A DNA stretch of 55,013 nucleotides from Planctomycetaceae bacterium (GTDB lineage Bacteria; Planctomycetota; Planctomycetia; Planctomycetales; Planctomycetaceae): assembly GCA_021732995.1 (NCBI GenBank), contig JAKFWA010000083.1:1-55013 (forward strand), in the 5' to 3' direction. A model generated the notes under the pieces. That model worked only from the letters and a program-made list of their open reading frames with translations, was not told the origin of the DNA and searched no databases. Below are positions 1 through 55,013 of this stretch, one piece after another (within the stretch, counting starts at the first letter, position 1; each line of letters begins with the position of its first letter). The translations under genes were made by a program, and so were the position numbers.

Positions 1-40
1 GCTCCTCAGTGCTCAACTCAATCACCACTGCACGTCTCAT
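1..40 (-). CDS. Start of a probable transposase (runs off the left edge)
   Basis: Minus-strand reading frame with an ATG at 38-40 and a strong Shine-Dalgarno (GGGAGGAAG, complement of 46-54). The 13 visible codons read MRRAVVIELSTEE, which resembles the opening of IS630-type transposases, but this is too short to be decisive. The context supports a mobile element: an AT-rich stretch at 60-128 separates it from a sulfatase fragment that begins abruptly at 129. It could instead be any gene that landed beside the broken sulfatase. Confidence 0.4.
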   Translation of the reverse strand, partial: MRRAVVIELSTEE

Positions 41-128
41 GGCAACTTCCTCCCGGTTGCCAGATCAATACCATTCCTAAACACAAAGGTTTCAATAATT
101 AACTTTATTTAGGCGTCACTACACTAGT
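41..128. mobile_element. Probable IS end between the transposase start and the broken sulfatase
   Basis: Non-coding strip holding the ribosome binding site of the minus-strand frame and an AT-rich segment, ending at ACACTAGT next to the first sulfatase codons. I infer that this is the terminal region of an insertion sequence that removed the 5' part of the sulfatase. No inverted repeat can be confirmed because the other end lies outside the window. Confidence 0.35.
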
Positions 129-712
129 GTGCTGACCGGCCGGCATCCGCATCGCATGGGAACGTTCAACCCCGGCGCACCGATTCGGGTGCAAGAGCTG
201 ACGGTCGCGAAGGTGCTGCAAGGCGCGGGCTACGCGACCGGGCACTTCGGCAAGTGGCACCTCAACGGCAAGAACGGCGAACGCGACACAAAGACGCCAC
301 CGGGTCGAGCGATCCTCGCCGCCGATCCGCTTTCGCCCGGCAAGCTGGGGTTCGATGAATGGATCTCCGCTGACAATTTCTTTGACCTGGATCCCGTGTT
401 AGGTCGCAACGGTGTGGCGGAAAAATTTCACGGAGACGGATCCGACATCAGCACGGGCGAAGCCTTGAAATTCATCCGCAAGCAGTCCGCTGCCGACAAG
501 CCGTTCTTTGTTGTGCTGTGGTTTGGCAATCCGCATGTTCCGCACGAGGCACTCCCGGCGGATAAGGCTGCGTACTCATCGCTCTCCGAGAAGGACCAGA
601 ACTACTACGGCGAGATCACCGGCATCGATCGCAACGTCGGCAAGCTGCGCGCGGCACTACGCGAGCTGAAGGTGACCGACAACACGCTGCTCTGGTATTG
701 CAGCGATAGCCG
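129..712 (+). pseudogene. Sulfatase fragment, truncated at both ends
   Basis: Internal piece of a type I (formylglycine) sulfatase. It begins at VLTGRHPHRMG, the segment that normally follows directly on the C-x-P-x-R catalytic motif, so the active-site cysteine and the N-terminal metal ligands are missing. It carries the conserved GYATGHFGKWHL block and continues to LLWYCSD. There the expected DNGG metal-ligand motif is replaced by unrelated sequence, placing the second breakpoint near 705-712. The frame stays open to 812, but that tail is antisense to the next gene. No intact sulfatase can be made from this. Confidence 0.8.
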
Positions 713-1205
713 TCACGACAAAAACTCGACGTGCGAAGCAGTCTCCGGACTTCGCAGTCACATCGATTGCCGGATACTTGCGTGGCCCGTGCTCGATCTT
801 CCTATGCGATAGCGCTTCATCGTCGTCGTCCAACGCTCGCTCGGAAAGCGTTTCCTTAGGAGCCGCGCCTTCCAGGGCATTCCCGGTGAACTGATAAATT
901 TGAAGGCTGAACTTAGTCACTGGCTCGGTTTGTGTAATGTCGGCGTTATAGATCGTCATCTCGTCAGCCGAACCTGCATTCAGCCGCACACAATTTGTGA
1001 TGGGAGTGCCTGGCCATGCGACGGTCACCTTGGGATCAAAGTCCGCCCCGCCTTGACCTGTATCGAGGGCCACTTCATTCGTAGTGAAGATAAGGGGCTC
1101 GGGCAGCACCGCAGGAGTGTCAGTCGGAGTTGCGGGCACGTCCGTGGAGCAACCGCTCGAGGTTGTTGTCGTCGTCAACAGGATCAAGACTACGACTGGT
1201 CGCAT
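657..1205 (-). CDS. Putative lipoprotein, C-terminus probably replaced
   Basis: Unrecognised secreted protein. The N-terminus has a hydrophobic stretch (VVVLILL), then a threonine run and SSGC, a lipobox-like signal peptidase II site, so the mature protein is probably lipid-anchored and begins at Cys. The ATG at 1205 is preferred over a GTG at 1223 because it places a normal signal peptide at the start. The last 15-20 residues are encoded antisense to the sulfatase fragment beyond the junction near 710, so the original C-terminus is probably lost. No domain of known function was recognised. Confidence 0.55.
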   Translation of the reverse strand: MRPVVVLILLTTTTTSSGCSTDVPATPTDTPAVLPEPLIFTTNEVALDTGQGGADFDPKVTVAWPGTPITNCVRLNAGSADEMTIYNADITQTEPVTKFSLQIYQFTGNALEGAAPKETLSERALDDDDEALSHRKIEHGPRKYPAIDVTAKSGDCFARRVFVVTAIAAIPEQRVVGHLQLA

Positions 1206-1236
1206 CGTGAGGTTCCATGTCACAAGGATGTATGAA

Positions 1237-1563
1237 CTATCTCGCCCACTGTCCGTAGGTCGTGACGATCGCTAGGAAACCCACCAACAGGCTAGCAGGG
1301 ACCACAAGCAAGACTTCGGCGATGGCAACCCGTGTTGAACGATGCACGGACCATGCTTCCGTGATGACGCCAAGTGCGACGAAAATCCCGGTCCAAAACG
1401 TCACAACCATGTCTTGGCCATCCACCAGGTTGAGGCCATTCAGCAGTCCCGCGAGGATCGCAGTTGCGACCATTCCGCCAACCGTCCAGCCGAGCGCCAA
1501 CAACCAGACTCGTGAGCACAGTACTTCGGAAAGTGGACTCTGCGATGGCTGTTGCGATTGCAT
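1237..1563 (-). CDS. Small membrane protein of unknown function
   Basis: A protein of about 108 residues with roughly three hydrophobic segments: WLLALGWTVGGMVATAIL, MVVTFWTGIFVALGVI and VLLVVPASLLVGFLAI. This suggests an integral inner-membrane protein. The ATG at 1563 is chosen because AAGGA precedes it by a suitable distance; a TTG upstream at 1584 is less likely. It lies between the lipoprotein gene and a DUF2071 gene on the same strand with short gaps, so co-transcription is plausible. No family was recognised. Confidence 0.55.
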   Translation of the reverse strand: MQSQQPSQSPLSEVLCSRVWLLALGWTVGGMVATAILAGLLNGLNLVDGQDMVVTFWTGIFVALGVITEAWSVHRSTRVAIAEVLLVVPASLLVGFLAIVTTYGQWAR

Positions 1564-1629
1564 GTCTAATGTCCTTGCCAGCAATCGATCAGATGCTTGC
1601 CGAGTCGTCTTAAAGAAATCCCGAACTAG

Positions 1630-2463
1630 TCAGTCGTATCGCCCCGGTGGCAGATAGATGGTGAACTCGGTCTGATGTTGGATCAGTACACTGTGTGGTC
1701 GAGTCTGTTCCGAAAACGGGACGAGGCCAAGTCGATCGAACAGGCCAATGTGAGCCGACAGTATTCGGCCATTCGTGCAATTCAGCCGGTCGTGCCAGAT
1801 GTGGTATGTGCCCAACAGACCGTCGCGGCGGTGAAAGACTCCGACCAACGGGTGCGTGAGGATCACCCATGCCGTTTCGAGATCGGAGAAGCCATCGAGC
1901 ATCGTCACCGGTTGCCCCGTGTCTTCGAGAGCCAACGCCACTGGTGCCCAATCGCTGCGCGTCGTCATCGCGTAGCGCAAGTATCTTTTCGCTACCAAAT
2001 CGAACTCACAGTCGAAACGGATGCGGCCAGGATGCCACGGCAGTTTCCAGAGATGCCGCGGGATCGCGACGCTGAGTGAATCGAGCGACGTGCCGAAGAA
2101 CCAAACCGCTCGCTGGCCGGTCTCGCGGTCGATGACGTAGGTCCGGTAGTTCGTTTGCCCGAACCGAAACGTCAGCCACGGCAGCCCGACGAAATGAAAA
2201 TCCTGATCCTCGAACGGGACCATCGACACGAGCACTTTCGGTTGCCCATCGGCTCCCTCGATCAAGTCGAACTCAAATCGCTCATGCACATGCGGCCGCA
2301 CGCGCGCCGGATCGACCGCGTAGCTGACGATCGAAAAGTGACCCAGATTCGCCACGACATCCCGCCATCGCGTTCGCGGCCGAGTCAGTAATCCAGCATC
2401 GAACGACAATCGCGACAGTGAGTTTGGGTCGTGGGCTGCGTTATGAATTCGCTGTCCGCTCAT
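1630..2463 (-). CDS. DUF2071 (YqjF-like) family protein
   Basis: A 277-residue soluble protein matching the DUF2071/YqjF pattern, a fold related to acetoacetate decarboxylase. Visible features are an N-terminal block on surviving as host-like small-domain sequence (VRPHVHERFEFD), then VSMVPFEDQDFHFVGLPW, FGQTNYRTYV and the W-F-F-G-T-S-L-D segment typical of these proteins. Its biochemical role is unknown in the family. The start is an ATG at 2463. It is the last member of a run of tightly packed minus-strand genes coming from 4881 and could be co-transcribed with them. Confidence 0.75.
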   Translation of the reverse strand: MSGQRIHNAAHDPNSLSRLSFDAGLLTRPRTRWRDVVANLGHFSIVSYAVDPARVRPHVHERFEFDLIEGADGQPKVLVSMVPFEDQDFHFVGLPWLTFRFGQTNYRTYVIDRETGQRAVWFFGTSLDSLSVAIPRHLWKLPWHPGRIRFDCEFDLVAKRYLRYAMTTRSDWAPVALALEDTGQPVTMLDGFSDLETAWVILTHPLVGVFHRRDGLLGTYHIWHDRLNCTNGRILSAHIGLFDRLGLVPFSEQTRPHSVLIQHQTEFTIYLPPGRYD

Positions 2464-2503
2464 GGGTGAACCTGTTTGGTCAAAAAACCGAATCGCCGTC
2501 AGC

Positions 2504-3514
2504 TCAAAAGAAACCTTTGATCCCCAGCACCGCTCCGAGAACGATCAACACGACGCTGGCCAACAGGAGTGCCGTTTCCAGCGGAGGCCACGATTGCCGC
2601 GACGGATTGTTGCGCGAGAGTCGCAGCGGGTCGTGACGTGAGACCAGCCAGCAGACGCCGCCAGTCAGGATCACGCCGAGGCCGCCGCTGACCATTCCTT
2701 TCGCGGTCGTGACGGCGGGCGGACCGATCAGCGTCACGCTGCGTGATTCGTTGGGCTTGCGGGGAGACTTGCTGTGAACGTGCAGCGTGAGTTGTTCGGT
2801 GCTCCAGCCTTTGGCTCCAACGCCGGCCGACGTGAGGCCCATCAACACCAGAAACACCGCGATCAGTTTCATTGCGTTTTGGCCGGCCTCGCGCCGCAAT
2901 CGCTTCTTCGTCGCGGCTTGTTCGGGCGTCTCTTCGGCCTCCAAGACGGACAAGCCGTCGGGCGTGCGTTCGGTCATCTGATCCAGCAGGTCAGCCAACT
3001 CCTCGTGATAACGCGAGAGGTTCGAGTACGTCAGAAACAGCAGCGGTCCCCACACCCACCACAAGAACATCACTCCGAACAGCGGAGCCAGTACGAAGAA
3101 GAGTGGGCTGCCCGGCTGCTCGGGCGAACCGAACAACCAGACCAACAATCCCATCGGGATGCAGGCCAGCATCAAAAACGTTGGCGACAGGCCCAGCCAG
3201 AAGCCAGCACTCGGTGACACGTTTGCCTCCACAATCGAGCCGCGTTGGGCGGTCCTTACGCGACCGCGAAGTTGTGGGCACATCCAGCGTGATCTCGGCC
3301 ATGTGTTTCGCTCGAATCGAAACGATCCCGATTCGACATCGACTCGGCCGCAGAAGAACGGCACGTCGCCGATCAAGTCCGGCCGACGAACGCACGCCGG
3401 AGTCGAATGCTCTAGCAGCCGCAACACTTCGTCGCGATCCAACTCGCATCGCCGTTGAAACGATTGCCAGGGAAGCAGGTTCATCAGGAAAGTCGCAATG
3501 TGTCGCCAACTCAT
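2504..3514 (-). CDS. Multi-pass membrane protein, unknown function
   Basis: A 336-residue protein. A cytoplasmic-looking N-terminal third (R/E-rich, with CVRRPDLIGDVPFFCG) is followed by two hydrophobic segments (FLMLACIPMGLLVWLF and VLAPLFGVMFLWWVWGPLLFL), a charged helix around SRYHEELADLLDQMTER, and further membrane segments near the C-terminus. The ATG overlaps the TGA of the upstream gene (ATGA at 3511-3514), which indicates translational coupling. No known domain recognised; the N-terminal half alone might be a soluble sensor or binding module. Confidence 0.65.
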   Translation of the reverse strand: MSWRHIATFLMNLLPWQSFQRRCELDRDEVLRLLEHSTPACVRRPDLIGDVPFFCGRVDVESGSFRFERNTWPRSRWMCPQLRGRVRTAQRGSIVEANVSPSAGFWLGLSPTFLMLACIPMGLLVWLFGSPEQPGSPLFFVLAPLFGVMFLWWVWGPLLFLTYSNLSRYHEELADLLDQMTERTPDGLSVLEAEETPEQAATKKRLRREAGQNAMKLIAVFLVLMGLTSAGVGAKGWSTEQLTLHVHSKSPRKPNESRSVTLIGPPAVTTAKGMVSGGLGVILTGGVCWLVSRHDPLRLSRNNPSRQSWPPLETALLLASVVLIVLGAVLGIKGFF

Positions 3515-3828
3515 TCGCTCACCTCGTCCGAAGGAAGCAACACCGGAAGCTCTTCCACTGATTGCGTCACGTCATTGACTGCGGTTACCAGAGACGCCTC
3601 ATCGGGCAGTGGTTCGACTCGTCCACTCAGCAAACGTCGTCCGAATTCCGTGACGCTCAACTCGCCGTCCTGCATCGTCAGTCGTGACCGTGGGACCAAT
3701 CCGCCTCCCACCGGCAATCGCGTGCCCGACAGTTCGCGCAGCCGAGACGTGACCGACTCGACGGACTCGGAGAAGTCCAGGCGGGCTTCGTGCCGCGTTT
3801 CGGCCAATTGGCTGAGCGCTTTGAGCAT
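3511..3828 (-). CDS. Small cytoplasmic protein coupled to the following membrane protein
   Basis: A 105-residue acidic, soluble-looking protein beginning MLKALSQLAETRHEARLDF. The reading frame extends further upstream, but that part overlaps the preceding gene, so the ATG at 3828, 12 bases after the upstream stop, is the sensible start. Its TGA overlaps the next ATG by one base. It contains a VTEFGRRLLSG segment. No transmembrane segment or recognised domain is seen; a partner of the coupled membrane protein is an inference from gene order only. Confidence 0.6.
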   Translation of the reverse strand: MLKALSQLAETRHEARLDFSESVESVTSRLRELSGTRLPVGGGLVPRSRLTMQDGELSVTEFGRRLLSGRVEPLPDEASLVTAVNDVTQSVEELPVLLPSDEVSE

Positions 3829-3839
3829 GATTTGTGGAC

Positions 3840-4322
3840 CTATGCCTGATGTGATTCCGCCAACTGCCGCCGCAACTCGCCGAGCGATCGTTGTTGTGCA
3901 ACCAGCCAACCAATCAATCCACCGACCAGACCGAACAAAACTTGCAGTCGCGACGACCAGTGGCTCGGCAGGTGATACCACGGCGCTCCGGCATACATGG
4001 CTCGCGCGTCCAGGCCGGCATACTCAGTCGCAATCGGTAATCGGAACCACGTCACGACGCGGATTGCCGGCTCAGTGACCAATCGCGGGTCGCGGCGTTC
4101 GAGTTCTTCCCGGAGCGAATCATTGAACGGGCGCGTCTTGCCGTCGGCTTGAGGGTCAGCCCGTTGCAACTCCTGACGTCCGAAGTAATGCGGATGCACA
4201 GCGTCACGGAGACCCGCTCGCGCGAGGAACACTCCGATCAGCAACCCGATCAACGGTACCTTCGCGACGTGCCAGAATCGTGGATGTGGTGAGGCTTTCG
4301 CGTCGTGTGATTCCGAGGACAT
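3840..4322 (-). CDS. Membrane protein with two hydrophobic segments
   Basis: A 160-residue protein. One hydrophobic stretch lies near the N-terminus (VPLIGLLIGVFLARAGL), then a soluble central region, and a second (LQVLFGLVGGLIGWLVA) near the C-terminus, followed by a short polar tail LGELRRQLAES. The central region could be on the outer face with both termini inside. The ATG at 4322 lies one base from the stop of the upstream gene (TGACATG), so the two are almost certainly in one operon. Function unknown. Confidence 0.65.
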   Translation of the reverse strand: MSSESHDAKASPHPRFWHVAKVPLIGLLIGVFLARAGLRDAVHPHYFGRQELQRADPQADGKTRPFNDSLREELERRDPRLVTEPAIRVVTWFRLPIATEYAGLDARAMYAGAPWYHLPSHWSSRLQVLFGLVGGLIGWLVAQQRSLGELRRQLAESHQA

Positions 4323-4323
4323 G

Positions 4324-4881
4324 TCAACTCTCCGAAAGACGTGACTTTTCGATCCCAACAAAATCCGAGATGGTCTCGGCCAAGCAATTCGCGGCGGCTT
4401 CTGCTCCGAAGGTTCCCAATTCCAGCCGTCGGCCATCCACGACGAGCAGAACCGTGTATTCGTGGCGCGACTCAAGCCCGTGTCCGGTCGTACGCTCGTG
4501 TTGCCAGGTTTTGACCTCGACCGCGATCCGTTCCAGTCGCCCGTTTGTTCGATCTCGAAAACCTTCCAGCTCGACCGAGCGGTCGTCTCGGTGAAACGTC
4601 AGACCGCGTGGTCCAATCGTTCGCAATCGCCATGCGAGCCACAATTGCTCGATGCCTTTTGCCGCGCAAAGCACGCTGACGAGTCCCAGCCACGCCGCGA
4701 AGAAGCCACCAATCGTCCCGCGCCGCCACAACCAGTAATCCACAGCCGCCATGATGAGCGACAAACTCAATGCGACGCTTCCACCCAGGACGGAATCACG
4801 AACCGTCGTTTCGTCGCGCAGTGTCAGCGCGTCGGACGTCTCCTCCACCTGCCAGGGTTCGATGAAAAACTTCTCGGCCAT
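4324..4881 (-). CDS. Membrane protein of unknown function
   Basis: About 185 residues starting MAEKFFIEPW; a second possible ATG lies four codons upstream at 4893. Two adjacent hydrophobic segments occupy roughly residues 35-80 (VALSLSLIMAAVDYWLW and FFAAWLGLVSVLCAA). The rest is a beta-rich soluble domain (RGLTFHRDDRSVELEGF, RHEYTVLLVVDGRRLELG). The layout recalls the core of the two larger paralogues at 5009-6403 and 10486-11904, in which membrane helices are followed by a similar beta domain, so it may be a reduced relative. First gene of the coupled set running down to 2504. Confidence 0.65.
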   Translation of the reverse strand: MAEKFFIEPWQVEETSDALTLRDETTVRDSVLGGSVALSLSLIMAAVDYWLWRRGTIGGFFAAWLGLVSVLCAAKGIEQLWLAWRLRTIGPRGLTFHRDDRSVELEGFRDRTNGRLERIAVEVKTWQHERTTGHGLESRHEYTVLLVVDGRRLELGTFGAEAAANCLAETISDFVGIEKSRLSES

Positions 4882-4912
4882 GTTTGATCTCATCTGTGTC
4901 GATCCACCGAAT

Positions 4913-4987
4913 GAGCCGGAACGCGCTAGTGTCCGGTTTCGAACGCCAATCGACTCTAAAACCGGACGCTAGCGCGTTCCGGCTGAT
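4913..4987. repeat. Long imperfect palindrome, same family as the one inside the kinase gene
   Basis: Two arms of about 26 bases face each other: the left arm contains GGAACGCGCTAGTGTCCGG (4918-4936) and the right arm the reverse complement of nearly the same sequence with one mismatch, ending at 4982. The loop is about 20 bases. It lies between the stop of the gene ending at 5009 and the start of the next gene, so it could act as a transcript-stabilising or attenuating hairpin. A closely related palindrome occurs at 17184-17262 inside a coding region, which marks it as a dispersed repeat family. Confidence 0.8.
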
Positions 4988-5008
4988 TTGGTCTGAGGCG
5001 AAGCCTCG

Positions 5009-6403
5009 CTAGGTTTCTCCTTCTTGCAGCGGCCAGCCAGTCCGCTGCGAGAACAGCGTGCCGAGCAGTCGCGGAATGTCGTCGTCGCCGTTTGTGGCGA
5101 AGTGCGGCGCTTCCAGCAGGAAGCCGGCGGTGTTTTCGAGCCGCAGTTGCCAGAGGAAATACGGCCGGTGCCCTCTGTCCTTGCGGCGGACCTTGGTGAG
5201 CTTCCAGCGGGCGTTGACGTATTCGCGCTCGGGCAGCCAGCCGAAATCGCGCGAGCGGACCAGGAGCAGGTTATGGTCCACGGTCCAGCGGGTTCGGTGA
5301 AAGCACGCCATGAGGCCCAAGCAGCACACGAGAGCACCGAGCATCAGCATCGGGATCATGATCAGCCAGTCAAAAGAATCAAACAGGGACTGCTGCTTCG
5401 CTCGCGCGTCGTTGATGAACGAGACCACGCTGTCCGTTGTCTTCCACAGCCAGACGATGCCGATCACCAACAGCATCAGACCGCCGATGATCTGGTCTGT
5501 CTTGGGCGGGCTGATCGTCAGTCGGTGCTGTTCGTCGAAGTCGGCGACGAAGTGGTGCGAACGGAGCGCAGCGAGCAGTTCGTCCTCGTGGCTTTCGGAC
5601 GGAGGCTTCCAGCCCCCCTCGATGGCGATGCCCGACTGCGACACATTCCAGCCGGTATGTTCCGCCAGCAGATTCGCGATCGCGGTCGCTTCGGCCTGCC
5701 TGTCGTGGGCCGCCTGGAAACCGACGCGGATGTCCGGCTTGTGGAGCAGGTAATGCTTCTGGCCGTCGCAGACGACCGCCAGCCGCCACATTCGCCCTCG
5801 ATCCGTTGCGAGATGCGGTTCGACCACCAATTCGCCGCCGTGCAGCTTGAGGCTGCGAAGACGGCCCCGAACTCCGCGCCGCACGATCAGCGTGTCGCGG
5901 GAACCTTCCCATTCTTCACGCCACAACGCGAGCCTGAGTATCTGCCAGAGAATCCCCGCGAAGAACAACCCGATCAGGCCGACAATCATCAGCGGAATGA
6001 ACAGCGCCACTACTTGCATTCCCCACGCCGGTATCGCGGCCCAAATCCAGTTGCGGTACCACCACAGCCCGATCAGGATGGGCGTCGAGTAGAACAATGC
6101 CATCATGCACGAGCAGCCAATCGCTCCCCTGCGCCACAACGCGCTCCGCCGCAATCGCACGCCACCTTCGTCAGTCGGTTCAACGAGCCAGCCATGATCC
6201 GTCAGCGAGAACGCCGGCTTCTCGGCGAGGGCGGCGTCCATCATTGAGGTCGGACTGGCTTCAAGCTGATCGACGAACGCCTTCGCTTCGGCCAACCCCA
6301 CACCGGTCGCCTCGCGGTACATTCGAATGGCGTCGAGCTTGCGTCCGGCACTCAAGGCGGTGCGAATGCTCGCAGCCGTTTCATCAGGAAGCGGATTGGG
6401 CAT
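5009..6403 (-). CDS. Membrane protein with L7/L12-like N-terminal helix domain
   Basis: A 464-residue protein. Residues about 10-45 (IRTALSAGRKLDAIRMYREA, then GVGLAEAKAFVDQLEA) match the L7/L12 C-terminal-domain-like motif that bacteria append to unrelated membrane proteins. A hydrophobic block with several transmembrane helices follows (FYSTPILIGLWWYR; VALFIPLMIVGLIGLFFAGIL), then two beta-rich domains separated by a second helix pair. The whole core after residue 60 is paralogous to the gene at 10486-11904, which carries a different N-terminal domain. ATG 6403 is preferred over a GTG at 6418. Function unknown; a membrane-anchored envelope or regulatory role is only a guess. Confidence 0.7.
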   Translation of the reverse strand: MPNPLPDETAASIRTALSAGRKLDAIRMYREATGVGLAEAKAFVDQLEASPTSMMDAALAEKPAFSLTDHGWLVEPTDEGGVRLRRSALWRRGAIGCSCMMALFYSTPILIGLWWYRNWIWAAIPAWGMQVVALFIPLMIVGLIGLFFAGILWQILRLALWREEWEGSRDTLIVRRGVRGRLRSLKLHGGELVVEPHLATDRGRMWRLAVVCDGQKHYLLHKPDIRVGFQAAHDRQAEATAIANLLAEHTGWNVSQSGIAIEGGWKPPSESHEDELLAALRSHHFVADFDEQHRLTISPPKTDQIIGGLMLLVIGIVWLWKTTDSVVSFINDARAKQQSLFDSFDWLIMIPMLMLGALVCCLGLMACFHRTRWTVDHNLLLVRSRDFGWLPEREYVNARWKLTKVRRKDRGHRPYFLWQLRLENTAGFLLEAPHFATNGDDDIPRLLGTLFSQRTGWPLQEGET

Positions 6404-6470
6404 GGCGTCAATTCTCACAATGTTGGTTCATTCGCTAAACAACTCTGATCTTGAACTTCCTCTGTACCAG

Positions 6471-6504
6471 TGGCACGCCCTGAGTCATCGAAGGGCGTGG
6501 GCCA
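6471..6504. repeat. Small hairpin element with conserved loop (copy 1)
   Basis: GTGGCACGCCCTGAGT followed by CATCGAAGGGCGTGGG: an 8-base stem (CACGCCCT/AGGGCGTG) with the loop GAGTCATCGA. A second copy at 37835-37864 keeps the loop almost unchanged (GAGTTATCGA) while the stem has changed in a compensating way. It lies in the 130-base gap between the genes at 5009-6403 and 6534-9821. Confidence 0.65.
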
Positions 6505-6533
6505 TTGATTCGCACACTTCGGAGATCAACTCG

Positions 6534-9500
6534 TCACGGCGAGTGACTCAAAGAAATCTGCAACTGCAATTCCGGACCAGGGTCGGAGTTGAGTGCGATG
6601 CGAAATCCGGTGGTCGAGCCGTCGATCCATCGCAGGCGGGCCGGTTCGGACGTGTCGGACAATGTGGTTCCGCGCGTTGTGAACAGCGCGCGGGAATCGT
6701 CAAAGGGGTTGCCTCCGTTGGCTCGAATCAGGCGGATGCCTTTGCGGCCCCATTCGCCCGGGCCACCGAGCGGCGGCTTCGCGAACTCGATGAGTTGAGG
6801 GTCTTCCAAGATGTGCCAGACCGCGAGACCATCCGACGGCAAGCCCCGGCCGGCCTGTCCGACTCCGGCGTCATAGGATCGGCCGCGATGGCGGTTCTCC
6901 AACAGAAAGTACTCGCCGCTTCCGTGCGACGGGTCGAAGAGCACCAGGCACTCGCCATGTTCCTCGACTGCTTTCAAGCGATAGTCGCCGGACTTGGTCA
7001 CCACATTCGGCTTCAGCCAACCTAGCTTGAGTTTCAAGAAGGGGCTTAAATGCGCGGACGTGTAGGAATGGTCCATGAGGCAATAGTCGCCAGCCGCGAA
7101 CGGCCAAGGAGCATTCATGTAGAGGTCGGGAGCACCCAGCAGCAGATGCGACAGTTCGTGAGCCGGCGCGCCGAGGTTTGGCGGCAGACCGCTATAGACT
7201 TCAGCGATCATCGGAATCTGCATGCCGTCCACGATCAGCGGCTCCCATTTTGGAAACTCGCGACCGGCCGGGACTCGATTCGTCCCGAATGGCCCGGCTT
7301 GCGGGATCAGGATCAGAATCGCGAGTTCATCCGCTTGCAGAACTTTGTCGCCGTTGGAGTCGTATCGTGCGAAATCGAACTCACGATCGGCTTGACGAAT
7401 CGCCTCGGTCCATTTCTCGACGTGACCGTTCAACCAACCATCGCCGTCGGCGTCCTTCGCGTCCATCTTCGCGTTGGTGTTCCAATAGTGGTCGCCCGGC
7501 TTGGTCGCGTCGTACCAGCCGAGTAGTCCCGCCTTCTCCAGTGTGACCGCGCCGCCGGAGTTTTCCGCAATCCAATCCGCAACGCTGGGCCGACGACCGA
7601 ACAACAGTTCGTCCAATAACTTCGCGGGAGGTGCCGCGTGTCCCGCCCGATGTGGATCCCACAGAATCGCCAACACCGCTCGCCGACCTTTGACCGGCGA
7701 GAGCTTTTTCATGCCGATCACCTGCGAGAAATCGGGCACATCATTCACACCGACCTTTTGTGGCGCAACGGCGACTTGATCTGTCGTTGCGGACCATCGA
7801 AAGCATCCCAAATTGCCGTCGGCCCATTGCGATTCGTGCTTCAGCGTGATGGTCAGTTTCGCTCCGGCTTCAAACGTCAGCGGCTTGTCGAATTGAAAAT
7901 CGACGTGATGGTTCGCCGTCCCGTTGTTCCAGATGGCCCAACCTGGGCCGGGTTTGCCGTCGATCAGATTTGCGACGCTGTGGCCTTGTTGCGTGTAGTC
8001 GGCAGTGGCCTTGGCAACGGCGACCGGCTTGGCGGCCTCGTTGCTTCCCTTCGGAGCGGCTTTGATCTCGACGCGACTGAGAATGAACGTGCCGTTGGGC
8101 AATCGGCCCGGCCCGCCGTTCGGCAGGCTGTCGTGCTTGAAGACGTCCAGTCGCAGGCCAGTGATTTTCTTGAGATCGATTTCGGCGACGATCACATAGG
8201 TGTCCTTCGCCGGATTCAGACCACTGGCGAGGATGACGCCCCCCTTTTGTTCTTTAAGCGTCGCTCCGCCCGATGACGATAGCTCGACCACATTCAGCGG
8301 TATCCACGCGGAGGCGGGAGTCAAACGCGACGTGGCAGGTGCGGTTGGCGTCGTCGCATTAGGCGGCGGCACGACCAAGTCTACTTTGGTCGTGGCACCG
8401 GCCTTCACCTCAGCGGTGACCGTCGTGCGGAAGAGTCCCAGTTGGTACTTCCCCGCGCGGATCTGACGGATCGTGGCCTTGCCCGCTTCGATCTTGGAAC
8501 TCAGAGGCGCGAAGTTGCCCAACTCGTCCCGCACCGGAATTTCGCCTTGGTCATTCAGCGGCAGGCAATACACCGACGAATTCTTCGGCGCTTCGCCGAT
8601 CACGTTGACTTCCAACGAGCCAAGTTGAGCGGGATCAATCGCCAGGTCGGCGGTGATCTTCGCCGAGTCGTCTTTCAGTTCGACCCACTTCCAGTCGAAG
8701 AGCGACTCCTCATTCTTGACGAAGACCAGATACGCCCCCGCCGGCCGATTGGTGCTCTTGTGCGACAGGCCAGTTTTCTTATCCCACGTCAGCGACGTGT
8801 TGCGTGGCTTCCAAGTGGTGCATGTGACCGAGCCGCTCGGTTCGTCCAGCGAGACTGGGAATCCCGCGCCCGGTGATTCCAGCTTGCCGCCCTTGTTCTT
8901 TCCCAGGCAGCCGACAAAGGCGTCGAACTTGCGCTCCTTGCCGTGATAGTCGATCTTGCCGCTGATCAAACTGGTCGTCGCTCCTTCGCCCGCATCGGCA
9001 CCGCCGAGCGCGAAGGTTCCCGCGACGAAGCTCTGCGACTTGTCCGGCAAACTCACAAAAATCTTGCCGGGAAGCGCGCCGTCCTGCGCTTTCCCAAACT
9101 GAAGCAGCATCTCGTATTGGTCGAAAAAGATTTCCGCCACAGGCACACCCTCGCCAGGTCTGGCTCGGAACTGCATGTGAATCTGCGGGCTGCCGAAGCC
9201 ATCTTTGGAGGTGACTCGAATTGACTTTCCCTCCAGCGACTCATCCTCTTTCACCTTCAGAAAGATCTTGAGCGACAGATCGGGAAAGAAATCCTTCCCC
9301 TGCCGGAGTTCCAAGACGCTGCCTTGCAATTGCACTTTCTCCAGCTTGAACGGCTGGCCGTGAATCTTGCCGCTCGCCGGCGCGTCGGGAATCTGCATCT
9401 TGGCCAAGTCCATCGTCCAAGTCGGCGGCGGCGCGTCCTTGGTGTTAGCTGCTGTCTTGACGGGCGCGGCGGGAAGCTCCGGCTTCGGATGGTCTGCCAT

Positions 9501-9821
9501 CGCCGAAAGCGCCTTGATGCTCGCCGCATCTTTGGACCTCTTGTCATAGCTGATCGAGACTTTGCTTCCGGGCTTCAGCTCGCTGAGCTTGGCGGGCTTG
9601 TCATCTACCGTGATCATTGTCCCCATCGTCACGCTGAAGGATTCCGTCTTCGCCGAACCACCATTGCCCACCGTCACCGTGATCGTCTTCCCACTGGCCG
9701 CGACACTCTTGAGCGTCCCATCCACGTTCGCTGTAGCAGCGAAAACCAGCGAACTGCCGAAGACCATCACACCAATACTCAAGCACCAACGAAAAACCAA
9801 AACCGCCGTTGAAGTCTTCAT
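6534..9821 (-). CDS. Secreted M6-type metalloprotease with EF-hand-like repeats
   Basis: A 1095-residue exported protein with signal peptide MKTSTAVLVFRWCLSIGV. A DUF5666-like module occupies about residues 28-105, followed by long beta-rich regions and, near 640-720, a discoidin-like module of the kind common in planctomycete exoproteins. The peptidase domain carries HELSHLLLGAPD at residues 888-899, the HExxHxxGxxD zinc site of M6 (immune-inhibitor-A type) peptidases. Two EF-hand-like loops precede it (DADGDGWLNGHVE and DSNGDKVLQADE). ATG 9821 is chosen over upstream starts because GGAAGGAAG precedes it and the signal peptide follows directly. Its substrate cannot be deduced. Confidence 0.8.
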   Translation of the reverse strand: MKTSTAVLVFRWCLSIGVMVFGSSLVFAATANVDGTLKSVAASGKTITVTVGNGGSAKTESFSVTMGTMITVDDKPAKLSELKPGSKVSISYDKRSKDAASIKALSAMADHPKPELPAAPVKTAANTKDAPPPTWTMDLAKMQIPDAPASGKIHGQPFKLEKVQLQGSVLELRQGKDFFPDLSLKIFLKVKEDESLEGKSIRVTSKDGFGSPQIHMQFRARPGEGVPVAEIFFDQYEMLLQFGKAQDGALPGKIFVSLPDKSQSFVAGTFALGGADAGEGATTSLISGKIDYHGKERKFDAFVGCLGKNKGGKLESPGAGFPVSLDEPSGSVTCTTWKPRNTSLTWDKKTGLSHKSTNRPAGAYLVFVKNEESLFDWKWVELKDDSAKITADLAIDPAQLGSLEVNVIGEAPKNSSVYCLPLNDQGEIPVRDELGNFAPLSSKIEAGKATIRQIRAGKYQLGLFRTTVTAEVKAGATTKVDLVVPPPNATTPTAPATSRLTPASAWIPLNVVELSSSGGATLKEQKGGVILASGLNPAKDTYVIVAEIDLKKITGLRLDVFKHDSLPNGGPGRLPNGTFILSRVEIKAAPKGSNEAAKPVAVAKATADYTQQGHSVANLIDGKPGPGWAIWNNGTANHHVDFQFDKPLTFEAGAKLTITLKHESQWADGNLGCFRWSATTDQVAVAPQKVGVNDVPDFSQVIGMKKLSPVKGRRAVLAILWDPHRAGHAAPPAKLLDELLFGRRPSVADWIAENSGGAVTLEKAGLLGWYDATKPGDHYWNTNAKMDAKDADGDGWLNGHVEKWTEAIRQADREFDFARYDSNGDKVLQADELAILILIPQAGPFGTNRVPAGREFPKWEPLIVDGMQIPMIAEVYSGLPPNLGAPAHELSHLLLGAPDLYMNAPWPFAAGDYCLMDHSYTSAHLSPFLKLKLGWLKPNVVTKSGDYRLKAVEEHGECLVLFDPSHGSGEYFLLENRHRGRSYDAGVGQAGRGLPSDGLAVWHILEDPQLIEFAKPPLGGPGEWGRKGIRLIRANGGNPFDDSRALFTTRGTTLSDTSEPARLRWIDGSTTGFRIALNSDPGPELQLQISLSHSP

Positions 9822-9846
9822 CGGATCTTCCTTCCGCATCCACGAT

Positions 9847-10032
9847 TTAGTCACAACCAACCGATCCACGAACAAGCACCACAACGAGACACAAAACCCC
9901 GACGACCGCATATCCCACTCGAAAGGCAGCGTGGTTTGGACCAGGCTCACCGTCGGCGATGAATCCATCGAGGCAGAACATCGCCACTAGGCCACACACT
10001 CCGATCAACGATCGCCTCTCGTAGAGCCTCAT
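9847..10032 (-). CDS. Possible small membrane protein
   Basis: A 61-codon frame with two hydrophobic segments (LIGVCGLVAMFCLDGF and VGYAVVGVLCLVVVLV). It ends 25 bases before the metalloprotease start and follows the gene at 10105 on the same strand. There is no convincing ribosome binding site and no recognised relatives, so it may be a chance frame. Confidence 0.35.
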   Translation of the reverse strand: MRLYERRSLIGVCGLVAMFCLDGFIADGEPGPNHAAFRVGYAVVGVLCLVVVLVRGSVGCD

Positions 10033-10104
10033 GGTTCAACTTTCGGTCTGAAGATCTGCGTTGGACTCACGACGCTGCGGGTCGCTCCGCACAAGGCCAC
10101 AAGT

Positions 10105-10473
10105 TCATTTGGCCGGTTCACGAGAAACGTCTTCACAATGTCGGCAGACAGCCGGAGCGCGTTGGAACGAGCGTCGCGAGATGGGGCGGCCACATTGCGG
10201 GCACAACTTCGGTGGTGAAATCGCAGCGGCGATCAGGTACAGCATCGAAGGCAAATAAAAGAAGATGTAGTTCATGCCGAACAGGCTGCCGTCTCGATAT
10301 GCGCCCGGAGTGCAGGCTCCCACGATCATCGGCACCATCACCAGCAAGGGGGCCGCTGTGGCGAAGCGGTACCCTCGACGCTGACGCCAGAGAGCGAAGG
10401 CTTGCAGTGGGACATAGGTCACCAGCAGAAAAGCCACAGCCTTGACCATGCGATCCCAGATCCATGATTCCAT
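10105..10473 (-). CDS. Small membrane protein with C-terminal zinc ribbon
   Basis: A 122-residue protein with three hydrophobic segments (AVAFLLVTYVPLQAFAL, APLLVMVPMIVGAC, IFFYLPSMLYLIAAAI). A cytoplasmic tail follows containing two CxxC/CxxC-type knuckles (CPQCGRPISRR and CRHCED), a rubredoxin/zinc-ribbon-like metal site. It lies 12 bases downstream of the gene ending at 10486, so it is probably co-transcribed. Function unknown. Confidence 0.65.
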   Translation of the reverse strand: MESWIWDRMVKAVAFLLVTYVPLQAFALWRQRRGYRFATAAPLLVMVPMIVGACTPGAYRDGSLFGMNYIFFYLPSMLYLIAAAISPPKLCPQCGRPISRRSFQRAPAVCRHCEDVSREPAK

Positions 10474-10485
10474 TGTCTGTCTCCG

Positions 10486-11904
10486 TCATGACGGCGATTG
10501 ATGCCGACGCCTTGTTGAGTTCCCTGTCTCCACGATTGACCAACCGGTTCGTCGCGCGAGCAACTGGCCGAGCACGCGCGGGATGTCATCGTCGCGGGCT
10601 TGATACAAGACTTTCAGCAGTTGGCCGGAATCACTCTTGAGCTGTAACGCCCGCCGCCACTGAGGCCGGCCCCGGCTATCTGTTCTTTGTGTTTCGGCGA
10701 TGTGCCAAATCGCATCGACGAACTCTTCTTCTCGCCTGCGAATGAAGCCCGACTTGACGACCAACAGGTTGCCATCCGCGATCCAATGCTCGCGATTGAA
10801 GAGTGATTCCACGCCGCCCCAGCAAACGGTCATGCCAACCAGCAACAGGGGAGTCATCACCAGCCAAAACGGAATGTGTGCCCAAAGATGTTGTTTCACT
10901 TCCGCGTCCTGGAGGAACGAGTTCACTCCGTTCGACAGGATCGCCAGCCAAACGAGTCCGAAGCTCAACAACACCAATCCTCCGAGACGCCGGCCAAGCA
11001 TCGGCGGGCGGAGTTTCAGTCCCCTTGCCGCCGTCTCGTCTGGCCGAAAACCTCGCGATTGAAGTAGAGCCAGTAGCTCGTCCTCGCGGCTTTCGCGCGG
11101 CGGCTTCTGTAAGCCTTCCACGGCGATGTCTGACGTTGTGAGATTCCAGCCGGTCGATTCCGCGAGCAGCGTTCCGATCGCGCGGCACTCGGCGAGTGAA
11201 TCTCGTGTGGACATCGACAGGAACAGCATCGTCGGCCGCAACAAAAACTGTTTGCGGCCATCGCTGTGCAAAGCCAGCCGCCATTTCAATTGGCGATTCT
11301 GGTCGTCGAAGTGTGGCTCCAGGACCAACGCGACGTCGCGGTATTCGCGGCTGCTTGAGAAGCCCAGCAGCTTGCGACGCACGACAAGCAAGCCTCGACT
11401 GGAGTCCCAAACTTCGCGCACGAACGCGAACTGCAACACTTTCACGAGAATGGCCACAGCCACGAGTCCGATCGCTCCGGCATTGAGAAGCGGCAACAGC
11501 AGGAAAAACGAACGCAGCAAGAAATTGTCGGGCGGTGATCGCCAGAAGCTCTGAGTGATTCTCCAAGCCACGAAAACGAACGGCGTGGTCAGCACCAGAA
11601 TCATGGTCATGCAACCTGCCATGCTTCCGTACCACAAGCCACTCCGCCTGAGCCGCAAGCCACTCGGCAGCGATTCGATCAACCAGCCAAATTCTGCCAG
11701 CGTCGCTTGAGGCGAAGCCGCTGGCTGGTCAAGCGAGCCTGACTCGTCATCGCTTGGATCGTCCTCTGTCGCGAGACTCAGCTTGTTGACAAAGAGATGC
11801 TGCCGAATCAGTTGTCGTCTTGCCGCGCGCTCGTCTTTCGCCGTGAGGACGCCGATGACTTCCTCTCCATCGCTTTTTATGGCTTGGTAGCGAAACGTGG
11901 GCAT
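10486..11904 (-). CDS. Membrane protein with GspF-like N-terminal segment
   Basis: A 472-residue protein starting MPTFRYQAIKSDGEEVIGVL. The first 50 residues look like the N-terminal segment of type II secretion / pilus GspF proteins (FRYQAIKSDG...AARRQLIRQHL), but the rest is not GspF. It is instead paralogous over its whole length to the core of the gene at 5009-6403: hydrophobic block near residues 95-175, beta domain with LVVRRKLLGFSSSREYRDV, second helix pair, second beta domain ending in WRRALQLKSDSG and a conserved DDIPRVLGQLLARRTGW. The frame extends upstream, but ATG 11904 matches the domain boundary. Confidence 0.7.
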   Translation of the reverse strand: MPTFRYQAIKSDGEEVIGVLTAKDERAARRQLIRQHLFVNKLSLATEDDPSDDESGSLDQPAASPQATLAEFGWLIESLPSGLRLRRSGLWYGSMAGCMTMILVLTTPFVFVAWRITQSFWRSPPDNFLLRSFFLLLPLLNAGAIGLVAVAILVKVLQFAFVREVWDSSRGLLVVRRKLLGFSSSREYRDVALVLEPHFDDQNRQLKWRLALHSDGRKQFLLRPTMLFLSMSTRDSLAECRAIGTLLAESTGWNLTTSDIAVEGLQKPPRESREDELLALLQSRGFRPDETAARGLKLRPPMLGRRLGGLVLLSFGLVWLAILSNGVNSFLQDAEVKQHLWAHIPFWLVMTPLLLVGMTVCWGGVESLFNREHWIADGNLLVVKSGFIRRREEEFVDAIWHIAETQRTDSRGRPQWRRALQLKSDSGQLLKVLYQARDDDIPRVLGQLLARRTGWSIVETGNSTRRRHQSPS

Positions 11905-11993
11905 GATGCGCGAGCTACTCCCGTTGTTTCTGACACGGATTGTATGAACGCGGTCGTTACGTCGCAGACCCCCGCGCCATTCGATGTTCTGTT

Positions 11994-12352
11994 TTAATGT
12001 CCTTCCAGGTAGTCGATCAGATGCTTGCTCGATTGGCCGACCCAGATGGCGATGCCGTTCAGCGCGAGCAACAACACTCCAAAGAAGATGAAGAGCACTC
12101 GAATGCGACCGCCGCGAGGCCAAGCCAACACCATTCCGGCGATGCCAGCAATCATCCCCAGGACACCGAGGGCGATGGCCACCTTCCCGGCAGGCGGAAC
12201 GAATGAATCCCGCAACTGGCGACTCCGACAATACCCATCGCCGCGCTCAGCATGAGACAGGTCGTGAGCAGCGGGCCAAAGTGCTTGTTCGAACTCTTCA
12301 CGGCCCACTCGACGAGTTCGGCTGTGATCGTTGGCTCTGACTGTGGCATCAT
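11994..12352 (-). pseudogene. Small membrane protein gene with a frameshift
   Basis: Two overlapping frames make one sensible protein. The 5' part (from ATG 12352: MMPQSEPTITAELVEWAVKS, then a helix ending ASCGIHSF) stays in frame to about 12200. The sensible continuation (VPPAGKVAIALGVLG, then helices IAGMVLAWP and LFIFFGVLLLALNGIAIWV, ending at 11994) is in the neighbouring frame. Together they give about 119 residues with four transmembrane helices. A single-base indel near 12195-12210 explains the split. It could be a real mutation or a sequencing error. Confidence 0.55.
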
Positions 12353-12376
12353 GAATTCCAGTTGCGCAGTGAGTCG

Positions 12377-12712
12377 TCAGACATTGAGGCGAACCGTCTC
12401 GGCCAGCAACTTGAGTGTGGTAGGGGGTGGCCCGGTCGGCGATTGCAAACAGACGACGATCATGGTGATGGCGATCAGACCGGCGACGATTCCAAACCCC
12501 ACAGCCATCACGGTCGTGATTTTGACATACGCCTCAAAGCGGTCGGGATCGTCGGCCTGAGTCCACCGGCGGCCGTACTTTCCAGTCCAGACGCCTGTAC
12601 GGCGGGAGTGCATCACCTTCACGCTCAGCACCAAGCAGAACATTGCCGGCAGACCGCTAAAAATCGCCGCCGCGAACAGGCCCACATACAGTCGTTTGAG
12701 GATTTCGATCAT
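12377..12712 (-). CDS. Small two-helix membrane protein
   Basis: About 111 residues from ATG 12712 (MIEILKRLYVGLF). It has an N-terminal helix (VGLFAAAIFSGLPAMFCLVL), a polar middle (TGKYGRRWTQADDPDRFEAY) and a second helix (VMAVGFGIVAGLIAITMIVV). The frame begins 13 codons earlier, but that part reads from a repeat region. It lies 24 bases upstream of the frameshifted membrane gene. No family recognised. Confidence 0.55.
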   Translation of the reverse strand: MIEILKRLYVGLFAAAIFSGLPAMFCLVLSVKVMHSRRTGVWTGKYGRRWTQADDPDRFEAYVKITTVMAVGFGIVAGLIAITMIVVCLQSPTGPPPTTLKLLAETVRLNV

Positions 12713-12736
12713 GGATGTCCTGGAAAAGGCGAGTTT

Positions 12737-12792
12737 GAAACACAGAGACACAGAGAATCACCGAGGGAAGACCGAACCCAAAACTCTGTGAC
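12737..12792. repeat. CACAGAG palindromic repeat, copy 1
   Basis: GAAACACAGAGACACAGAG at 12737-12755 is answered by ACTCTGTGAC at 12783-12792, forming a hairpin with a loop of about 27 bases. It lies in the 108-base gap between two genes. A second, better paired copy is at 14446-14498. Similar CACAGAG-rich units occur in intergenic DNA of many bacteria. Confidence 0.6.
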
Positions 12793-12820
12793 CTCCTGAC
12801 TTCGCGTTTTGCCTTGATCT

Positions 12821-13342
12821 TCAATCCTTGCGACGTTGATGTTTGCCGCTCGTTTCGAAGACGGCTTTTCCGGTTTGGTCGGTGATGGTCATGGCCCATT
12901 GCCGCACATCGGCGGTGGGGAAGCGATCCCTGTTGGTGGTCGTTCGGTTCGGAGCGTTCCGCGCGGTCCAGGTCATCGTGTTCGTCGCGGCGTCCCATTC
13001 GCCTGTTGCTTCGCCCGTGAAGCCGTCAGAATTGAAATGCCACTGCCGGTAAACCTTTTGCTTGACGTCGTAGGTCATGAGGTAGGTGCCGCTGGTCGCC
13101 GGAGTGTCCTTGTCGGCGTCGAGCTTCCAGCGAACTTGCAGGTATCGTCCATCGACGATCCAATCGCCGTGGCTTTCGCCCGTTCGGGGCTTTGGCTTTT
13201 CTACCTGAGCGGTCCAAGTGCCGGACCAATGGTTCAGCGGTAACAACTCCGGAATGTCTTTGAGCGGTCCCGGCTCGGCAACCGCGAGCGAGCAAGCCAT
13301 AGCGATTGACGCGACGGTCGAGATGACGAACTTGTGGAGCAT
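12821..13342 (-). CDS. Secreted single-domain DUF1579 protein
   Basis: A 173-residue protein with a signal peptide (MLHKFVISTVASIAMACSLAVA) and one DUF1579-like domain, recognised by the order NHWSGTWTAQ, then WIVDGRYLQVRW, TYDVKQKVYRQWHFNSDG and EATGEWDAATNTMTW. DUF1579 proteins are beta-barrel-like exported proteins, common in planctomycetes and without a proven function. AAAAAGGG precedes the ATG. It follows another DUF1579 protein and a kinase containing the same domains, pointing to a shared ligand or process. Confidence 0.75.
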   Translation of the reverse strand: MLHKFVISTVASIAMACSLAVAEPGPLKDIPELLPLNHWSGTWTAQVEKPKPRTGESHGDWIVDGRYLQVRWKLDADKDTPATSGTYLMTYDVKQKVYRQWHFNSDGFTGEATGEWDAATNTMTWTARNAPNRTTTNRDRFPTADVRQWAMTITDQTGKAVFETSGKHQRRKD

Positions 13343-13364
13343 GTTGTTTTCCCTTTTTGCTGAG

Positions 13365-14408
13365 TCACTTTCGCGGAGTTGATTTGATCGTCAGGTCCAG
13401 TTGCACCTGCCCGGCTTGATTCTTGGTGACGATGTGCGACTCCACCACGCCGTCGCCGAGCAATCGGGTTGTGGAGGTCTTCGTCGTGCCCGCTGGTTCG
13501 CCGACTCCTTTCCATGAGAAGGACTTTTCGGCCCCGTTCCATTGGCCAATGTTCTCCTCAACCTGGCCGAGGCTCGTGATGCGGATGTAGCGATACGCTT
13601 GCTTGTTGGTGTCGTAGCCGATGACCCATTTCGATTGGACGGTGCCCACATTCGATTCGCCCAGCAGGCAGCGTCCGTCGAGAATCCATTGGCCGGACAT
13701 CGTCCCTTTCTGAGTTCGCCCGTTGGGATTGGCGGCGGTGGGACGCGTGATGAACTCGGCATCGCGCTGGCCGATGAACGCTTCGAGCCGTTTGACTTCC
13801 GGCGGGATCGGCTGAATCGGCGTGCCGATCATGGCCCATCGTTCCGCCAGAGGCTTGCCGGCGATGCTCGCCTGTCGCTTCCAAGTCCAGACCATTTCGA
13901 ACATTTTTCGAGCACCATCGTTGCCGGTGAAAATCAGCGAACCGTCAATCGTTCCCGCATCGCGAAATCGTTCCACAAACCTGTTGGTTGTGCCCGGCGG
14001 CGGTTCCACATCGGCCTGAGTGAACGACTGGCTGGCCGCGTCCCAAGTTCCCGTCGATTGGCCCATCAGCCCTGATGACTGAAACCACCAGGTGACGTAC
14101 TTCTTCGATGTCGCATCGAACGTCTGGAACCAGATCGCTTTCGTGATTTGATCGGGTTCGCCGACGATGTGATTGACTTCGATGTGCTGGAGAAACCAGC
14201 CGTCAAGGATCATCTCCGCGTGGTTCGCGCAGCGATACTTGATTTCGTGCGGAGTCCATTCAGCCGGCTTGCTGGTGACATCGGTGGCCCAGTCGCCGAC
14301 ATACCGGCCGATGGCTTCAAGCTCCTTCGGTTTCTCGCGCGGCGTTTGGCCGGATGCGTTGCCGCAGATCAGGGCCACAAGACAAACGATCGTGGTCAGT
14401 AATTTCAT
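13365..14408 (-). CDS. Secreted two-domain DUF1579 protein
   Basis: A 347-residue protein with signal peptide MKLLTTIVCLVALICGNASG and two consecutive DUF1579-like domains. The first begins IGRYVGDWATDV and contains LDGWFLQHIEV and GTWDAASQSFTQ; the second begins LEAFIGQRDAEF and contains WILDGRCLLGES, IGYDTNKQAYRYIRI and GQWNGAEKSFSWKG. GGGAG lies just before the ATG. It is directly downstream of the kinase gene, whose C-terminus holds two copies of the same domain. A role in sensing or binding an extracytoplasmic compound is inferred only from this association. Confidence 0.75.
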   Translation of the reverse strand: MKLLTTIVCLVALICGNASGQTPREKPKELEAIGRYVGDWATDVTSKPAEWTPHEIKYRCANHAEMILDGWFLQHIEVNHIVGEPDQITKAIWFQTFDATSKKYVTWWFQSSGLMGQSTGTWDAASQSFTQADVEPPPGTTNRFVERFRDAGTIDGSLIFTGNDGARKMFEMVWTWKRQASIAGKPLAERWAMIGTPIQPIPPEVKRLEAFIGQRDAEFITRPTAANPNGRTQKGTMSGQWILDGRCLLGESNVGTVQSKWVIGYDTNKQAYRYIRITSLGQVEENIGQWNGAEKSFSWKGVGEPAGTTKTSTTRLLGDGVVESHIVTKNQAGQVQLDLTIKSTPRK

Positions 14409-14445
14409 GGATGTCTCCCGTTGGAATCAAATTGGAAAACTGTGG

Positions 14446-14498
14446 AAACACAGAGGCACAGAGAAAGCTCAAAACTCAAACTCTGTGCCACTGTGTTT
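14446..14498. repeat. CACAGAG palindromic repeat, copy 2 (strong hairpin)
   Basis: Arms 14446-14463 (AAACACAGAGGCACAGAG) and 14481-14498 (CTCTGTGCCACTGTGTTT) pair along 18 positions with one A-A mismatch and a 17-base loop. It occupies most of the gap between the kinase stop at 14512 and the DUF1579 start at 14408. It could therefore work as a terminator-like or processing hairpin that lowers or separates expression of the two genes. Confidence 0.7.
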
Positions 14499-14511
14499 CA
14501 ATCGTCCGCCT

Positions 14512-17500
14512 TCACTTCTTCCGCTGCTTGTCTTGCGTCATGTCCAGCATGACGCGGCCGGTTTCGTCTTTGATCGTGGCCTGATTATCGAACGTGTCCT
14601 CATCGATCCAGCGGTTGAAGCCGGTGCCGCTCCAGCCGGTTGGCAGATCAACCGCACGAAAATGAAAACCACTCGACGGTTCGTCCCAAGTCAGCCGCCA
14701 TTCGCCGCAGGAACCATCCGCGTTGAAGAACCAGAAGCGGTTCGATTTCTCCTTCGGTTCGTAGGTCGCGATCCAGATCGAGGTGAGTTCGTCTTTCTCG
14801 TTGAAGGCGCGAGTCATCAGGAATCGGCCGCCGAGAATCCACTGGCTCGTTTCAGTGATCGTCTCTTCTCGTTGCTGCGGATTCCAAACGGAGGGCTTGT
14901 AGGTCGCGTGGATCGTCCACTCGCCCACGAACTTATTGAGTTGCGACAGTTCAATCGGCTCGGCGACGTGCGATTTCGCGGTGGGGACATCGACCTTACC
15001 ATCGAATGCTTTGCGAGAGGCGGTCCAGCGTCCGGCGTCACGCTGGCCCATGACGTATTGGAACTTCAGTTTGGCTTCGATGTGGTCGTCATCGACGAAG
15101 TGCTCGCTCGAATGCAGGTTCGAGGCATCCGGCAACATGCGGAGTTCCAGCGTTTGCTTCTCCTGGTTCCACGGACCACGCCACTCGAAGACCTTGCCGT
15201 TGTTGCTGAAGACCCATTGCCGAAACGCTCCGAGATTTTGATCGAACGTCAGCAACAACAATCGCTCCTCGCCACCCAGAGCCGCCGCGTTGGTCGGCGG
15301 ATCGTCAGACGTCGGTTTGCGGCCCTTTGGAGAAACCGGAACTGCCTTCGCGTGCGACAACAGAAAATAATCGCCGAGCGTCCGCTCCGAAGTGGTCGTC
15401 ATCGCGAGCTTGGTTTCCTGCGGCGAGTTGTCGGTCTCACGGAAGGCGTACTCGGTGTCCCACGTTCCGACCCAGCGATTGAGCGAGTTCGGACCATGCA
15501 GCCGGTTGTGTCGTCCGTGCCGCGCGTCGAAGTCGCTCGGCAGCTTGTCCCGGTCGTAGGCGACCAACTCCAGATCATCGAACCAGCCGCTGCCGCTCCC
15601 TTCGACAGTGCACATGGCATAGAAGTGATCCGCCGTCGGATACGCATCGAGTGCGTCGGTCTTCTCGAACAGATGCCAACCCGGCTGATCGGCCGTCGCG
15701 CCGACCAGATCATGCACTCCCAAGAACTCGCTGCGGCGGAAGTAATTGAACTTGATGATCGCCCGCGCGGACTTGTCCCCTTCAAACTTCGCCCAGCCTT
15801 TGAGCGCGTACCGCTTCGTGCGATCCGCCTTCATATCGTTCGCGAACACGACGCCGCGCGTCCCCTTGCCGGTGATGAGCAAACATCGCTGCCCGGTACG
15901 CCCGCCCGCGACGACCTCGCAGCGAAATTCTTGTCCGTCGTTCAGCCATGCCCGCCAGTCGCGAGGCAATTGTGTGAGCCCCGTATTCTCGAACGACGGA
16001 TCGAGAATCAAGTTCGCGCCGGTCGGAACTGCGGCCGGAGGAATTGGAGAGGTTGGTCGTTGTGACTTCTCGCTCGCCGCCAGTCCTGACTTTATCTTCG
16101 ACTCCGGCAGCGGCAGCGGTTGAAACGTCGCGGCGTAGGTGTTGATCCGCCATTGGCCGTCGTCATCGACGTTCAGCAGCACCGATTCCCAGAGTCCCTT
16201 GTGCTTCTCGAAGTCGGAGGCGTACTGCACTGCCGCGTAACGTCCGGGGGGCAAGCCGAGGAATTCGTCGATCAAACGCACGCGGCGCAGCGTTCGTTTT
16301 TCGACCTTGCCCGCGGTGTCTCGAATCTGTTGATACAGCGGCACTACCTGCTCGCGCGGTGCTTTCTTCTTGGCGAGCTTCGACGCGATGTCATACAGCT
16401 TATCGAAGTTTCCTTCGTCCGCGACCGCCAGAAACGCCTCGGCCGCCTTGAGGACGACTTTATCGTCGTCACTTAGCAGCAGTTCGCTCATCGGTTTGAA
16501 GCTGACGGTGACTCGCTCCACGCCGCCACGTTTCAACCTGAACTTCGTTGTGCTGATTTCCAATCCATCCGGCAATTCCGTCACGTCGATCTCGTACTCA
16601 CCAGAACGAACGCGCTGCGCGCCGAGCTTGAGTTGGTACTCACGTTTCGCCACCGCGTCGCGGATCTTCAGGCCCTTGTCGCCAACCATGACGGCGACCT
16701 GATCGTCAACCGTCTCGACGATGAATTGCCCCTTGTCGAACTCCACATAGATCACTCCGCCGAGCAACCCCGCGAGCCCCAGCAACACAGCAGCGATCAA
16801 CGTCCGTAGGTGTCGGCGCGGCGGCGATGCGGACGGTTGTGCGAACGGAGCGAGTGCGGCAGCGACTTCGGCGGGTGACTGAAATCGATCCGCTGAATTC
16901 TTCGCCATCATCCTGGCGACGACGATGGACAACTCCGTTGGTACATCGTTTCGCAACGCCGTCACCGGGGGCGGCGACTGTTCCGCATGAGCTTTGAGCT
17001 TCATCAACACGTTGTCCGCCTCAAACGGCGGCTTGCCGGTCAGCAAGAAGTGCAAGGTGCAGCCGAGGCTGTAAATATCTGCGCGAATGTCTGCCGAGTG
17101 CGCATCCGCCGCCTGCTCCGGAGCCATGTAATCCGGTGTCCCCATCACGCTGCCCATCGTCGTGAGATGCGCTGCCGTCGAACTGAGCCGGAACGCGCTA
17201 GCGTCCGGTTCGGCATTGGTCGCAACATTCGTCTCCGAACCCGACGCTAGCGGGTTCGGACTAATGCAGTCTGCTGCTGCCTCTGCGAATCCCGCCAAGC
17301 CGAAATCCAAGATCCGTACTTGCCCGCTCGCCGCAAGCATCAAGTTGTGCGGCTTAATGTCACGATGCACCATCCCCTTCTCGTGAGCGTGTTGCAGTCC
17401 TCTCGCCGCTTGTCGAATGCACTCGCACGCTTCAGCGGCGGACATCGGGCCGCGATGCTTCACCACGCTGGCGAGATCCGTACCCTCGACGAACTCCATC

Positions 17501-18087
17501 ACAAGGAAGTGAGCATTGCCCGCCTGCTCGGCGTCGTGAGCGGCGACGATGTTGGGATGACTCAGCTTTGCCGCCGCCTGAACCTCGCGACGAAATCGCT
17601 CGACCGCCTGCGGATGGCGGACCAGTTGCGCGTTGATCACCTTGATCGCCACCGGACGATTCATCAGCCGATGCTCGGCCCGATACACGCTCCCCATACC
17701 ACCGCGACCGATCAGTTCGACGATGCGATAACGCGAATGATCGCGTAGTTCGGCAGGCAGTTCTTCCGCATCGATTGTCTCGCCCGATTGCACCAGCACC
17801 GTGGCAGCGTCCGTAGGATCGGCACTCTTTCCAATCCCTGCTTTGTCCGATTCGGTGTTGTCGGCCAGGCTCTCCGAACGAACGAGAGTGCCCATCCTAC
17901 GACCAGACTCGTGCGATTTCGCGACCCGCAACAGCCCAACGAACGTGTCGTCCTTCAAGTCGAGCAACGTCTCACAGCACTCGCGGCAGACTTCGAGATG
18001 CTGCTCGATCTGTGACAATTCGTCAGCCGGCAGCTTGCCCTGCCCGAAGGCGATCAGTTGCTCTTTGTTCGGATGGGCGAAAGTCAT
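14512..18087 (-). CDS. Ser/Thr protein kinase with anti-sigma-like N-terminus and DUF1579 modules
   Basis: A 1191-residue membrane kinase. Residues 5-40 form a zinc-finger anti-sigma-like motif (H5, then CRECC at 34-38). The kinase domain runs from about 120 to 420: glycine loop GRGGMG 127-132, Lys149, HRD 241-243, DFG 261-263, APE 322-324. A transmembrane helix follows (LLGLAGLLGGVIYVEF, about 430-450). The outer part contains a DUF4019-like domain, a carbohydrate-binding-like module (LILDPSFENTG onward) and two DUF1579-like domains. Residues about 276-301 are encoded by a palindromic repeat and lengthen the activation loop to nearly 60 residues, about twice normal. The ECF sigma gene lies just upstream, so the pair is probably one signalling unit. 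Confidence 0.9.
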   Translation of the reverse strand: MTFAHPNKEQLIAFGQGKLPADELSQIEQHLEVCRECCETLLDLKDDTFVGLLRVAKSHESGRRMGTLVRSESLADNTESDKAGIGKSADPTDAATVLVQSGETIDAEELPAELRDHSRYRIVELIGRGGMGSVYRAEHRLMNRPVAIKVINAQLVRHPQAVERFRREVQAAAKLSHPNIVAAHDAEQAGNAHFLVMEFVEGTDLASVVKHRGPMSAAEACECIRQAARGLQHAHEKGMVHRDIKPHNLMLAASGQVRILDFGLAGFAEAAADCISPNPLASGSETNVATNAEPDASAFRLSSTAAHLTTMGSVMGTPDYMAPEQAADAHSADIRADIYSLGCTLHFLLTGKPPFEADNVLMKLKAHAEQSPPPVTALRNDVPTELSIVVARMMAKNSADRFQSPAEVAAALAPFAQPSASPPRRHLRTLIAAVLLGLAGLLGGVIYVEFDKGQFIVETVDDQVAVMVGDKGLKIRDAVAKREYQLKLGAQRVRSGEYEIDVTELPDGLEISTTKFRLKRGGVERVTVSFKPMSELLLSDDDKVVLKAAEAFLAVADEGNFDKLYDIASKLAKKKAPREQVVPLYQQIRDTAGKVEKRTLRRVRLIDEFLGLPPGRYAAVQYASDFEKHKGLWESVLLNVDDDGQWRINTYAATFQPLPLPESKIKSGLAASEKSQRPTSPIPPAAVPTGANLILDPSFENTGLTQLPRDWRAWLNDGQEFRCEVVAGGRTGQRCLLITGKGTRGVVFANDMKADRTKRYALKGWAKFEGDKSARAIIKFNYFRRSEFLGVHDLVGATADQPGWHLFEKTDALDAYPTADHFYAMCTVEGSGSGWFDDLELVAYDRDKLPSDFDARHGRHNRLHGPNSLNRWVGTWDTEYAFRETDNSPQETKLAMTTTSERTLGDYFLLSHAKAVPVSPKGRKPTSDDPPTNAAALGGEERLLLLTFDQNLGAFRQWVFSNNGKVFEWRGPWNQEKQTLELRMLPDASNLHSSEHFVDDDHIEAKLKFQYVMGQRDAGRWTASRKAFDGKVDVPTAKSHVAEPIELSQLNKFVGEWTIHATYKPSVWNPQQREETITETSQWILGGRFLMTRAFNEKDELTSIWIATYEPKEKSNRFWFFNADGSCGEWRLTWDEPSSGFHFRAVDLPTGWSGTGFNRWIDEDTFDNQATIKDETGRVMLDMTQDKQRKK
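17184..17262. repeat. Palindromic repeat embedded in frame in the kinase gene
   Basis: Left arm 17184-17213 contains GGAACGCGCTAGCGTCCGG; the right arm 17235-17262 is its imperfect reverse complement (CCGACGCTAGCGGGTTCGG). The 79 bases lack stop codons in the kinase frame and add about 26 residues (SPNPLASGSETNVATNAEPD onward) between the DFG and APE motifs. The same palindrome family occurs between genes at 4913-4987. This resembles the in-gene palindromic elements known from Rickettsia, though the sequence is different. Confidence 0.8.
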
Positions 18088-18313
18088 GGCGAATCCTTGT
18101 GAGTAATCGCGAGACGTATGTCAATTGGCCACCAGACGACCGGTTTTGTCGCTTCTGAGTATGGGAATGATCCTGCGCTCCATCGGCGGCGGACGGAAAG
18201 TGCATATCGCAGGCGATTCTTACAGCAGTCTTGATGTTTCGACGAAATCGTCAGAACTACCGACACAATCAGATGTAGCGTCAACAAGACCAGGTGTGGG
18301 CTGAGCCTGAAAA

Positions 18314-18907
18314 TCACACGTCGTCAATCAACCCCGCCGCTTCACTCCGCAAGGCACTGAGCACGCGGCTGCGGGCGACATAGACCGAATTAAGCGACAG
18401 CCCCAGTTCTGCGGCGACATGATCGGCTCGCTGGCCGTCGAAGACCTGCCGATAAAATGCGTCCCAGGTTTGGGGCTCGAATCTCGACCGGGTTAGCTCC
18501 AATAATTGCACCAGCACATGCCGGTCATGTTCGAGGTTCCATTCACGGCTGGCGTTGCTCGAATCATCAGCAAGCTGCTCGATCCATTCGGCCCAGGTGC
18601 TGCATCCCGCCACGAGCGGCCGATAATGGCGCGACCGCCAGAAGTTTCGCAGCCGATGCACAAGGATGGTTCGCAACCAACACCGAAACGCCCCCGCCCG
18701 CCCGGAGTGCTGGAATTTCGGCAGCTCGCGCGACACCGTCAGCAGTACATCCTGCACGAGATCCTCCGCGTCGGCCGCTTGTACCTCGTAACGACTCAAA
18801 CTCGCGTGCAACAAAGGCGAATAAATATCCGCCATCCGCCGCCACGCTTCATCGGTGACATCGCCTCGTACTCGGTCAAGCAAACTCAGAGAGGTCTCGT
18901 TCACCAT
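18314..18907 (-). CDS. ECF-family RNA polymerase sigma factor
   Basis: A 197-residue sigma-70 of the extracytoplasmic-function type. Region 2 is visible as AWRRMADIYSPLLHASLSRY, AEDLVQDVLLTVSRELPKF and FRCWLRTILVHRLRNFWR. Region 4 is the helix-turn-helix HVAAELGLSLNSVYVARSRV. GAGAGGG precedes the ATG. It lies 227 bases upstream of the giant kinase. In planctomycetes such sigma factors are often paired with a Ser/Thr kinase instead of a classical anti-sigma factor, and the kinase here also carries an anti-sigma-like zinc motif. Regulation by phosphorylation is inferred from that pairing. Confidence 0.88.
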   Translation of the reverse strand: MVNETSLSLLDRVRGDVTDEAWRRMADIYSPLLHASLSRYEVQAADAEDLVQDVLLTVSRELPKFQHSGRAGAFRCWLRTILVHRLRNFWRSRHYRPLVAGCSTWAEWIEQLADDSSNASREWNLEHDRHVLVQLLELTRSRFEPQTWDAFYRQVFDGQRADHVAAELGLSLNSVYVARSRVLSALRSEAAGLIDDV

Positions 18908-19208
18908 GCCCTCTCTTGTGGGTCAGCGGAGGCCAGATAGTCCGGATAAGACAGACGCTCACGATCCGCCTGTATCAACCGAAGCGATTCATGATGGTTT
19001 AATACGCGGCTGCTAAATGGGGCGTCAAACGGAGGCTAACAAGAATTGCAAAGCCTTTCCTAAGCTGGATCCGATTCGACCGAACCCCGGCGACCAGTGG
19101 CCAACACCAGATTCCAATGTGTCGAAATCGGCCCTGGAGTTGGAAGTAGGTCAGGTTGGTGGTCTTGAAGGTCTACCATCGGGGTAGTTGGAACGAAAGT
19201 GATGACAG
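18908..19208. other. Non-coding upstream region of the ECF sigma gene
   Basis: About 300 bases that must hold the promoter of the sigma/kinase genes. I see no convincing promoter motif or gene. At 19209 it runs into an IS110 left-end remnant. Confidence 0.4.
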
Positions 19209-19400
19209 CCCTTTGATATCAATGAAAGAGGGCGGTTGAGAAATTGGAACTGTTTCTCCATGTTGGCGAGGGAGTTTGCGTTTCCTTGGCCCATAGGGAG
19301 CAACACGGAATGTATCCGGCAATCGATCAGCACGCGCGTTTGCAGACAATCTCCAACGCAACCAGTCTCGGAGTCGCGTTGCACTGTCAGTCTTTCACTT
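19209..19400 (+). mobile_element. IS110-family left-end remnant 1
   Basis: Begins CCCTTTGATATCAATGAAAG and shares with four other places in the window a conserved 100-base non-coding leader (GTTGGCGAGGGAGTTTGCGT, GCCCATAGGGAGCA). A degraded transposase start follows from ATG 19310 (MYPAIDQHARLQTIS; intact copies read MYLGIDQHARQLTIS). The start of the DEDD transposase is recognisable, but the gene ends within a few dozen codons. Nothing else is seen up to 19505. Confidence 0.75.
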
Positions 19401-19505
19401 TCAAGACAGGACAGACTCATCTTGAGTCTGTCCCGCTTTACTATTTTGACGCTCAATCATTGAGCCATCGCTTTGACGAATCCCGACGGTTGAACTCCGT
19501 CGCGA

Positions 19506-20195
19506 TCACGCGGCGTTGTGTCGGCGGACTGCTTGCGGCCAGGCTTGGCGAACTTCGCCATCGAGCAGGCCGTCAGTCACGAGCTTAGTGCCGCTGTAGT
19601 GCTGCTTGTGAAACAGAGCCACGCCAGCCGCGTCACACTCGTCGCGAATGCTGTGCACCCAGTCTTCGTCCATGACACGACGCTTGCGCTTGCCCGCACG
19701 CTCGCAACCAGTAATCACCCAGTCGAGCTTCTGAATGCGGCGACCGAAATGGACTGGTCCCAGTAGGGGCTCTGCTGACACGAAGCGGATGGCTGCCGGA
19801 ATCTTCGCCAGAACGTCCAGTTGCTTGATCTGGCTTTGGTCCTCAATTGTTGTACCCAACCAGACGTTTGAGTAACCTCGTTCCAATCCTTTGGAAGCCG
19901 ATCCCGAATCAACTCGGGACGCTTCGTGAGGATCAGCCAGTCGAGATTCTGGCACGTTCTGATGATCTCCCAGGCATCCTCTCGCCACTCATCAGCACCG
20001 GGGTGAAAGAAGTCCGACATCAAACAAGTGAAGATGCGAAACCGAGTGCCCTCCTTGATCGCTTTTCGATTCCAGCGCGCGGGGTTGTTCCATGTCTTTG
20101 TGCGCATCGGCCCGTGGAAGGGTTCACGGCCGGAGCGTTTCATGATTGCCGCGATGTAGCAGTACTGGCAGGCCGCCGAGACTTTGTTGCAGCCC
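19506..20195 (-). pseudogene. DUF5131 (phage Gp37/Gp68-like) gene, 5'-truncated and frameshifted
   Basis: Starting at 20195 the minus strand encodes GCNKVSAACQYCYIAAIMKR, the cysteine cluster of DUF5131, a radical-SAM-like family found in phages and bacteria, but the codons before it are cut off by the IS110 remnant at 20192. It continues with DFFHPGADEWREDAWEII and ILTKRPELIRDRLPKDW. One base is then missing near 19880, and the protein carries on in the next frame (ERGYSNVWLGTTIED, RFVSAEPLLGPV) to the stop at 19506. No functional product is expected. Confidence 0.8.
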
Positions 20196-20330
20196 CTTTG
20201 ATATCAATGAAAGAGGGCAGTTGCTAAAGCGGAGCTGTTGCCCCAAGTTGGGCGAGGGAGTTTGCGACTGCACTTCCTCAGCTCCCAAGGAGCAGCACGA
20301 TGATGTGTCTGGGAATCGACCAGCACGCGG
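20192..20330 (+). mobile_element. IS110-family left-end remnant 2
   Basis: CCCCTTTGATATCAATGAAA starts the copy, followed by the conserved leader (GGGCGAGGGAGTTTGCG, AAGGAGCAGCACG) and the transposase start ATGATGTGTCTGGGAATC (MMCLGIDQHA). After about 10 codons, at 20328, it joins unrelated DNA. Its left edge coincides with the point where the DUF5131 gene loses its 5' end, so this edge marks a real insertion boundary. It precedes the promoter region of the BlaI-like gene. Confidence 0.75.
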
Positions 20331-20403
20331 TACGATACTTCTGAAAGTGGTATCACGCTCACCGGTCCGGCCAATGGTCTGAACAAGCGGGCCAAGCGAT
20401 TGA

Positions 20404-20447
20404 CTACGAGCGTAGGCGTATCGTAAAGTGTGACTACTCTGGTAGTC
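20404..20447. promoter_or_regulatory. Tandem dyads upstream of the BlaI-like gene, candidate operators
   Basis: Two short dyads with a common GACTAC core: CTACG-AG-CGTAG at 20404-20415 and GACTAC-TCTG-GTAGTC at 20432-20447, 30 bases apart. They end about 30 bases before the ATG at 20478. BlaI/MecI repressors bind short dyads containing TAC...GTA and usually repress their own operon, which fits this position. Confidence 0.55.
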
Positions 20448-20477
20448 TGACTTCAGGGGCCGCTGAAAAGGTGCATC

Positions 20478-20876
20478 ATGCCCGATCCCGCAGTAAGTCT
20501 CGGTTCAACTGAGATCGAGGTGCTTCGTTACCTTGGTGATCATGTCCCGCTGAGTGTCGGCGAGGTGGCTGATCACTTCTTGGAGACTTCGGGGCAAGCC
20601 CGTACCACGATTCTCACGATCATGGAACGCCTGCGAAAAAAGGGCTACTTGAAGCGTAGGCAGATCAAGGGCGTGTATCACTACTCACCCAAAGTTCCGA
20701 AGCACGATCTCTTGCGCGGTCTCGTCAAGACCTTCGTGGACACGACGCTGGCTGGATCGGTTTCACCATTTGTGGCGTATCTCTCCGAAAGTGGCCCGGT
20801 CTCAGATCAGGATCTCCAGCAGTTGAAGCAACTGGTGCGAGAACTTGAACAGGCTCGCAAGAGAGGTGATGAATGA
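20478..20876 (+). CDS. BlaI/MecI-type transcriptional repressor
   Basis: A 132-residue winged-helix regulator. The N-terminal DNA-binding domain is clear: STEIEVLRYLGDHVPLSVGE, FLETSGQARTTILTIMERL, RKKGYLKRRQIKGVYHYSP. The C-terminal dimerisation part ends in LKQLVRELEQARKRGDE. The family represses target operons until cleaved by a partner membrane protease. Its ATGA junction with the next gene, an M56 peptidase, shows that the pair is translationally coupled. The target is probably the same operon and perhaps the downstream secreted protein, not necessarily a beta-lactamase, since none is present here. Confidence 0.88.
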   Translation: MPDPAVSLGSTEIEVLRYLGDHVPLSVGEVADHFLETSGQARTTILTIMERLRKKGYLKRRQIKGVYHYSPKVPKHDLLRGLVKTFVDTTLAGSVSPFVAYLSESGPVSDQDLQQLKQLVRELEQARKRGDE

Positions 20877-22774
20877 TTGTCCTTGCCAACATGCTTGATG
20901 TTTGGGACGCCGCGATGTGGCGGGCCAGTTGCCAAGGAGGCTTGGCAGTAATAGCAGTGTGGATTGTCTGTTGGCTGGTGCCTTCAATTCCCTCGCGCTT
21001 TCAGTGCTGGCTTTGGCGGCTGGCGCTGCTGAAGTTCTTAGTCGCCATGGTGTGGACTACCCCCATTGAACTGCCGCTGCTCCCAGCCCCTCAACTCGTG
21101 GCCAGGGCACCGAGTGAGCCACTTCTTGCCAGTGTGGCCGCCACAGCAGGCGTACTTTTCGACGACCACAAGCCATCTCAGTCGATTCAGCCGCTGTTGA
21201 TTCTCTTTGTCGTCTGGGTGGTGGTTGTCCTGTGGCAGATGGCTCGAATCCTGACTGCGTGTCGCCATGCGCGCCGACTCAGGAACGATTGCCGTGCTTG
21301 TATCAACGGACAGCTTCTCGATCCTCTGAGGAGATTCAGCAAACTGGTGGGCCTGACACCACCACCTCCGGTGCTTGAGATCGACGGCTCAGGAAGTCCG
21401 TTGCTGGTTGGCATTCTGCGGCCAGCGATTGTGCTGCCGACGGATACGCTGAGCCGACTCGATGCAGCAGAACAGGAACTGGTCATAGCTCACGAACTGG
21501 CCCACGTTGGTCGACGCGATCTGCTGTGCAGCCTTGTCGCCGCCATCATTCGCGCAGTGTTTTTCTTTCACCCGTTGGTTTGGTTTGGCGAGCGGCGATT
21601 GGGGTTGATTCAGGAAGTTGCCGCGGACGAACTGGCGATTGCACTCCAGAAACAAAATCCAGTTCGGTATGCCTCTTTGCTGGTTTCAATTGTGAGCAAG
21701 CTCGGTCCCGCTCGAACAGTTCCCGCGATGTCCGCGGGAGCAGTGGGAGCGCACAGTTCTCTCAAACAAAGGTTGTCTGCCATGCGATTGATGAAGCCTG
21801 TGTCTGCTCGAATTGTACTCGCATACGGTCTCGTATTAGGGCTGATCGCGGTGCTGGGCCTGGTGCCGTGGACTGTCGTTGAAGAGACGGCATATGCCGC
21901 AGACCAAGCCGCTCCGAAGGAAACCACACTCCGTGGTAAGTTTGTGTCGTTTAAAGACGGAGTATTGAAAGTCAAAGTTCAAGACGATCGAAGTGACGTG
22001 ATGAAGGAGAGCGAATGGAAGGTCGCTGATGAGACTAAGATCGTCAGCCACATTCGCGGCATTGCGAAAGAGGGTACTGCTCGGGACGCCTTCAAACTCT
22101 GGGAGCCGGAAGCAGTCATCGCGGTCAAGCTGAAGGACGACAAGGTGGTCTTCGTCGAGATCGGTATCAAGCAACCGACTGACAAAGTGCCCGATCGGAG
22201 ACCAGATGCGGCACCAGCGAAGGTGGTGGAAAAGGTCGATCAAAAGACCAAGACCGAACGCGGCAAGTTTGTGTCGTTCAAGGACGGCACGCTAACGATC
22301 AAAGCCAATTCAGGCGATCTGCTGGCTAACAAGATTCCCGAGAATACTAAGACCTTGATTTGGAACAATAGCGAGGGCAAGTACACACCAGCAGAGACCG
22401 CCGCTGTCTTGAGTCAGGCCAAAGTCGGGACATGGTTTATGGTCGGTGTTGCCAATGAAAATGTCACCATCCGCGTGGGAGCAAGAAAAGGGACCACAAC
22501 GGGCACATTCGTGTCGTACAAGAACGATCGCCTGCTGATGCTGGGAAAAGACCTCGGCGAGAGCTACACCAAGAAGTACGGGAACAACCTGCATTTCAAT
22601 AAGTTCAGTGACGAAGTCACTGTTTACGAGAGCATCGACGGCGGTGACTACAAGCTCATTGGCTCCGCCAAAGAGACACTACCAAACGTCAAGGAAGGGA
22701 CCATCATCACCGTCCACGGTGAGGGAGATGACAACATCACTCTCATCCAAATTGGTGTTCCCAAGAAGAAGTAA
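20873..22774 (+). CDS. M56 (BlaR1-type) membrane metalloprotease with FVSFKDG repeats
   Basis: A 633-residue sensor protease. Four or so transmembrane helices frame a zinc peptidase site HELAH (residues 207-211) and the conserved EVAADELAI segment. In BlaR1/MecR1 this site cleaves the cognate BlaI-type repressor. After the last membrane helix (VLAYGLVLGLIAVLGLVPW) there is no penicillin-binding domain. Instead, three copies of a repeat begin near residues 355, 464 and 544 (GKFVSFKDGVLKVK, GKFVSFKDGTLTIK, GTFVSYKNDRLLML). This outer region presumably receives the signal. The next gene encodes three copies of the same repeat. Confidence 0.88.
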   Translation: MIVLANMLDVWDAAMWRASCQGGLAVIAVWIVCWLVPSIPSRFQCWLWRLALLKFLVAMVWTTPIELPLLPAPQLVARAPSEPLLASVAATAGVLFDDHKPSQSIQPLLILFVVWVVVVLWQMARILTACRHARRLRNDCRACINGQLLDPLRRFSKLVGLTPPPPVLEIDGSGSPLLVGILRPAIVLPTDTLSRLDAAEQELVIAHELAHVGRRDLLCSLVAAIIRAVFFFHPLVWFGERRLGLIQEVAADELAIALQKQNPVRYASLLVSIVSKLGPARTVPAMSAGAVGAHSSLKQRLSAMRLMKPVSARIVLAYGLVLGLIAVLGLVPWTVVEETAYAADQAAPKETTLRGKFVSFKDGVLKVKVQDDRSDVMKESEWKVADETKIVSHIRGIAKEGTARDAFKLWEPEAVIAVKLKDDKVVFVEIGIKQPTDKVPDRRPDAAPAKVVEKVDQKTKTERGKFVSFKDGTLTIKANSGDLLANKIPENTKTLIWNNSEGKYTPAETAAVLSQAKVGTWFMVGVANENVTIRVGARKGTTTGTFVSYKNDRLLMLGKDLGESYTKKYGNNLHFNKFSDEVTVYESIDGGDYKLIGSAKETLPNVKEGTIITVHGEGDDNITLIQIGVPKKK

Positions 22775-22835
22775 TCCACGGCGGACTGAAACCAATCGCT
22801 CTCCTTCGTGCTCTCGCTCGCTGAGGATGCTCACC

Positions 22836-23780
22836 ATGCACTTCCTGAAACTTGTGTCTTGTCCGAGTGGTGTTGCTTATCAAATCGCTCTCGGAATGAT
22901 CACGTTCTGGAGTGTCTGGACGGGAACTCTCGCCGCGGCTGAGGTACCGGCCGCGAATAAGTCTGCGAGCGGCACGTTCGTGTCATTCAAAGATGGCACG
23001 CTGACGATTAAGGGCAAGTCAGGTCTGCTCGTCTATGAGCAAGTTGGCGAGAATTATAAGTCCTATCAGAACAACGAAGATGGCCCTGGCTCGAAACTGG
23101 TGGGCACTATTGAGGCATTGAGCCGAGTCCTGCCGGGGACGGTGTGTCATGTTGATACTGCTACCCGCGAGGTCTCCTTCGGCTTGGACAATCGTGTGAT
23201 GGGCACGTTCGTGTCTTATGAGAAGGAGAAGGGCAAGTTGCATCTTCTGGCCGCTGATGTCCCGCAGGGATTCGTTCAAAGGCCAATTGGCAAGATTGCA
23301 CTGACGATTGACCGCAGCACTCCGGTCTTGGAGAGCCGCGATGGTGGTGATTTTAAGTTCGCGGGCGTCGCCGAAGTGATTTTGAAGGATGTGAAGAATG
23401 GTGCGTTGGTCACTGCGCGCAGCGAGTACGACCCCGAGATCATCGAGGTCATTCAGATCGGAACACCCAGGCGAACGATCGAACGCTACATCGGGCAAAC
23501 TCGCGGAACCGTTCGCGGCACATATATGTCATTCAAGGATGGCATTCTCCGGATTCGCGGAAAGGGCGTGACGTCGTTGGCCGCAAACGAATACGAGCGG
23601 TCGATGAATTTGCGGATCGCTGACAACATTCCGGTGTTCGAAAGCATTGATGGTGGCGAGTATCAGCCGAGAGGTACCGCCGAAGTCTTGAAGACGTTGA
23701 AGGAAGGGGAGGTTGTGACGATCCGCAAAGTTGAGGAAGTGATTATGGACATCCGGATTGGCGTCCCGAAAACGAAATGA
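22836..23780 (+). CDS. Secreted protein made of FVSFKDG repeats
   Basis: A 314-residue protein with a hydrophobic export signal (VAYQIALGMITFWSVWTG) and three repeats of about 80-100 residues starting near 46, 123 and 228 (GTFVSFKDGTLTIKGKSG, GTFVSYEKEKGKLHLL, GTYMSFKDGILRIRGKG). Each repeat runs through a PVFESIDGGEY-like segment and ends with I-x-I-G-x-P. The same units form the outer part of the M56 sensor just upstream. ATG 22836 has GAGG at a good distance; an ATG nine bases earlier is possible. No published domain was recognised; the gene probably belongs to the BlaI/M56 operon. Confidence 0.75.
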   Translation: MHFLKLVSCPSGVAYQIALGMITFWSVWTGTLAAAEVPAANKSASGTFVSFKDGTLTIKGKSGLLVYEQVGENYKSYQNNEDGPGSKLVGTIEALSRVLPGTVCHVDTATREVSFGLDNRVMGTFVSYEKEKGKLHLLAADVPQGFVQRPIGKIALTIDRSTPVLESRDGGDFKFAGVAEVILKDVKNGALVTARSEYDPEIIEVIQIGTPRRTIERYIGQTRGTVRGTYMSFKDGILRIRGKGVTSLAANEYERSMNLRIADNIPVFESIDGGEYQPRGTAEVLKTLKEGEVVTIRKVEEVIMDIRIGVPKTK

Positions 23781-23892
23781 TCGGCGGTTGTGCTGAAAAC
23801 ACCGCAGGCGAACGTGCGACGGATGGCTGGTTGACTGTCCGGAAGCAGAGTATCGCTCGACACGTTCACTCGTATGCAACGAGATCATCGTG

Positions 23893-26235
23893 ATGAAAAC
23901 CGTTCTGGCCGTTCTCTGCACGTTCTTGTTCACAACCGCTCTGGTCGCTGCGGAGCCAGTCGTCTTCCATGCTCGAACGACGCGCGGCGGACTGTGGTCG
24001 GACGCTCAAGTCTGGGAAGGAGGACGCACGCCGCAAGCAGGCGACTGTGTGCAGATCCGAGCGGGGCACACCGTCACTTACGACGTGCACTCCAATGCAG
24101 CACTGCGACTATTGCACGTTGCGGGCAAGCTGACGTTCTCACGGAAAGTTTCCACGCTGCTGGATGTGGGACTCATCAAGATCGAACCGGGCGACAGCAC
24201 GACGGAAGATGGTTTCAACTGTCACGATGCCGCTCCTGTACTTCACCCTGATGCGATAATGCCCGTGCTCGAAGTCGGCACGTTGGAGTCGCCAATCCCC
24301 GCAGATGTAAAGGCCACGATCCGTCTGCGCCACTTCAAAGGCACGAACGCGGAAACACTTCCAGCCGTTATCGCCTGCGGCGGGCGTTGGGACGTGCATG
24401 GCGCACCGATGCAGCGAACTTGGCTAAAGCTCGCGGCCCCGGCCAAAGTGGGCGATACGCGAGTCACACTAGAGCAACCCGCGAGCGACTGGCATGCAGG
24501 CGATCGAATCATCATCACGACAGGCGAGCTGAAGGGGCCGGATTCTGGAGCCTCGTTCCGTCAGGGTGGTGGTAGACCAAAGCCGGTCGGCACGGAGGAG
24601 CGGGTGATCAAGGCTGTCGATGGCGCGACGCTCACGTTGGATCGCCCGCTCAACAAGATGCATCGTGGCGAGAAGCTGATGCGGTGTGAGGTCGCGAACC
24701 TCTCGCGCAACGTCGTGATCGAGTCAGCTGATCCCGCCGGAGTGCGCGGCCATACGATGTATCACCACGGCTCCTCGGGGGGCATCAGCTATGCCGAGTT
24801 CCGGCATCTCGGCAAGGATGGCGCACTCGGCAAATATGCGATTCATTTCCATCTCGTCCGAGGAACAATGCGCGGCAGTGGCGTTCTCGGCGCGAGCATC
24901 TGGGATTCGCATAACCGCTGGATCACGATTCATGGCACCGACCATCTTCTCATCCGCGATTGCGTCGGCTACCAGTCGCGCGGCCACGGTTTCTTTCTCG
25001 AAGATGCCACGGAGCAATGGAACGTGTTCGACCGGAACCTTGCCGTGCAAGCCTTTGGGTCCGTTCCGTTGCCGAAGCAGGTACTACCTTTCGATCCGAA
25101 CGACGGCGCGGGATTCTGGTGGGCTAACGGGAGAAACACGTTCACCCGCAACGTCTCCTGTGAAAACGACCGCTACGGCTATCACTTCCAAATCACGAAG
25201 ACGCCTGACTTCGATCCATCGTTAAGCCTCTGCGGCGTCGATGGTCGCACCGCCGAGAGCGATGTAAGAACCTTGCCCTTTCTTCGTTTTGAGGACAACG
25301 AGTCACACGGAGAGGGCCTGTTTAGCTTTCGCTTCGGTGATGAGGTGCCCGGAACAGTTCATGGCGACCGCGAGCATCCCTTCGTTGTTCGAAACTTGCG
25401 AGCTTGGGATGCGCACTATGCGATCCGCCCCAACGTACGGTTCTTCTTGCTCGAAGGGCTACGAGTAACGAACGCCGCTTACGGAATCTATCACCCCGAC
25501 TACGACGTGCACGTGTATCGCGACGTCGAACTTCACAATGTCAGTGCCGAACCCATTAACGGGGGCCACGACGAAGCTAGCCTGCCGTATGGCAATTTCA
25601 CTTACGATCGCCTCACTCTGGAGAACTGTCGCCTCGAACGCGATCCACTCATTCAGCTGACGGGCATCGGCTCCAAGCCAGACCTTGCCGGACACTTCCG
25701 CGGCATCACGCTTAGAAACAGCCAATCTGGCCTAACTGGAATCGTCGATTTCGGCGGTGGTCCGCGCACAAAAAAGATCGATAACCCCGTCAGCTATTTT
25801 TTTCATAACACTTCTGGAGCTGACACCGTGACTCGCGTGGCGAGTGCGAAACTGCCGGCGGTGACCAATAATGACGCTTACCACAGTATCAATGGCTGGA
25901 CAGGCCCGGAAGCGCGGGCGGTCGCTGATAACGGCGTTCTCTTTCCAGAGCTACTCGCTCCCGTGGATGACCTTCCGCCAGCTACGTTGATCACAGGCAT
26001 CCAATCTGTCGGGGCCCGGCGATTGGTGCGAGGTGTCACGCATGACAACGGCGAGATAAGAGGTGTCTCTGTCAATGGCCACTCCGCAAAGGTCACCGCT
26101 CAACATGCTGGCGTGGCCGACTGGATCATCATGCTCGACACCCCGGGCGATGATTGCTACCTCGCTCAATCCACGGACGATGCAGGAAACATCGAGCTTA
26201 TGCCACATAATCTCAACCTGCATGCCACACACTAA
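23893..26235 (+). CDS. Secreted G8-domain / right-handed beta-helix protein
   Basis: A 780-residue exported protein: signal peptide MKTVLAVLCTFLFTTALVAA, then a G8-type domain at about 25-160 (GGLWSDAQVWEGGRTPQAGD, TVTYDVHSNAALRLLHVAGK). A long parallel beta-helix region follows with repeated short motifs (HNRWITIHGTDHLLIRDCVG, SRGHGFFLEDATEQWNVFDRN). G8 and beta-helix domains are combined in large surface proteins, including the hyaluronan-associated CEMIP/TMEM2 proteins of animals, so a polysaccharide substrate is plausible but unproven. ATG 23893 is preferred over an adjoining GTG. The 110-base gap before it suggests its own promoter. Confidence 0.82.
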   Translation: MKTVLAVLCTFLFTTALVAAEPVVFHARTTRGGLWSDAQVWEGGRTPQAGDCVQIRAGHTVTYDVHSNAALRLLHVAGKLTFSRKVSTLLDVGLIKIEPGDSTTEDGFNCHDAAPVLHPDAIMPVLEVGTLESPIPADVKATIRLRHFKGTNAETLPAVIACGGRWDVHGAPMQRTWLKLAAPAKVGDTRVTLEQPASDWHAGDRIIITTGELKGPDSGASFRQGGGRPKPVGTEERVIKAVDGATLTLDRPLNKMHRGEKLMRCEVANLSRNVVIESADPAGVRGHTMYHHGSSGGISYAEFRHLGKDGALGKYAIHFHLVRGTMRGSGVLGASIWDSHNRWITIHGTDHLLIRDCVGYQSRGHGFFLEDATEQWNVFDRNLAVQAFGSVPLPKQVLPFDPNDGAGFWWANGRNTFTRNVSCENDRYGYHFQITKTPDFDPSLSLCGVDGRTAESDVRTLPFLRFEDNESHGEGLFSFRFGDEVPGTVHGDREHPFVVRNLRAWDAHYAIRPNVRFFLLEGLRVTNAAYGIYHPDYDVHVYRDVELHNVSAEPINGGHDEASLPYGNFTYDRLTLENCRLERDPLIQLTGIGSKPDLAGHFRGITLRNSQSGLTGIVDFGGGPRTKKIDNPVSYFFHNTSGADTVTRVASAKLPAVTNNDAYHSINGWTGPEARAVADNGVLFPELLAPVDDLPPATLITGIQSVGARRLVRGVTHDNGEIRGVSVNGHSAKVTAQHAGVADWIIMLDTPGDDCYLAQSTDDAGNIELMPHNLNLHATH

Positions 26236-26249
26236 CTAAGGGTATTGTC

Positions 26250-26450
26250 CACTCTTTGAAATCTAAGTGGGTGGTTGCGAAGACGGAACTGTTGCCCGAA
26301 GTTGGCGAGGGAGTTTGCGTTTGCTCAGCCCGTCGGGAGCAGCACGATGATGTATCTGGGAATCGAGCAGCACGCATGCCAATTGATGATCTCGTTTGGA
26401 GACGAGAGTGGTAATGTGATCCAAGCACGGCACACTATGAACGCCGTGGT
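26250..26450 (+). mobile_element. IS110-family left-end remnant 3
   Basis: The start is degraded (CTCTTTGAAATCTAAGTGGG), then the conserved leader (GAAGTTGGCGAGGGAGTTTG, GTCGGGAGCAGCACG) and transposase codons from ATG 26347 (MMYLGIEQHACQLMISFGDE, continuing SGNVIQARHTMN). Homology fades at about codon 35. It fills the gap between the G8 gene and the oxygenase gene; nothing else is visible to 26590. Confidence 0.75.
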
Positions 26451-26591
26451 GGATTGCAGGGCGATCCAGTGGACTGGCGCAGTGCCCAGTAACTGCGCTC
26501 CACCCGGATTCTTCGCTCTTCACGAGCACTCGGTAACATAGATTGTGATGGTACCCAATGTGGATCAACTCCCTGAAGGTCAAACGGAAGC

Positions 26592-27590
26592 ATGATGCAC
26601 GACGACTTTTCTTCACTGCCGATCATTGACGTTGAGTCGCTAGCGACTGACGGTGCCCAGAAGCAGTTGACGGCCGCCAAGATCGACGCAGCGTGTCGGC
26701 AGAGCGGGTTCTTTTACATCACTGGTCATGGCGTCGAGGCAGGCTTACAGCAGGAACTGCAAGCACTGGCACGCGAGTTCTTCGCCCGTCCGACCGCCGA
26801 GAAGATGCGGATCGAGATGAGTCATGGCGGCAAAGCCTGGCGCGGATATTTTCGGGTCGGCGACGAGCTGACCTCCGGCCGTCCCGATCAGAAAGAGGGG
26901 CTGTACTTCGGTAAGGAACTCGCAACGGATCACCCACTCGTGCAAGCGGGTGCTCCGCTGCACGGGCCGAATCTGTTTCCCGATACGCCCGCGACATTGC
27001 GAGCGATTGTGCTGGAATACATGTCAGCGCTGACGGAGTTGGGGCAGCGATTGATGGGCGGTATCGCTTTGGGCTTGGGGTTGCCCGAAGGTTACTTCGC
27101 CGATCACGGAACTCGCGACCCGCTGACGCTGTTTCGGATCTTCAACTATCCGCCGCCGCAGTCGCCCGAGCTCTGGGGCGTGGGCGAGCACACTGACTAC
27201 GGCTTGCTGACGATCCTCTTGCAGGACGAGGTCGGCGGCTTGGAGGTGAAGTCGAACGCGACGTGGATCCCGGCACCGCCGTTGACGGGCTCATTCGTGT
27301 GCAACATTGGTGACATGCTCGATCGGATGACACGCGGCGTCTACCGCTCCACGCCGCATCGGGTCCGCAACGTCTCCGGTCGCGATCGCCTGTCGTTTCC
27401 GTTCTTCTTCGATCCCAACTTTTTCGCCGACGCGCGGCCGATCGATCTTCCGTCGGGCGAAACGGCTCCTGACGATCGCGGGAGCCGTTGGGATCAGTCG
27501 AGCGTGCATATCTTTCAGGGAACGTACGGAGATTACCTGCTCGGCAAGGTTGGCAAAGTGTTTCCGGGTTTGACAGCGAGAGTACTCTGA
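26592..27590 (+). CDS. 2-oxoglutarate / Fe(II)-dependent oxygenase (isopenicillin-N-synthase type)
   Basis: A 332-residue cytoplasmic enzyme of the 2OG-Fe(II) dioxygenase family. The N-terminal DIOX_N-like part contains [18 protein letters not shown]. The iron ligands are His200 and Asp202 ([16 protein letters not shown]) and His256 ([10 protein letters not shown]); [12 protein letters not shown] supplies the R-x-S that binds the co-substrate. Members hydroxylate or cyclise small molecules; the substrate here cannot be predicted. An ATG follows immediately at 26595 with GGAAG upstream, so the true start may be one codon later. It stands alone between an IS110 remnant and a convergent gene. 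Confidence 0.88.
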
Positions 27591-27761
27591 GTCCTGCCTG
27601 TGTGAGAGGTCTGAAATTTGACTTAACCCGGACCGCGAACGCTGACCGCGGGATGGTGCACTAGGTCCTGGCCATGATGTAATACCTCGCCTTCGCACTC
27701 GGGACGCGCTCCGTGGTCTTGTGGCGGAGCGCCGGCACGTCGAGGCCGGCCAGCAGGGGTG

Positions 27762-30700
27762 TTAGTTGACCACTTCCGCTGAGTATCGGTCTCTCAATTT
27801 GTCATTGGCGGTGCCAAAGTTGAAGAGCCAGTCTCGATCGCCGCCCGAGTAGACTTCGTCACTGAAGCCATCGTCTTGAACTGTACTGGCAGCGGGCAAG
27901 GTGCCGGCGTTCAAGGTGAAGCCGTCGCTTTGTCCGAGACCTTGGCGAATGTTGGAGACTCGCGTTTCGTAGCTGTTACCAGACGTCCATTCGGCCAGGA
28001 TCGCTGCCAAGGCTGTGACGTTGTTATCATGGGAAGTCGTTCCCCCGATCATGATGTCTTCGCCACCCTCGCCGAACAGGTAATCGTTGCCGATACCAGC
28101 GATCAGAATATCCCGGTCAGCGCCACCGAAGAGCGAATCGTTACCAGTGCTACCCAGCAGGATGTCGTGGCCTGATTCACCGAAGAGCTGATCGTCGCCT
28201 GCTTCTCCATACAGGCGATCGAGTCCATCGCGGCCGAAGAGGTAGTCGTTACCGTCGCCGCCATAAAGTTGATCGTTGCCCGAGCCGCTGTAGAGGGTGT
28301 CGTTACCCTCACTGCCGCGGAGTTCCGTGGGTTTACCGAGTAACGGATCGACATGGATCAGGTCGTTGCCCCCGAATCCGTTGGACACGATCCGGCTGAT
28401 CTGGCCATGGTCGAAGATACCGACGACGACGTAATTCAGTTTGACGAGGATCTGCTGACCGTAGAGTCTCGATTCGATGAAGATCGTGTCATTGGCAATC
28501 GTTCCGTTCGCTACCAGCACCTTCTGGCCTGGGTTTTCCGGATCATTGACCAGCCCCACGAACCCTGGCGCTCCTGAGAAGCCATCATCATTGAGGACCC
28601 TACCCACGCCTTGATTGTCAGCAATCGTGGCGTTAACCGCAGTGGCTAGGTTGATGAAGAACGTCTCGTTGGCCTCACTCACCGAATCACCGTTTACCGC
28701 GACGGTGACAATCTTCTGGGTCTCGCCCGGAGCAAACGTCAGTGTGGTCGGTGGCAGAGCGACATAATCGGAGGGCGTGTTGGCCGTTCCGTTAGAGGAG
28801 CTCACCACAACCGTGACTGGCTGCGCACTGACTGCTGACAGCGTGACCGTGAACACGGCATTCGTCGTACCGACGTTGCCTTCCGCTACCGAGATATCGT
28901 TGATCGACAACGTCGGAAGTGGTGGCGGTGGGGAATCGTCATCAGTGATGACAACGGTGTCTCGCTGCGTGCCGAGTTCCGTGGCATTTGTCACGCCGGT
29001 GATGTCAACGACGATAGTCTCGTTGGGATCGACCACTGTGTCCTGTGCGGCGGTCAACGTGGCCGCACCTGTCAGGCTGCCAGCGAGAATCACGATCTGC
29101 GTTCCCGACCGGGTATAGTCTACCACGTTCGTCGCGGTCCCAGTGTAAGCCAGATCGACGATGACGTTCTGGTTTGAGATGTTGGACAACGTCGCCTTGA
29201 CCGTTGTTGTACCCGCTGCTTCGGTGATGGCCGTCGGAGCAATTGAGAGGGTGACCGTCGGAGGTGCATCGTCATCAATGATGGTGACGGTGTCTTGCTG
29301 GGTACCCGACTCAGTGCCGTTGGTCACACCAACGATGTGGACAATCACGGTTTCATTGGCTTCGTCCATTGTGTCTTGCAACGCGGTCAATGTCGCTGTG
29401 CCGGTAGTGTTACCAGCCAAGATCACGATCTGAGTGCCCGAGCGAACGTAGTCAGCAGCGTTCGTGGCGGTGCCTGTATAGGCCAGGTCAACGATGACAT
29501 TCTGACCTGATACGGCAGACAACTTAGCCGTGATGGTGGTTGTTCCGGCCGCTTCAGCGATAGTCGTTGGAACGATCGCCAGAGTGACCGTGGGCGTCGC
29601 ATCATCATCCGTGATGGTGATCGTATCTCGCTGCGTTCCGAATTCGGCACCGTTGGTCACGGACGCGATGTCGACAACGACGGTCTCATTCGTTTCGTCC
29701 AAAGTGTCCTGCACCGCAGTCAACGTGGCCGTGCCACTGGTGCTACCGGCAAGAATCACGATCTGCATACCCGACCGAACATAGTCACTGACATTTGTCG
29801 CGGTACCAGTGTAAGCCAGATCCACAACAACATTTTGAGCAGAGACTGATGACAGTGTTGCCGTGATACTGGTGGTGCCAGCTGCTTCCGCAATCGTCGT
29901 CGGAACGATCGAGAGAGTCACCGTCGGGCCGGAATCGTCGTCAACGATGGTCACCGTATCTTGCTGTATCCCTGACTCGGCGGCATTCGTGACCCCCACG
30001 ATATCGACAATGACCGTTTCATTGACCTCGTCCATCGCATCTTGGACGGTAGTGATCGTCGCCGTTCCAGTGGTACTACCAGCCGGAATCAGGATCTGCG
30101 TACTTGAACGAACATAGTCACTGACGTTCGTCGCAGTGCCACTATAAGCCAGGTCAACGATGACGTTCTGACCCGAGACGGCTGACAAGGTCGCCGTAAC
30201 CGTGGTTGTACCCCCAGCTTCGCTGATGGTCGTTGGCGCGATGGCCAATGTGACGGTGGGAGTAGCATCGTCGTCGGTGATGGTCACAGTGTCTTGCTGT
30301 GTGCCCAGCTCAGTGCCGTTCGTCACGTTGATGATGTCGACAATGATCGTTTCATTGGCTTCATCTCGGGCGTCTTGCACGGCTGTAATCGTGGCTGTGC
30401 CAGTCGTACTACCGGCCAGAATCACGATCTGTGTGCCTGAGCGAACATAGTCGCTGACATTCGTCGCTGTGCCGTTGTAAGCCAAATCGACAATGACGTT
30501 CTGTGCTGAGATCGCAGACAGTCTGGCAGTGATATTGGTCGTCCCGGCGGCTTCCGCGATGGTCGTCGGAGCGATGGCCAGAGTGACGGTCGGAGCAGCA
30601 TCGTCATCGGTGATGCTGACCGTATCTTGCTGCGTGCCGAACTCGGTGCCATTCGTCACCCCGCTAATGTCAACAATGATAGTTTCGTTAGCTTCATCCA

Positions 30701-33362
30701 GAGTATCTTGCACCGCAGTCACTGTGGCAGTGCCGGTCAGGCTGCCAGCCGGAATCAAGATCTGGGTAGCCGATCGGGCATAGTCGACGGAATTACTGGC
30801 AGTACCGCTGTAGGCGAGAGCCACGATGACGGGTTGGCTGGAAATGGTGGATAACGTGGCGGTTATTGTGGCTGTCCCTGCCGCTTCGGCAATGGTCGTA
30901 GGCACAATGGCCAATCTCACGCTGGGACCTGCATCGTCGTCGGTGATCGTGACGGTGTCTCGCTGCGTGCCCAGCTCGCTGCCGTTCGTCACCGTACTGA
31001 TGTCGACAATGATCGACTCGTTGGTCTCAATCTGTGCGTCTTGAACTGCGGTCAAAGTGACCGTGCCACTGATGTTGCCAGCCAAGATGACGATTTGCGC
31101 GCCCGAGCGAATGTAGTCTGTGACGTTCGTCGCGGTGCCACTGTAGGCCAGATCAACAATGACGTTCTGGCCGGAGATGGCCGACAACGTCGCAGTCACC
31201 GTGGAGGTACCGGCAGCTTCGGCGATGCTCGATGGAGCGATCGCCAGTGTGACATTCGGAATCGGCATCGAAGGCTGAATCTGTGCGGGCGCTGAGAACT
31301 CTGACGTATTGTTCTGAGACGGAGTTGTCGAGTCCGCAACGATAGTATCCAAGGTCACTGCGCCTGATCGTGCCAAGGCTCGACCACTCGACAAGCTCGC
31401 GCCCGTTGCCAGAGTGATGCTCGCTTCCGCCAGAATGTTGCCGACGAATGCTGTGCCAACGCCAATCGTTGCGGAACTGCCGACTTGCCAGAAGATTCTG
31501 TCAGACGGGCCGCCGACCACGACGACTGCCGAACCGACTCCGGCAGCAGTCGTAAGCGTGCTGCCGATCTGAAACACAAAGAGCGCATGGGGATCACCTT
31601 GAGTGTCCAGAATCAGCGGAATTGGACCCGTTAGTTGCGCTGACGTGTTGAAGTGATAGACGCCTGGTATCAGCGTCAGCCCACCCAAGTCCTGACCGGT
31701 CAGGTCAATAAACGGCATCATGCTCGCGAGCGAGTCGAAGGCCGTCGTGAGGTCTACTTGGGCCTGAGCAGCTACTGCATCGGCGATATGAATCTCACCC
31801 GTAGTCACGAACGCGCCTGCAACCACACTGCCAGGCGAGACGCCAACATCTCCGACGAGGACGGTTGGACCGGTGATCGTCGCCGTTGAGCCAGCTAAGA
31901 CCGCGAAGGCTGCCGCAGAACCTAAGATACTTTCGGCTCCCGAAGCCACCGCACCTGTCGATGATCCGTCTGAAGTCGCAGTCGCTGTGACGAACTGTCC
32001 GTTTGGTACCGAGCTTGCCAAGGTTGCGATGAAACTGACACGGCCCGTGTTGTCAGTCGTCACGTCCGTGAAACCAAGAAAGGTCTGCCCCTCGCCGAAA
32101 CCGGTTCCGCTGACTGTGGGGTTGGAGAAGAATTCAATCCGATATGTCGTGTTAGTATTGCTGTCGAGCGAACCCACAATCGTCGTGCTGACGAGGTCGC
32201 TGGTGGCCGAAATCAGCACGGGGAAATTCGGCAGCAGGTTAGGACCATTATCGCCGTCTCCCATGTCGTTAGCGGTCACATCATCATCTGTCGGATAGGA
32301 AGTTGTACCAACGAGATCGATACCCAGCAGCGTCGTCGGGCTGTTGAGTCCGTTATGGAAGATCGAATTACCAAGAACGGTGTTTCCAGTGTTCTGGCGA
32401 GTCGCCAATGGATTTCCAAAGACTGCCACGCCCGCGAGTCCGTTGTTGGCGATCGTATTTCCAGCCCCAGTAGCAATGCCGCCGATCTCGTTGTTCTGTA
32501 CTCCGAGTCCACCGTCTCCTTGCAGCACAATGCCGTGCAGTCTGTTTCCGACCGAGGTCGCTCCATCGGCGCCAACGCCGATGAAGTTCCCTTGAATGAC
32601 GTTGTTCTGAGAACCAGTATTGAGATTGATACCATCGGAGTTTCCGCCGATCACATTCCGATCCGCAGGAGTTAGGCCGCCGATCACATTGCGGAAGCTG
32701 CCATCAATCGCGATTCCGATGGTGCCGGTGGTACTCGCTCCAACATTGCCAGTGGCGCCTGTGCCGATGAAGTTACCACTGATTGTGTTGCCGTCCGACC
32801 GCACCAGGATTCCTGCGCCGCTAAAGCGATTGATCACAAGGCCGCTGACGCTGGAACCGCCAGACCCTACGCCCAGGACCAAGCCGCCCGCATTCAGTCC
32901 AGCGCCGATGCCATTCAACTCGATCCGCAGCACGGCGTCGTCACCGTTGACGAGCGTGTTAGGACTGGTTCCCGGTTGGCTATAGCCGTTTATCGTTAGT
33001 GGCTTGACTATGGTTGGCAGCGGTAACGAAGGTGAAATCGTGCTGGTGCCTGCGATGTTGAACCTGATAGTATCATTCGTGCCGTATACCCCGACTGAAG
33101 TCACATCAGCGTTGAAGTTTGCGCCATTATTGACCGATGTAATCGCTTCTCGCAGCGTCACGACGCCATCCACGGCAAGGGAATCTCCAGTACCCGTCAC
33201 CACGATCGCTGATAGGACAAGTCGATCTTCCAAGCCCTCCCCGAAACCTTTACGGAAGCAAGAACGCTGAACACGGCGGATTAGTTTCCGTGACGTGATT
33301 CGCGTCCGAGTGCCAGAGGAAAACCAACTTCGAAGACCATCCAACCAACCACTAGTAACCAT
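27762..33362 (-). CDS. Giant secreted protein: beta-helix, ice-binding-like domain, Calx-beta and RTX repeats
   Basis: An 1866-residue extracellular or surface protein. Residues about 40-50 carry the planctomycete exoprotein signature GLEDRLVLSA. Next comes a CSLREA-like right-handed beta-helix region (GVVTLREAITSVNNG, many N-x-I-x-G-N repeats) to about 400. A DUF3494/ice-binding-protein-like domain occupies about 483-675 (FAVLAGSTATITGPTVLVGD, GVYHFNTSAQLTG). Seven near-identical 111-residue Calx-beta-like repeats span about 704-1480, each with IAEAAGT, NETIIVDI and DTVTITDDD, plus one divergent canonical Calx-beta. The C-terminus has RTX nonapeptides (GGDGNDYLFG), which bind calcium. The role is probably adhesion or matrix. 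Confidence 0.9.
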   Translation of the reverse strand: MVTSGWLDGLRSWFSSGTRTRITSRKLIRRVQRSCFRKGFGEGLEDRLVLSAIVVTGTGDSLAVDGVVTLREAITSVNNGANFNADVTSVGVYGTNDTIRFNIAGTSTISPSLPLPTIVKPLTINGYSQPGTSPNTLVNGDDAVLRIELNGIGAGLNAGGLVLGVGSGGSSVSGLVINRFSGAGILVRSDGNTISGNFIGTGATGNVGASTTGTIGIAIDGSFRNVIGGLTPADRNVIGGNSDGINLNTGSQNNVIQGNFIGVGADGATSVGNRLHGIVLQGDGGLGVQNNEIGGIATGAGNTIANNGLAGVAVFGNPLATRQNTGNTVLGNSIFHNGLNSPTTLLGIDLVGTTSYPTDDDVTANDMGDGDNGPNLLPNFPVLISATSDLVSTTIVGSLDSNTNTTYRIEFFSNPTVSGTGFGEGQTFLGFTDVTTDNTGRVSFIATLASSVPNGQFVTATATSDGSSTGAVASGAESILGSAAAFAVLAGSTATITGPTVLVGDVGVSPGSVVAGAFVTTGEIHIADAVAAQAQVDLTTAFDSLASMMPFIDLTGQDLGGLTLIPGVYHFNTSAQLTGPIPLILDTQGDPHALFVFQIGSTLTTAAGVGSAVVVVGGPSDRIFWQVGSSATIGVGTAFVGNILAEASITLATGASLSSGRALARSGAVTLDTIVADSTTPSQNNTSEFSAPAQIQPSMPIPNVTLAIAPSSIAEAAGTSTVTATLSAISGQNVIVDLAYSGTATNVTDYIRSGAQIVILAGNISGTVTLTAVQDAQIETNESIIVDISTVTNGSELGTQRDTVTITDDDAGPSVRLAIVPTTIAEAAGTATITATLSTISSQPVIVALAYSGTASNSVDYARSATQILIPAGSLTGTATVTAVQDTLDEANETIIVDISGVTNGTEFGTQQDTVSITDDDAAPTVTLAIAPTTIAEAAGTTNITARLSAISAQNVIVDLAYNGTATNVSDYVRSGTQIVILAGSTTGTATITAVQDARDEANETIIVDIINVTNGTELGTQQDTVTITDDDATPTVTLAIAPTTISEAGGTTTVTATLSAVSGQNVIVDLAYSGTATNVSDYVRSSTQILIPAGSTTGTATITTVQDAMDEVNETVIVDIVGVTNAAESGIQQDTVTIVDDDSGPTVTLSIVPTTIAEAAGTTSITATLSSVSAQNVVVDLAYTGTATNVSDYVRSGMQIVILAGSTSGTATLTAVQDTLDETNETVVVDIASVTNGAEFGTQRDTITITDDDATPTVTLAIVPTTIAEAAGTTTITAKLSAVSGQNVIVDLAYTGTATNAADYVRSGTQIVILAGNTTGTATLTALQDTMDEANETVIVHIVGVTNGTESGTQQDTVTIIDDDAPPTVTLSIAPTAITEAAGTTTVKATLSNISNQNVIVDLAYTGTATNVVDYTRSGTQIVILAGSLTGAATLTAAQDTVVDPNETIVVDITGVTNATELGTQRDTVVITDDDSPPPPLPTLSINDISVAEGNVGTTNAVFTVTLSAVSAQPVTVVVSSSNGTANTPSDYVALPPTTLTFAPGETQKIVTVAVNGDSVSEANETFFINLATAVNATIADNQGVGRVLNDDGFSGAPGFVGLVNDPENPGQKVLVANGTIANDTIFIESRLYGQQILVKLNYVVVGIFDHGQISRIVSNGFGGNDLIHVDPLLGKPTELRGSEGNDTLYSGSGNDQLYGGDGNDYLFGRDGLDRLYGEAGDDQLFGESGHDILLGSTGNDSLFGGADRDILIAGIGNDYLFGEGGEDIMIGGTTSHDNNVTALAAILAEWTSGNSYETRVSNIRQGLGQSDGFTLNAGTLPAASTVQDDGFSDEVYSGGDRDWLFNFGTANDKLRDRYSAEVVN
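28920..31255 (-). repeat. Seven tandem 333-bp coding repeats in the giant exoprotein
   Basis: Seven head-to-tail units of about 333 bases, each encoding one Calx-beta-like domain. Neighbouring units differ mostly at synonymous or conservative positions, for example VTLAIAPTTIAEAAGTT versus VTLSIVPTTIAEAAGTT. This pattern points to recent unequal crossing-over or gene conversion, and makes the stretch a likely site of copy-number change and of assembly collapse. Confidence 0.88.
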
Positions 33363-33850
33363 GGGAGCACAATTTCTTTGGGTCCATTAACAACTTGCAA
33401 GTTGAGCCGACGAGAATCGGCGACAGGCCACTGTTCACTGGCCAATCGGATCCTTAATCCATGCGTTAGCACGTGACCGGAGACTCAATGCCAGCGCTTC
33501 ACCATCCTTGCGTGACGGGTGCGAGGCTCGGCAATCGCACAAACTTTCGCTGTATTGAGGGCATGTTGAGCACAAGCGACCCTGTAAATAATTACGTCGC
33601 GTTCCTACGCCTGATCGATCTGACCGACTTGCGAAGTGTATTAATGGCAAACGGCTGCCTTGGTGCGACTTTGGCGGTGTCTACTTTGCCAAACTAGCAG
33701 TATCACGATTTCCTGAAGGCTGCTGCGACACGGCGCACAAAATGGGCCATCGCCAGGAACACTCTCGCCTCAACGATGACACCCGCCGTTCAATGCAAAC
33801 GGAGAGGTCCATGCAAAATCCGCCAGAAGAATTGCGTTATCACAAGCTAT
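33363..33850. other. Non-coding gap between the giant exoprotein and the structured RNA
   Basis: About 490 bases, relatively AT-rich around 33540-33660. It must contain the promoter of the exoprotein gene. No gene, known RNA or clear promoter motif was recognised. Confidence 0.4.
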
Positions 33851-33953
33851 AAAAAAAGCCGACGTAGCGACATCCTCAGGGGATACCGCCACGTCGGCTT
33901 ACTCGTTATCGCGCCATCCGGAACTTACCGAACTGCGCTCTATTTAGTCGTCC
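33851..33953 (-). ncRNA. Structured RNA with intrinsic terminator, copy A
   Basis: Minus-strand RNA of about 103 nt. The 5' box is GGACGACTAAATAGA. A hairpin follows with lower stem GCGC/GCGC (33935-33938 with 33911-33914), a small internal loop and upper stem UUCGG/CCGGA. Then come the unpaired box ACGAGTAAGCCGACGT, a terminator stem of 11 pairs with one G-U (33888-33898 with 33858-33868) enclosing a second stem, and seven U. Copy B at 52655-52757 has the same length and order with compensating stem changes. No gene begins directly downstream (the next start is 490 bases away), so this copy may be a stand-alone small RNA. Confidence 0.7.
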
Positions 33954-34172
33954 GAAGTGGACCAAGTCATCGGCTTGAGTCGCCCACCGGGCATTTTGAA
34001 ACTCACGACAACAGGATCTTCAACACTTGTAGGGAAACGCATTTCAAATGCAATGAACTTAGTCGTTGCTTTCGAGAGTTTTCTCAAGGTATTGCCAAGT
34101 ATTTGACAGTAGGAGCAACCCTTTCCGCAGGTCGAACTGAAACTCCTGTCTGCATCTCAACGATGCCACTCT
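33954..34172. other. AT-rich non-coding stretch upstream of RNA copy A
   Basis: About 220 bases, expected to hold the promoter for the minus-strand RNA. I saw no clear homology with the corresponding stretch beside RNA copy B and no gene. Confidence 0.35.
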
Positions 34173-34445
34173 CTTTGATCCGTTGATATCGATGAAAGAG
34201 GGCTGTTGCGAAAAAGGAACTGATGCCCGAAGCTGGCGAGCGAGTTTGCGTGGCACTTTCCTCAGTCCCTAGGGAGCAGCACGATGATGTATTTGGGCAT
34301 CGACGAGTACGCACACCAACCGACGATCTCGCTGCGGGACGAGAGTGGCGACGTGATCCCAGTACGGCACGGTGTGGTAACGTGCAAGCGGGCGTCGGTG
34401 GAGATCAAATCGTGTGTGAGTGGGCTAGTGCCATCGTCTGAGGGT
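34173..34445 (+). mobile_element. IS110-family left-end remnant 4
   Basis: TTGATATCGATGAAAGAGGG opens the copy, followed by the conserved leader (GAAGCTGGCGAGCGAGTTTG, TAGGGAGCAGCACG) and transposase codons from ATG 34284 (MMYLGIDEYAHQPTISLRDE, continuing SGDVIPVRHG). It is one of the two longest remnants: similarity to remnant 5 continues to about codon 55 (GAGATCAAATCGT in both). A later part of an IS110 transposase is found at 34999-35240, perhaps from the same original copy. Confidence 0.78.
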
Positions 34446-34998
34446 AGGGTGCATGACAGTTTGCCCCGCCACGGACCGCTCCACGTGTGAGAGTCGTTAG
34501 GCGCCTTCCGCCAGTTGCACGGACGTCATAATTGGGGCGTGTTTGGATCCGACAAGGCTCCCAGCTGCTCGCAATGCGTTTCGCGTATGCCTCTGGCTGC
34601 GATTACTTCACATGGACCGCGCGGAACAACACGAACACTCTCCGGCGGATTTGCCGTCATCCCTTTGATATCTACCTCTGAAGGAATCAAGTGGTGACTT
34701 GGCATTTCTTTGGTTGGTACAATGATCTTGTCCGTTGAAGCGGAGTTCGGCTCTGCGGGGACGCAACCGAACGAGGACTAACCGGGCCGACGTGCGCCGA
34801 GGCGCACGCAGTTCCAGCGCAGGCTCCTGTCTGGGGCTGTTCTTATTCTTGTCGGATCTCTGACTCGGACACCGGAGCAATGCTTTGGAAAATCCCGGGG
34901 GTCCGGGGGCAGCGCCCCTGGCTGGGGTGGGTATCATTGACCGGTCTATTTCAGCGGAGTGGGAATAGATTAAAAGTTCTCGGTGGGACTGCCCTTGG
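34446..34998. other. Scrambled non-coding region with repeat fragments
   Basis: About 550 bases without a supported gene. It contains CCCTTTGATATCTACC at 34659, a scrap of the IS110 left edge; a short hairpin GTGCGCC-GAG-GCGCAC near 34790; and a G-rich unit GGGGGTCCGGGGGCAGCGCC near 34900, of a type repeated in many GC-rich bacteria. It looks like layered debris between two pieces of IS110. Confidence 0.45.
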
Positions 34999-35245
34999 GC
35001 AGCCCGATTCCTGGTTGCTTCACTCCCGTTTACGAGTTCGCGTTGACGCGCGACTGCGCCGTGCGGGGCGAGTCGTTTATTGCGGTGGTGGAAGTCTGCG
35101 GGTTCAACGATTGTCTGCTGCGAATGTTGCAGGATTATCGCTGCCATCGCGTGATCCTGATTCAACCGTAAGAGCGCAAGAAGCAGAAGACCGACCGGCG
35201 TGATGCGTCGTCTCTGAGTGAGTTGTTGTGGGTGAACCGCGTGAC
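34999..35245 (+). pseudogene. IS110 transposase middle fragment with internal stop
   Basis: The plus strand encodes GESFIAVVEVCGFNDCLLRM, then LQDYRCHRVILIQP, a stop at 35169-35171, and in the same frame ERKKQKTDRRDASSLSELLWVNR. The VEVCGFNDWLL and KKTDRRDA blocks are hallmarks of the DEDD catalytic domain of IS110-family transposases. After WVNR the frame continues to about 35380 without further similarity. Inactive because of the stop and the missing ends. Confidence 0.75.
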
Positions 35246-35390
35246 GCCGAAGCCTTCCAGTGTGATCTTCTGCCATCTCGACACGGCAACACCGATGTCG
35301 CGGGGACTCATGACGTCACTCCGAATCACATTGAGGCCGTTACATCGGACCGTGCCAATCACCAGTTGCGAGGTCCACTGAATCAATCAC

Positions 35391-36221
35391 CTAACGGTCC
35401 GGTTGAGAATTGTATTCACCCAATCGCTTCTCTTCGGGAAGGTGATCTCGTAATCGAAATTTCGGACGCTCGTGTGAGCTTAGGAACGCGGCCAAGTCGA
35501 GAGCCTCTTGGTCTGTCAGGTCGGCTTCATCCAACGGCATGGCAACCTTCAGCCACGAGGCAAGTTGAGTCACGTTCGCTAGTCCAGCGCCGTCGTTGAA
35601 GGATTGTGAACCCCAGACTGGCGGATGCTCTTTGCTTCCTTGGCCGTCCGCCGCGTGACAATCAGCACAGCGAGCGGAATAGAGTGTGGCACCACGTTCC
35701 GCATGAGCTTGAGTCTCATTCAATTTCAGTTGCGGGACGGCTTGGGGACCGGCGGGGCGGTTGGCGTTCATCTGAATGGGTTGGTCTGTCGACAACCAAG
35801 TAATGTACGCGGCGATTGAGACCGAAACTTGGCTCCCCAGTGGTGGGCGCGTGCCGTTGCAGCTGCGCATGAAGCAATTGAGGATGCGATCTTCGAGAGT
35901 GATGACGCGTTGTTCGCGCGGTGACCACGCGGGATAGGCCGTCGCGACGCCCAGGAACGTCGCGGCTTTTGGATCCGTCCCGTTCTTCAAGTGACATGAG
36001 GTGCAATCAAGGGCATTGCCGACATAGGGCTTGGTCAATGGATGTGTGGTCGTCCGCTCGACTAGTTCTTGGCCGAGTTGAATGGCCGCGCCCAACGGTC
36101 CTGGAGGCAGAGTCCGCGTCGCCAACGGAGTCTCCGCATGCAAGTCGAGTTGGGATCGGGCGAGTCCAAACGCGCACACAAAAAGTCCGCACGCCACCAA
36201 CACCAAGACGATTGACTTCAT
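35391..36221 (-). CDS. TsdA-like dihaem cytochrome c (possible thiosulfate dehydrogenase)
   Basis: A 276-residue exported protein with an N-terminal hydrophobic signal (IVLVLVACGLFVCAFGL) and two c-type haem sites: C73-TS-CH77 and C185-AD-CH189. The N-terminal domain has the TsdA arrangement: GNALDCTSCHLKNGT, AYPAWSPREQRVITLEDRI and NCFMRSCNG, where a cysteine downstream of haem 1 serves as its axial ligand in characterised TsdA proteins. TsdA oxidises thiosulfate to tetrathionate, or the reverse, in the periplasm. The neighbouring methyltransferase carries a sulfur-related DsrE-like domain. Assignment to TsdA rests on motifs, so activity is uncertain. Confidence 0.75.
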   Translation of the reverse strand: MKSIVLVLVACGLFVCAFGLARSQLDLHAETPLATRTLPPGPLGAAIQLGQELVERTTTHPLTKPYVGNALDCTSCHLKNGTDPKAATFLGVATAYPAWSPREQRVITLEDRILNCFMRSCNGTRPPLGSQVSVSIAAYITWLSTDQPIQMNANRPAGPQAVPQLKLNETQAHAERGATLYSARCADCHAADGQGSKEHPPVWGSQSFNDGAGLANVTQLASWLKVAMPLDEADLTDQEALDLAAFLSSHERPKFRLRDHLPEEKRLGEYNSQPDR

Positions 36222-36277
36222 GTCCTCATGCTCCTGTCGATTTTCGTACCAATCTGGCAGGTAGAATCACGATGGCA

Positions 36278-37453
36278 TTAAGGAACAGGCAGGTAGCCAT
36301 AGCCATCCATTTGTCGGTTCACGGTGACCGTGAGCGCCGCGTCCGCGATGGGAACTTTCTTCGCAACGGCCGACACGGGGAAGCCCTTGTAGTTGAGAGC
36401 TTGACCGCACACGAAAACCTCGACTCCCGCCTTCTGCAATTCGCGGATCAACGGCAGATTGGGATTCCGTTCGACGCCAAACCGCGGTTGATAGAAGTCG
36501 TCGTTGAGGGCGGACTTGGTAGCCTCGCCGTGCAGCACTACCACGATCTGGATGTCCGATGATTTCAGGCCGGCCGCGCCATACAGATTCAACAAGCGAG
36601 CGGCGCGGTCGAGCCCTTTGCTCACATCGCCGGGCCTGGAATCAGCGGTCACGTCAAAAACGATCTTCGCTCCCGACCGTGGTTTTTCCACAGCGTTCGG
36701 CACCACCACGACGCCGCCGAATCCTGCGATGATCGGAAACTCCAACGGCTTCAATCCGGAGGATGGGCCTTTCGTGAACTCGGTGAAGTAATTCTCCTTG
36801 AGAACGTCTGCGACTTCGCGCGTCTTGCGGAAGCCGGATTGCACTACTTCACTCTCGAGGACGTCTTGGCCGGCGCGAACGTGCTTCAGCACCCAATCTG
36901 TGCTGGTGCCAGGGACTCGGCGAAAGTCCACAAGAATGACTCGGCCGCCCGGCTTCATCGCTCGATGCAGTGACGCCATCGTCTTCAGTGGAAACTCGAA
37001 GTGATGATACGTGTCACAGATGTAAGCGACGTCAACAGACTCCGCAGGTAGCTCAGTCGAATCCGCTTTGCAGAGCAAGGTCTCGACGTTCCGCTGACCG
37101 GCTTCGCGACAGGTCTTCTGGATGTGATCGAGGAACTTCTGCGAGATATCGACGGCGATCACGCGACCGTCTTTGCCAACAGCTTCAGAGAACAGACGCG
37201 TGAATAACCCGGTTCCCGCGCCGATATCGGCCACTGTTTGGCCAGGCTGAATCTGACACGCCGCTACGATCTCTTTGCGACGCGCGAAGACCTCGCGGCT
37301 CTCAACTTCAAAGCGTCCGAGAAACTCTTTGGGATCAGGATCGCGAAAGGAGTCATTGATACCCGGCTTGACGCTTTTTTCTTGAGCGAGGCAAACCGAC
37401 GCAGAGAGAACAGCGAACACCAAAATGCAGCGGAGTTTTCCGAGGTACGACAT
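36278..37453 (-). CDS. Exported SAM methyltransferase fused to a DsrE-like domain
   Basis: A 391-residue fusion. The N-terminus is a signal-like sequence (MSYLGKLRCILVFAVLSAS). Residues about 35-230 form a class I methyltransferase: motif I VADIGAGTGLFTRLF, then GRVIAVDISQKFLDHI, ADSTELPAESVDVAYICDTY and PGGRVILVDFRR. The last 125 residues match DsrE/DsrF-like sulfur-carrier folds (KIVFDVTADSRPG, IQIVVVLHGEATKSAL, GVEVFVCGQALNYKGF with a central cysteine). ATG 37453 has AAGGAAC upstream. Same strand as the TsdA-like gene 57 bases further on. Substrate unknown. Confidence 0.78.
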   Translation of the reverse strand: MSYLGKLRCILVFAVLSASVCLAQEKSVKPGINDSFRDPDPKEFLGRFEVESREVFARRKEIVAACQIQPGQTVADIGAGTGLFTRLFSEAVGKDGRVIAVDISQKFLDHIQKTCREAGQRNVETLLCKADSTELPAESVDVAYICDTYHHFEFPLKTMASLHRAMKPGGRVILVDFRRVPGTSTDWVLKHVRAGQDVLESEVVQSGFRKTREVADVLKENYFTEFTKGPSSGLKPLEFPIIAGFGGVVVVPNAVEKPRSGAKIVFDVTADSRPGDVSKGLDRAARLLNLYGAAGLKSSDIQIVVVLHGEATKSALNDDFYQPRFGVERNPNLPLIRELQKAGVEVFVCGQALNYKGFPVSAVAKKVPIADAALTVTVNRQMDGYGYLPVP

Positions 37454-37493
37454 CGACAGAGTTCCTTTCGGAGAAGCGACCAATGATGCAGAT

Positions 37494-37796
37494 TCAGCTT
37501 CGTAGCAACATGACTGATTTGATTACGTTGATGTTGTTGAAGCAGACCATAAGTTCGGAGTGAGCGCAGATTCGAGCGCGCAGCGAGATATCGAGTGCCG
37601 TGACGGACTCAAAGCCGATAGCCACGAGCTTGTCGACGAGTCGCGATGCCCCACCTCCCACGTCAATTACACGACCAAGCCTGGGTGACGCAGCGGTGAT
37701 CAGCTCCAAGGAAACTTGTGGTTTGGATTCGAACCAGCTGACGTCCGTCACCAACGTCGTTTGATAGATCGAGTTCCAGTGTTCATGACGGTCCAT
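37494..37796 (-). pseudogene. Class I methyltransferase, N-terminal fragment
   Basis: MDRHEHWNSIYQTTLVTDVS, followed by motif I VIDVGGGASRLVDKL and SVTALDIS, is the usual start of a small SAM methyltransferase of about 200 residues. After ALDIS the similarity stops near 37585 and an unrelated tail of about 25 residues leads to a stop at 37494. Only the first third of the gene remains, so it is a remnant. Confidence 0.7.
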
Positions 37797-37834
37797 CGGC
37801 AGGGCTCTCCAGATTTCAGTCGCGGGTCAGTTTG

Positions 37835-37864
37835 GTGGCACGCACTGAGTTATCGAAGTGCGAG
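37835..37864. repeat. Small hairpin element with conserved loop (copy 2)
   Basis: GTGGCACGCACTGAGT then TATCGAAGTGCGAGG: stem CGCACT/AGTGCG with loop GAGTTATCGA. Compared with copy 1 at 6471-6504, the stem pair C-G has become A-T on both sides while the flanking GTGGCACGC and the loop are kept. It lies in the 150-base gap between the methyltransferase remnant and a sulfatase. Confidence 0.65.
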
Positions 37865-37949
37865 GCTCGCAACGGCGGCTTTTTCCACGCCCTTGCCGAG
37901 GCGTGCCTGCCAGAATCAGATCAAACTGTCCCACTACAGAGGCTAGCAC

Positions 37950-39269
37950 TCATTTCTTCTTGAGTTTCTTCTTTGCCTTGCGCGCTTCGTCTCCATTCCA
38001 GCGATTGTCTTCCCAGCGCGGTGGTTTCATCGTCGAGTTCCATTTTTGCCACAGGGCTTCCAGCTCGGACTTCTTGGCAGGTTGTTTTTCGCTGAGGTCC
38101 TTCTTCTCGCCGGGATCATCGGCGAGGTTCACGAGCATGGGCTCCATATCCTTGGTGGCTTTAACGAGTTTCCAATCACCTTGACGTACGGCGTGCTGCA
38201 CACCGAAGCGGAAGTAGAGTTCACGCGGGGCGAGCTTGTCAGTTTTTCCTTCGAGCAGTGGGAGCAGATTGATGCCATCGAGTTCCACTTGCGGAGGTTC
38301 TGCTCCCGCAGCGGCGAGAGCGGTGGGCAGGACATCAAGCTGGATCACCGGATCTTTCACCACACGACCAGCGGGGATATGCCCTTTCCACTGCGCCATC
38401 CATGTCACCCGAATACCGCCTTCCCAGACGAACCACTTGCGACCACGTAGGCCCATTTGCTCGGCGATGGGTGATGCGCTGCCGTTGTCGCTGAGGCAGA
38501 AGATGAGCGTGTTCTCCTCCATCTCTAGTTCGCGTAGCTTTGTCATGACTGTGCCGATGGCTTCATCTGCCTCACCGATCAACGCTGCGTAGGCTTGCTG
38601 GCGTTTGTCGAGATGCTTGAATTTCTCCAGCCACGCAGACGAAGCCACGATGGGTGAGTGAACCGCGTTGAACGACAAGTAGAGGAAGAACGGCTTCGTC
38701 TTGTTCGACTCGATGAAACCACATGCCTCGCGCGCATAAACCGGCGACGTGACGGGAGCTCCCGCCAGTTCCGGCACGAGTTTGTTGCCGCGATAGAACG
38801 TCGGCCCCTTGCCTTCGCCGAGATTGCCGACGCTGCCCATCGCGAAATCAAACCCGCGCGCTTGCGGCATGAACTCCGGCCGCGTGTCCCCGAGGTGCCA
38901 CTTGCCCACGATGCCGGTGGCATAGCCAGCCGCTTTGAGATGCTGCGCCATGGTCGTCTCAGTGAGGACGAGTTCTGTGCCCGGTCGATTGGGATTCGCA
39001 TCGTGACCGGTGCGTGCCTGGTAGCGGCCGGTCATCAATCCCACGCGACCCGGCGAGCAAATACAGCCGCTGGAGTAGCCGTTGGTGCAACGCACGCCAT
39101 TCGCTGCGATGGCATCCATATTCGGCGTCGGCGCGAGCTTGCCACCGTAGGCTCCCGGCTGAGCCCAGCCCATGTCATCGAGGTAGAAGATCACAATGTT
39201 TGGCGTTGCCGCATGCAGTAAAGTCAGCGGAGTCAACAACAACGCAAAGAGGATGAAGATCGTTTTCAT
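37950..39269 (-). CDS. Secreted sulfatase (formylglycine type)
   Basis: A 439-residue enzyme with a signal peptide (MKTIFILFALLLTPLTLLHA). The metal ligands DD lie at residues 31-32 (NIVIFYLDDMGW). The catalytic C-x-P-x-R motif is C71-SPGR75, whose cysteine would be converted to formylglycine by a maturase encoded elsewhere. GIVGKWHLG and the FCLSDNGS metal motif are present. The C-terminus is lysine-rich (AKKKLKKK). Planctomycete sulfatases desulfate algal or host polysaccharides; the substrate cannot be read from sequence. It is followed at 39311 by a second sulfatase on the same strand, with a 41-base gap. Confidence 0.9.
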   Translation of the reverse strand: MKTIFILFALLLTPLTLLHAATPNIVIFYLDDMGWAQPGAYGGKLAPTPNMDAIAANGVRCTNGYSSGCICSPGRVGLMTGRYQARTGHDANPNRPGTELVLTETTMAQHLKAAGYATGIVGKWHLGDTRPEFMPQARGFDFAMGSVGNLGEGKGPTFYRGNKLVPELAGAPVTSPVYAREACGFIESNKTKPFFLYLSFNAVHSPIVASSAWLEKFKHLDKRQQAYAALIGEADEAIGTVMTKLRELEMEENTLIFCLSDNGSASPIAEQMGLRGRKWFVWEGGIRVTWMAQWKGHIPAGRVVKDPVIQLDVLPTALAAAGAEPPQVELDGINLLPLLEGKTDKLAPRELYFRFGVQHAVRQGDWKLVKATKDMEPMLVNLADDPGEKKDLSEKQPAKKSELEALWQKWNSTMKPPRWEDNRWNGDEARKAKKKLKKK

Positions 39270-39310
39270 GGGAAGTATGCTCTTTGTCGGCAGAAAGTCG
39301 ATCGTTGAGT

Positions 39311-41236
39311 TCAGAACTTCCAGCGTTTGGGCTTGCCGGTGGATTTCAATTCGATCCAGTCGATCTCGACCGTTTGCTTCTGCGCGGGGAGGTAAACACG
39401 CAGGATGCCCAGCGGCCCATCAGCGGGAATAGCCACCGTGACTTCTTGCCAATCGCCAGGTTGCAACTTGAAGGCAGCGGACTTCGCATCCTTCTGCTTG
39501 TCGGGCATCAGCCATTCGACTTTACCGTCACCGCCATTCGCCGATCGGGCTCGCAGCTTCAACATGGCGGGGCCATTCACGCCCGCTCCAACACCGAGGA
39601 ACGGCGTATCCCCTTTGCCGGTCACGGTCAGGATTCCGTCCTTCACTCGCGCATCGCAGACGCGAGCCTTCCAGCCGAGCAGTGGATCGAGTTGCTCGGT
39701 TGGTTCGGGTTGAGTCGTGCTCGGCTTTGCAGCGACGGGCTTGTAGTTTGGATTACGCACGGGAATGACCGCATCTGTGTCCGCCAAGAACTTCGTGATG
39801 AGCGCATTCAGTTCGCGGACGATCTCCGAATTCTCTGCGGCGCGGTTCTGCGTTTCGCCGAGATCATCTCGCAGGTTGTAGAGTTCGAGCTGGTCGCTGC
39901 CGTCGTCGTTCTGAGCGAAGAGTCGAATCAATTTCCAATCGCCCCGCCGAACGCTTGTGCCGGGATGCTGGCCGCTGGCGGGAGTGTCGTGCGGGAAGTG
40001 CGTGAAGATCGAGTCGCGGTTGAGCGGCTTCCCTTTCAGCGCGGGGACAAGACTGACGCCGTCCAGCTTCGTTTCCTTAGGCAGCGGCACGTAGGCCATG
40101 TCGAGCAGCGTCGGCATCCAGTCGATGCTCTGAATCACGGTGTCGTTGACCGATCCGGCTTTTGTCACGTCGGGCCACACGACGAGACACGGTTCGCGCA
40201 CGCCTCCTTCGTAGAGACTCGCCTTGCCGTTTCGCAACGGCAGATTACTGGTCGGTGGCGAAGTCATGTCGGCTTGAAATCGCACGCTCTTGTGATTGGC
40301 ATCGCCGCCTTTGCCGCTCCAACTCACGCCGCCGTTGTCCGAGAAGAACACGATGATCGTCTTCTCGGCAAGTCCGCACTCATCCAGTGCGTCGAGCACT
40401 CGGCCGACGCCTGCGTCGAGGCTTTCGACCATTGCGGCATAGACTGGATTGCGTTGCGGGTTGTTTGGGTCGGCGAGCTTCCGATACTTCGCGACCAGCT
40501 CGTCCTTCGCGTCATACGGTGCATGGACGCTGAACTGCCAGTAGTTGGCATAGAACGGCCGGTCCTTGTTCTCGCGGATGAACTTCACGACCTGCGACGA
40601 GAGTGCATCTTCGATGTGCTCGCCCGGCTGGCCCTCGACTTTGAGCGGGGCGGGAAACTTCCACGGTGCGACGTAACTCCCCGCCGGTCCTGGACCATGC
40701 CAGTGCGGCCAGTCCATATCAAAGCCGTGTTGCAACGCTGAGTACGGTTCCGCTCCGAGATGCCACTTGCCGAAGTGGCCGGTGTGATAACCGGCAGCGT
40801 GCAGCACCTTTGGCAGCGTGACGTAATCTGTCTTCAGCCGCGTGACACCATTAGCGACGAGCACTCGCGCATTCGAATTCCCCTTGGCAAGCCCCTTCTC
40901 CAACACAACCTGCGGCAGATGGCAAGCCGGCGCGGTGATCCCAGTCCTCGCCGGCCACAATCCGGTCAAGATGCTGCTACGAGTCGGCGAGCAAAGCGGA
41001 TTGGCCGCGTAAGCCTGAGTGAACCGTGTGCCGCGCGCCGCGAGTTTGTCGAGATTCGGTGTCTGATGAAACGTGCTGCCGTAGCAACCGAGGTCACGCC
41101 AACCCAAATCATCGGCCATGATGAACACGATGTTGGGCGGAGTGGATTGCGTCGTCTCCGCTGCGTGAATAGCCATCGCACACCAGCAAACAGCTGCGGT
41201 AGCCAGCAGCGCGCGAATCCAAGGTGTTGTCTTCAT
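39311..41236 (-). CDS. Secreted sulfatase with C-terminal carbohydrate-binding-like domain
   Basis: A 641-residue enzyme. Signal peptide MKTTPWIRALLATAAVCWCA; metal ligands in NIVFIMADDLGWRD; catalytic motif C82-SPTR86; HTGHFGKWHLG and FFSDNGGVSW complete the active site. About 130 residues after the usual sulfatase end form an extra beta-rich module (VKDGILTVTGKGDTPFLGVG, DWQEVTVAIPADGPLGILRV), suggestive of carbohydrate binding. ATG 41236 is chosen because the signal peptide starts there; the frame is open 16 codons further. Upstream of the other sulfatase, probably in one transcript. Confidence 0.9.
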   Translation of the reverse strand: MKTTPWIRALLATAAVCWCAMAIHAAETTQSTPPNIVFIMADDLGWRDLGCYGSTFHQTPNLDKLAARGTRFTQAYAANPLCSPTRSSILTGLWPARTGITAPACHLPQVVLEKGLAKGNSNARVLVANGVTRLKTDYVTLPKVLHAAGYHTGHFGKWHLGAEPYSALQHGFDMDWPHWHGPGPAGSYVAPWKFPAPLKVEGQPGEHIEDALSSQVVKFIRENKDRPFYANYWQFSVHAPYDAKDELVAKYRKLADPNNPQRNPVYAAMVESLDAGVGRVLDALDECGLAEKTIIVFFSDNGGVSWSGKGGDANHKSVRFQADMTSPPTSNLPLRNGKASLYEGGVREPCLVVWPDVTKAGSVNDTVIQSIDWMPTLLDMAYVPLPKETKLDGVSLVPALKGKPLNRDSIFTHFPHDTPASGQHPGTSVRRGDWKLIRLFAQNDDGSDQLELYNLRDDLGETQNRAAENSEIVRELNALITKFLADTDAVIPVRNPNYKPVAAKPSTTQPEPTEQLDPLLGWKARVCDARVKDGILTVTGKGDTPFLGVGAGVNGPAMLKLRARSANGGDGKVEWLMPDKQKDAKSAAFKLQPGDWQEVTVAIPADGPLGILRVYLPAQKQTVEIDWIELKSTGKPKRWKF

Positions 41237-41429
41237 AAGTTGGGATTCGTTTCGTTGGGCAGTGATCGGATGGAGGCGATTCAAAACGGACCGAGCGTGA
41301 CGACTGTTCCCTCATTCATCAAATCGGAGAGCTGGTCCTGTCGATGTAGCGAAGAGCGATACTGTCCATCGGGGGCCTCGGAAGTGTCATCTGATTTTGA
41401 AGAGCGCGGCGTTCATTACGACTCGATGG

Positions 41430-41978
41430 GCGATGCAATTCACGAGGTGTATCATTTCGTCCGATCGTGCTCTTCACTCAAGGAGTCTGTCCTGGTGCGC
41501 TGTGCTCGTGTCCGGCTTGTGTTTCGCGGCGATGTTGTCGATGGCAACGTCCGGCGGGCCTTCGAAATCAGAAGCCGAGGTGGAATCGCTGATGTGCGAA
41601 CGGGGCAAGCTGCTGCTGAGCAACGACTTCGACAAGCCGCTCGGTAGAGCCTGGAAGGTCGCCAAAGGCAAATGTGACGTTGCGAACGGCGCGATTCAAG
41701 GTTCGGAATTCAAGTCCCACATGCACGGCGCAGTGATCCGCGCGAATCTGCCGTTGCACAACGCTGTGATTCAGTATTCCTTCAAGTTGCGAGGGGCAAA
41801 AACGATTTCGTTCAGCATCAACGACCCTCGTGGCCTCGTGTGTGGCTTACTACAACTCGCGGCGATCAGTGAATCGTCGAAACGCAGACCTTTCTCAGGG
41901 ATGACGCAGGATCAGGCGCACAACCTGTGGTTGAGAGGTCGTAGCGAGGGTATACAACTTCGTGGTTTCGTGAGTTGA
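41430..41978 (+). pseudogene. Truncated secreted DUF1080-like protein
   Basis: Reading from about 41430, a signal-like segment (CAVLVSGLCFAAMLSMA) is followed by KLLLSNDFDKPLGRAWKVAK, DVANGAIQGSEFKSHMHGAV and QYSFKLRGAKTISFSINDPR. These form the first half of a DUF1080-like lectin-fold protein often encoded beside planctomycete sulfatases. Similarity ends near 41855 and the frame runs on through unrelated sequence to 41978, so the second half of the domain is gone. It is divergently oriented to the sulfatase at 39311-41236. Confidence 0.6.
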
Positions 41979-42033
41979 TCCATCACCGCCCGCTTCTCTC
42001 CGGCGGTGACACTGCCTTGAACAATGGCCCGCC

Positions 42034-42380
42034 CTACTTCGCCCGGCCAAAGTCAGTCAACAAACACTGTCCTCCGTCGGAGCGCACCAATTCGGCGAAC
42101 TGTTTGGCGAGTTCATGCTCGACGTGGGGATGCTGCGACGGGCTTACCGGGATGATGGCATACCTATTCTCTAGGCCGGATCGCCAGAGGAAACTACGGT
42201 GAGCTTCAGCTTGTCACGTTTGGCGATGAAGGTGCCCATGTCCGAGAGGGTAAGAGTATAGACGGAATCAAGCACAGCTTCGGTGAGTTGTTTGGCGGCA
42301 TGGTTTCGAGCTCGGCTCACTACTTGAGTTGGCTTCCCCGGCAACGGGTTGTCGAGCAGAAGAAACTCTCCGGTCGACAA
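42034..42380 (-). pseudogene. Tungstate/molybdate ABC-transporter binding-protein (TupA-like) remnant
   Basis: The minus strand holds the last third of a TupA-type substrate-binding protein in two frames. The first contains VYTLTLSDMGTFIAKRDKLK and ends SSGDPA at a stop (42171-42173). The second, shifted by one base, carries on ENRYAIIPVSPSQHPHVEHE, ELAKQFAELV and the stop at 42034. The N-terminal two thirds and the transporter genes tupBC are absent. The order of motifs matches the family well, but the gene is clearly dead. Confidence 0.65.
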
Positions 42381-42642
42381 GTATCATTTGGTCCGCCAGT
42401 ACGCATCCATTCTTCGCTGCTGAGCAATCATCAGTGAAATGACGATCCTAGCCGAGGCTAGTGGCAAGCTGATTGTCGATTTCGTGCAGAAGCCCGACAA
42501 GTTCCGGCGGTCCGATTACATCCAGATCGTCACCGGACATCGCCATTCGCAAACGAAATGGTCGCCAACACCACGCGCAGAATCATCAGAGGATTGATCG
42601 CCGCCGTGCGCTTCAAGCGACCATCAAATTACGCGTGGCCCT
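42381..42642. other. Gap with no recognised gene
   Basis: Short open stretches exist on the plus strand (MTILAEASGKLIVDFVQKPD) but none has a ribosome binding site or recognised relative. Probably further decayed coding sequence. Confidence 0.35.
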
Positions 42643-44307
42643 TCACAATGCTTTTAAAGAGTTTGTACGTCTAAAGAGTTGGTACGTCTTGTAGCCGCCT
42701 CCCACGTTCGCCGCTGAGAAACCGGCTTGCAGCAGAATGCGAGTCGCCAAGTAGCCGCGCTGTCCCACTTGGCAATAGGCGGCAATCTTTCGGTCACGGG
42801 GTAATTCGCCGAAGCGGGATCGCAAGTCATCCACCGGGATGTTCACGGCTCCAGGGATGTGGCCGGAAGCAAATTCCTGCGGCGTGCGAACGTCCAGCAG
42901 AAACGGTTGCTCGGCAGCAGAAGCCGCGAGGACCGACTCGACATCGACCTGTGGATGATCGCCTCGCAGCAATCCGCCAGCGACGAACCCCGCCATGTTG
43001 ATCGGGTCTTTGGCCGATCCGTATTGCGGCGCGTAAGCCAGTTCCATCTCTTCCAGATCGAAGACCGTCATGCCCGCTTGGATGGCCACGGCTAACACGT
43101 CGATCCGCTTATCCACACCGGCCCCCCCGACGGCCTGCGCCCCGAGAATGCGTCCCGACTGCGGATCGAACAAGAGTTTCAGCGACATTCCCTCGGCACC
43201 GGGAAAGTAACCAGCGTGATGTGCCGGGTGAATGTAGATTTTTCGGAAAGGACGTTGGCTTCTTCGCAAGACTTTTTCAGAAGCTCCGGTCATCGCCGCC
43301 GTCTTGTCGAACACGCCGACGATCGCAGTTCCCTGTGTCCCTCGATAACGGACGGCACGCCCGAAGACATTGTCCGCAGCGATCCGGCCTTGCCGATTGG
43401 CTGGTCCGGCCAACGGCACTTGAGTTAGGTCGCCGAAGATAACGTCCTTGACCTCGACGGCATCTCCGACCGCATAAATATCGGCATCGCTGGTTTGAAG
43501 GTGATCGTTGACCTGGATGCCGCCACGAGTCCCGACTTCTAGACCCGCATCGAGCGCCAGCGCGTTTTCCGGGCGCACTCCTACTCCGAAGACCACCAGT
43601 TGGGCAGGCAGTCGTTGACCGGAATTCAAGCAGACGTTCAACCCATCGGCGGTTTGCTCAAGCGCCTCAGCGGACTGGCCGAGCAGCAGCGTGACTCCTT
43701 TGTCTGCCAATTCCTGAACGATGGGCGTGGTCATCTCTTTGTCGAAGGGGGTCAGAATCTGCTCGTTCTTCTCGACTACCGTGGTTGCGATGCCACGCCG
43801 GACGAAATTCTCAGCGAGTTCCAAGCTGATGAAGCCGCCTCCCAAGAGCACGGCCTGCTTCACGCCACGGTCCAGGCACTCCTTGATTGCGTCGGTGTCC
43901 TGCAAGTTGCGCAACGTAAACACGCCGGGCAAGTCGATGCCGGGAATCGCAGGTCGAAAAGGAGCCGCCCCGGTTGCCAGGATCAGCTTGTCGTAGGGCT
44001 CCTCATACACTCGTCCTGAAGCGAGGTCACGAACTCGAACAGTTTTCGCAGTCCGGTCGATCGCTTCCACGGACGACCGAGTTCGTACATCAAGGTTGAA
44101 GCGCGACCGCAATCGCTCTGGCGTCGTGACCAGCAGTTTCTCGCGTTCGGCGATTTGTCCACCAACGTAATACGGCAGGCCACAGTTGGCGAACGACACA
44201 TCCGCCCCACGCTCAAACAGAACAATGTGGGCCTCTTCGGAAAGGCGACGCGCACGAGCGGCTGCGGAAGCTCCACCAGCCACACCACCGACAATCAACA
44301 GATTCAT
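42643..44307 (-). CDS. CoA-disulfide reductase / rhodanese fusion (CoADR-Rhd)
   Basis: A 554-residue FAD- and NAD(P)H-dependent enzyme. The FAD-binding motif is VGGVAGGASAAARARRL near the start. Single redox cysteine Cys42 in SFANCGLPYYVGG is diagnostic of CoA-disulfide reductases, which use one active-site cysteine. The second dinucleotide fold begins VLLGGGFISLELAENF. The C-terminal 95 residues are a rhodanese domain with active-site loop C512-QVGQRG. Such fusions reduce CoA disulfides, persulfides or polysulfides in the cytoplasm. Last gene of the metal/ars set, 76 bases after the P1B ATPase; a role in thiol repair during metal or metalloid stress is inferred. Confidence 0.88.
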   Translation of the reverse strand: MNLLIVGGVAGGASAAARARRLSEEAHIVLFERGADVSFANCGLPYYVGGQIAEREKLLVTTPERLRSRFNLDVRTRSSVEAIDRTAKTVRVRDLASGRVYEEPYDKLILATGAAPFRPAIPGIDLPGVFTLRNLQDTDAIKECLDRGVKQAVLLGGGFISLELAENFVRRGIATTVVEKNEQILTPFDKEMTTPIVQELADKGVTLLLGQSAEALEQTADGLNVCLNSGQRLPAQLVVFGVGVRPENALALDAGLEVGTRGGIQVNDHLQTSDADIYAVGDAVEVKDVIFGDLTQVPLAGPANRQGRIAADNVFGRAVRYRGTQGTAIVGVFDKTAAMTGASEKVLRRSQRPFRKIYIHPAHHAGYFPGAEGMSLKLLFDPQSGRILGAQAVGGAGVDKRIDVLAVAIQAGMTVFDLEEMELAYAPQYGSAKDPINMAGFVAGGLLRGDHPQVDVESVLAASAAEQPFLLDVRTPQEFASGHIPGAVNIPVDDLRSRFGELPRDRKIAAYCQVGQRGYLATRILLQAGFSAANVGGGYKTYQLFRRTNSLKAL

Positions 44308-44383
44308 TTTCGAGGTTCCTTAAAATTCGATTGTGTGCTGACCGCGACCGACGCGATGCACCAGGAGTGAAGGGCAGCTGACA

Positions 44384-46315
44384 TCAAGGTCGGCTCGCAG
44401 GCGACGGGACAGCACTTGTCGCGGGCCCGAAATCAGACAGTTCCTTCGGACGCATCGCGGCTCGCAAAGCGTTGAAGATTGCGAGGACGTCGATGATCTC
44501 CTGGCATACCGCGCCGGCGACGGGAGACAACAAGCCGCCGCTGGCGAGGCCCATCCCGATCACGCTCAGGGCCATGCCGCCGACGGCACTCTGAAGAACG
44601 ATCCGTCGCATGCGCTCGCTGATGTGCATGAACTCGTCGACCTTCTCCAGTGAGCTGTCCATGATCACGACGCCAGCGGATTCGGTAGTGATGTCGCTGT
44701 TCTGGCCGATCGCGATGCCGACCGTTGCAGACATCAGCGCCGGGGCGTCGTTAATCCCGTCGCCGACGTACAACGTGCGTGCCTTGAGCGTCTCGGCACG
44801 AACGATTGTGACTTTCTCTTCCGGTGTCTTTTCGGCGTAGACCTCGCTGATACCGATCCGTTCGGCGAGGTAACGCACCTCGGACTCGCGATCTCCCGAG
44901 ACGATCATCAACCGGTTGAAGCCGTGACGCGGATGCAGATGTTTGATGAAAGAAACGCCCTCGACTCGCGGCTCGTCGCGGAACCGGTACACCGCCGCGT
45001 AGCGTTCGTCGATGACCACGAAGCACTCAAGGCCGCCGGCATGAGCGGGAATCTGATCGACTCCTGCCACCGGAACTTTCGCAAGTGCGCCGCGGCTGGT
45101 GATGCGCACCGAATGCCCGCCGACAGTCCCACGCAAGCCCTGACCGGGCGGCTCGCTGATCTCGGTCACCTCTTGGAGCGGAAGGCCTGCGGCCTCGCCC
45201 GAAACTTTGATCGCATGAGCCAGCGGGTGCTTTGAGTAGCGTTCGAGACTCGCAACTAGTCCCAGCACATCCTTCGCGTCAAAGTTTGTCGCCATGACCT
45301 GATCGGTGAGTCGCGGTCGGCCATAAGTGAGTGTCCCCGTCTTGTCGAAGATCGCCGTGCGGCAGGTCGCGATCGTTTCCAGCACGACTGGGTTCTTCAC
45401 GATGATGCCGCGCCGCGCACACAGCGAGATCGCGCCAATGATCGCCACCGGAATCGCAATCAGCAGCGGGCACGGCGTCGCCACGACCAGCACCGCGAGG
45501 AACCGACTGGCGTCTCCGCTGATGTACCACGCGACCAGCGCGATCAGCACTGCCAGCGGCGTGTAGTACGCGCCGAGCGTGTCACCCAGGCGGCGCATCC
45601 TCGGCCGGTTTTGCTCGGCAGCACGCATGACCTGCATGATCTTGGCGTAGCGCGAGTCGGCAGCCGGGCGTGTTACTCGAATCGTCAGTGCCGATTCACC
45701 GTTGATCGCCCCGGAGATCACATCCGAGCCGGGTGTCTTCGACATCGTGAACGGTTCGCCGGTGAGGAACGACTCGTCCATGACTCCGTTCCCCTCAATG
45801 ACGTTGCCGTCCACCGGGCAGATATCATGAGGGAAAATGACGAGCGTGTCGCCGATCACCACGTCGCTCAGCGAGACATCGACCACTTGCCCATCCTGCC
45901 GCCGATGACCGAGCGATGGCATGCGCTGCGCGAGCGCGCGCAGGACCGATGACGCGCTGCGAACCGCGTAGCTCTCAATCGCCTCGCCGCCGGAGAGCAT
46001 TAGCACCACGAGGGCACCCGCCAGATACTCTTCCAGTAACACGGCGGTCACGATCGAGATCCCGGCCAGCAGATCCGAACCGAACTCGAACTTCGCCACC
46101 TTCTTCAGCAGTCCGTAAAGGAGCGGCATCCCTCCGACGACCAGCACGAACCACAGCGGCATCTGGTAAGACGCAGCTTCGCTGATCATGCCGTAGCGCA
46201 ACACCAGATGCACTACGATCCCGACCACCGCCAGCCCAGCGATGACGACCATCCCTCGGCTGGCCCAGAATGCCATCAGCTTCGATGTCATTCCAACGTG
46301 GGTTGGTGTTTCCAT
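44384..46315 (-). CDS. P1B-type heavy-metal ATPase with TPC motif
   Basis: A 643-residue transport ATPase of the inner membrane. ATG 46315 has AAGGAAC before it. No N-terminal metal-binding (HMA) domain is present. The translocation motif in the membrane is T280-P-C282-P-L (ATPCPLLIAIPVAI), as in the P1B-5-like group for which nickel, iron or cobalt have been proposed. The phosphorylation site is D324 in DKTGTLTYGRP, the actuator loop DESFLTGEP, and the hinge VGDGINDAPALMSA. It begins 19 bases after arsA, where an arsB efflux gene would normally be expected, so it is the only exporter candidate next to arsA. Confidence 0.88.
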   Translation of the reverse strand: METPTHVGMTSKLMAFWASRGMVVIAGLAVVGIVVHLVLRYGMISEAASYQMPLWFVLVVGGMPLLYGLLKKVAKFEFGSDLLAGISIVTAVLLEEYLAGALVVLMLSGGEAIESYAVRSASSVLRALAQRMPSLGHRRQDGQVVDVSLSDVVIGDTLVIFPHDICPVDGNVIEGNGVMDESFLTGEPFTMSKTPGSDVISGAINGESALTIRVTRPAADSRYAKIMQVMRAAEQNRPRMRRLGDTLGAYYTPLAVLIALVAWYISGDASRFLAVLVVATPCPLLIAIPVAIIGAISLCARRGIIVKNPVVLETIATCRTAIFDKTGTLTYGRPRLTDQVMATNFDAKDVLGLVASLERYSKHPLAHAIKVSGEAAGLPLQEVTEISEPPGQGLRGTVGGHSVRITSRGALAKVPVAGVDQIPAHAGGLECFVVIDERYAAVYRFRDEPRVEGVSFIKHLHPRHGFNRLMIVSGDRESEVRYLAERIGISEVYAEKTPEEKVTIVRAETLKARTLYVGDGINDAPALMSATVGIAIGQNSDITTESAGVVIMDSSLEKVDEFMHISERMRRIVLQSAVGGMALSVIGMGLASGGLLSPVAGAVCQEIIDVLAIFNALRAAMRPKELSDFGPATSAVPSPASRP

Positions 46316-46334
46316 TGATTGTTCCTTACGACAC

Positions 46335-48110
46335 TCAAACTTCAGAATTTTCTTCAGCACGAACGAGTTGCTTCAACGCCTGATGCCCGACTGGTGGTTC
46401 GGTTTGCCAGGGAATGATTGCCGTACGCTGAGCATGCTCGGTGATGACTTCTCGGATGAACTTTGCTTCGTGACTCTGCCGACCGCGAAGCACGCGATCA
46501 GTCACCTTCAAAGGCAACAGACTCTGGTTGATGACCCAGGCATACGGTTCGATTTCGGCGCGTCTCAGATCGCGCTGCAACTGGGCCGCTTCGTGAACCG
46601 GCGTTGCTTCCGGAAGCGTGACAATCAGCACGCGAGAAAAGTTGGGATCACGCAAGCGAGGCAAAAGTTGTGCGACAGATTCGGGCATCTCGCTCGACTG
46701 ACGCAGCACTTCGCGGTGATAGGCGAGCGCGGCATCTAGCAACAGAATGGTGTGTCCGGTGGGGGCGGTGTCCAGAACGACGAACCGATCCGTTCCTTCG
46801 GCAACGGCTTCGGCGAAGGCACGGAAGACAGCGATTTCTTCAGTGCAGGGAGAACGCAGGTCTTCAGCCAGCAGTGATTGTCCTTCAACATCAAGCCCAG
46901 CACCGGCCGACTGCATGACTTCAGCCGAGTATTTCTTCGTTTCGACCGCCGGGTCGATTCGACTCACTGAAAGGTTTAGTGACGCATCGCTCGCAATCGT
47001 TGCGGCCAGATGCGCGGCGGGATCGGTTGTGGAAAGATGAACGCGAAAACCGCGTTCGGCGAGTCCGACCGCGATGCCCGCAGCGACGGTCGTCTTGCCC
47101 ACGCCCCCTTTGCCCATCGCGAGAATCACACCATGACCGGGAGCGGCCAGACCATCCATCAGCGCACCAAGCGTCGATGGCATCGTGAAGTCCAATTTCT
47201 GCAAAGTCTGTTTGTCGGCGATCGTTGCCGGCTGTGTTCCAAAGGCACGCAGGGCGGTAACGCCCAGCACGCCGCCCGCTGTGAGCGGAATCGCGCTGCG
47301 TGGAAGTTCTCGCAATGACTCGGGCATCGCGGCCAGTGCGGCTTCACCTCGCTGCTGCATGGCGACAGCAAGGCGATCCGACCGGTCGCTGACCTGAAAC
47401 ACACCATTCACAACGAGGTGTTGGTTCTGTACTCCGAGCGCCGCGAGTTCGCCGCACGTTCGAGCCGCTTCTCGTAACGCCGTCACCTCCGGGCGAGTCA
47501 CCAGCACGAGCGTTGTGATCGCAGCGTCGCTCAGCGCACGCACGGTGTCCTGATAGAGCTGTTGCTGAGCTTGCAATCCCGCCAATGGTCCGAGGCACGA
47601 TGTGCCGGTGGTATTCTTCTCCATGAACCCTGACCACGCGGACGGAAGTGTCAGCAACCGCAGCGTGTGCCCCGTCGGCGCGGTGTCGAAAATCACATGG
47701 TCGAACACCGACGTCGCGCGAGCATCGCCAAGGAGCCGAGAGAACTCGTCGAATGCAGCGATCTCCAGCGTGCAGGAGCCAGAGAACTGTTCCTCCATGC
47801 TCGCAATCGCAGTGGCTGGCAACTGTGACCGATACGGACCAACCATCCGCTCGCGGTATTCGGCCGCCGATTTCTCCGGATCGAGATTCATCGCCGAAAG
47901 TCCCGGCACCGAAGGAACAGGAGTCGGATGGTGTCCGAGCGGCGTTCCCAATACTTCATCGAGATTCGAGGCCAGGTCCGTGGAAACGAGCAGAACTTTC
48001 TTTCCGGCATCAACGAGCCGAATCGCCGCGGCGCACGCCAACGATGTCTTGCCGACGCCCCCTTTCCCGGTGAAGAACAGGTTGCGAGTGGGATGATCGA
48101 GAAACTTCAT
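46335..48110 (-). CDS. arsA: ArsA arsenite/antimonite efflux ATPase
   Basis: A 591-residue cytoplasmic ATPase with the two homologous halves of bacterial ArsA. The P-loops are GKGGVGKT at 15-22 and again at 333-340; each half carries DTAPTGHT, the switch signature of the family. Cysteines in GSCTLEIAAFDEF, TSCLGPLAG and SPCTEEIAVF fit the three metalloid-binding cysteines of known ArsA. ArsA normally energises the ArsB channel and receives As(III) or Sb(III) from ArsD. Here arsD precedes it, but no arsB or arsR is visible nearby. AAGGG lies before the ATG. Confidence 0.93.
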   Translation of the reverse strand: MKFLDHPTRNLFFTGKGGVGKTSLACAAAIRLVDAGKKVLLVSTDLASNLDEVLGTPLGHHPTPVPSVPGLSAMNLDPEKSAAEYRERMVGPYRSQLPATAIASMEEQFSGSCTLEIAAFDEFSRLLGDARATSVFDHVIFDTAPTGHTLRLLTLPSAWSGFMEKNTTGTSCLGPLAGLQAQQQLYQDTVRALSDAAITTLVLVTRPEVTALREAARTCGELAALGVQNQHLVVNGVFQVSDRSDRLAVAMQQRGEAALAAMPESLRELPRSAIPLTAGGVLGVTALRAFGTQPATIADKQTLQKLDFTMPSTLGALMDGLAAPGHGVILAMGKGGVGKTTVAAGIAVGLAERGFRVHLSTTDPAAHLAATIASDASLNLSVSRIDPAVETKKYSAEVMQSAGAGLDVEGQSLLAEDLRSPCTEEIAVFRAFAEAVAEGTDRFVVLDTAPTGHTILLLDAALAYHREVLRQSSEMPESVAQLLPRLRDPNFSRVLIVTLPEATPVHEAAQLQRDLRRAEIEPYAWVINQSLLPLKVTDRVLRGRQSHEAKFIREVITEHAQRTAIIPWQTEPPVGHQALKQLVRAEENSEV

Positions 48111-48177
48111 GGGGCACCCTTAGTGTCGAACCGAAACATTGCGCAACGTAGCTGCGGTCGCCACACCGTCATGCCTC

Positions 48178-48197
48178 CCACGCTCTGGCGAGCGTGG
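48178..48197. repeat. Perfect 8-bp hairpin between arsD and arsA
   Basis: CCACGCTC-TGGC-GAGCGTGG, a perfect stem with a four-base loop. It starts within the 95-base interval between the arsD stop and the arsA start; on the transcript it would form a GC-rich hairpin able to influence processing or relative expression. No U-run follows, so it is not a simple terminator. Confidence 0.6.
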
Positions 48198-48205
48198 CTA
48201 CGAAC

Positions 48206-48580
48206 TCAGTTGCAGCAATCCGATGAGTCGCAACATTCGTTCCCGCCACTCACGACAGGCAGAAGCTCATGCTCGCTCGGTGCTCCGGTCCATTCTGCCA
48301 GTACGTCGCGCGACGGATATTCGCGCCGACTCACGATGCGGCCATCAACCATGATCAACGGCAGACAGTCTGTCCCTTGAGAGGCCAAGAGCTGTTGAAC
48401 TTCGGAGTTCTGAACGAACGCCGCTGGCTGCTGGGCCAGGTTGAATCGCTCGACCTGATGTCCCTGCGATTTCAGCCAAGCCAGATCGGCCGCGAATCGC
48501 GGCAACACTGGATCAACCTGCGGTCCGCAAACTCCCGTCGAACAGCACATCGGCTTGTCGTAAACCTGAATCGTTTTCAT
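48206..48580 (-). CDS. arsD: ArsD arsenic metallochaperone
   Basis: A 124-residue protein beginning MKTIQVYDKPMCCSTGVCGP. Cys12, Cys13 and Cys18 are the essential metalloid-binding residues of ArsD. The middle (LAWLKSQGHQVERFNLAQQP, CLPLIMVDGRIVSRREYPSR) is the thioredoxin-like fold of the family. The C-terminus has the extra vicinal pairs ECC and DCC (CCDSSDCCN). ArsD hands As(III)/Sb(III) to ArsA. AGAGGAAG precedes ATG 48580; the frame is open further upstream, but that part has no ArsD similarity. Confidence 0.92.
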   Translation of the reverse strand: MKTIQVYDKPMCCSTGVCGPQVDPVLPRFAADLAWLKSQGHQVERFNLAQQPAAFVQNSEVQQLLASQGTDCLPLIMVDGRIVSRREYPSRDVLAEWTGAPSEHELLPVVSGGNECCDSSDCCN

Positions 48581-48745
48581 CGTCTTCCTCTTATCGTTGG
48601 AATTCATTGACACTGGCGAGAATGACTGGAGTACATACACCGAGACGCTTGCCGCCCATACTTTGGCATCGGCATCACTTATCACTAGCAACCTTTCACT
48701 AGCGACCTTGGGGCCATCGACTTCCACTTGGCTCATTCAGAGTCG

Positions 48746-49819
48746 CTACTCAAACGAGATCAGCGGCTTGATCATCCCGTCCTCTTTGGTCTGCATCATC
48801 CTGAACGCCTTCTCGATGTCCTTGAATGGGAACCGGTGTGTGGTCAGCGCGAGTGGATCGACGCGCCCCGTCTCGATGAGGCGCAGCAGGCGGCCCATTC
48901 TCTCTGAGCCGCCGGGGCACAATGCCGTTCGGATCGTCTTGTCGCTCATGCCCACGCCCCAGGCTTCGCGCGGGATCGGTACACTGTCACCGTCTCCGTG
49001 GTAGCCGATGTTGGAGATTGTTCCGCCCGGTCGAGTCGCGCTCACGCACGCGGCAAATGTCTTCGCCGAGCCAAGAGCCTCGATCGCTGAATCTACGCCT
49101 TTGCCCTCCGTGAGCTTGAGGATCGCTTCGACGGGGTCTTCTTTCGTGTAGTCCACGATCACGTCGCAGCCATACTTCTTCGCCAGGGCGATGCGGTTGG
49201 GCATGGTTTCAATCCCGATGACCAGCCCAGCACCACGAAGGCGAGCGCCGACGGTTGCCATCATTCCGACAGGCCCTTGCGAGAAGATCGCGACACTGCC
49301 GCCGATCGGAATATTTGCGAACTCGGCGGCGACGAATCCAGTCGAGAGCATGTCACAACAATACGCGGCCTGCTCGTCGGTGAGACCGTCAGGTATGGGC
49401 GCAAGGTTGGCCACGGCGTTGTTGACGTGGAAGTACTCGGCGAAGCTGCCATCCTTGAGATTGGCGAACTTCCACCCACCGAGCATCCCGCCGCACTGGC
49501 TCGGATAGCCGCGCTGGCAATTGTCGCAGGCATAGCACGGCGTGATGGCGTTGACAGCCACACGCTGCCCGATCCTGAACAGACCGCTGGCGGCCGCGAG
49601 TTCGCCCAACTCATGAATCACGCCAACGGCTTCGTGTCCGAGCGTCAGGCCGTGGCGGTCGCCGATCGCACCGGCCACAGTGTGGGTATCTGAAGTGCAA
49701 ATCAGCGCGGCGGTCGTGCGGATGATGGCATCGCTCGGTCCCGGACGTGGGACGGGCTTCTCCATCACACCGACCTTGCCGATACCGTGCATCACGAAAC
49801 ACTTCATCATCTCAGGCAT
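48746..49819 (-). CDS. Zinc-dependent medium-chain alcohol dehydrogenase
   Basis: A 357-residue cytoplasmic MDR enzyme resembling the secondary-alcohol dehydrogenases of Thermoanaerobacter. The catalytic zinc segment is ICTSDTHTV and GHEAVG. A cluster CYACDNCQRGYPSQC could bind the structural zinc, which the Thermoanaerobacter type lacks. The nucleotide fold contains VAIFSQGPVGMMATVGA, and the C-terminal part PGGTISNIGYHG and GMIKPLISF. Its ATG lies inside the end of the preceding ATPase gene (8-base overlap), a sign of coupled translation. Methionines at codons 4 and 5 are other possible starts. The physiological alcohol and its link with the metal genes are unknown. Confidence 0.88.
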   Translation of the reverse strand: MPEMMKCFVMHGIGKVGVMEKPVPRPGPSDAIIRTTAALICTSDTHTVAGAIGDRHGLTLGHEAVGVIHELGELAAASGLFRIGQRVAVNAITPCYACDNCQRGYPSQCGGMLGGWKFANLKDGSFAEYFHVNNAVANLAPIPDGLTDEQAAYCCDMLSTGFVAAEFANIPIGGSVAIFSQGPVGMMATVGARLRGAGLVIGIETMPNRIALAKKYGCDVIVDYTKEDPVEAILKLTEGKGVDSAIEALGSAKTFAACVSATRPGGTISNIGYHGDGDSVPIPREAWGVGMSDKTIRTALCPGGSERMGRLLRLIETGRVDPLALTTHRFPFKDIEKAFRMMQTKEDGMIKPLISFE

Positions 49820-52613
49820 GGGAGGTTCCTGGTTTTCGGATTGCGACTCGCTGGATCACCTTGACCAACTCCACGACGACCACGGGCATCAGCGAACAGG
49901 CTGCGATCACTCCCCAGTCCGACAACGTGGGCGGGACGGTGTGCAGCACTTTCTGCAAGAGCGGCACATAGACCGCTGCGGCTTGGAGGATCAAACAAAT
50001 CCCCACGGCCGCCCAGAGCCAGCCGTTCGTAAACAGTCGGCTGGTGAACGCCGAGCGTTTCTGTGAACGCGCATTGAAGGCGTGGAAGACTTGGGCCAAA
50101 GCCAGCGTCATGAACGCCATCGTGGTTGCTTGGCGCAAGCCTTCGCCTTCGGTGCCGTGCCAGTGCATGCCGACTCCAAAGGCGAGGAGTGTGACCCCGG
50201 AGAGCAGCATTCCCTGCCAGACAATCAGGCCGACGAAATGGAGGGTGAGCAGCGACTCTTGCGGATCGCGCGGCGCGCGTTTCATCACGTCCGGTGCCGA
50301 CGGCTCCAGCGCCAAAGCAAAGGCGGGGAAGATGTCGGTAATCAAGTTGAGCCACAAAATCTGGAGGGCCACCAACGGCAGAGGCCAGCCAATCATGAGG
50401 GCCAGAAACACGGTGAGGATTTCTGAAAAGTTGCACGAGAGCAGGTAATGGAGGAACCGGAGAATGTTCCCGTAAATGATCCGCCCCTGCTCGACGGCCC
50501 CGACGATGCTGGCGAAGTTGTCGTCGGTAATCACCATGTCGGCGTTTTCCTTGGCGACCTCGGTCCCCTTGATACCCATCGCGATTCCGATGTCCGCCTT
50601 CTTCATGGCCGGGGCGTCGTTCACCCCGTCGCCCGTCATGGCGACAACGTGCCCCTGCTGTTGCAATGCCTCGACGATCTGCAATTTGTGCTCAGGCGAG
50701 ACGCGGGCGAACACGGCGGCGGCGGCCACCGCCCGTTTCCAACCCTCAGTGTCCAGGCCGGTCAGCTCGCGACCGTGGACGGTGCGTAACGGACGCCCAT
50801 TCGGATCGATGTCGATTCCCAATTGGCGCGCAATCTCGGCGGCCGTCGGCTGCTGGTCGCCGGTGATCATCACGGTTCGAATACCCGCCTCGCGACAAGT
50901 GGTGATGGCGGCCTTTGCTTCGTCGCGAAGCGGGTCGCTCATGCCGACCAAGCCGACGAAGGTCAACTCCCGGTCGAAGTCGGCTTCGGTGTAGCCCTCC
51001 GACAGTTCACGATACGCCAAGCCGAGAACACGCAGCGCCGCACCGGCCAACTCTTCGTTCGCCTCTTCCCAGCGCCGGCGATCCGCTTCCGTGAGCGGCG
51101 TCACTCCGGTGGCTCGCACCTGAGCGCTGCTCGCCGCGATCAACGTCGCAGGCGCACCTTTGACGAACGCCAGCGTCGGACCTTGCGACGCGCGATGCAC
51201 CGTGACCATGCGCTTGCTGGTACTGTCGAACGGCACCTCGCTGAGACGCGTAAAGTCGGGGGCCAAGGCGGCTTGGTTCATCCCGGCCTTTTCCGCCACG
51301 ACGATCAAGGCCGCTTCGGTGGGGTCGCCCAGTACGGTTTCATGGCCGTCGGTGCGTTCCACTTTGGCATCGTTGCACAACATGCCGATGCGCAGGGCCA
51401 GAGCGAGCTGCTCATCGGAGAGCGGGTCCACGGGCTTGTCGCCGTCCTGAAACTTGCCCACCGGCTCGTATCCCGCGCCGGTCACTTCGATGCGGCGTTG
51501 ATCCAACATAAAGACGCACGCGGTCATCTCGTTCTTGGTCAGTGTCCCGGTCTTGTCGGTGCAGATGACGGTGGTGGACCCCAAGGTCTCGACCGCAGGA
51601 AGCCGGCGGACGAGCGCACGCATCCGAGCCATGCGTTGCATTCCCAACGCCAGCGTCATGGTGGCCACGGCGGGCAATCCCTCAGGGACTGCGGCAATGG
51701 CCAGGGAGAGGCCGATCTCCAGCATGTGCCAGAAATCGGTGACGCCGCGCAACCAGCCCGCCAGAACGATGACGGCGCACAGCGCCAACACGAGCACAAT
51801 GAGCAGACGACCGAGCCGAGCCAGCTTTTGTTCCAGTGGAGTGGCACGAGTCGTCGCCTCATCAATCAGGATGCCGATCTTGCCGACTTCCGTTTGCACG
51901 CCGGTGGCCGTCACCAGCAACCGGCCGCGCCCGTCCGTGATTGTTGTCCCCAGGAAAGCCATGTTGAGACGGTCACCAAGTGCCGCATCCTTGTCGGTAA
52001 GCGGATCGGCGATCTTGGTGACCGCGTGAGATTCACCCGTCAGCGCCGCTTCTTCAATTTGCAATCGCACGCACTCGACGATGCGACCGTCGGCGGGCAC
52101 TCGCGCCCCGGCGGCCAGAACGATCAGATCGCCCGGAACCAACTCGACTGCCGGAATCTCGCTCTGCGCGCCATCGCGGATCACATGAGCGACCCGCACC
52201 GCCTGCTTTTGCAGAGCAGACAATGCCTGCGCCGCCTTCCATTCGGTGAAGAAGCCGATGCCGGCGTTGATTACGATGACAACCAGGATCGCGATCGCCT
52301 CGAGGTTTTCGCCCATGGCAAAAGCAATCACCGTGGCCGCGACCAGCAGCGCCACGATGAGGCTCTGAAACTGAGCCACAAAGATGGACAAAGTCGAACG
52401 CTGGTGCGCCTGAGCCAAAGCATTGGGACCAAACCTAGCGAGTCTCCGGGCCGCTTCGGCCTGAGCCAGACCCTGCGTGACATCGGACAGTTGCCGCTCG
52501 ATGGCCTCGGCCACCGAAAGCATGTGCCACGCTTCCGTCTGCGGCGGAGAGTCAGATTCGTCATTCGACCTCGTGCGTTCTGAACGAATCTTCGTCATCA
52601 CGTCCGTTAACAC
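49812..52613 (-). CDS. P2-type cation-transporting ATPase (Ca2+/Mn2+ ATPase-like)
   Basis: A 933-residue inner-membrane pump. It has an N-terminal cation-ATPase domain (LSVAEAIERQLSDVTQGLAQ, FGPNALAQ), the actuator loop ALTGESHAV, membrane motif PEGLPAVATMTLALGM, phosphorylation site D353 in CTDKTGTLTKNEM, hinge MTGDGVNDAPAMKKADIGIA, and a C-terminal bundle of six helices. These motifs place it with bacterial Ca2+/Mn2+-type pumps; the ion is not settled. I prefer the GTG at 52613 because GGGAGGAAGG (52623-52632) precedes it by nine bases; ATG 52598 is the alternative. First gene of the minus-strand set, directly after the terminator of the structured RNA. Confidence 0.88.
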   Translation of the reverse strand: MLTDVMTKIRSERTRSNDESDSPPQTEAWHMLSVAEAIERQLSDVTQGLAQAEAARRLARFGPNALAQAHQRSTLSIFVAQFQSLIVALLVAATVIAFAMGENLEAIAILVVIVINAGIGFFTEWKAAQALSALQKQAVRVAHVIRDGAQSEIPAVELVPGDLIVLAAGARVPADGRIVECVRLQIEEAALTGESHAVTKIADPLTDKDAALGDRLNMAFLGTTITDGRGRLLVTATGVQTEVGKIGILIDEATTRATPLEQKLARLGRLLIVLVLALCAVIVLAGWLRGVTDFWHMLEIGLSLAIAAVPEGLPAVATMTLALGMQRMARMRALVRRLPAVETLGSTTVICTDKTGTLTKNEMTACVFMLDQRRIEVTGAGYEPVGKFQDGDKPVDPLSDEQLALALRIGMLCNDAKVERTDGHETVLGDPTEAALIVVAEKAGMNQAALAPDFTRLSEVPFDSTSKRMVTVHRASQGPTLAFVKGAPATLIAASSAQVRATGVTPLTEADRRRWEEANEELAGAALRVLGLAYRELSEGYTEADFDRELTFVGLVGMSDPLRDEAKAAITTCREAGIRTVMITGDQQPTAAEIARQLGIDIDPNGRPLRTVHGRELTGLDTEGWKRAVAAAAVFARVSPEHKLQIVEALQQQGHVVAMTGDGVNDAPAMKKADIGIAMGIKGTEVAKENADMVITDDNFASIVGAVEQGRIIYGNILRFLHYLLSCNFSEILTVFLALMIGWPLPLVALQILWLNLITDIFPAFALALEPSAPDVMKRAPRDPQESLLTLHFVGLIVWQGMLLSGVTLLAFGVGMHWHGTEGEGLRQATTMAFMTLALAQVFHAFNARSQKRSAFTSRLFTNGWLWAAVGICLILQAAAVYVPLLQKVLHTVPPTLSDWGVIAACSLMPVVVVELVKVIQRVAIRKPGTSHA

Positions 52614-52654
52614 AATCGATTCCTTCCTCCCATGACTACTAGCTCTACGAAACA

Positions 52655-52703
52655 AAAAAGCCGACGTAGCCTTACCTCTGTTGGAGGTTCGGCTACGTCG
52701 GCT
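52655..52703 (-). terminator. Rho-independent terminator of RNA copy B
   Basis: GCCGACGTAGCC pairs without mismatch with GGCTACGTCGGC on the minus strand, and the stem is followed immediately by TTTTTT. In reading order it ends just before the ATPase ribosome binding site, so transcription of the downstream operon from the same promoter would have to read through it. Confidence 0.85.
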
Positions 52704-52757
52704 TACTCGTAAACGAGCCCACTGGCACAGCCAGCTTGCTCTTTAGTTAGTCATCCG
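52655..52757 (-). ncRNA. Structured RNA with intrinsic terminator, copy B (leader of the ATPase/ars genes)
   Basis: Minus-strand RNA of 103 nt. The 5' box is GGATGACTAACTAAA. A hairpin follows with lower stem GAGC/GCUC (52739-52742 with 52716-52719) and upper stem CUGGC/GCCAG (52731-52735 with 52723-52727). Then come the box ACGAGTAAGCCGACGT, a perfect 12-pair stem (52692-52703 with 52661-52672) enclosing an ACCUC/GAGGU stem, and six U at 52655-52660. Compared with copy A, paired positions change together while the boxes stay constant. The U-run ends 23 bases before the Shine-Dalgarno of the ATPase gene, the position expected for a terminating leader. Confidence 0.72.
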
Positions 52758-52937
52758 GCAAATTTGATGAATCTTGGGCCAAGCCGCGGTTCCAAGGCGA
52801 AACTGGGCTCCCACGACTCCGGTCATACCATGTTTCCAGCCAGTAAGCGACGACCAGCCGACCAATTGAGAATCAATTCTGAACAAATGTTGTTGTCCGG
52901 TGTTAGGTTGTCGGCAAAGCTGAGATTTCAAAGACGG
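52758..52937. other. Upstream region of RNA copy B
   Basis: About 180 bases expected to contain the promoter of the leader RNA and operon. No gene or clear promoter box was recognised. It ends at the fifth IS110 left end. Confidence 0.35.
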
Positions 52938-53190
52938 CCTTTAGTATCTATGAAAGAGGGCGGTTGCGAAAACGGAACTGTTACCCCATGTTGGCGAGGG
53001 AGTTTGCGTTTCCCCGGCCCATAGGCGGCAGCATGATGATGTATCTGGGAATCGACCAGCACGCACGCCAACTGACGATCTCGCTGCGAGATGAGAGGGG
53101 CGATGTCATCCCGGCATGGCGGGATGTCGTGAACTTCAAACAGACTAGGTCGAGATCAAATCGTATGTCGGGGGTTGGTCCCCTCGTTTG
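52938..53190 (+). mobile_element. IS110-family left-end remnant 5
   Basis: CCTTTAGTATCTATGAAAGA begins the copy; the leader (CATGTTGGCGAGGGAGTTTG, GGCCCATAGGCGGCAGC) leads to ATG 53035 and MMYLGIDQHARQLTISLRDE, continuing RGDVIPAWRDVVNFKQ. This is the least degraded transposase start. Homology to remnant 4 goes on to about 53165 and then stops, so catalytic regions and right end are absent. Nothing recognisable lies from there to 53279. Confidence 0.78.
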
Positions 53191-53279
53191 AGCAACGGAC
53201 TGCATAGGCGAAATGTGCGCAATTCACGATAGTCGAGTGCCGTTGAGTTTCTTCGCAAGGTGGGTCAGAAGAGATGTTC

Positions 53280-54538
53280 TTAGATCGCGTCAACCCAACT
53301 CGGAAGCAAGGTGAAGACGTCGTTGACTGATGTGTCGCCGGTTCCGTTGACTTTGGTGTCGAGAACGTCGTTTTCATAGACGTCATTACCGGCGCCACCA
53401 TCGAGTGAATCGGTGCCATCACCACCCGATACCGTGGCGTCGTTACGGTTGCCGCCGGTCAGCGTGTCAGCCGCAGAGCCGCCGAGTAGCGTATCGTTGC
53501 CGCGGCCCCCAATGAGGACGACCGAGATCGTGGCTGCTGACGCATTCAGCGTATTGGCTCCTACGCCACCAATAAGCAAGATGCGTTCGACGTTCGTGGG
53601 CGTATCCATTCCTGTAACAGCCGATGTAATCGTCACGCCATTGACAGTGAAGTTCGCGTCCGCTTTCTCGAAGACGTAGTCGGTGCCAGCACCACCGTCG
53701 AGAACGTCACCTCCCGCACCGCCAGAAAGCACGTCATCGCCGTCCCCGCCAGCGATGCCGTCGGCTTTCGAACCGCCGAGCAACGTGTCATTACCTGCTG
53801 CACCCGATAAGAAGACCGGCACATTGGCCTGACGGGCATCGAAGAGATTGTTGCTTGCGCCGCCATTGAGCTGAATGCGTTCAATGCCCACAACAGTGTC
53901 GTTACCCAGGCCGTTACTGCTGAGACTGATCCCCACAATCGTAAAGTTTGCATCTAAGACTTCATTGATCCGATCAACATCAACATCTGTGCCGCCATTC
54001 AGCGTGTCATTGCCGACGTCGCCTTGCAGAGTGTCGGCACCCGCGCCGCCGTTGAGCGAATCGTTGCCAATAGCACCCAGCAGCAAATCGAGTCCATCAC
54101 CACCGCTGATGACATCGTCACCTTGCAGTCCATAGAGCCGATCGTCACCTGCATCGCCTTGCAGCGTATCGTTCGCATTCGCGCCTTGCAGCGTATCGTT
54201 GCCGTCGCCACCGATTAGCAATCCCGGTTCAGTTTGGCCGCTCAGCATGTCATTGCCAGCGTTACCGGCCAGCGTATCACCTCCGGCACCACCGACGAGC
54301 AGATCGTTGTCAGTGTCTCCTGTGAGGGAGTCGTTTCCGTTCTGACCGTTGAGATTGTCCGCGCCGGCACCTCCACTGATTGTATCATTACCATTACCCG
54401 AGAAGATCGAGTCGCTGCCCCCGCCGCCACTGATTGAGTCTGCGCCCGTGAGTGTGAAGATCAAGTCGGGACCGTCCGTTCCCGTGATGATATCATTGCC
54501 GCCTCTGACCTGCTCCCCGTTTCTTGATCCGCACGGAA
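53280..54538 (-). pseudogene. RTX calcium-binding repeat protein, 5' end removed by an IS3-family element
   Basis: About 420 codons of RTX repeats remain. GGNDIITGTDGPDLIFTLTG is followed by many GGxGxDxLx units (GGGGSDSIFSGNGNDTISGG), with two interspersed segments of the type VDRINEVLDANFTIVG / VFEKADANFTVNG, seen in other planctomycete repeat proteins. The natural stop is at 53280. Upstream of about 54538 the frame enters IS DNA (antisense of its transposase), so the N-terminus, with any signal peptide or LEDR-type sequence, has been lost. RTX repeats bind calcium outside the cell. Confidence 0.75.
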
Positions 54539-54584
54539 TGTTAGATTTTTGGATCTTTTCATTCTGTTGAGGGGGGTCGAGACG

Positions 54585-54851
54585 ATGGGTAAGAAGCACT
54601 TCACAGAGGAGCAGATTGCGTACGCGTTGCGGCAACAGGAGGCCGGAACTCCCGTCGCGGAGTTGATTAGGAAGCTGGGCGTGAGCGAGCAGACGTTCTA
54701 CCATTGGAAGAAGAAGTTTGGCGGGATGGGCGTAGCCGAGCTGCGGCGTCTGAAGCAGTTGGAGGAAGAGAATCGGAAGCTCAAGCAACTGGTTGCGGAT
54801 CTGAGCCTGGACAAGAGGATGCTGCAGGACGTGCTCTCAAAAAATGCGTGA
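54585..54851 (+). CDS. IS3-family transposase OrfA
   Basis: An 88-residue protein with the helix-turn-helix of IS3 OrfA: MGKKHFTEEQIAYALRQQEA, AELIRKLGVSEQTFYHWKKK. The leucine-zipper-like region follows (ELRRLKQLEEENRKLKQLVA, DLSLDKRMLQDVLSKNA). It binds the element ends and pairs with OrfB. The 3' end contains a run of six A (54839-54844) in TCAAAAAATG, suited to a -1 ribosomal frameshift that would produce an OrfAB fusion. GAGGGGGG lies upstream of the ATG. Confidence 0.9.
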   Translation: MGKKHFTEEQIAYALRQQEAGTPVAELIRKLGVSEQTFYHWKKKFGGMGVAELRRLKQLEEENRKLKQLVADLSLDKRMLQDVLSKNA

Positions 54852-55013
54852 AGCCCGCTCGCGGGCGGGCTCTGGTGCAGCGGTTGCAGGTGGCTCATGG
54901 CGTGAGCGAGCGTCGTGCCTGCGAGGTCTTGAAAGTGCCTCGTTCGAGCCATCGTTACCAGAGTGTGAGGGATCCACGGGCGGCGTTGCGGATTCGACTG
55001 CGGGACTTGGCTG
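54848..55013 (+). CDS. IS3-family transposase OrfB, N-terminal part (off the right edge)
   Basis: The -1 frame relative to OrfA reads VKPARGRALVQRLQVAHGVS, ERRACEVLKVPRSSHRYQSV, then RDPRAALRIRLRDLA to the end of the window. This is the HTH_21-type start of IS3 OrfB; the DDE integrase core would follow outside the window. It overlaps the OrfA stop by four bases. Translation is probably by the frameshift at the A-run or by the GTG at 54848. Confidence 0.85.
   Translation, partial: MKPARGRALVQRLQVAHGVSERRACEVLKVPRSSHRYQSVRDPRAALRIRLRDLA

Follow-up and report, generated by a model that had tools for sequence, protein, structure and literature searches.

Two related elements in the window

The window, that is the whole stretch of 55,013 nt of planctomycete DNA that was analysed, carries two related elements on its minus strand, each upstream of a gene read in the same direction (Table 1). 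They share one layout: a 5' box, a central hairpin, a 3' box and an intrinsic terminator, the 5' arm of which starts within the 3' box. The initial annotation had described two 103-nt elements at 33851-33953 and 52655-52757 (minus strand), and these positions and the boxes it named are borne out. The paired changes that it read in the stems are also present, with GCGC/GCGC in one copy against GAGC/GCUC in the other and UUCGG/CCGGA against CUGGC/GCCAG. The conserved 5' box likewise exists, but by the family alignment it begins one or two bases earlier than had been thought. Compared with dinucleotide shuffles, the folds of the two copies have z scores of -4.81 (copy 1) and -8.01 (copy 2), and none of 200 shuffles equalled either.

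Table 1. Features of the two RNA elements and their downstream genes (window coordinates)
Feature	Position	Strand	Remarks
RNA copy 1	33851..33955	-	Covariance-model hit 33844-33958; recovered at E 4.1e-15 by model R3, built from other copies only
5' box UCGGACGACU, copy 1	33946..33955	-	UCGG and CCGA (terminator 5' arm) can form switch helix P1a; ACU/AGU forms P1b
Central hairpin P2/P3, copy 1	33911..33938	-	GCGC/GCGC then UUCGG/CCGGA; from fold and covariation
3' box AGUAAGCC, copy 1	33896..33903	-	Last five bases double as the start of the terminator 5' arm
Intrinsic terminator, copy 1	33851..33900	-	Stem-loop and U-run 33851-33857
Downstream gene of copy 1	27762..33362	-	1866-aa Calx-beta / Ice_binding / RTX-repeat surface protein; 482-nt gap
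RNA copy 2	52655..52758	-	Covariance-model hit 52646-52761; recovered by R3 at E 3.0e-14
5' box CCGGAUGACU, copy 2	52749..52758	-	
3' box AGUAAGCC, copy 2	52700..52707	-	
Intrinsic terminator, copy 2	52654..52704	-	Stem-loop and U-run 52654-52659
Downstream gene of copy 2	49812..52613	-	P-type cation-transporting ATPase; 33 nt past the model hit with the chosen, approximate start

Copies and distribution of the RNA

A pattern search of the genome from which the window comes, with inspection, gave seven further full copies. A covariance model built from nine copies of this genome (R1) finds 10 there above 86 bits, six of them on a single contig, C2, between 216 and 245 kb. These 10 copies, together with the covariation described below, show that the two-copy pattern is not chance. 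Nine of 40 related genomes matched R1 at E<=0.001, the window's own counted, and the sole same-genus genome searched had no match at that threshold. An exact-pattern scan of named genome contigs returned at least 119 loci, nearly all in records titled Planctomycetota (Planctomycetia and Phycisphaerae included), and at least 201 distinct copies from that phylum were collected. Twelve of the 119 listed pattern loci come from non-planctomycetes and are attributed to chance (L102, L110, L112, L124, L132, L152, L153, L163, L164, L171, L196 and L213); the first ten have no R1 match at E<=0.001, and the last two no match to model R2 at E<=1e-6. Our impression is that several loci titled Candidatus Kuenenia stuttgartiensis (L098, L114 and others) resemble those of other planctomycetes, and the titles may be unreliable.

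The distribution is patchy. R2 matched 18 of 392 planctomycete genomes at E<=1e-6, scattered over ten families, and R3, a model built from distant copies alone (those of Bacillota and of distant planctomycetes), matched 21 of the 392 at E<=1e-4. Because R3 recovers both window copies with strong scores (Table 1), the canonical and distant sets are one family. In Bacillota R3 matched 33 of 348 genomes; three of these 33 (G489, G533 and G649) gave no locus and were left out of the examination. In a third phylum, that of G422 (record titled Chthonomonas), matches were weaker than in Bacillota (7 of 121 genomes, best E 5e-8). The phylum of G425, the genome of L171 (record titled Burkholderia anthina), gave R3 matches at E<=0.001 in three of 120 genomes, the best at 8e-5; none of these three loci has a gene of the DUF2294 family discussed below, and they are regarded as background. 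Opposite-strand matches, which arise from the palindromic terminator, were removed by hand ahead of counting. The RNA family is real, with copies in Planctomycetota, Bacillota and, more weakly, the third phylum.

Nothing in Rfam 15 corresponds to it: there was no match for the whole window at the gathering score, for 401 bases round copy 1 at E<=5 or for 16 further loci at E<=1. Twenty Bacillota loci searched at E<=0.1 gave nine matches: c-di-AMP riboswitches, tRNAs, a T-box and a single weak Plastid-ycf2. None of the nine overlaps a hit of R2 or R3. The initial annotation had proposed a structured RNA family without a name, marked by conserved boxes, stems that covary and an intrinsic terminator; 118 aligned copies and these negative searches support it. 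The covariance-model search of planctomycete genomes that it had suggested found further covarying copies, so the possibility that there were none is excluded. It had missed the potential switch between box and terminator arm, the DUF2294 partner gene and the occurrence of the RNA outside the planctomycetes.

Conserved structure

In the alignment of 118 canonical copies (A7), both bases change in 30 of 36 pairs, pairing holds in 92.4% of cells (35-44% once the partners are slid), and the covariation score is 0.420 against 0.035-0.078; the 36 rows of a distant set (A10) score 0.465 against 0.061-0.126 when slid, and both alignments were fitted to a structure and are therefore biased toward it. 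Among the 118 copies the loop that caps the central hairpin is constant neither in length nor in sequence (A7 columns 36-64). A further, variable hairpin often lies upstream of the 5' box, at about -45 to -5, and its minimum free energy falls under the shuffle mean in 79 of 119 copies. By eye, the stem of this upstream hairpin seems to covary between the related loci L155 and L136. Two other readings were considered. A short reading frame in the box (AUG-ACU-...-UAA) is not general, because the U of its AUG is only 56% conserved, and a putative GGA site of the CsrA type was dropped.

The RNA as a probable leader and its planctomycete targets

The gene downstream of the RNA is co-directional in 62 of 74 scorable copies, at a median gap of about 70 nt; 121 copies were scored with gene calls from a simple script, of which 44 were set aside as overlapping a called ORF and three had no downstream gene. 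Ten same-strand tandem pairs with gaps of <300 nt occur among the 201 copies, and in six of these the gap is 1-11 nt, which leaves little room for separate promoters. TANNNT motifs resembling a -10 element peak at two distances upstream of the box, 53-55 nt (23 of 119 copies) and 67-70 nt (22 of 119), against 5 at each for TANNNA. A special promoter was rejected as the conserved feature, there being only -10-like signals at scattered distances. The element is most likely a leader or intercistronic attenuator that ends in a terminator, rather than a lone small RNA.

The genes behind the RNA in planctomycetes are a mixture of signalling, stress and surface genes with no clear CO2 theme. Pfam, run on 87 downstream proteins, gave MpsC 13 times, HisKA eight, Response_reg seven, BON five and P-type ATPase three, among others, and the 25 families listed in an NCBIfam tally were generic two-component names. 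The surface protein of copy 1 has a relative, L076:3535-9747, behind a tandem RNA pair on C2 (90% identical over 1166 columns). A nitric-oxide-reductase gene (NorB/COX1) stands behind the C51 copy at L079:10098-12389 (+), and an RNA-rich cluster of the window's genome includes a SulP transporter fused to a carbonic anhydrase domain (L077:7413-9650, +).

A possible switch between box and terminator

In canonical copies the UCGG of the 5' box is the complement of CCGA in the terminator's 5' arm, and the same four letters recur within its 3' arm. All 118 canonical copies have CCG in the 5' arm, and these invariant bases give no proof by covariation; the other terminator pairs covary. The first distant test of P1a and of helix P1b used 55 of 71 rows. 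P1b (ACU/AGU) was paired in 88.5% of cells in 39 distant rows against 74.8% in shuffles, with none of 5000 as high, and a conserved AnG/AAG stretch sits between the two helices. In that first set of 39 rows P1a was weak beyond GG/CC: for columns 3, 4, 5 and 8 taken together, 90 of 5000 shuffles were as high, and for column 5 alone 2578 of 5000.

The signal is clearer in 37 hand-picked copies from Bacillota and the third phylum (31 of the 48 rows of alignment A11 plus six of eight third-phylum copies). Here columns 3, 4, 5 and 8 pair in 65.3% of cells against 53.4% in shuffles that ignore the relatedness of the rows, and none of 10,000 was as high. Column 4 takes the forms UA, CG, GC, UG and AU, and matched sets such as GUUGGU/ACCAAC, GCAGG/CCUGC, GGUGG/CCACC and GUUGAC/GUCAAC are found. 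The omitted rows were six near-identical or duplicate ones, five on the opposite strand and six weak forward ones (L342, L343, L313, L308, L301 and L337:994). Restoring these last six, so that all forward rows were kept (43 copies), gave the same result (63.2% against 51.7%; 0 of 10,000), as did removal of the training genomes (28 copies; 66.7% against 53.6%; 0 of 10,000). In the 43-copy set column 4 carries most of the signal and column 8 some, columns 3 and 5 alone being not significant, and some rows (e.g. L326 and L328) have the extension without pairing. With its 5' arm taken up by the 5' box the terminator could not form; these comparisons support an attenuator switch of this kind without proving it.

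A probable DUF2294/MpsC partner protein

Two subfamilies of DUF2294/MpsC protein recur at the RNA loci. One, which we call the TGH type, is encoded behind the RNA (39 RNA-gene pairs); the other, our MGRGP type, lies beside it, no more than 1.2 kb upstream, divergently in 47 pairs and on the same strand in 14. A partner of copies in the window's genome (L077:19201-19587) matches PF10057, MpsC (DUF2294), at 127.1 bits against a cut-off of 23. AlphaFold predicts the structure of the DUF2294 protein with confidence (pLDDT 91.6), but no solved fold in the PDB matches the model at E<=0.001; the best solved sequence has an E of 0.1. In three loci the domain is fused to a receiver, Response_reg and MpsC being the only Pfam domains: L076:10908-11795 (-), L082:9819-10691 (-) and L240:9589-10446 (+). 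The fusion on C2 has on one side an RNA-led PAS kinase (of the CheB/CheR type, judging from its sequence and the Pfam tally) and on the other a tandem RNA pair. Similar proteins can be recognized by sequence in L087 and L127.

The MGRGP gene lies within 700 nt upstream in only 58 of 180 main-set copies (those with >=700 nt of upstream sequence), and the association is better seen between genomes. An alignment of 44 MGRGP proteins (A8) was used to search the 392 planctomycete genomes, two matches of 41.8 and 38.4 bits (G252 and G315) being excluded as not of this type. The protein is present in 15 of the 18 genomes with the RNA by R2 and in 16 of the 374 without it (Fisher test, 5e-16, with relatedness ignored); when R3 defines the RNA-positive genomes the figures are 17 of 21 against 14 of 371. 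Three of the 18 lack the protein (G069, G236 and G363). In 12 of the 16 RNA-negative genomes with the gene, R2 hits lie beside it at a best E<=0.0045 (in 11 downstream of the gene and on its strand, in one only divergently), so some of these genomes hold divergent RNAs; at the other four loci (L272, L275, L277 and L278) there is not even a weak R2 hit beside the gene.

In Bacillota a DUF2294 protein was found in 21 of 149 genomes; of 27 loci searched with R2, 12 have the RNA at E<0.001. When the search started from the RNA alone, with R3, a DUF2294 gene lay no farther than 1.5 kb from 29 of 33 fetched copies; outside the training genomes the figure is 18 of 21 by a hand count, seven of the 18 loci being close relatives. 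Nine of the 21 DUF2294-bearing genomes are among the R3 matches, and two (G419 and G440) were sampled and have no RNA match; not all of the remaining 12 are certain to be in the R3 sample. The A8 and R3 searches are not independent, since the genes of A8 were chosen for adjoining an RNA and the RNAs of R3 for adjoining such a gene. In 12 of the 33 Bacillota copies the DUF2294 frame ends 1-4 nt before the RNA, and in these the gene is therefore upstream of the switch rather than its target; it stands behind the RNA in L326, L327, L333-L335 and L337. In the third phylum it is beside three of eight copies. Genome comparison thus shows the RNA to be linked to one DUF2294/MpsC subfamily (motif MGRGP), often as a gene other than the one behind the RNA. 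The contig of the window has no DUF2294 match at E<=1e-8, and its two leaders would therefore be controlled from C2 (gene 245443-245814).

Bacillota targets and a candidate signal

For 38 of 39 Bacillota copies a gene behind the RNA could be identified, and 23 of these 38 first genes were run through Pfam. Twelve of the 23 encode an Sbt_1 bicarbonate transporter (four), an AIRC protein (PurE or PurE-like, four), PEP carboxylase (PEPcase_2, three) or GTP-PEPCK (one). The others are DASS-type (two), NuoL/Mrp-type, DUF4914, solute-binding, Na/Ca exchanger, MFS and acetyltransferase proteins (one each) and three of no family. The 15 first genes outside the Pfam run are six relatives of a 141-aa protein of L314, a DUF4914 look-alike (L322), six DUF2294 genes and two short frames. 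A biotin carboxylase is the second gene in L326. Inorganic carbon is proposed as the Bacillota signal because of these carboxylation and bicarbonate genes, and CO2 or bicarbonate may be what is sensed, a weaker inference than that of a protein-controlled switch.

Seven related Bacillota loci (L314, L318-L321, L323 and L324) have the RNA followed by a 141-aa protein of no family and a DUF4914-like gene (Pfam was run on one of each, the DUF4914 from L318). c-di-AMP riboswitches lie near Bacillota DUF2294 genes at L300:2001-2135, L301:2006-2139, and L302:1043-1185 and 2537-2677. Downstream of four third-phylum copies (L347, L349, L350 and L351) there are, by eye, KdpA-like genes, which fit potassium as well.

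Proposed mechanism and alternatives

We favour, with moderate confidence, a transcription attenuator in which a DUF2294 protein serves as RNA-binding antiterminator in trans and, in Bacillota, inorganic carbon may be the signal. By default the upstream hairpin would not be stabilized, so that the terminator would form and RNA polymerase stop. The DUF2294 protein, either free or as the output domain of a response regulator, would bind the boxes and hold P1a/P1b, blocking the terminator and letting transcription run into the target. It would act in this way on copies across the genome. In Bacillota the cue might be CO2 or bicarbonate, and in planctomycetes the same switch would drive the mixed set of signalling, stress and surface genes. 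A bolder and more tentative version is that DUF2294/MpsC is a new RNA-binding antiterminator domain acting in trans, at times as a two-component output, which in Bacillota reads CO2 or bicarbonate and sets bicarbonate import and carboxylating enzymes, the system extending over at least three phyla.

A riboswitch is an alternative that we think rather unlikely. The RNA itself would bind a small ligand, bicarbonate/CO2 or another metabolite, that stabilizes P1a/P1b, and DUF2294 would be a mere frequent neighbour or co-regulated gene. The overlap of box and terminator arm is as in ON riboswitches, the unpaired boxes and the AnG/AAG stretch between P1a and P1b are conserved, the 10 tandem pairs would suit it, several unrelated CO2/HCO3- genes stand behind the Bacillota RNA, and the six loci with DUF2294 behind the RNA are explained equally well. 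The partner gene, however, is often not behind the RNA at all, as in the 47 divergent pairs and the 12 of 33 Bacillota copies that directly follow its frame; the receiver-MpsC fusions suit a regulator, and no metabolite is common to the planctomycete targets.

Somewhat less probable again is a protein-dependent attenuator that answers to an ion, membrane-potential or cyclic-nucleotide state (K+, Na+ or c-di-AMP) instead of inorganic carbon. The KdpA-like genes of the third phylum, the Na+/Ca2+ exchanger, DASS and P-type ATPase targets, and the c-di-AMP riboswitches near DUF2294 in L300-L302 would agree with such a signal, but K+ or Na+ alone would not readily account for Sbt_1, the PurE-like proteins, PEP carboxylase and biotin carboxylase.

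The free-standing RNA of about 100 nt pictured by the initial annotation finds no support. A small RNA of some 100-160 nt with targets in trans, read-through being incidental, could account for the terminator with its long U-run, the -10-like signal upstream and the many copies per genome; it is very improbable given the co-directional downstream genes (62 of 74), the six tandem pairs separated by 1-11 nt, the copies directly 3' of a DUF2294 frame and the covariation of the box with the terminator arm. That the element is a mobile-element end, or an integron-like or dispersed repeat with a terminator-like hairpin, is scarcely credible: its spread is patchy (18 of 392 genomes), its copies are clustered and the one same-genus genome searched has none, but compensatory changes throughout, orientation to the next gene and copies in other phyla all speak against it.

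Comparison with known systems

Attenuation controlled by a protein or a ligand is a known kind of regulation; as far as our searches reach, the RNA, the partner and the regulon are new. In ANTAR systems (AmiR/NasR) the output domain of a response regulator acts on a leader hairpin that overlaps an intrinsic terminator, and the target RNA consists of two hairpins with conserved hexanucleotide loops. The receiver-MpsC fusions that share clusters with RNA copies recall this arrangement. The output domain here is DUF2294/MpsC, however, most DUF2294 proteins found are single-domain, and the RNA lacks such paired hexaloop hairpins, its apical loop and upstream hairpin being variable. The RAT hairpin of BglG/LicT systems overlaps the 5' half of a terminator and the regulator gene adjoins the leader. 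An overlap of hairpin and terminator and a neighbouring gene for a putative regulator are seen here too, but the element differs in sequence and length, DUF2294 takes the place of CAT-RBD/PRD, and a single genome has many copies before unlinked genes. In ON-type transcription riboswitches, such as the pbuE adenine riboswitch, the 3' strand of P1 is common to the terminator 5' arm. Our RNA resembles them in sharing a strand with the terminator 5' arm and in its tandem copies, and departs from them in having no Rfam match, no known ligand and a link to one protein family.

In the Pfam naming PF10057 bears the name of MpsC, and mpsC sits in a bicarbonate-uptake operon of Staphylococcus (PMC6689103). 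According to the accessible part of that study, MpsAB is a bicarbonate transporter in staphylococci, mpsC is dispensable for growth, a weak terminator lies between mpsB and mpsC, and expression of mpsA is lower at 5% CO2; the same part of its text has no occurrence of the terms riboswitch, leader or DUF2294. Among the open (non-subscription) papers searched, none was found that describes this RNA or gives DUF2294 a part in regulation, and no RNA-based sensor of CO2 or bicarbonate came up; the sole mention of DUF2294/PF10057 found there is in a fungal secretome study.

PF10057, a family of unknown function, gains a testable role and a link to a structured RNA. Should the proposed mechanism prove true, it would bring a new pair of RNA switch and regulator to the few transcription attenuators known to be under protein control, and give a handle on CO2/bicarbonate sensing in non-autotrophic bacteria. 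In the bolder version, control of inorganic carbon at the RNA level would be found in at least three phyla.

One locus, L253, has tandem RNA pairs at 1419-1667 and 4968-5215, the members of each standing 10-11 nt apart; in two of the four copies UUGG/CCAA replaces UCGG/CCGA.
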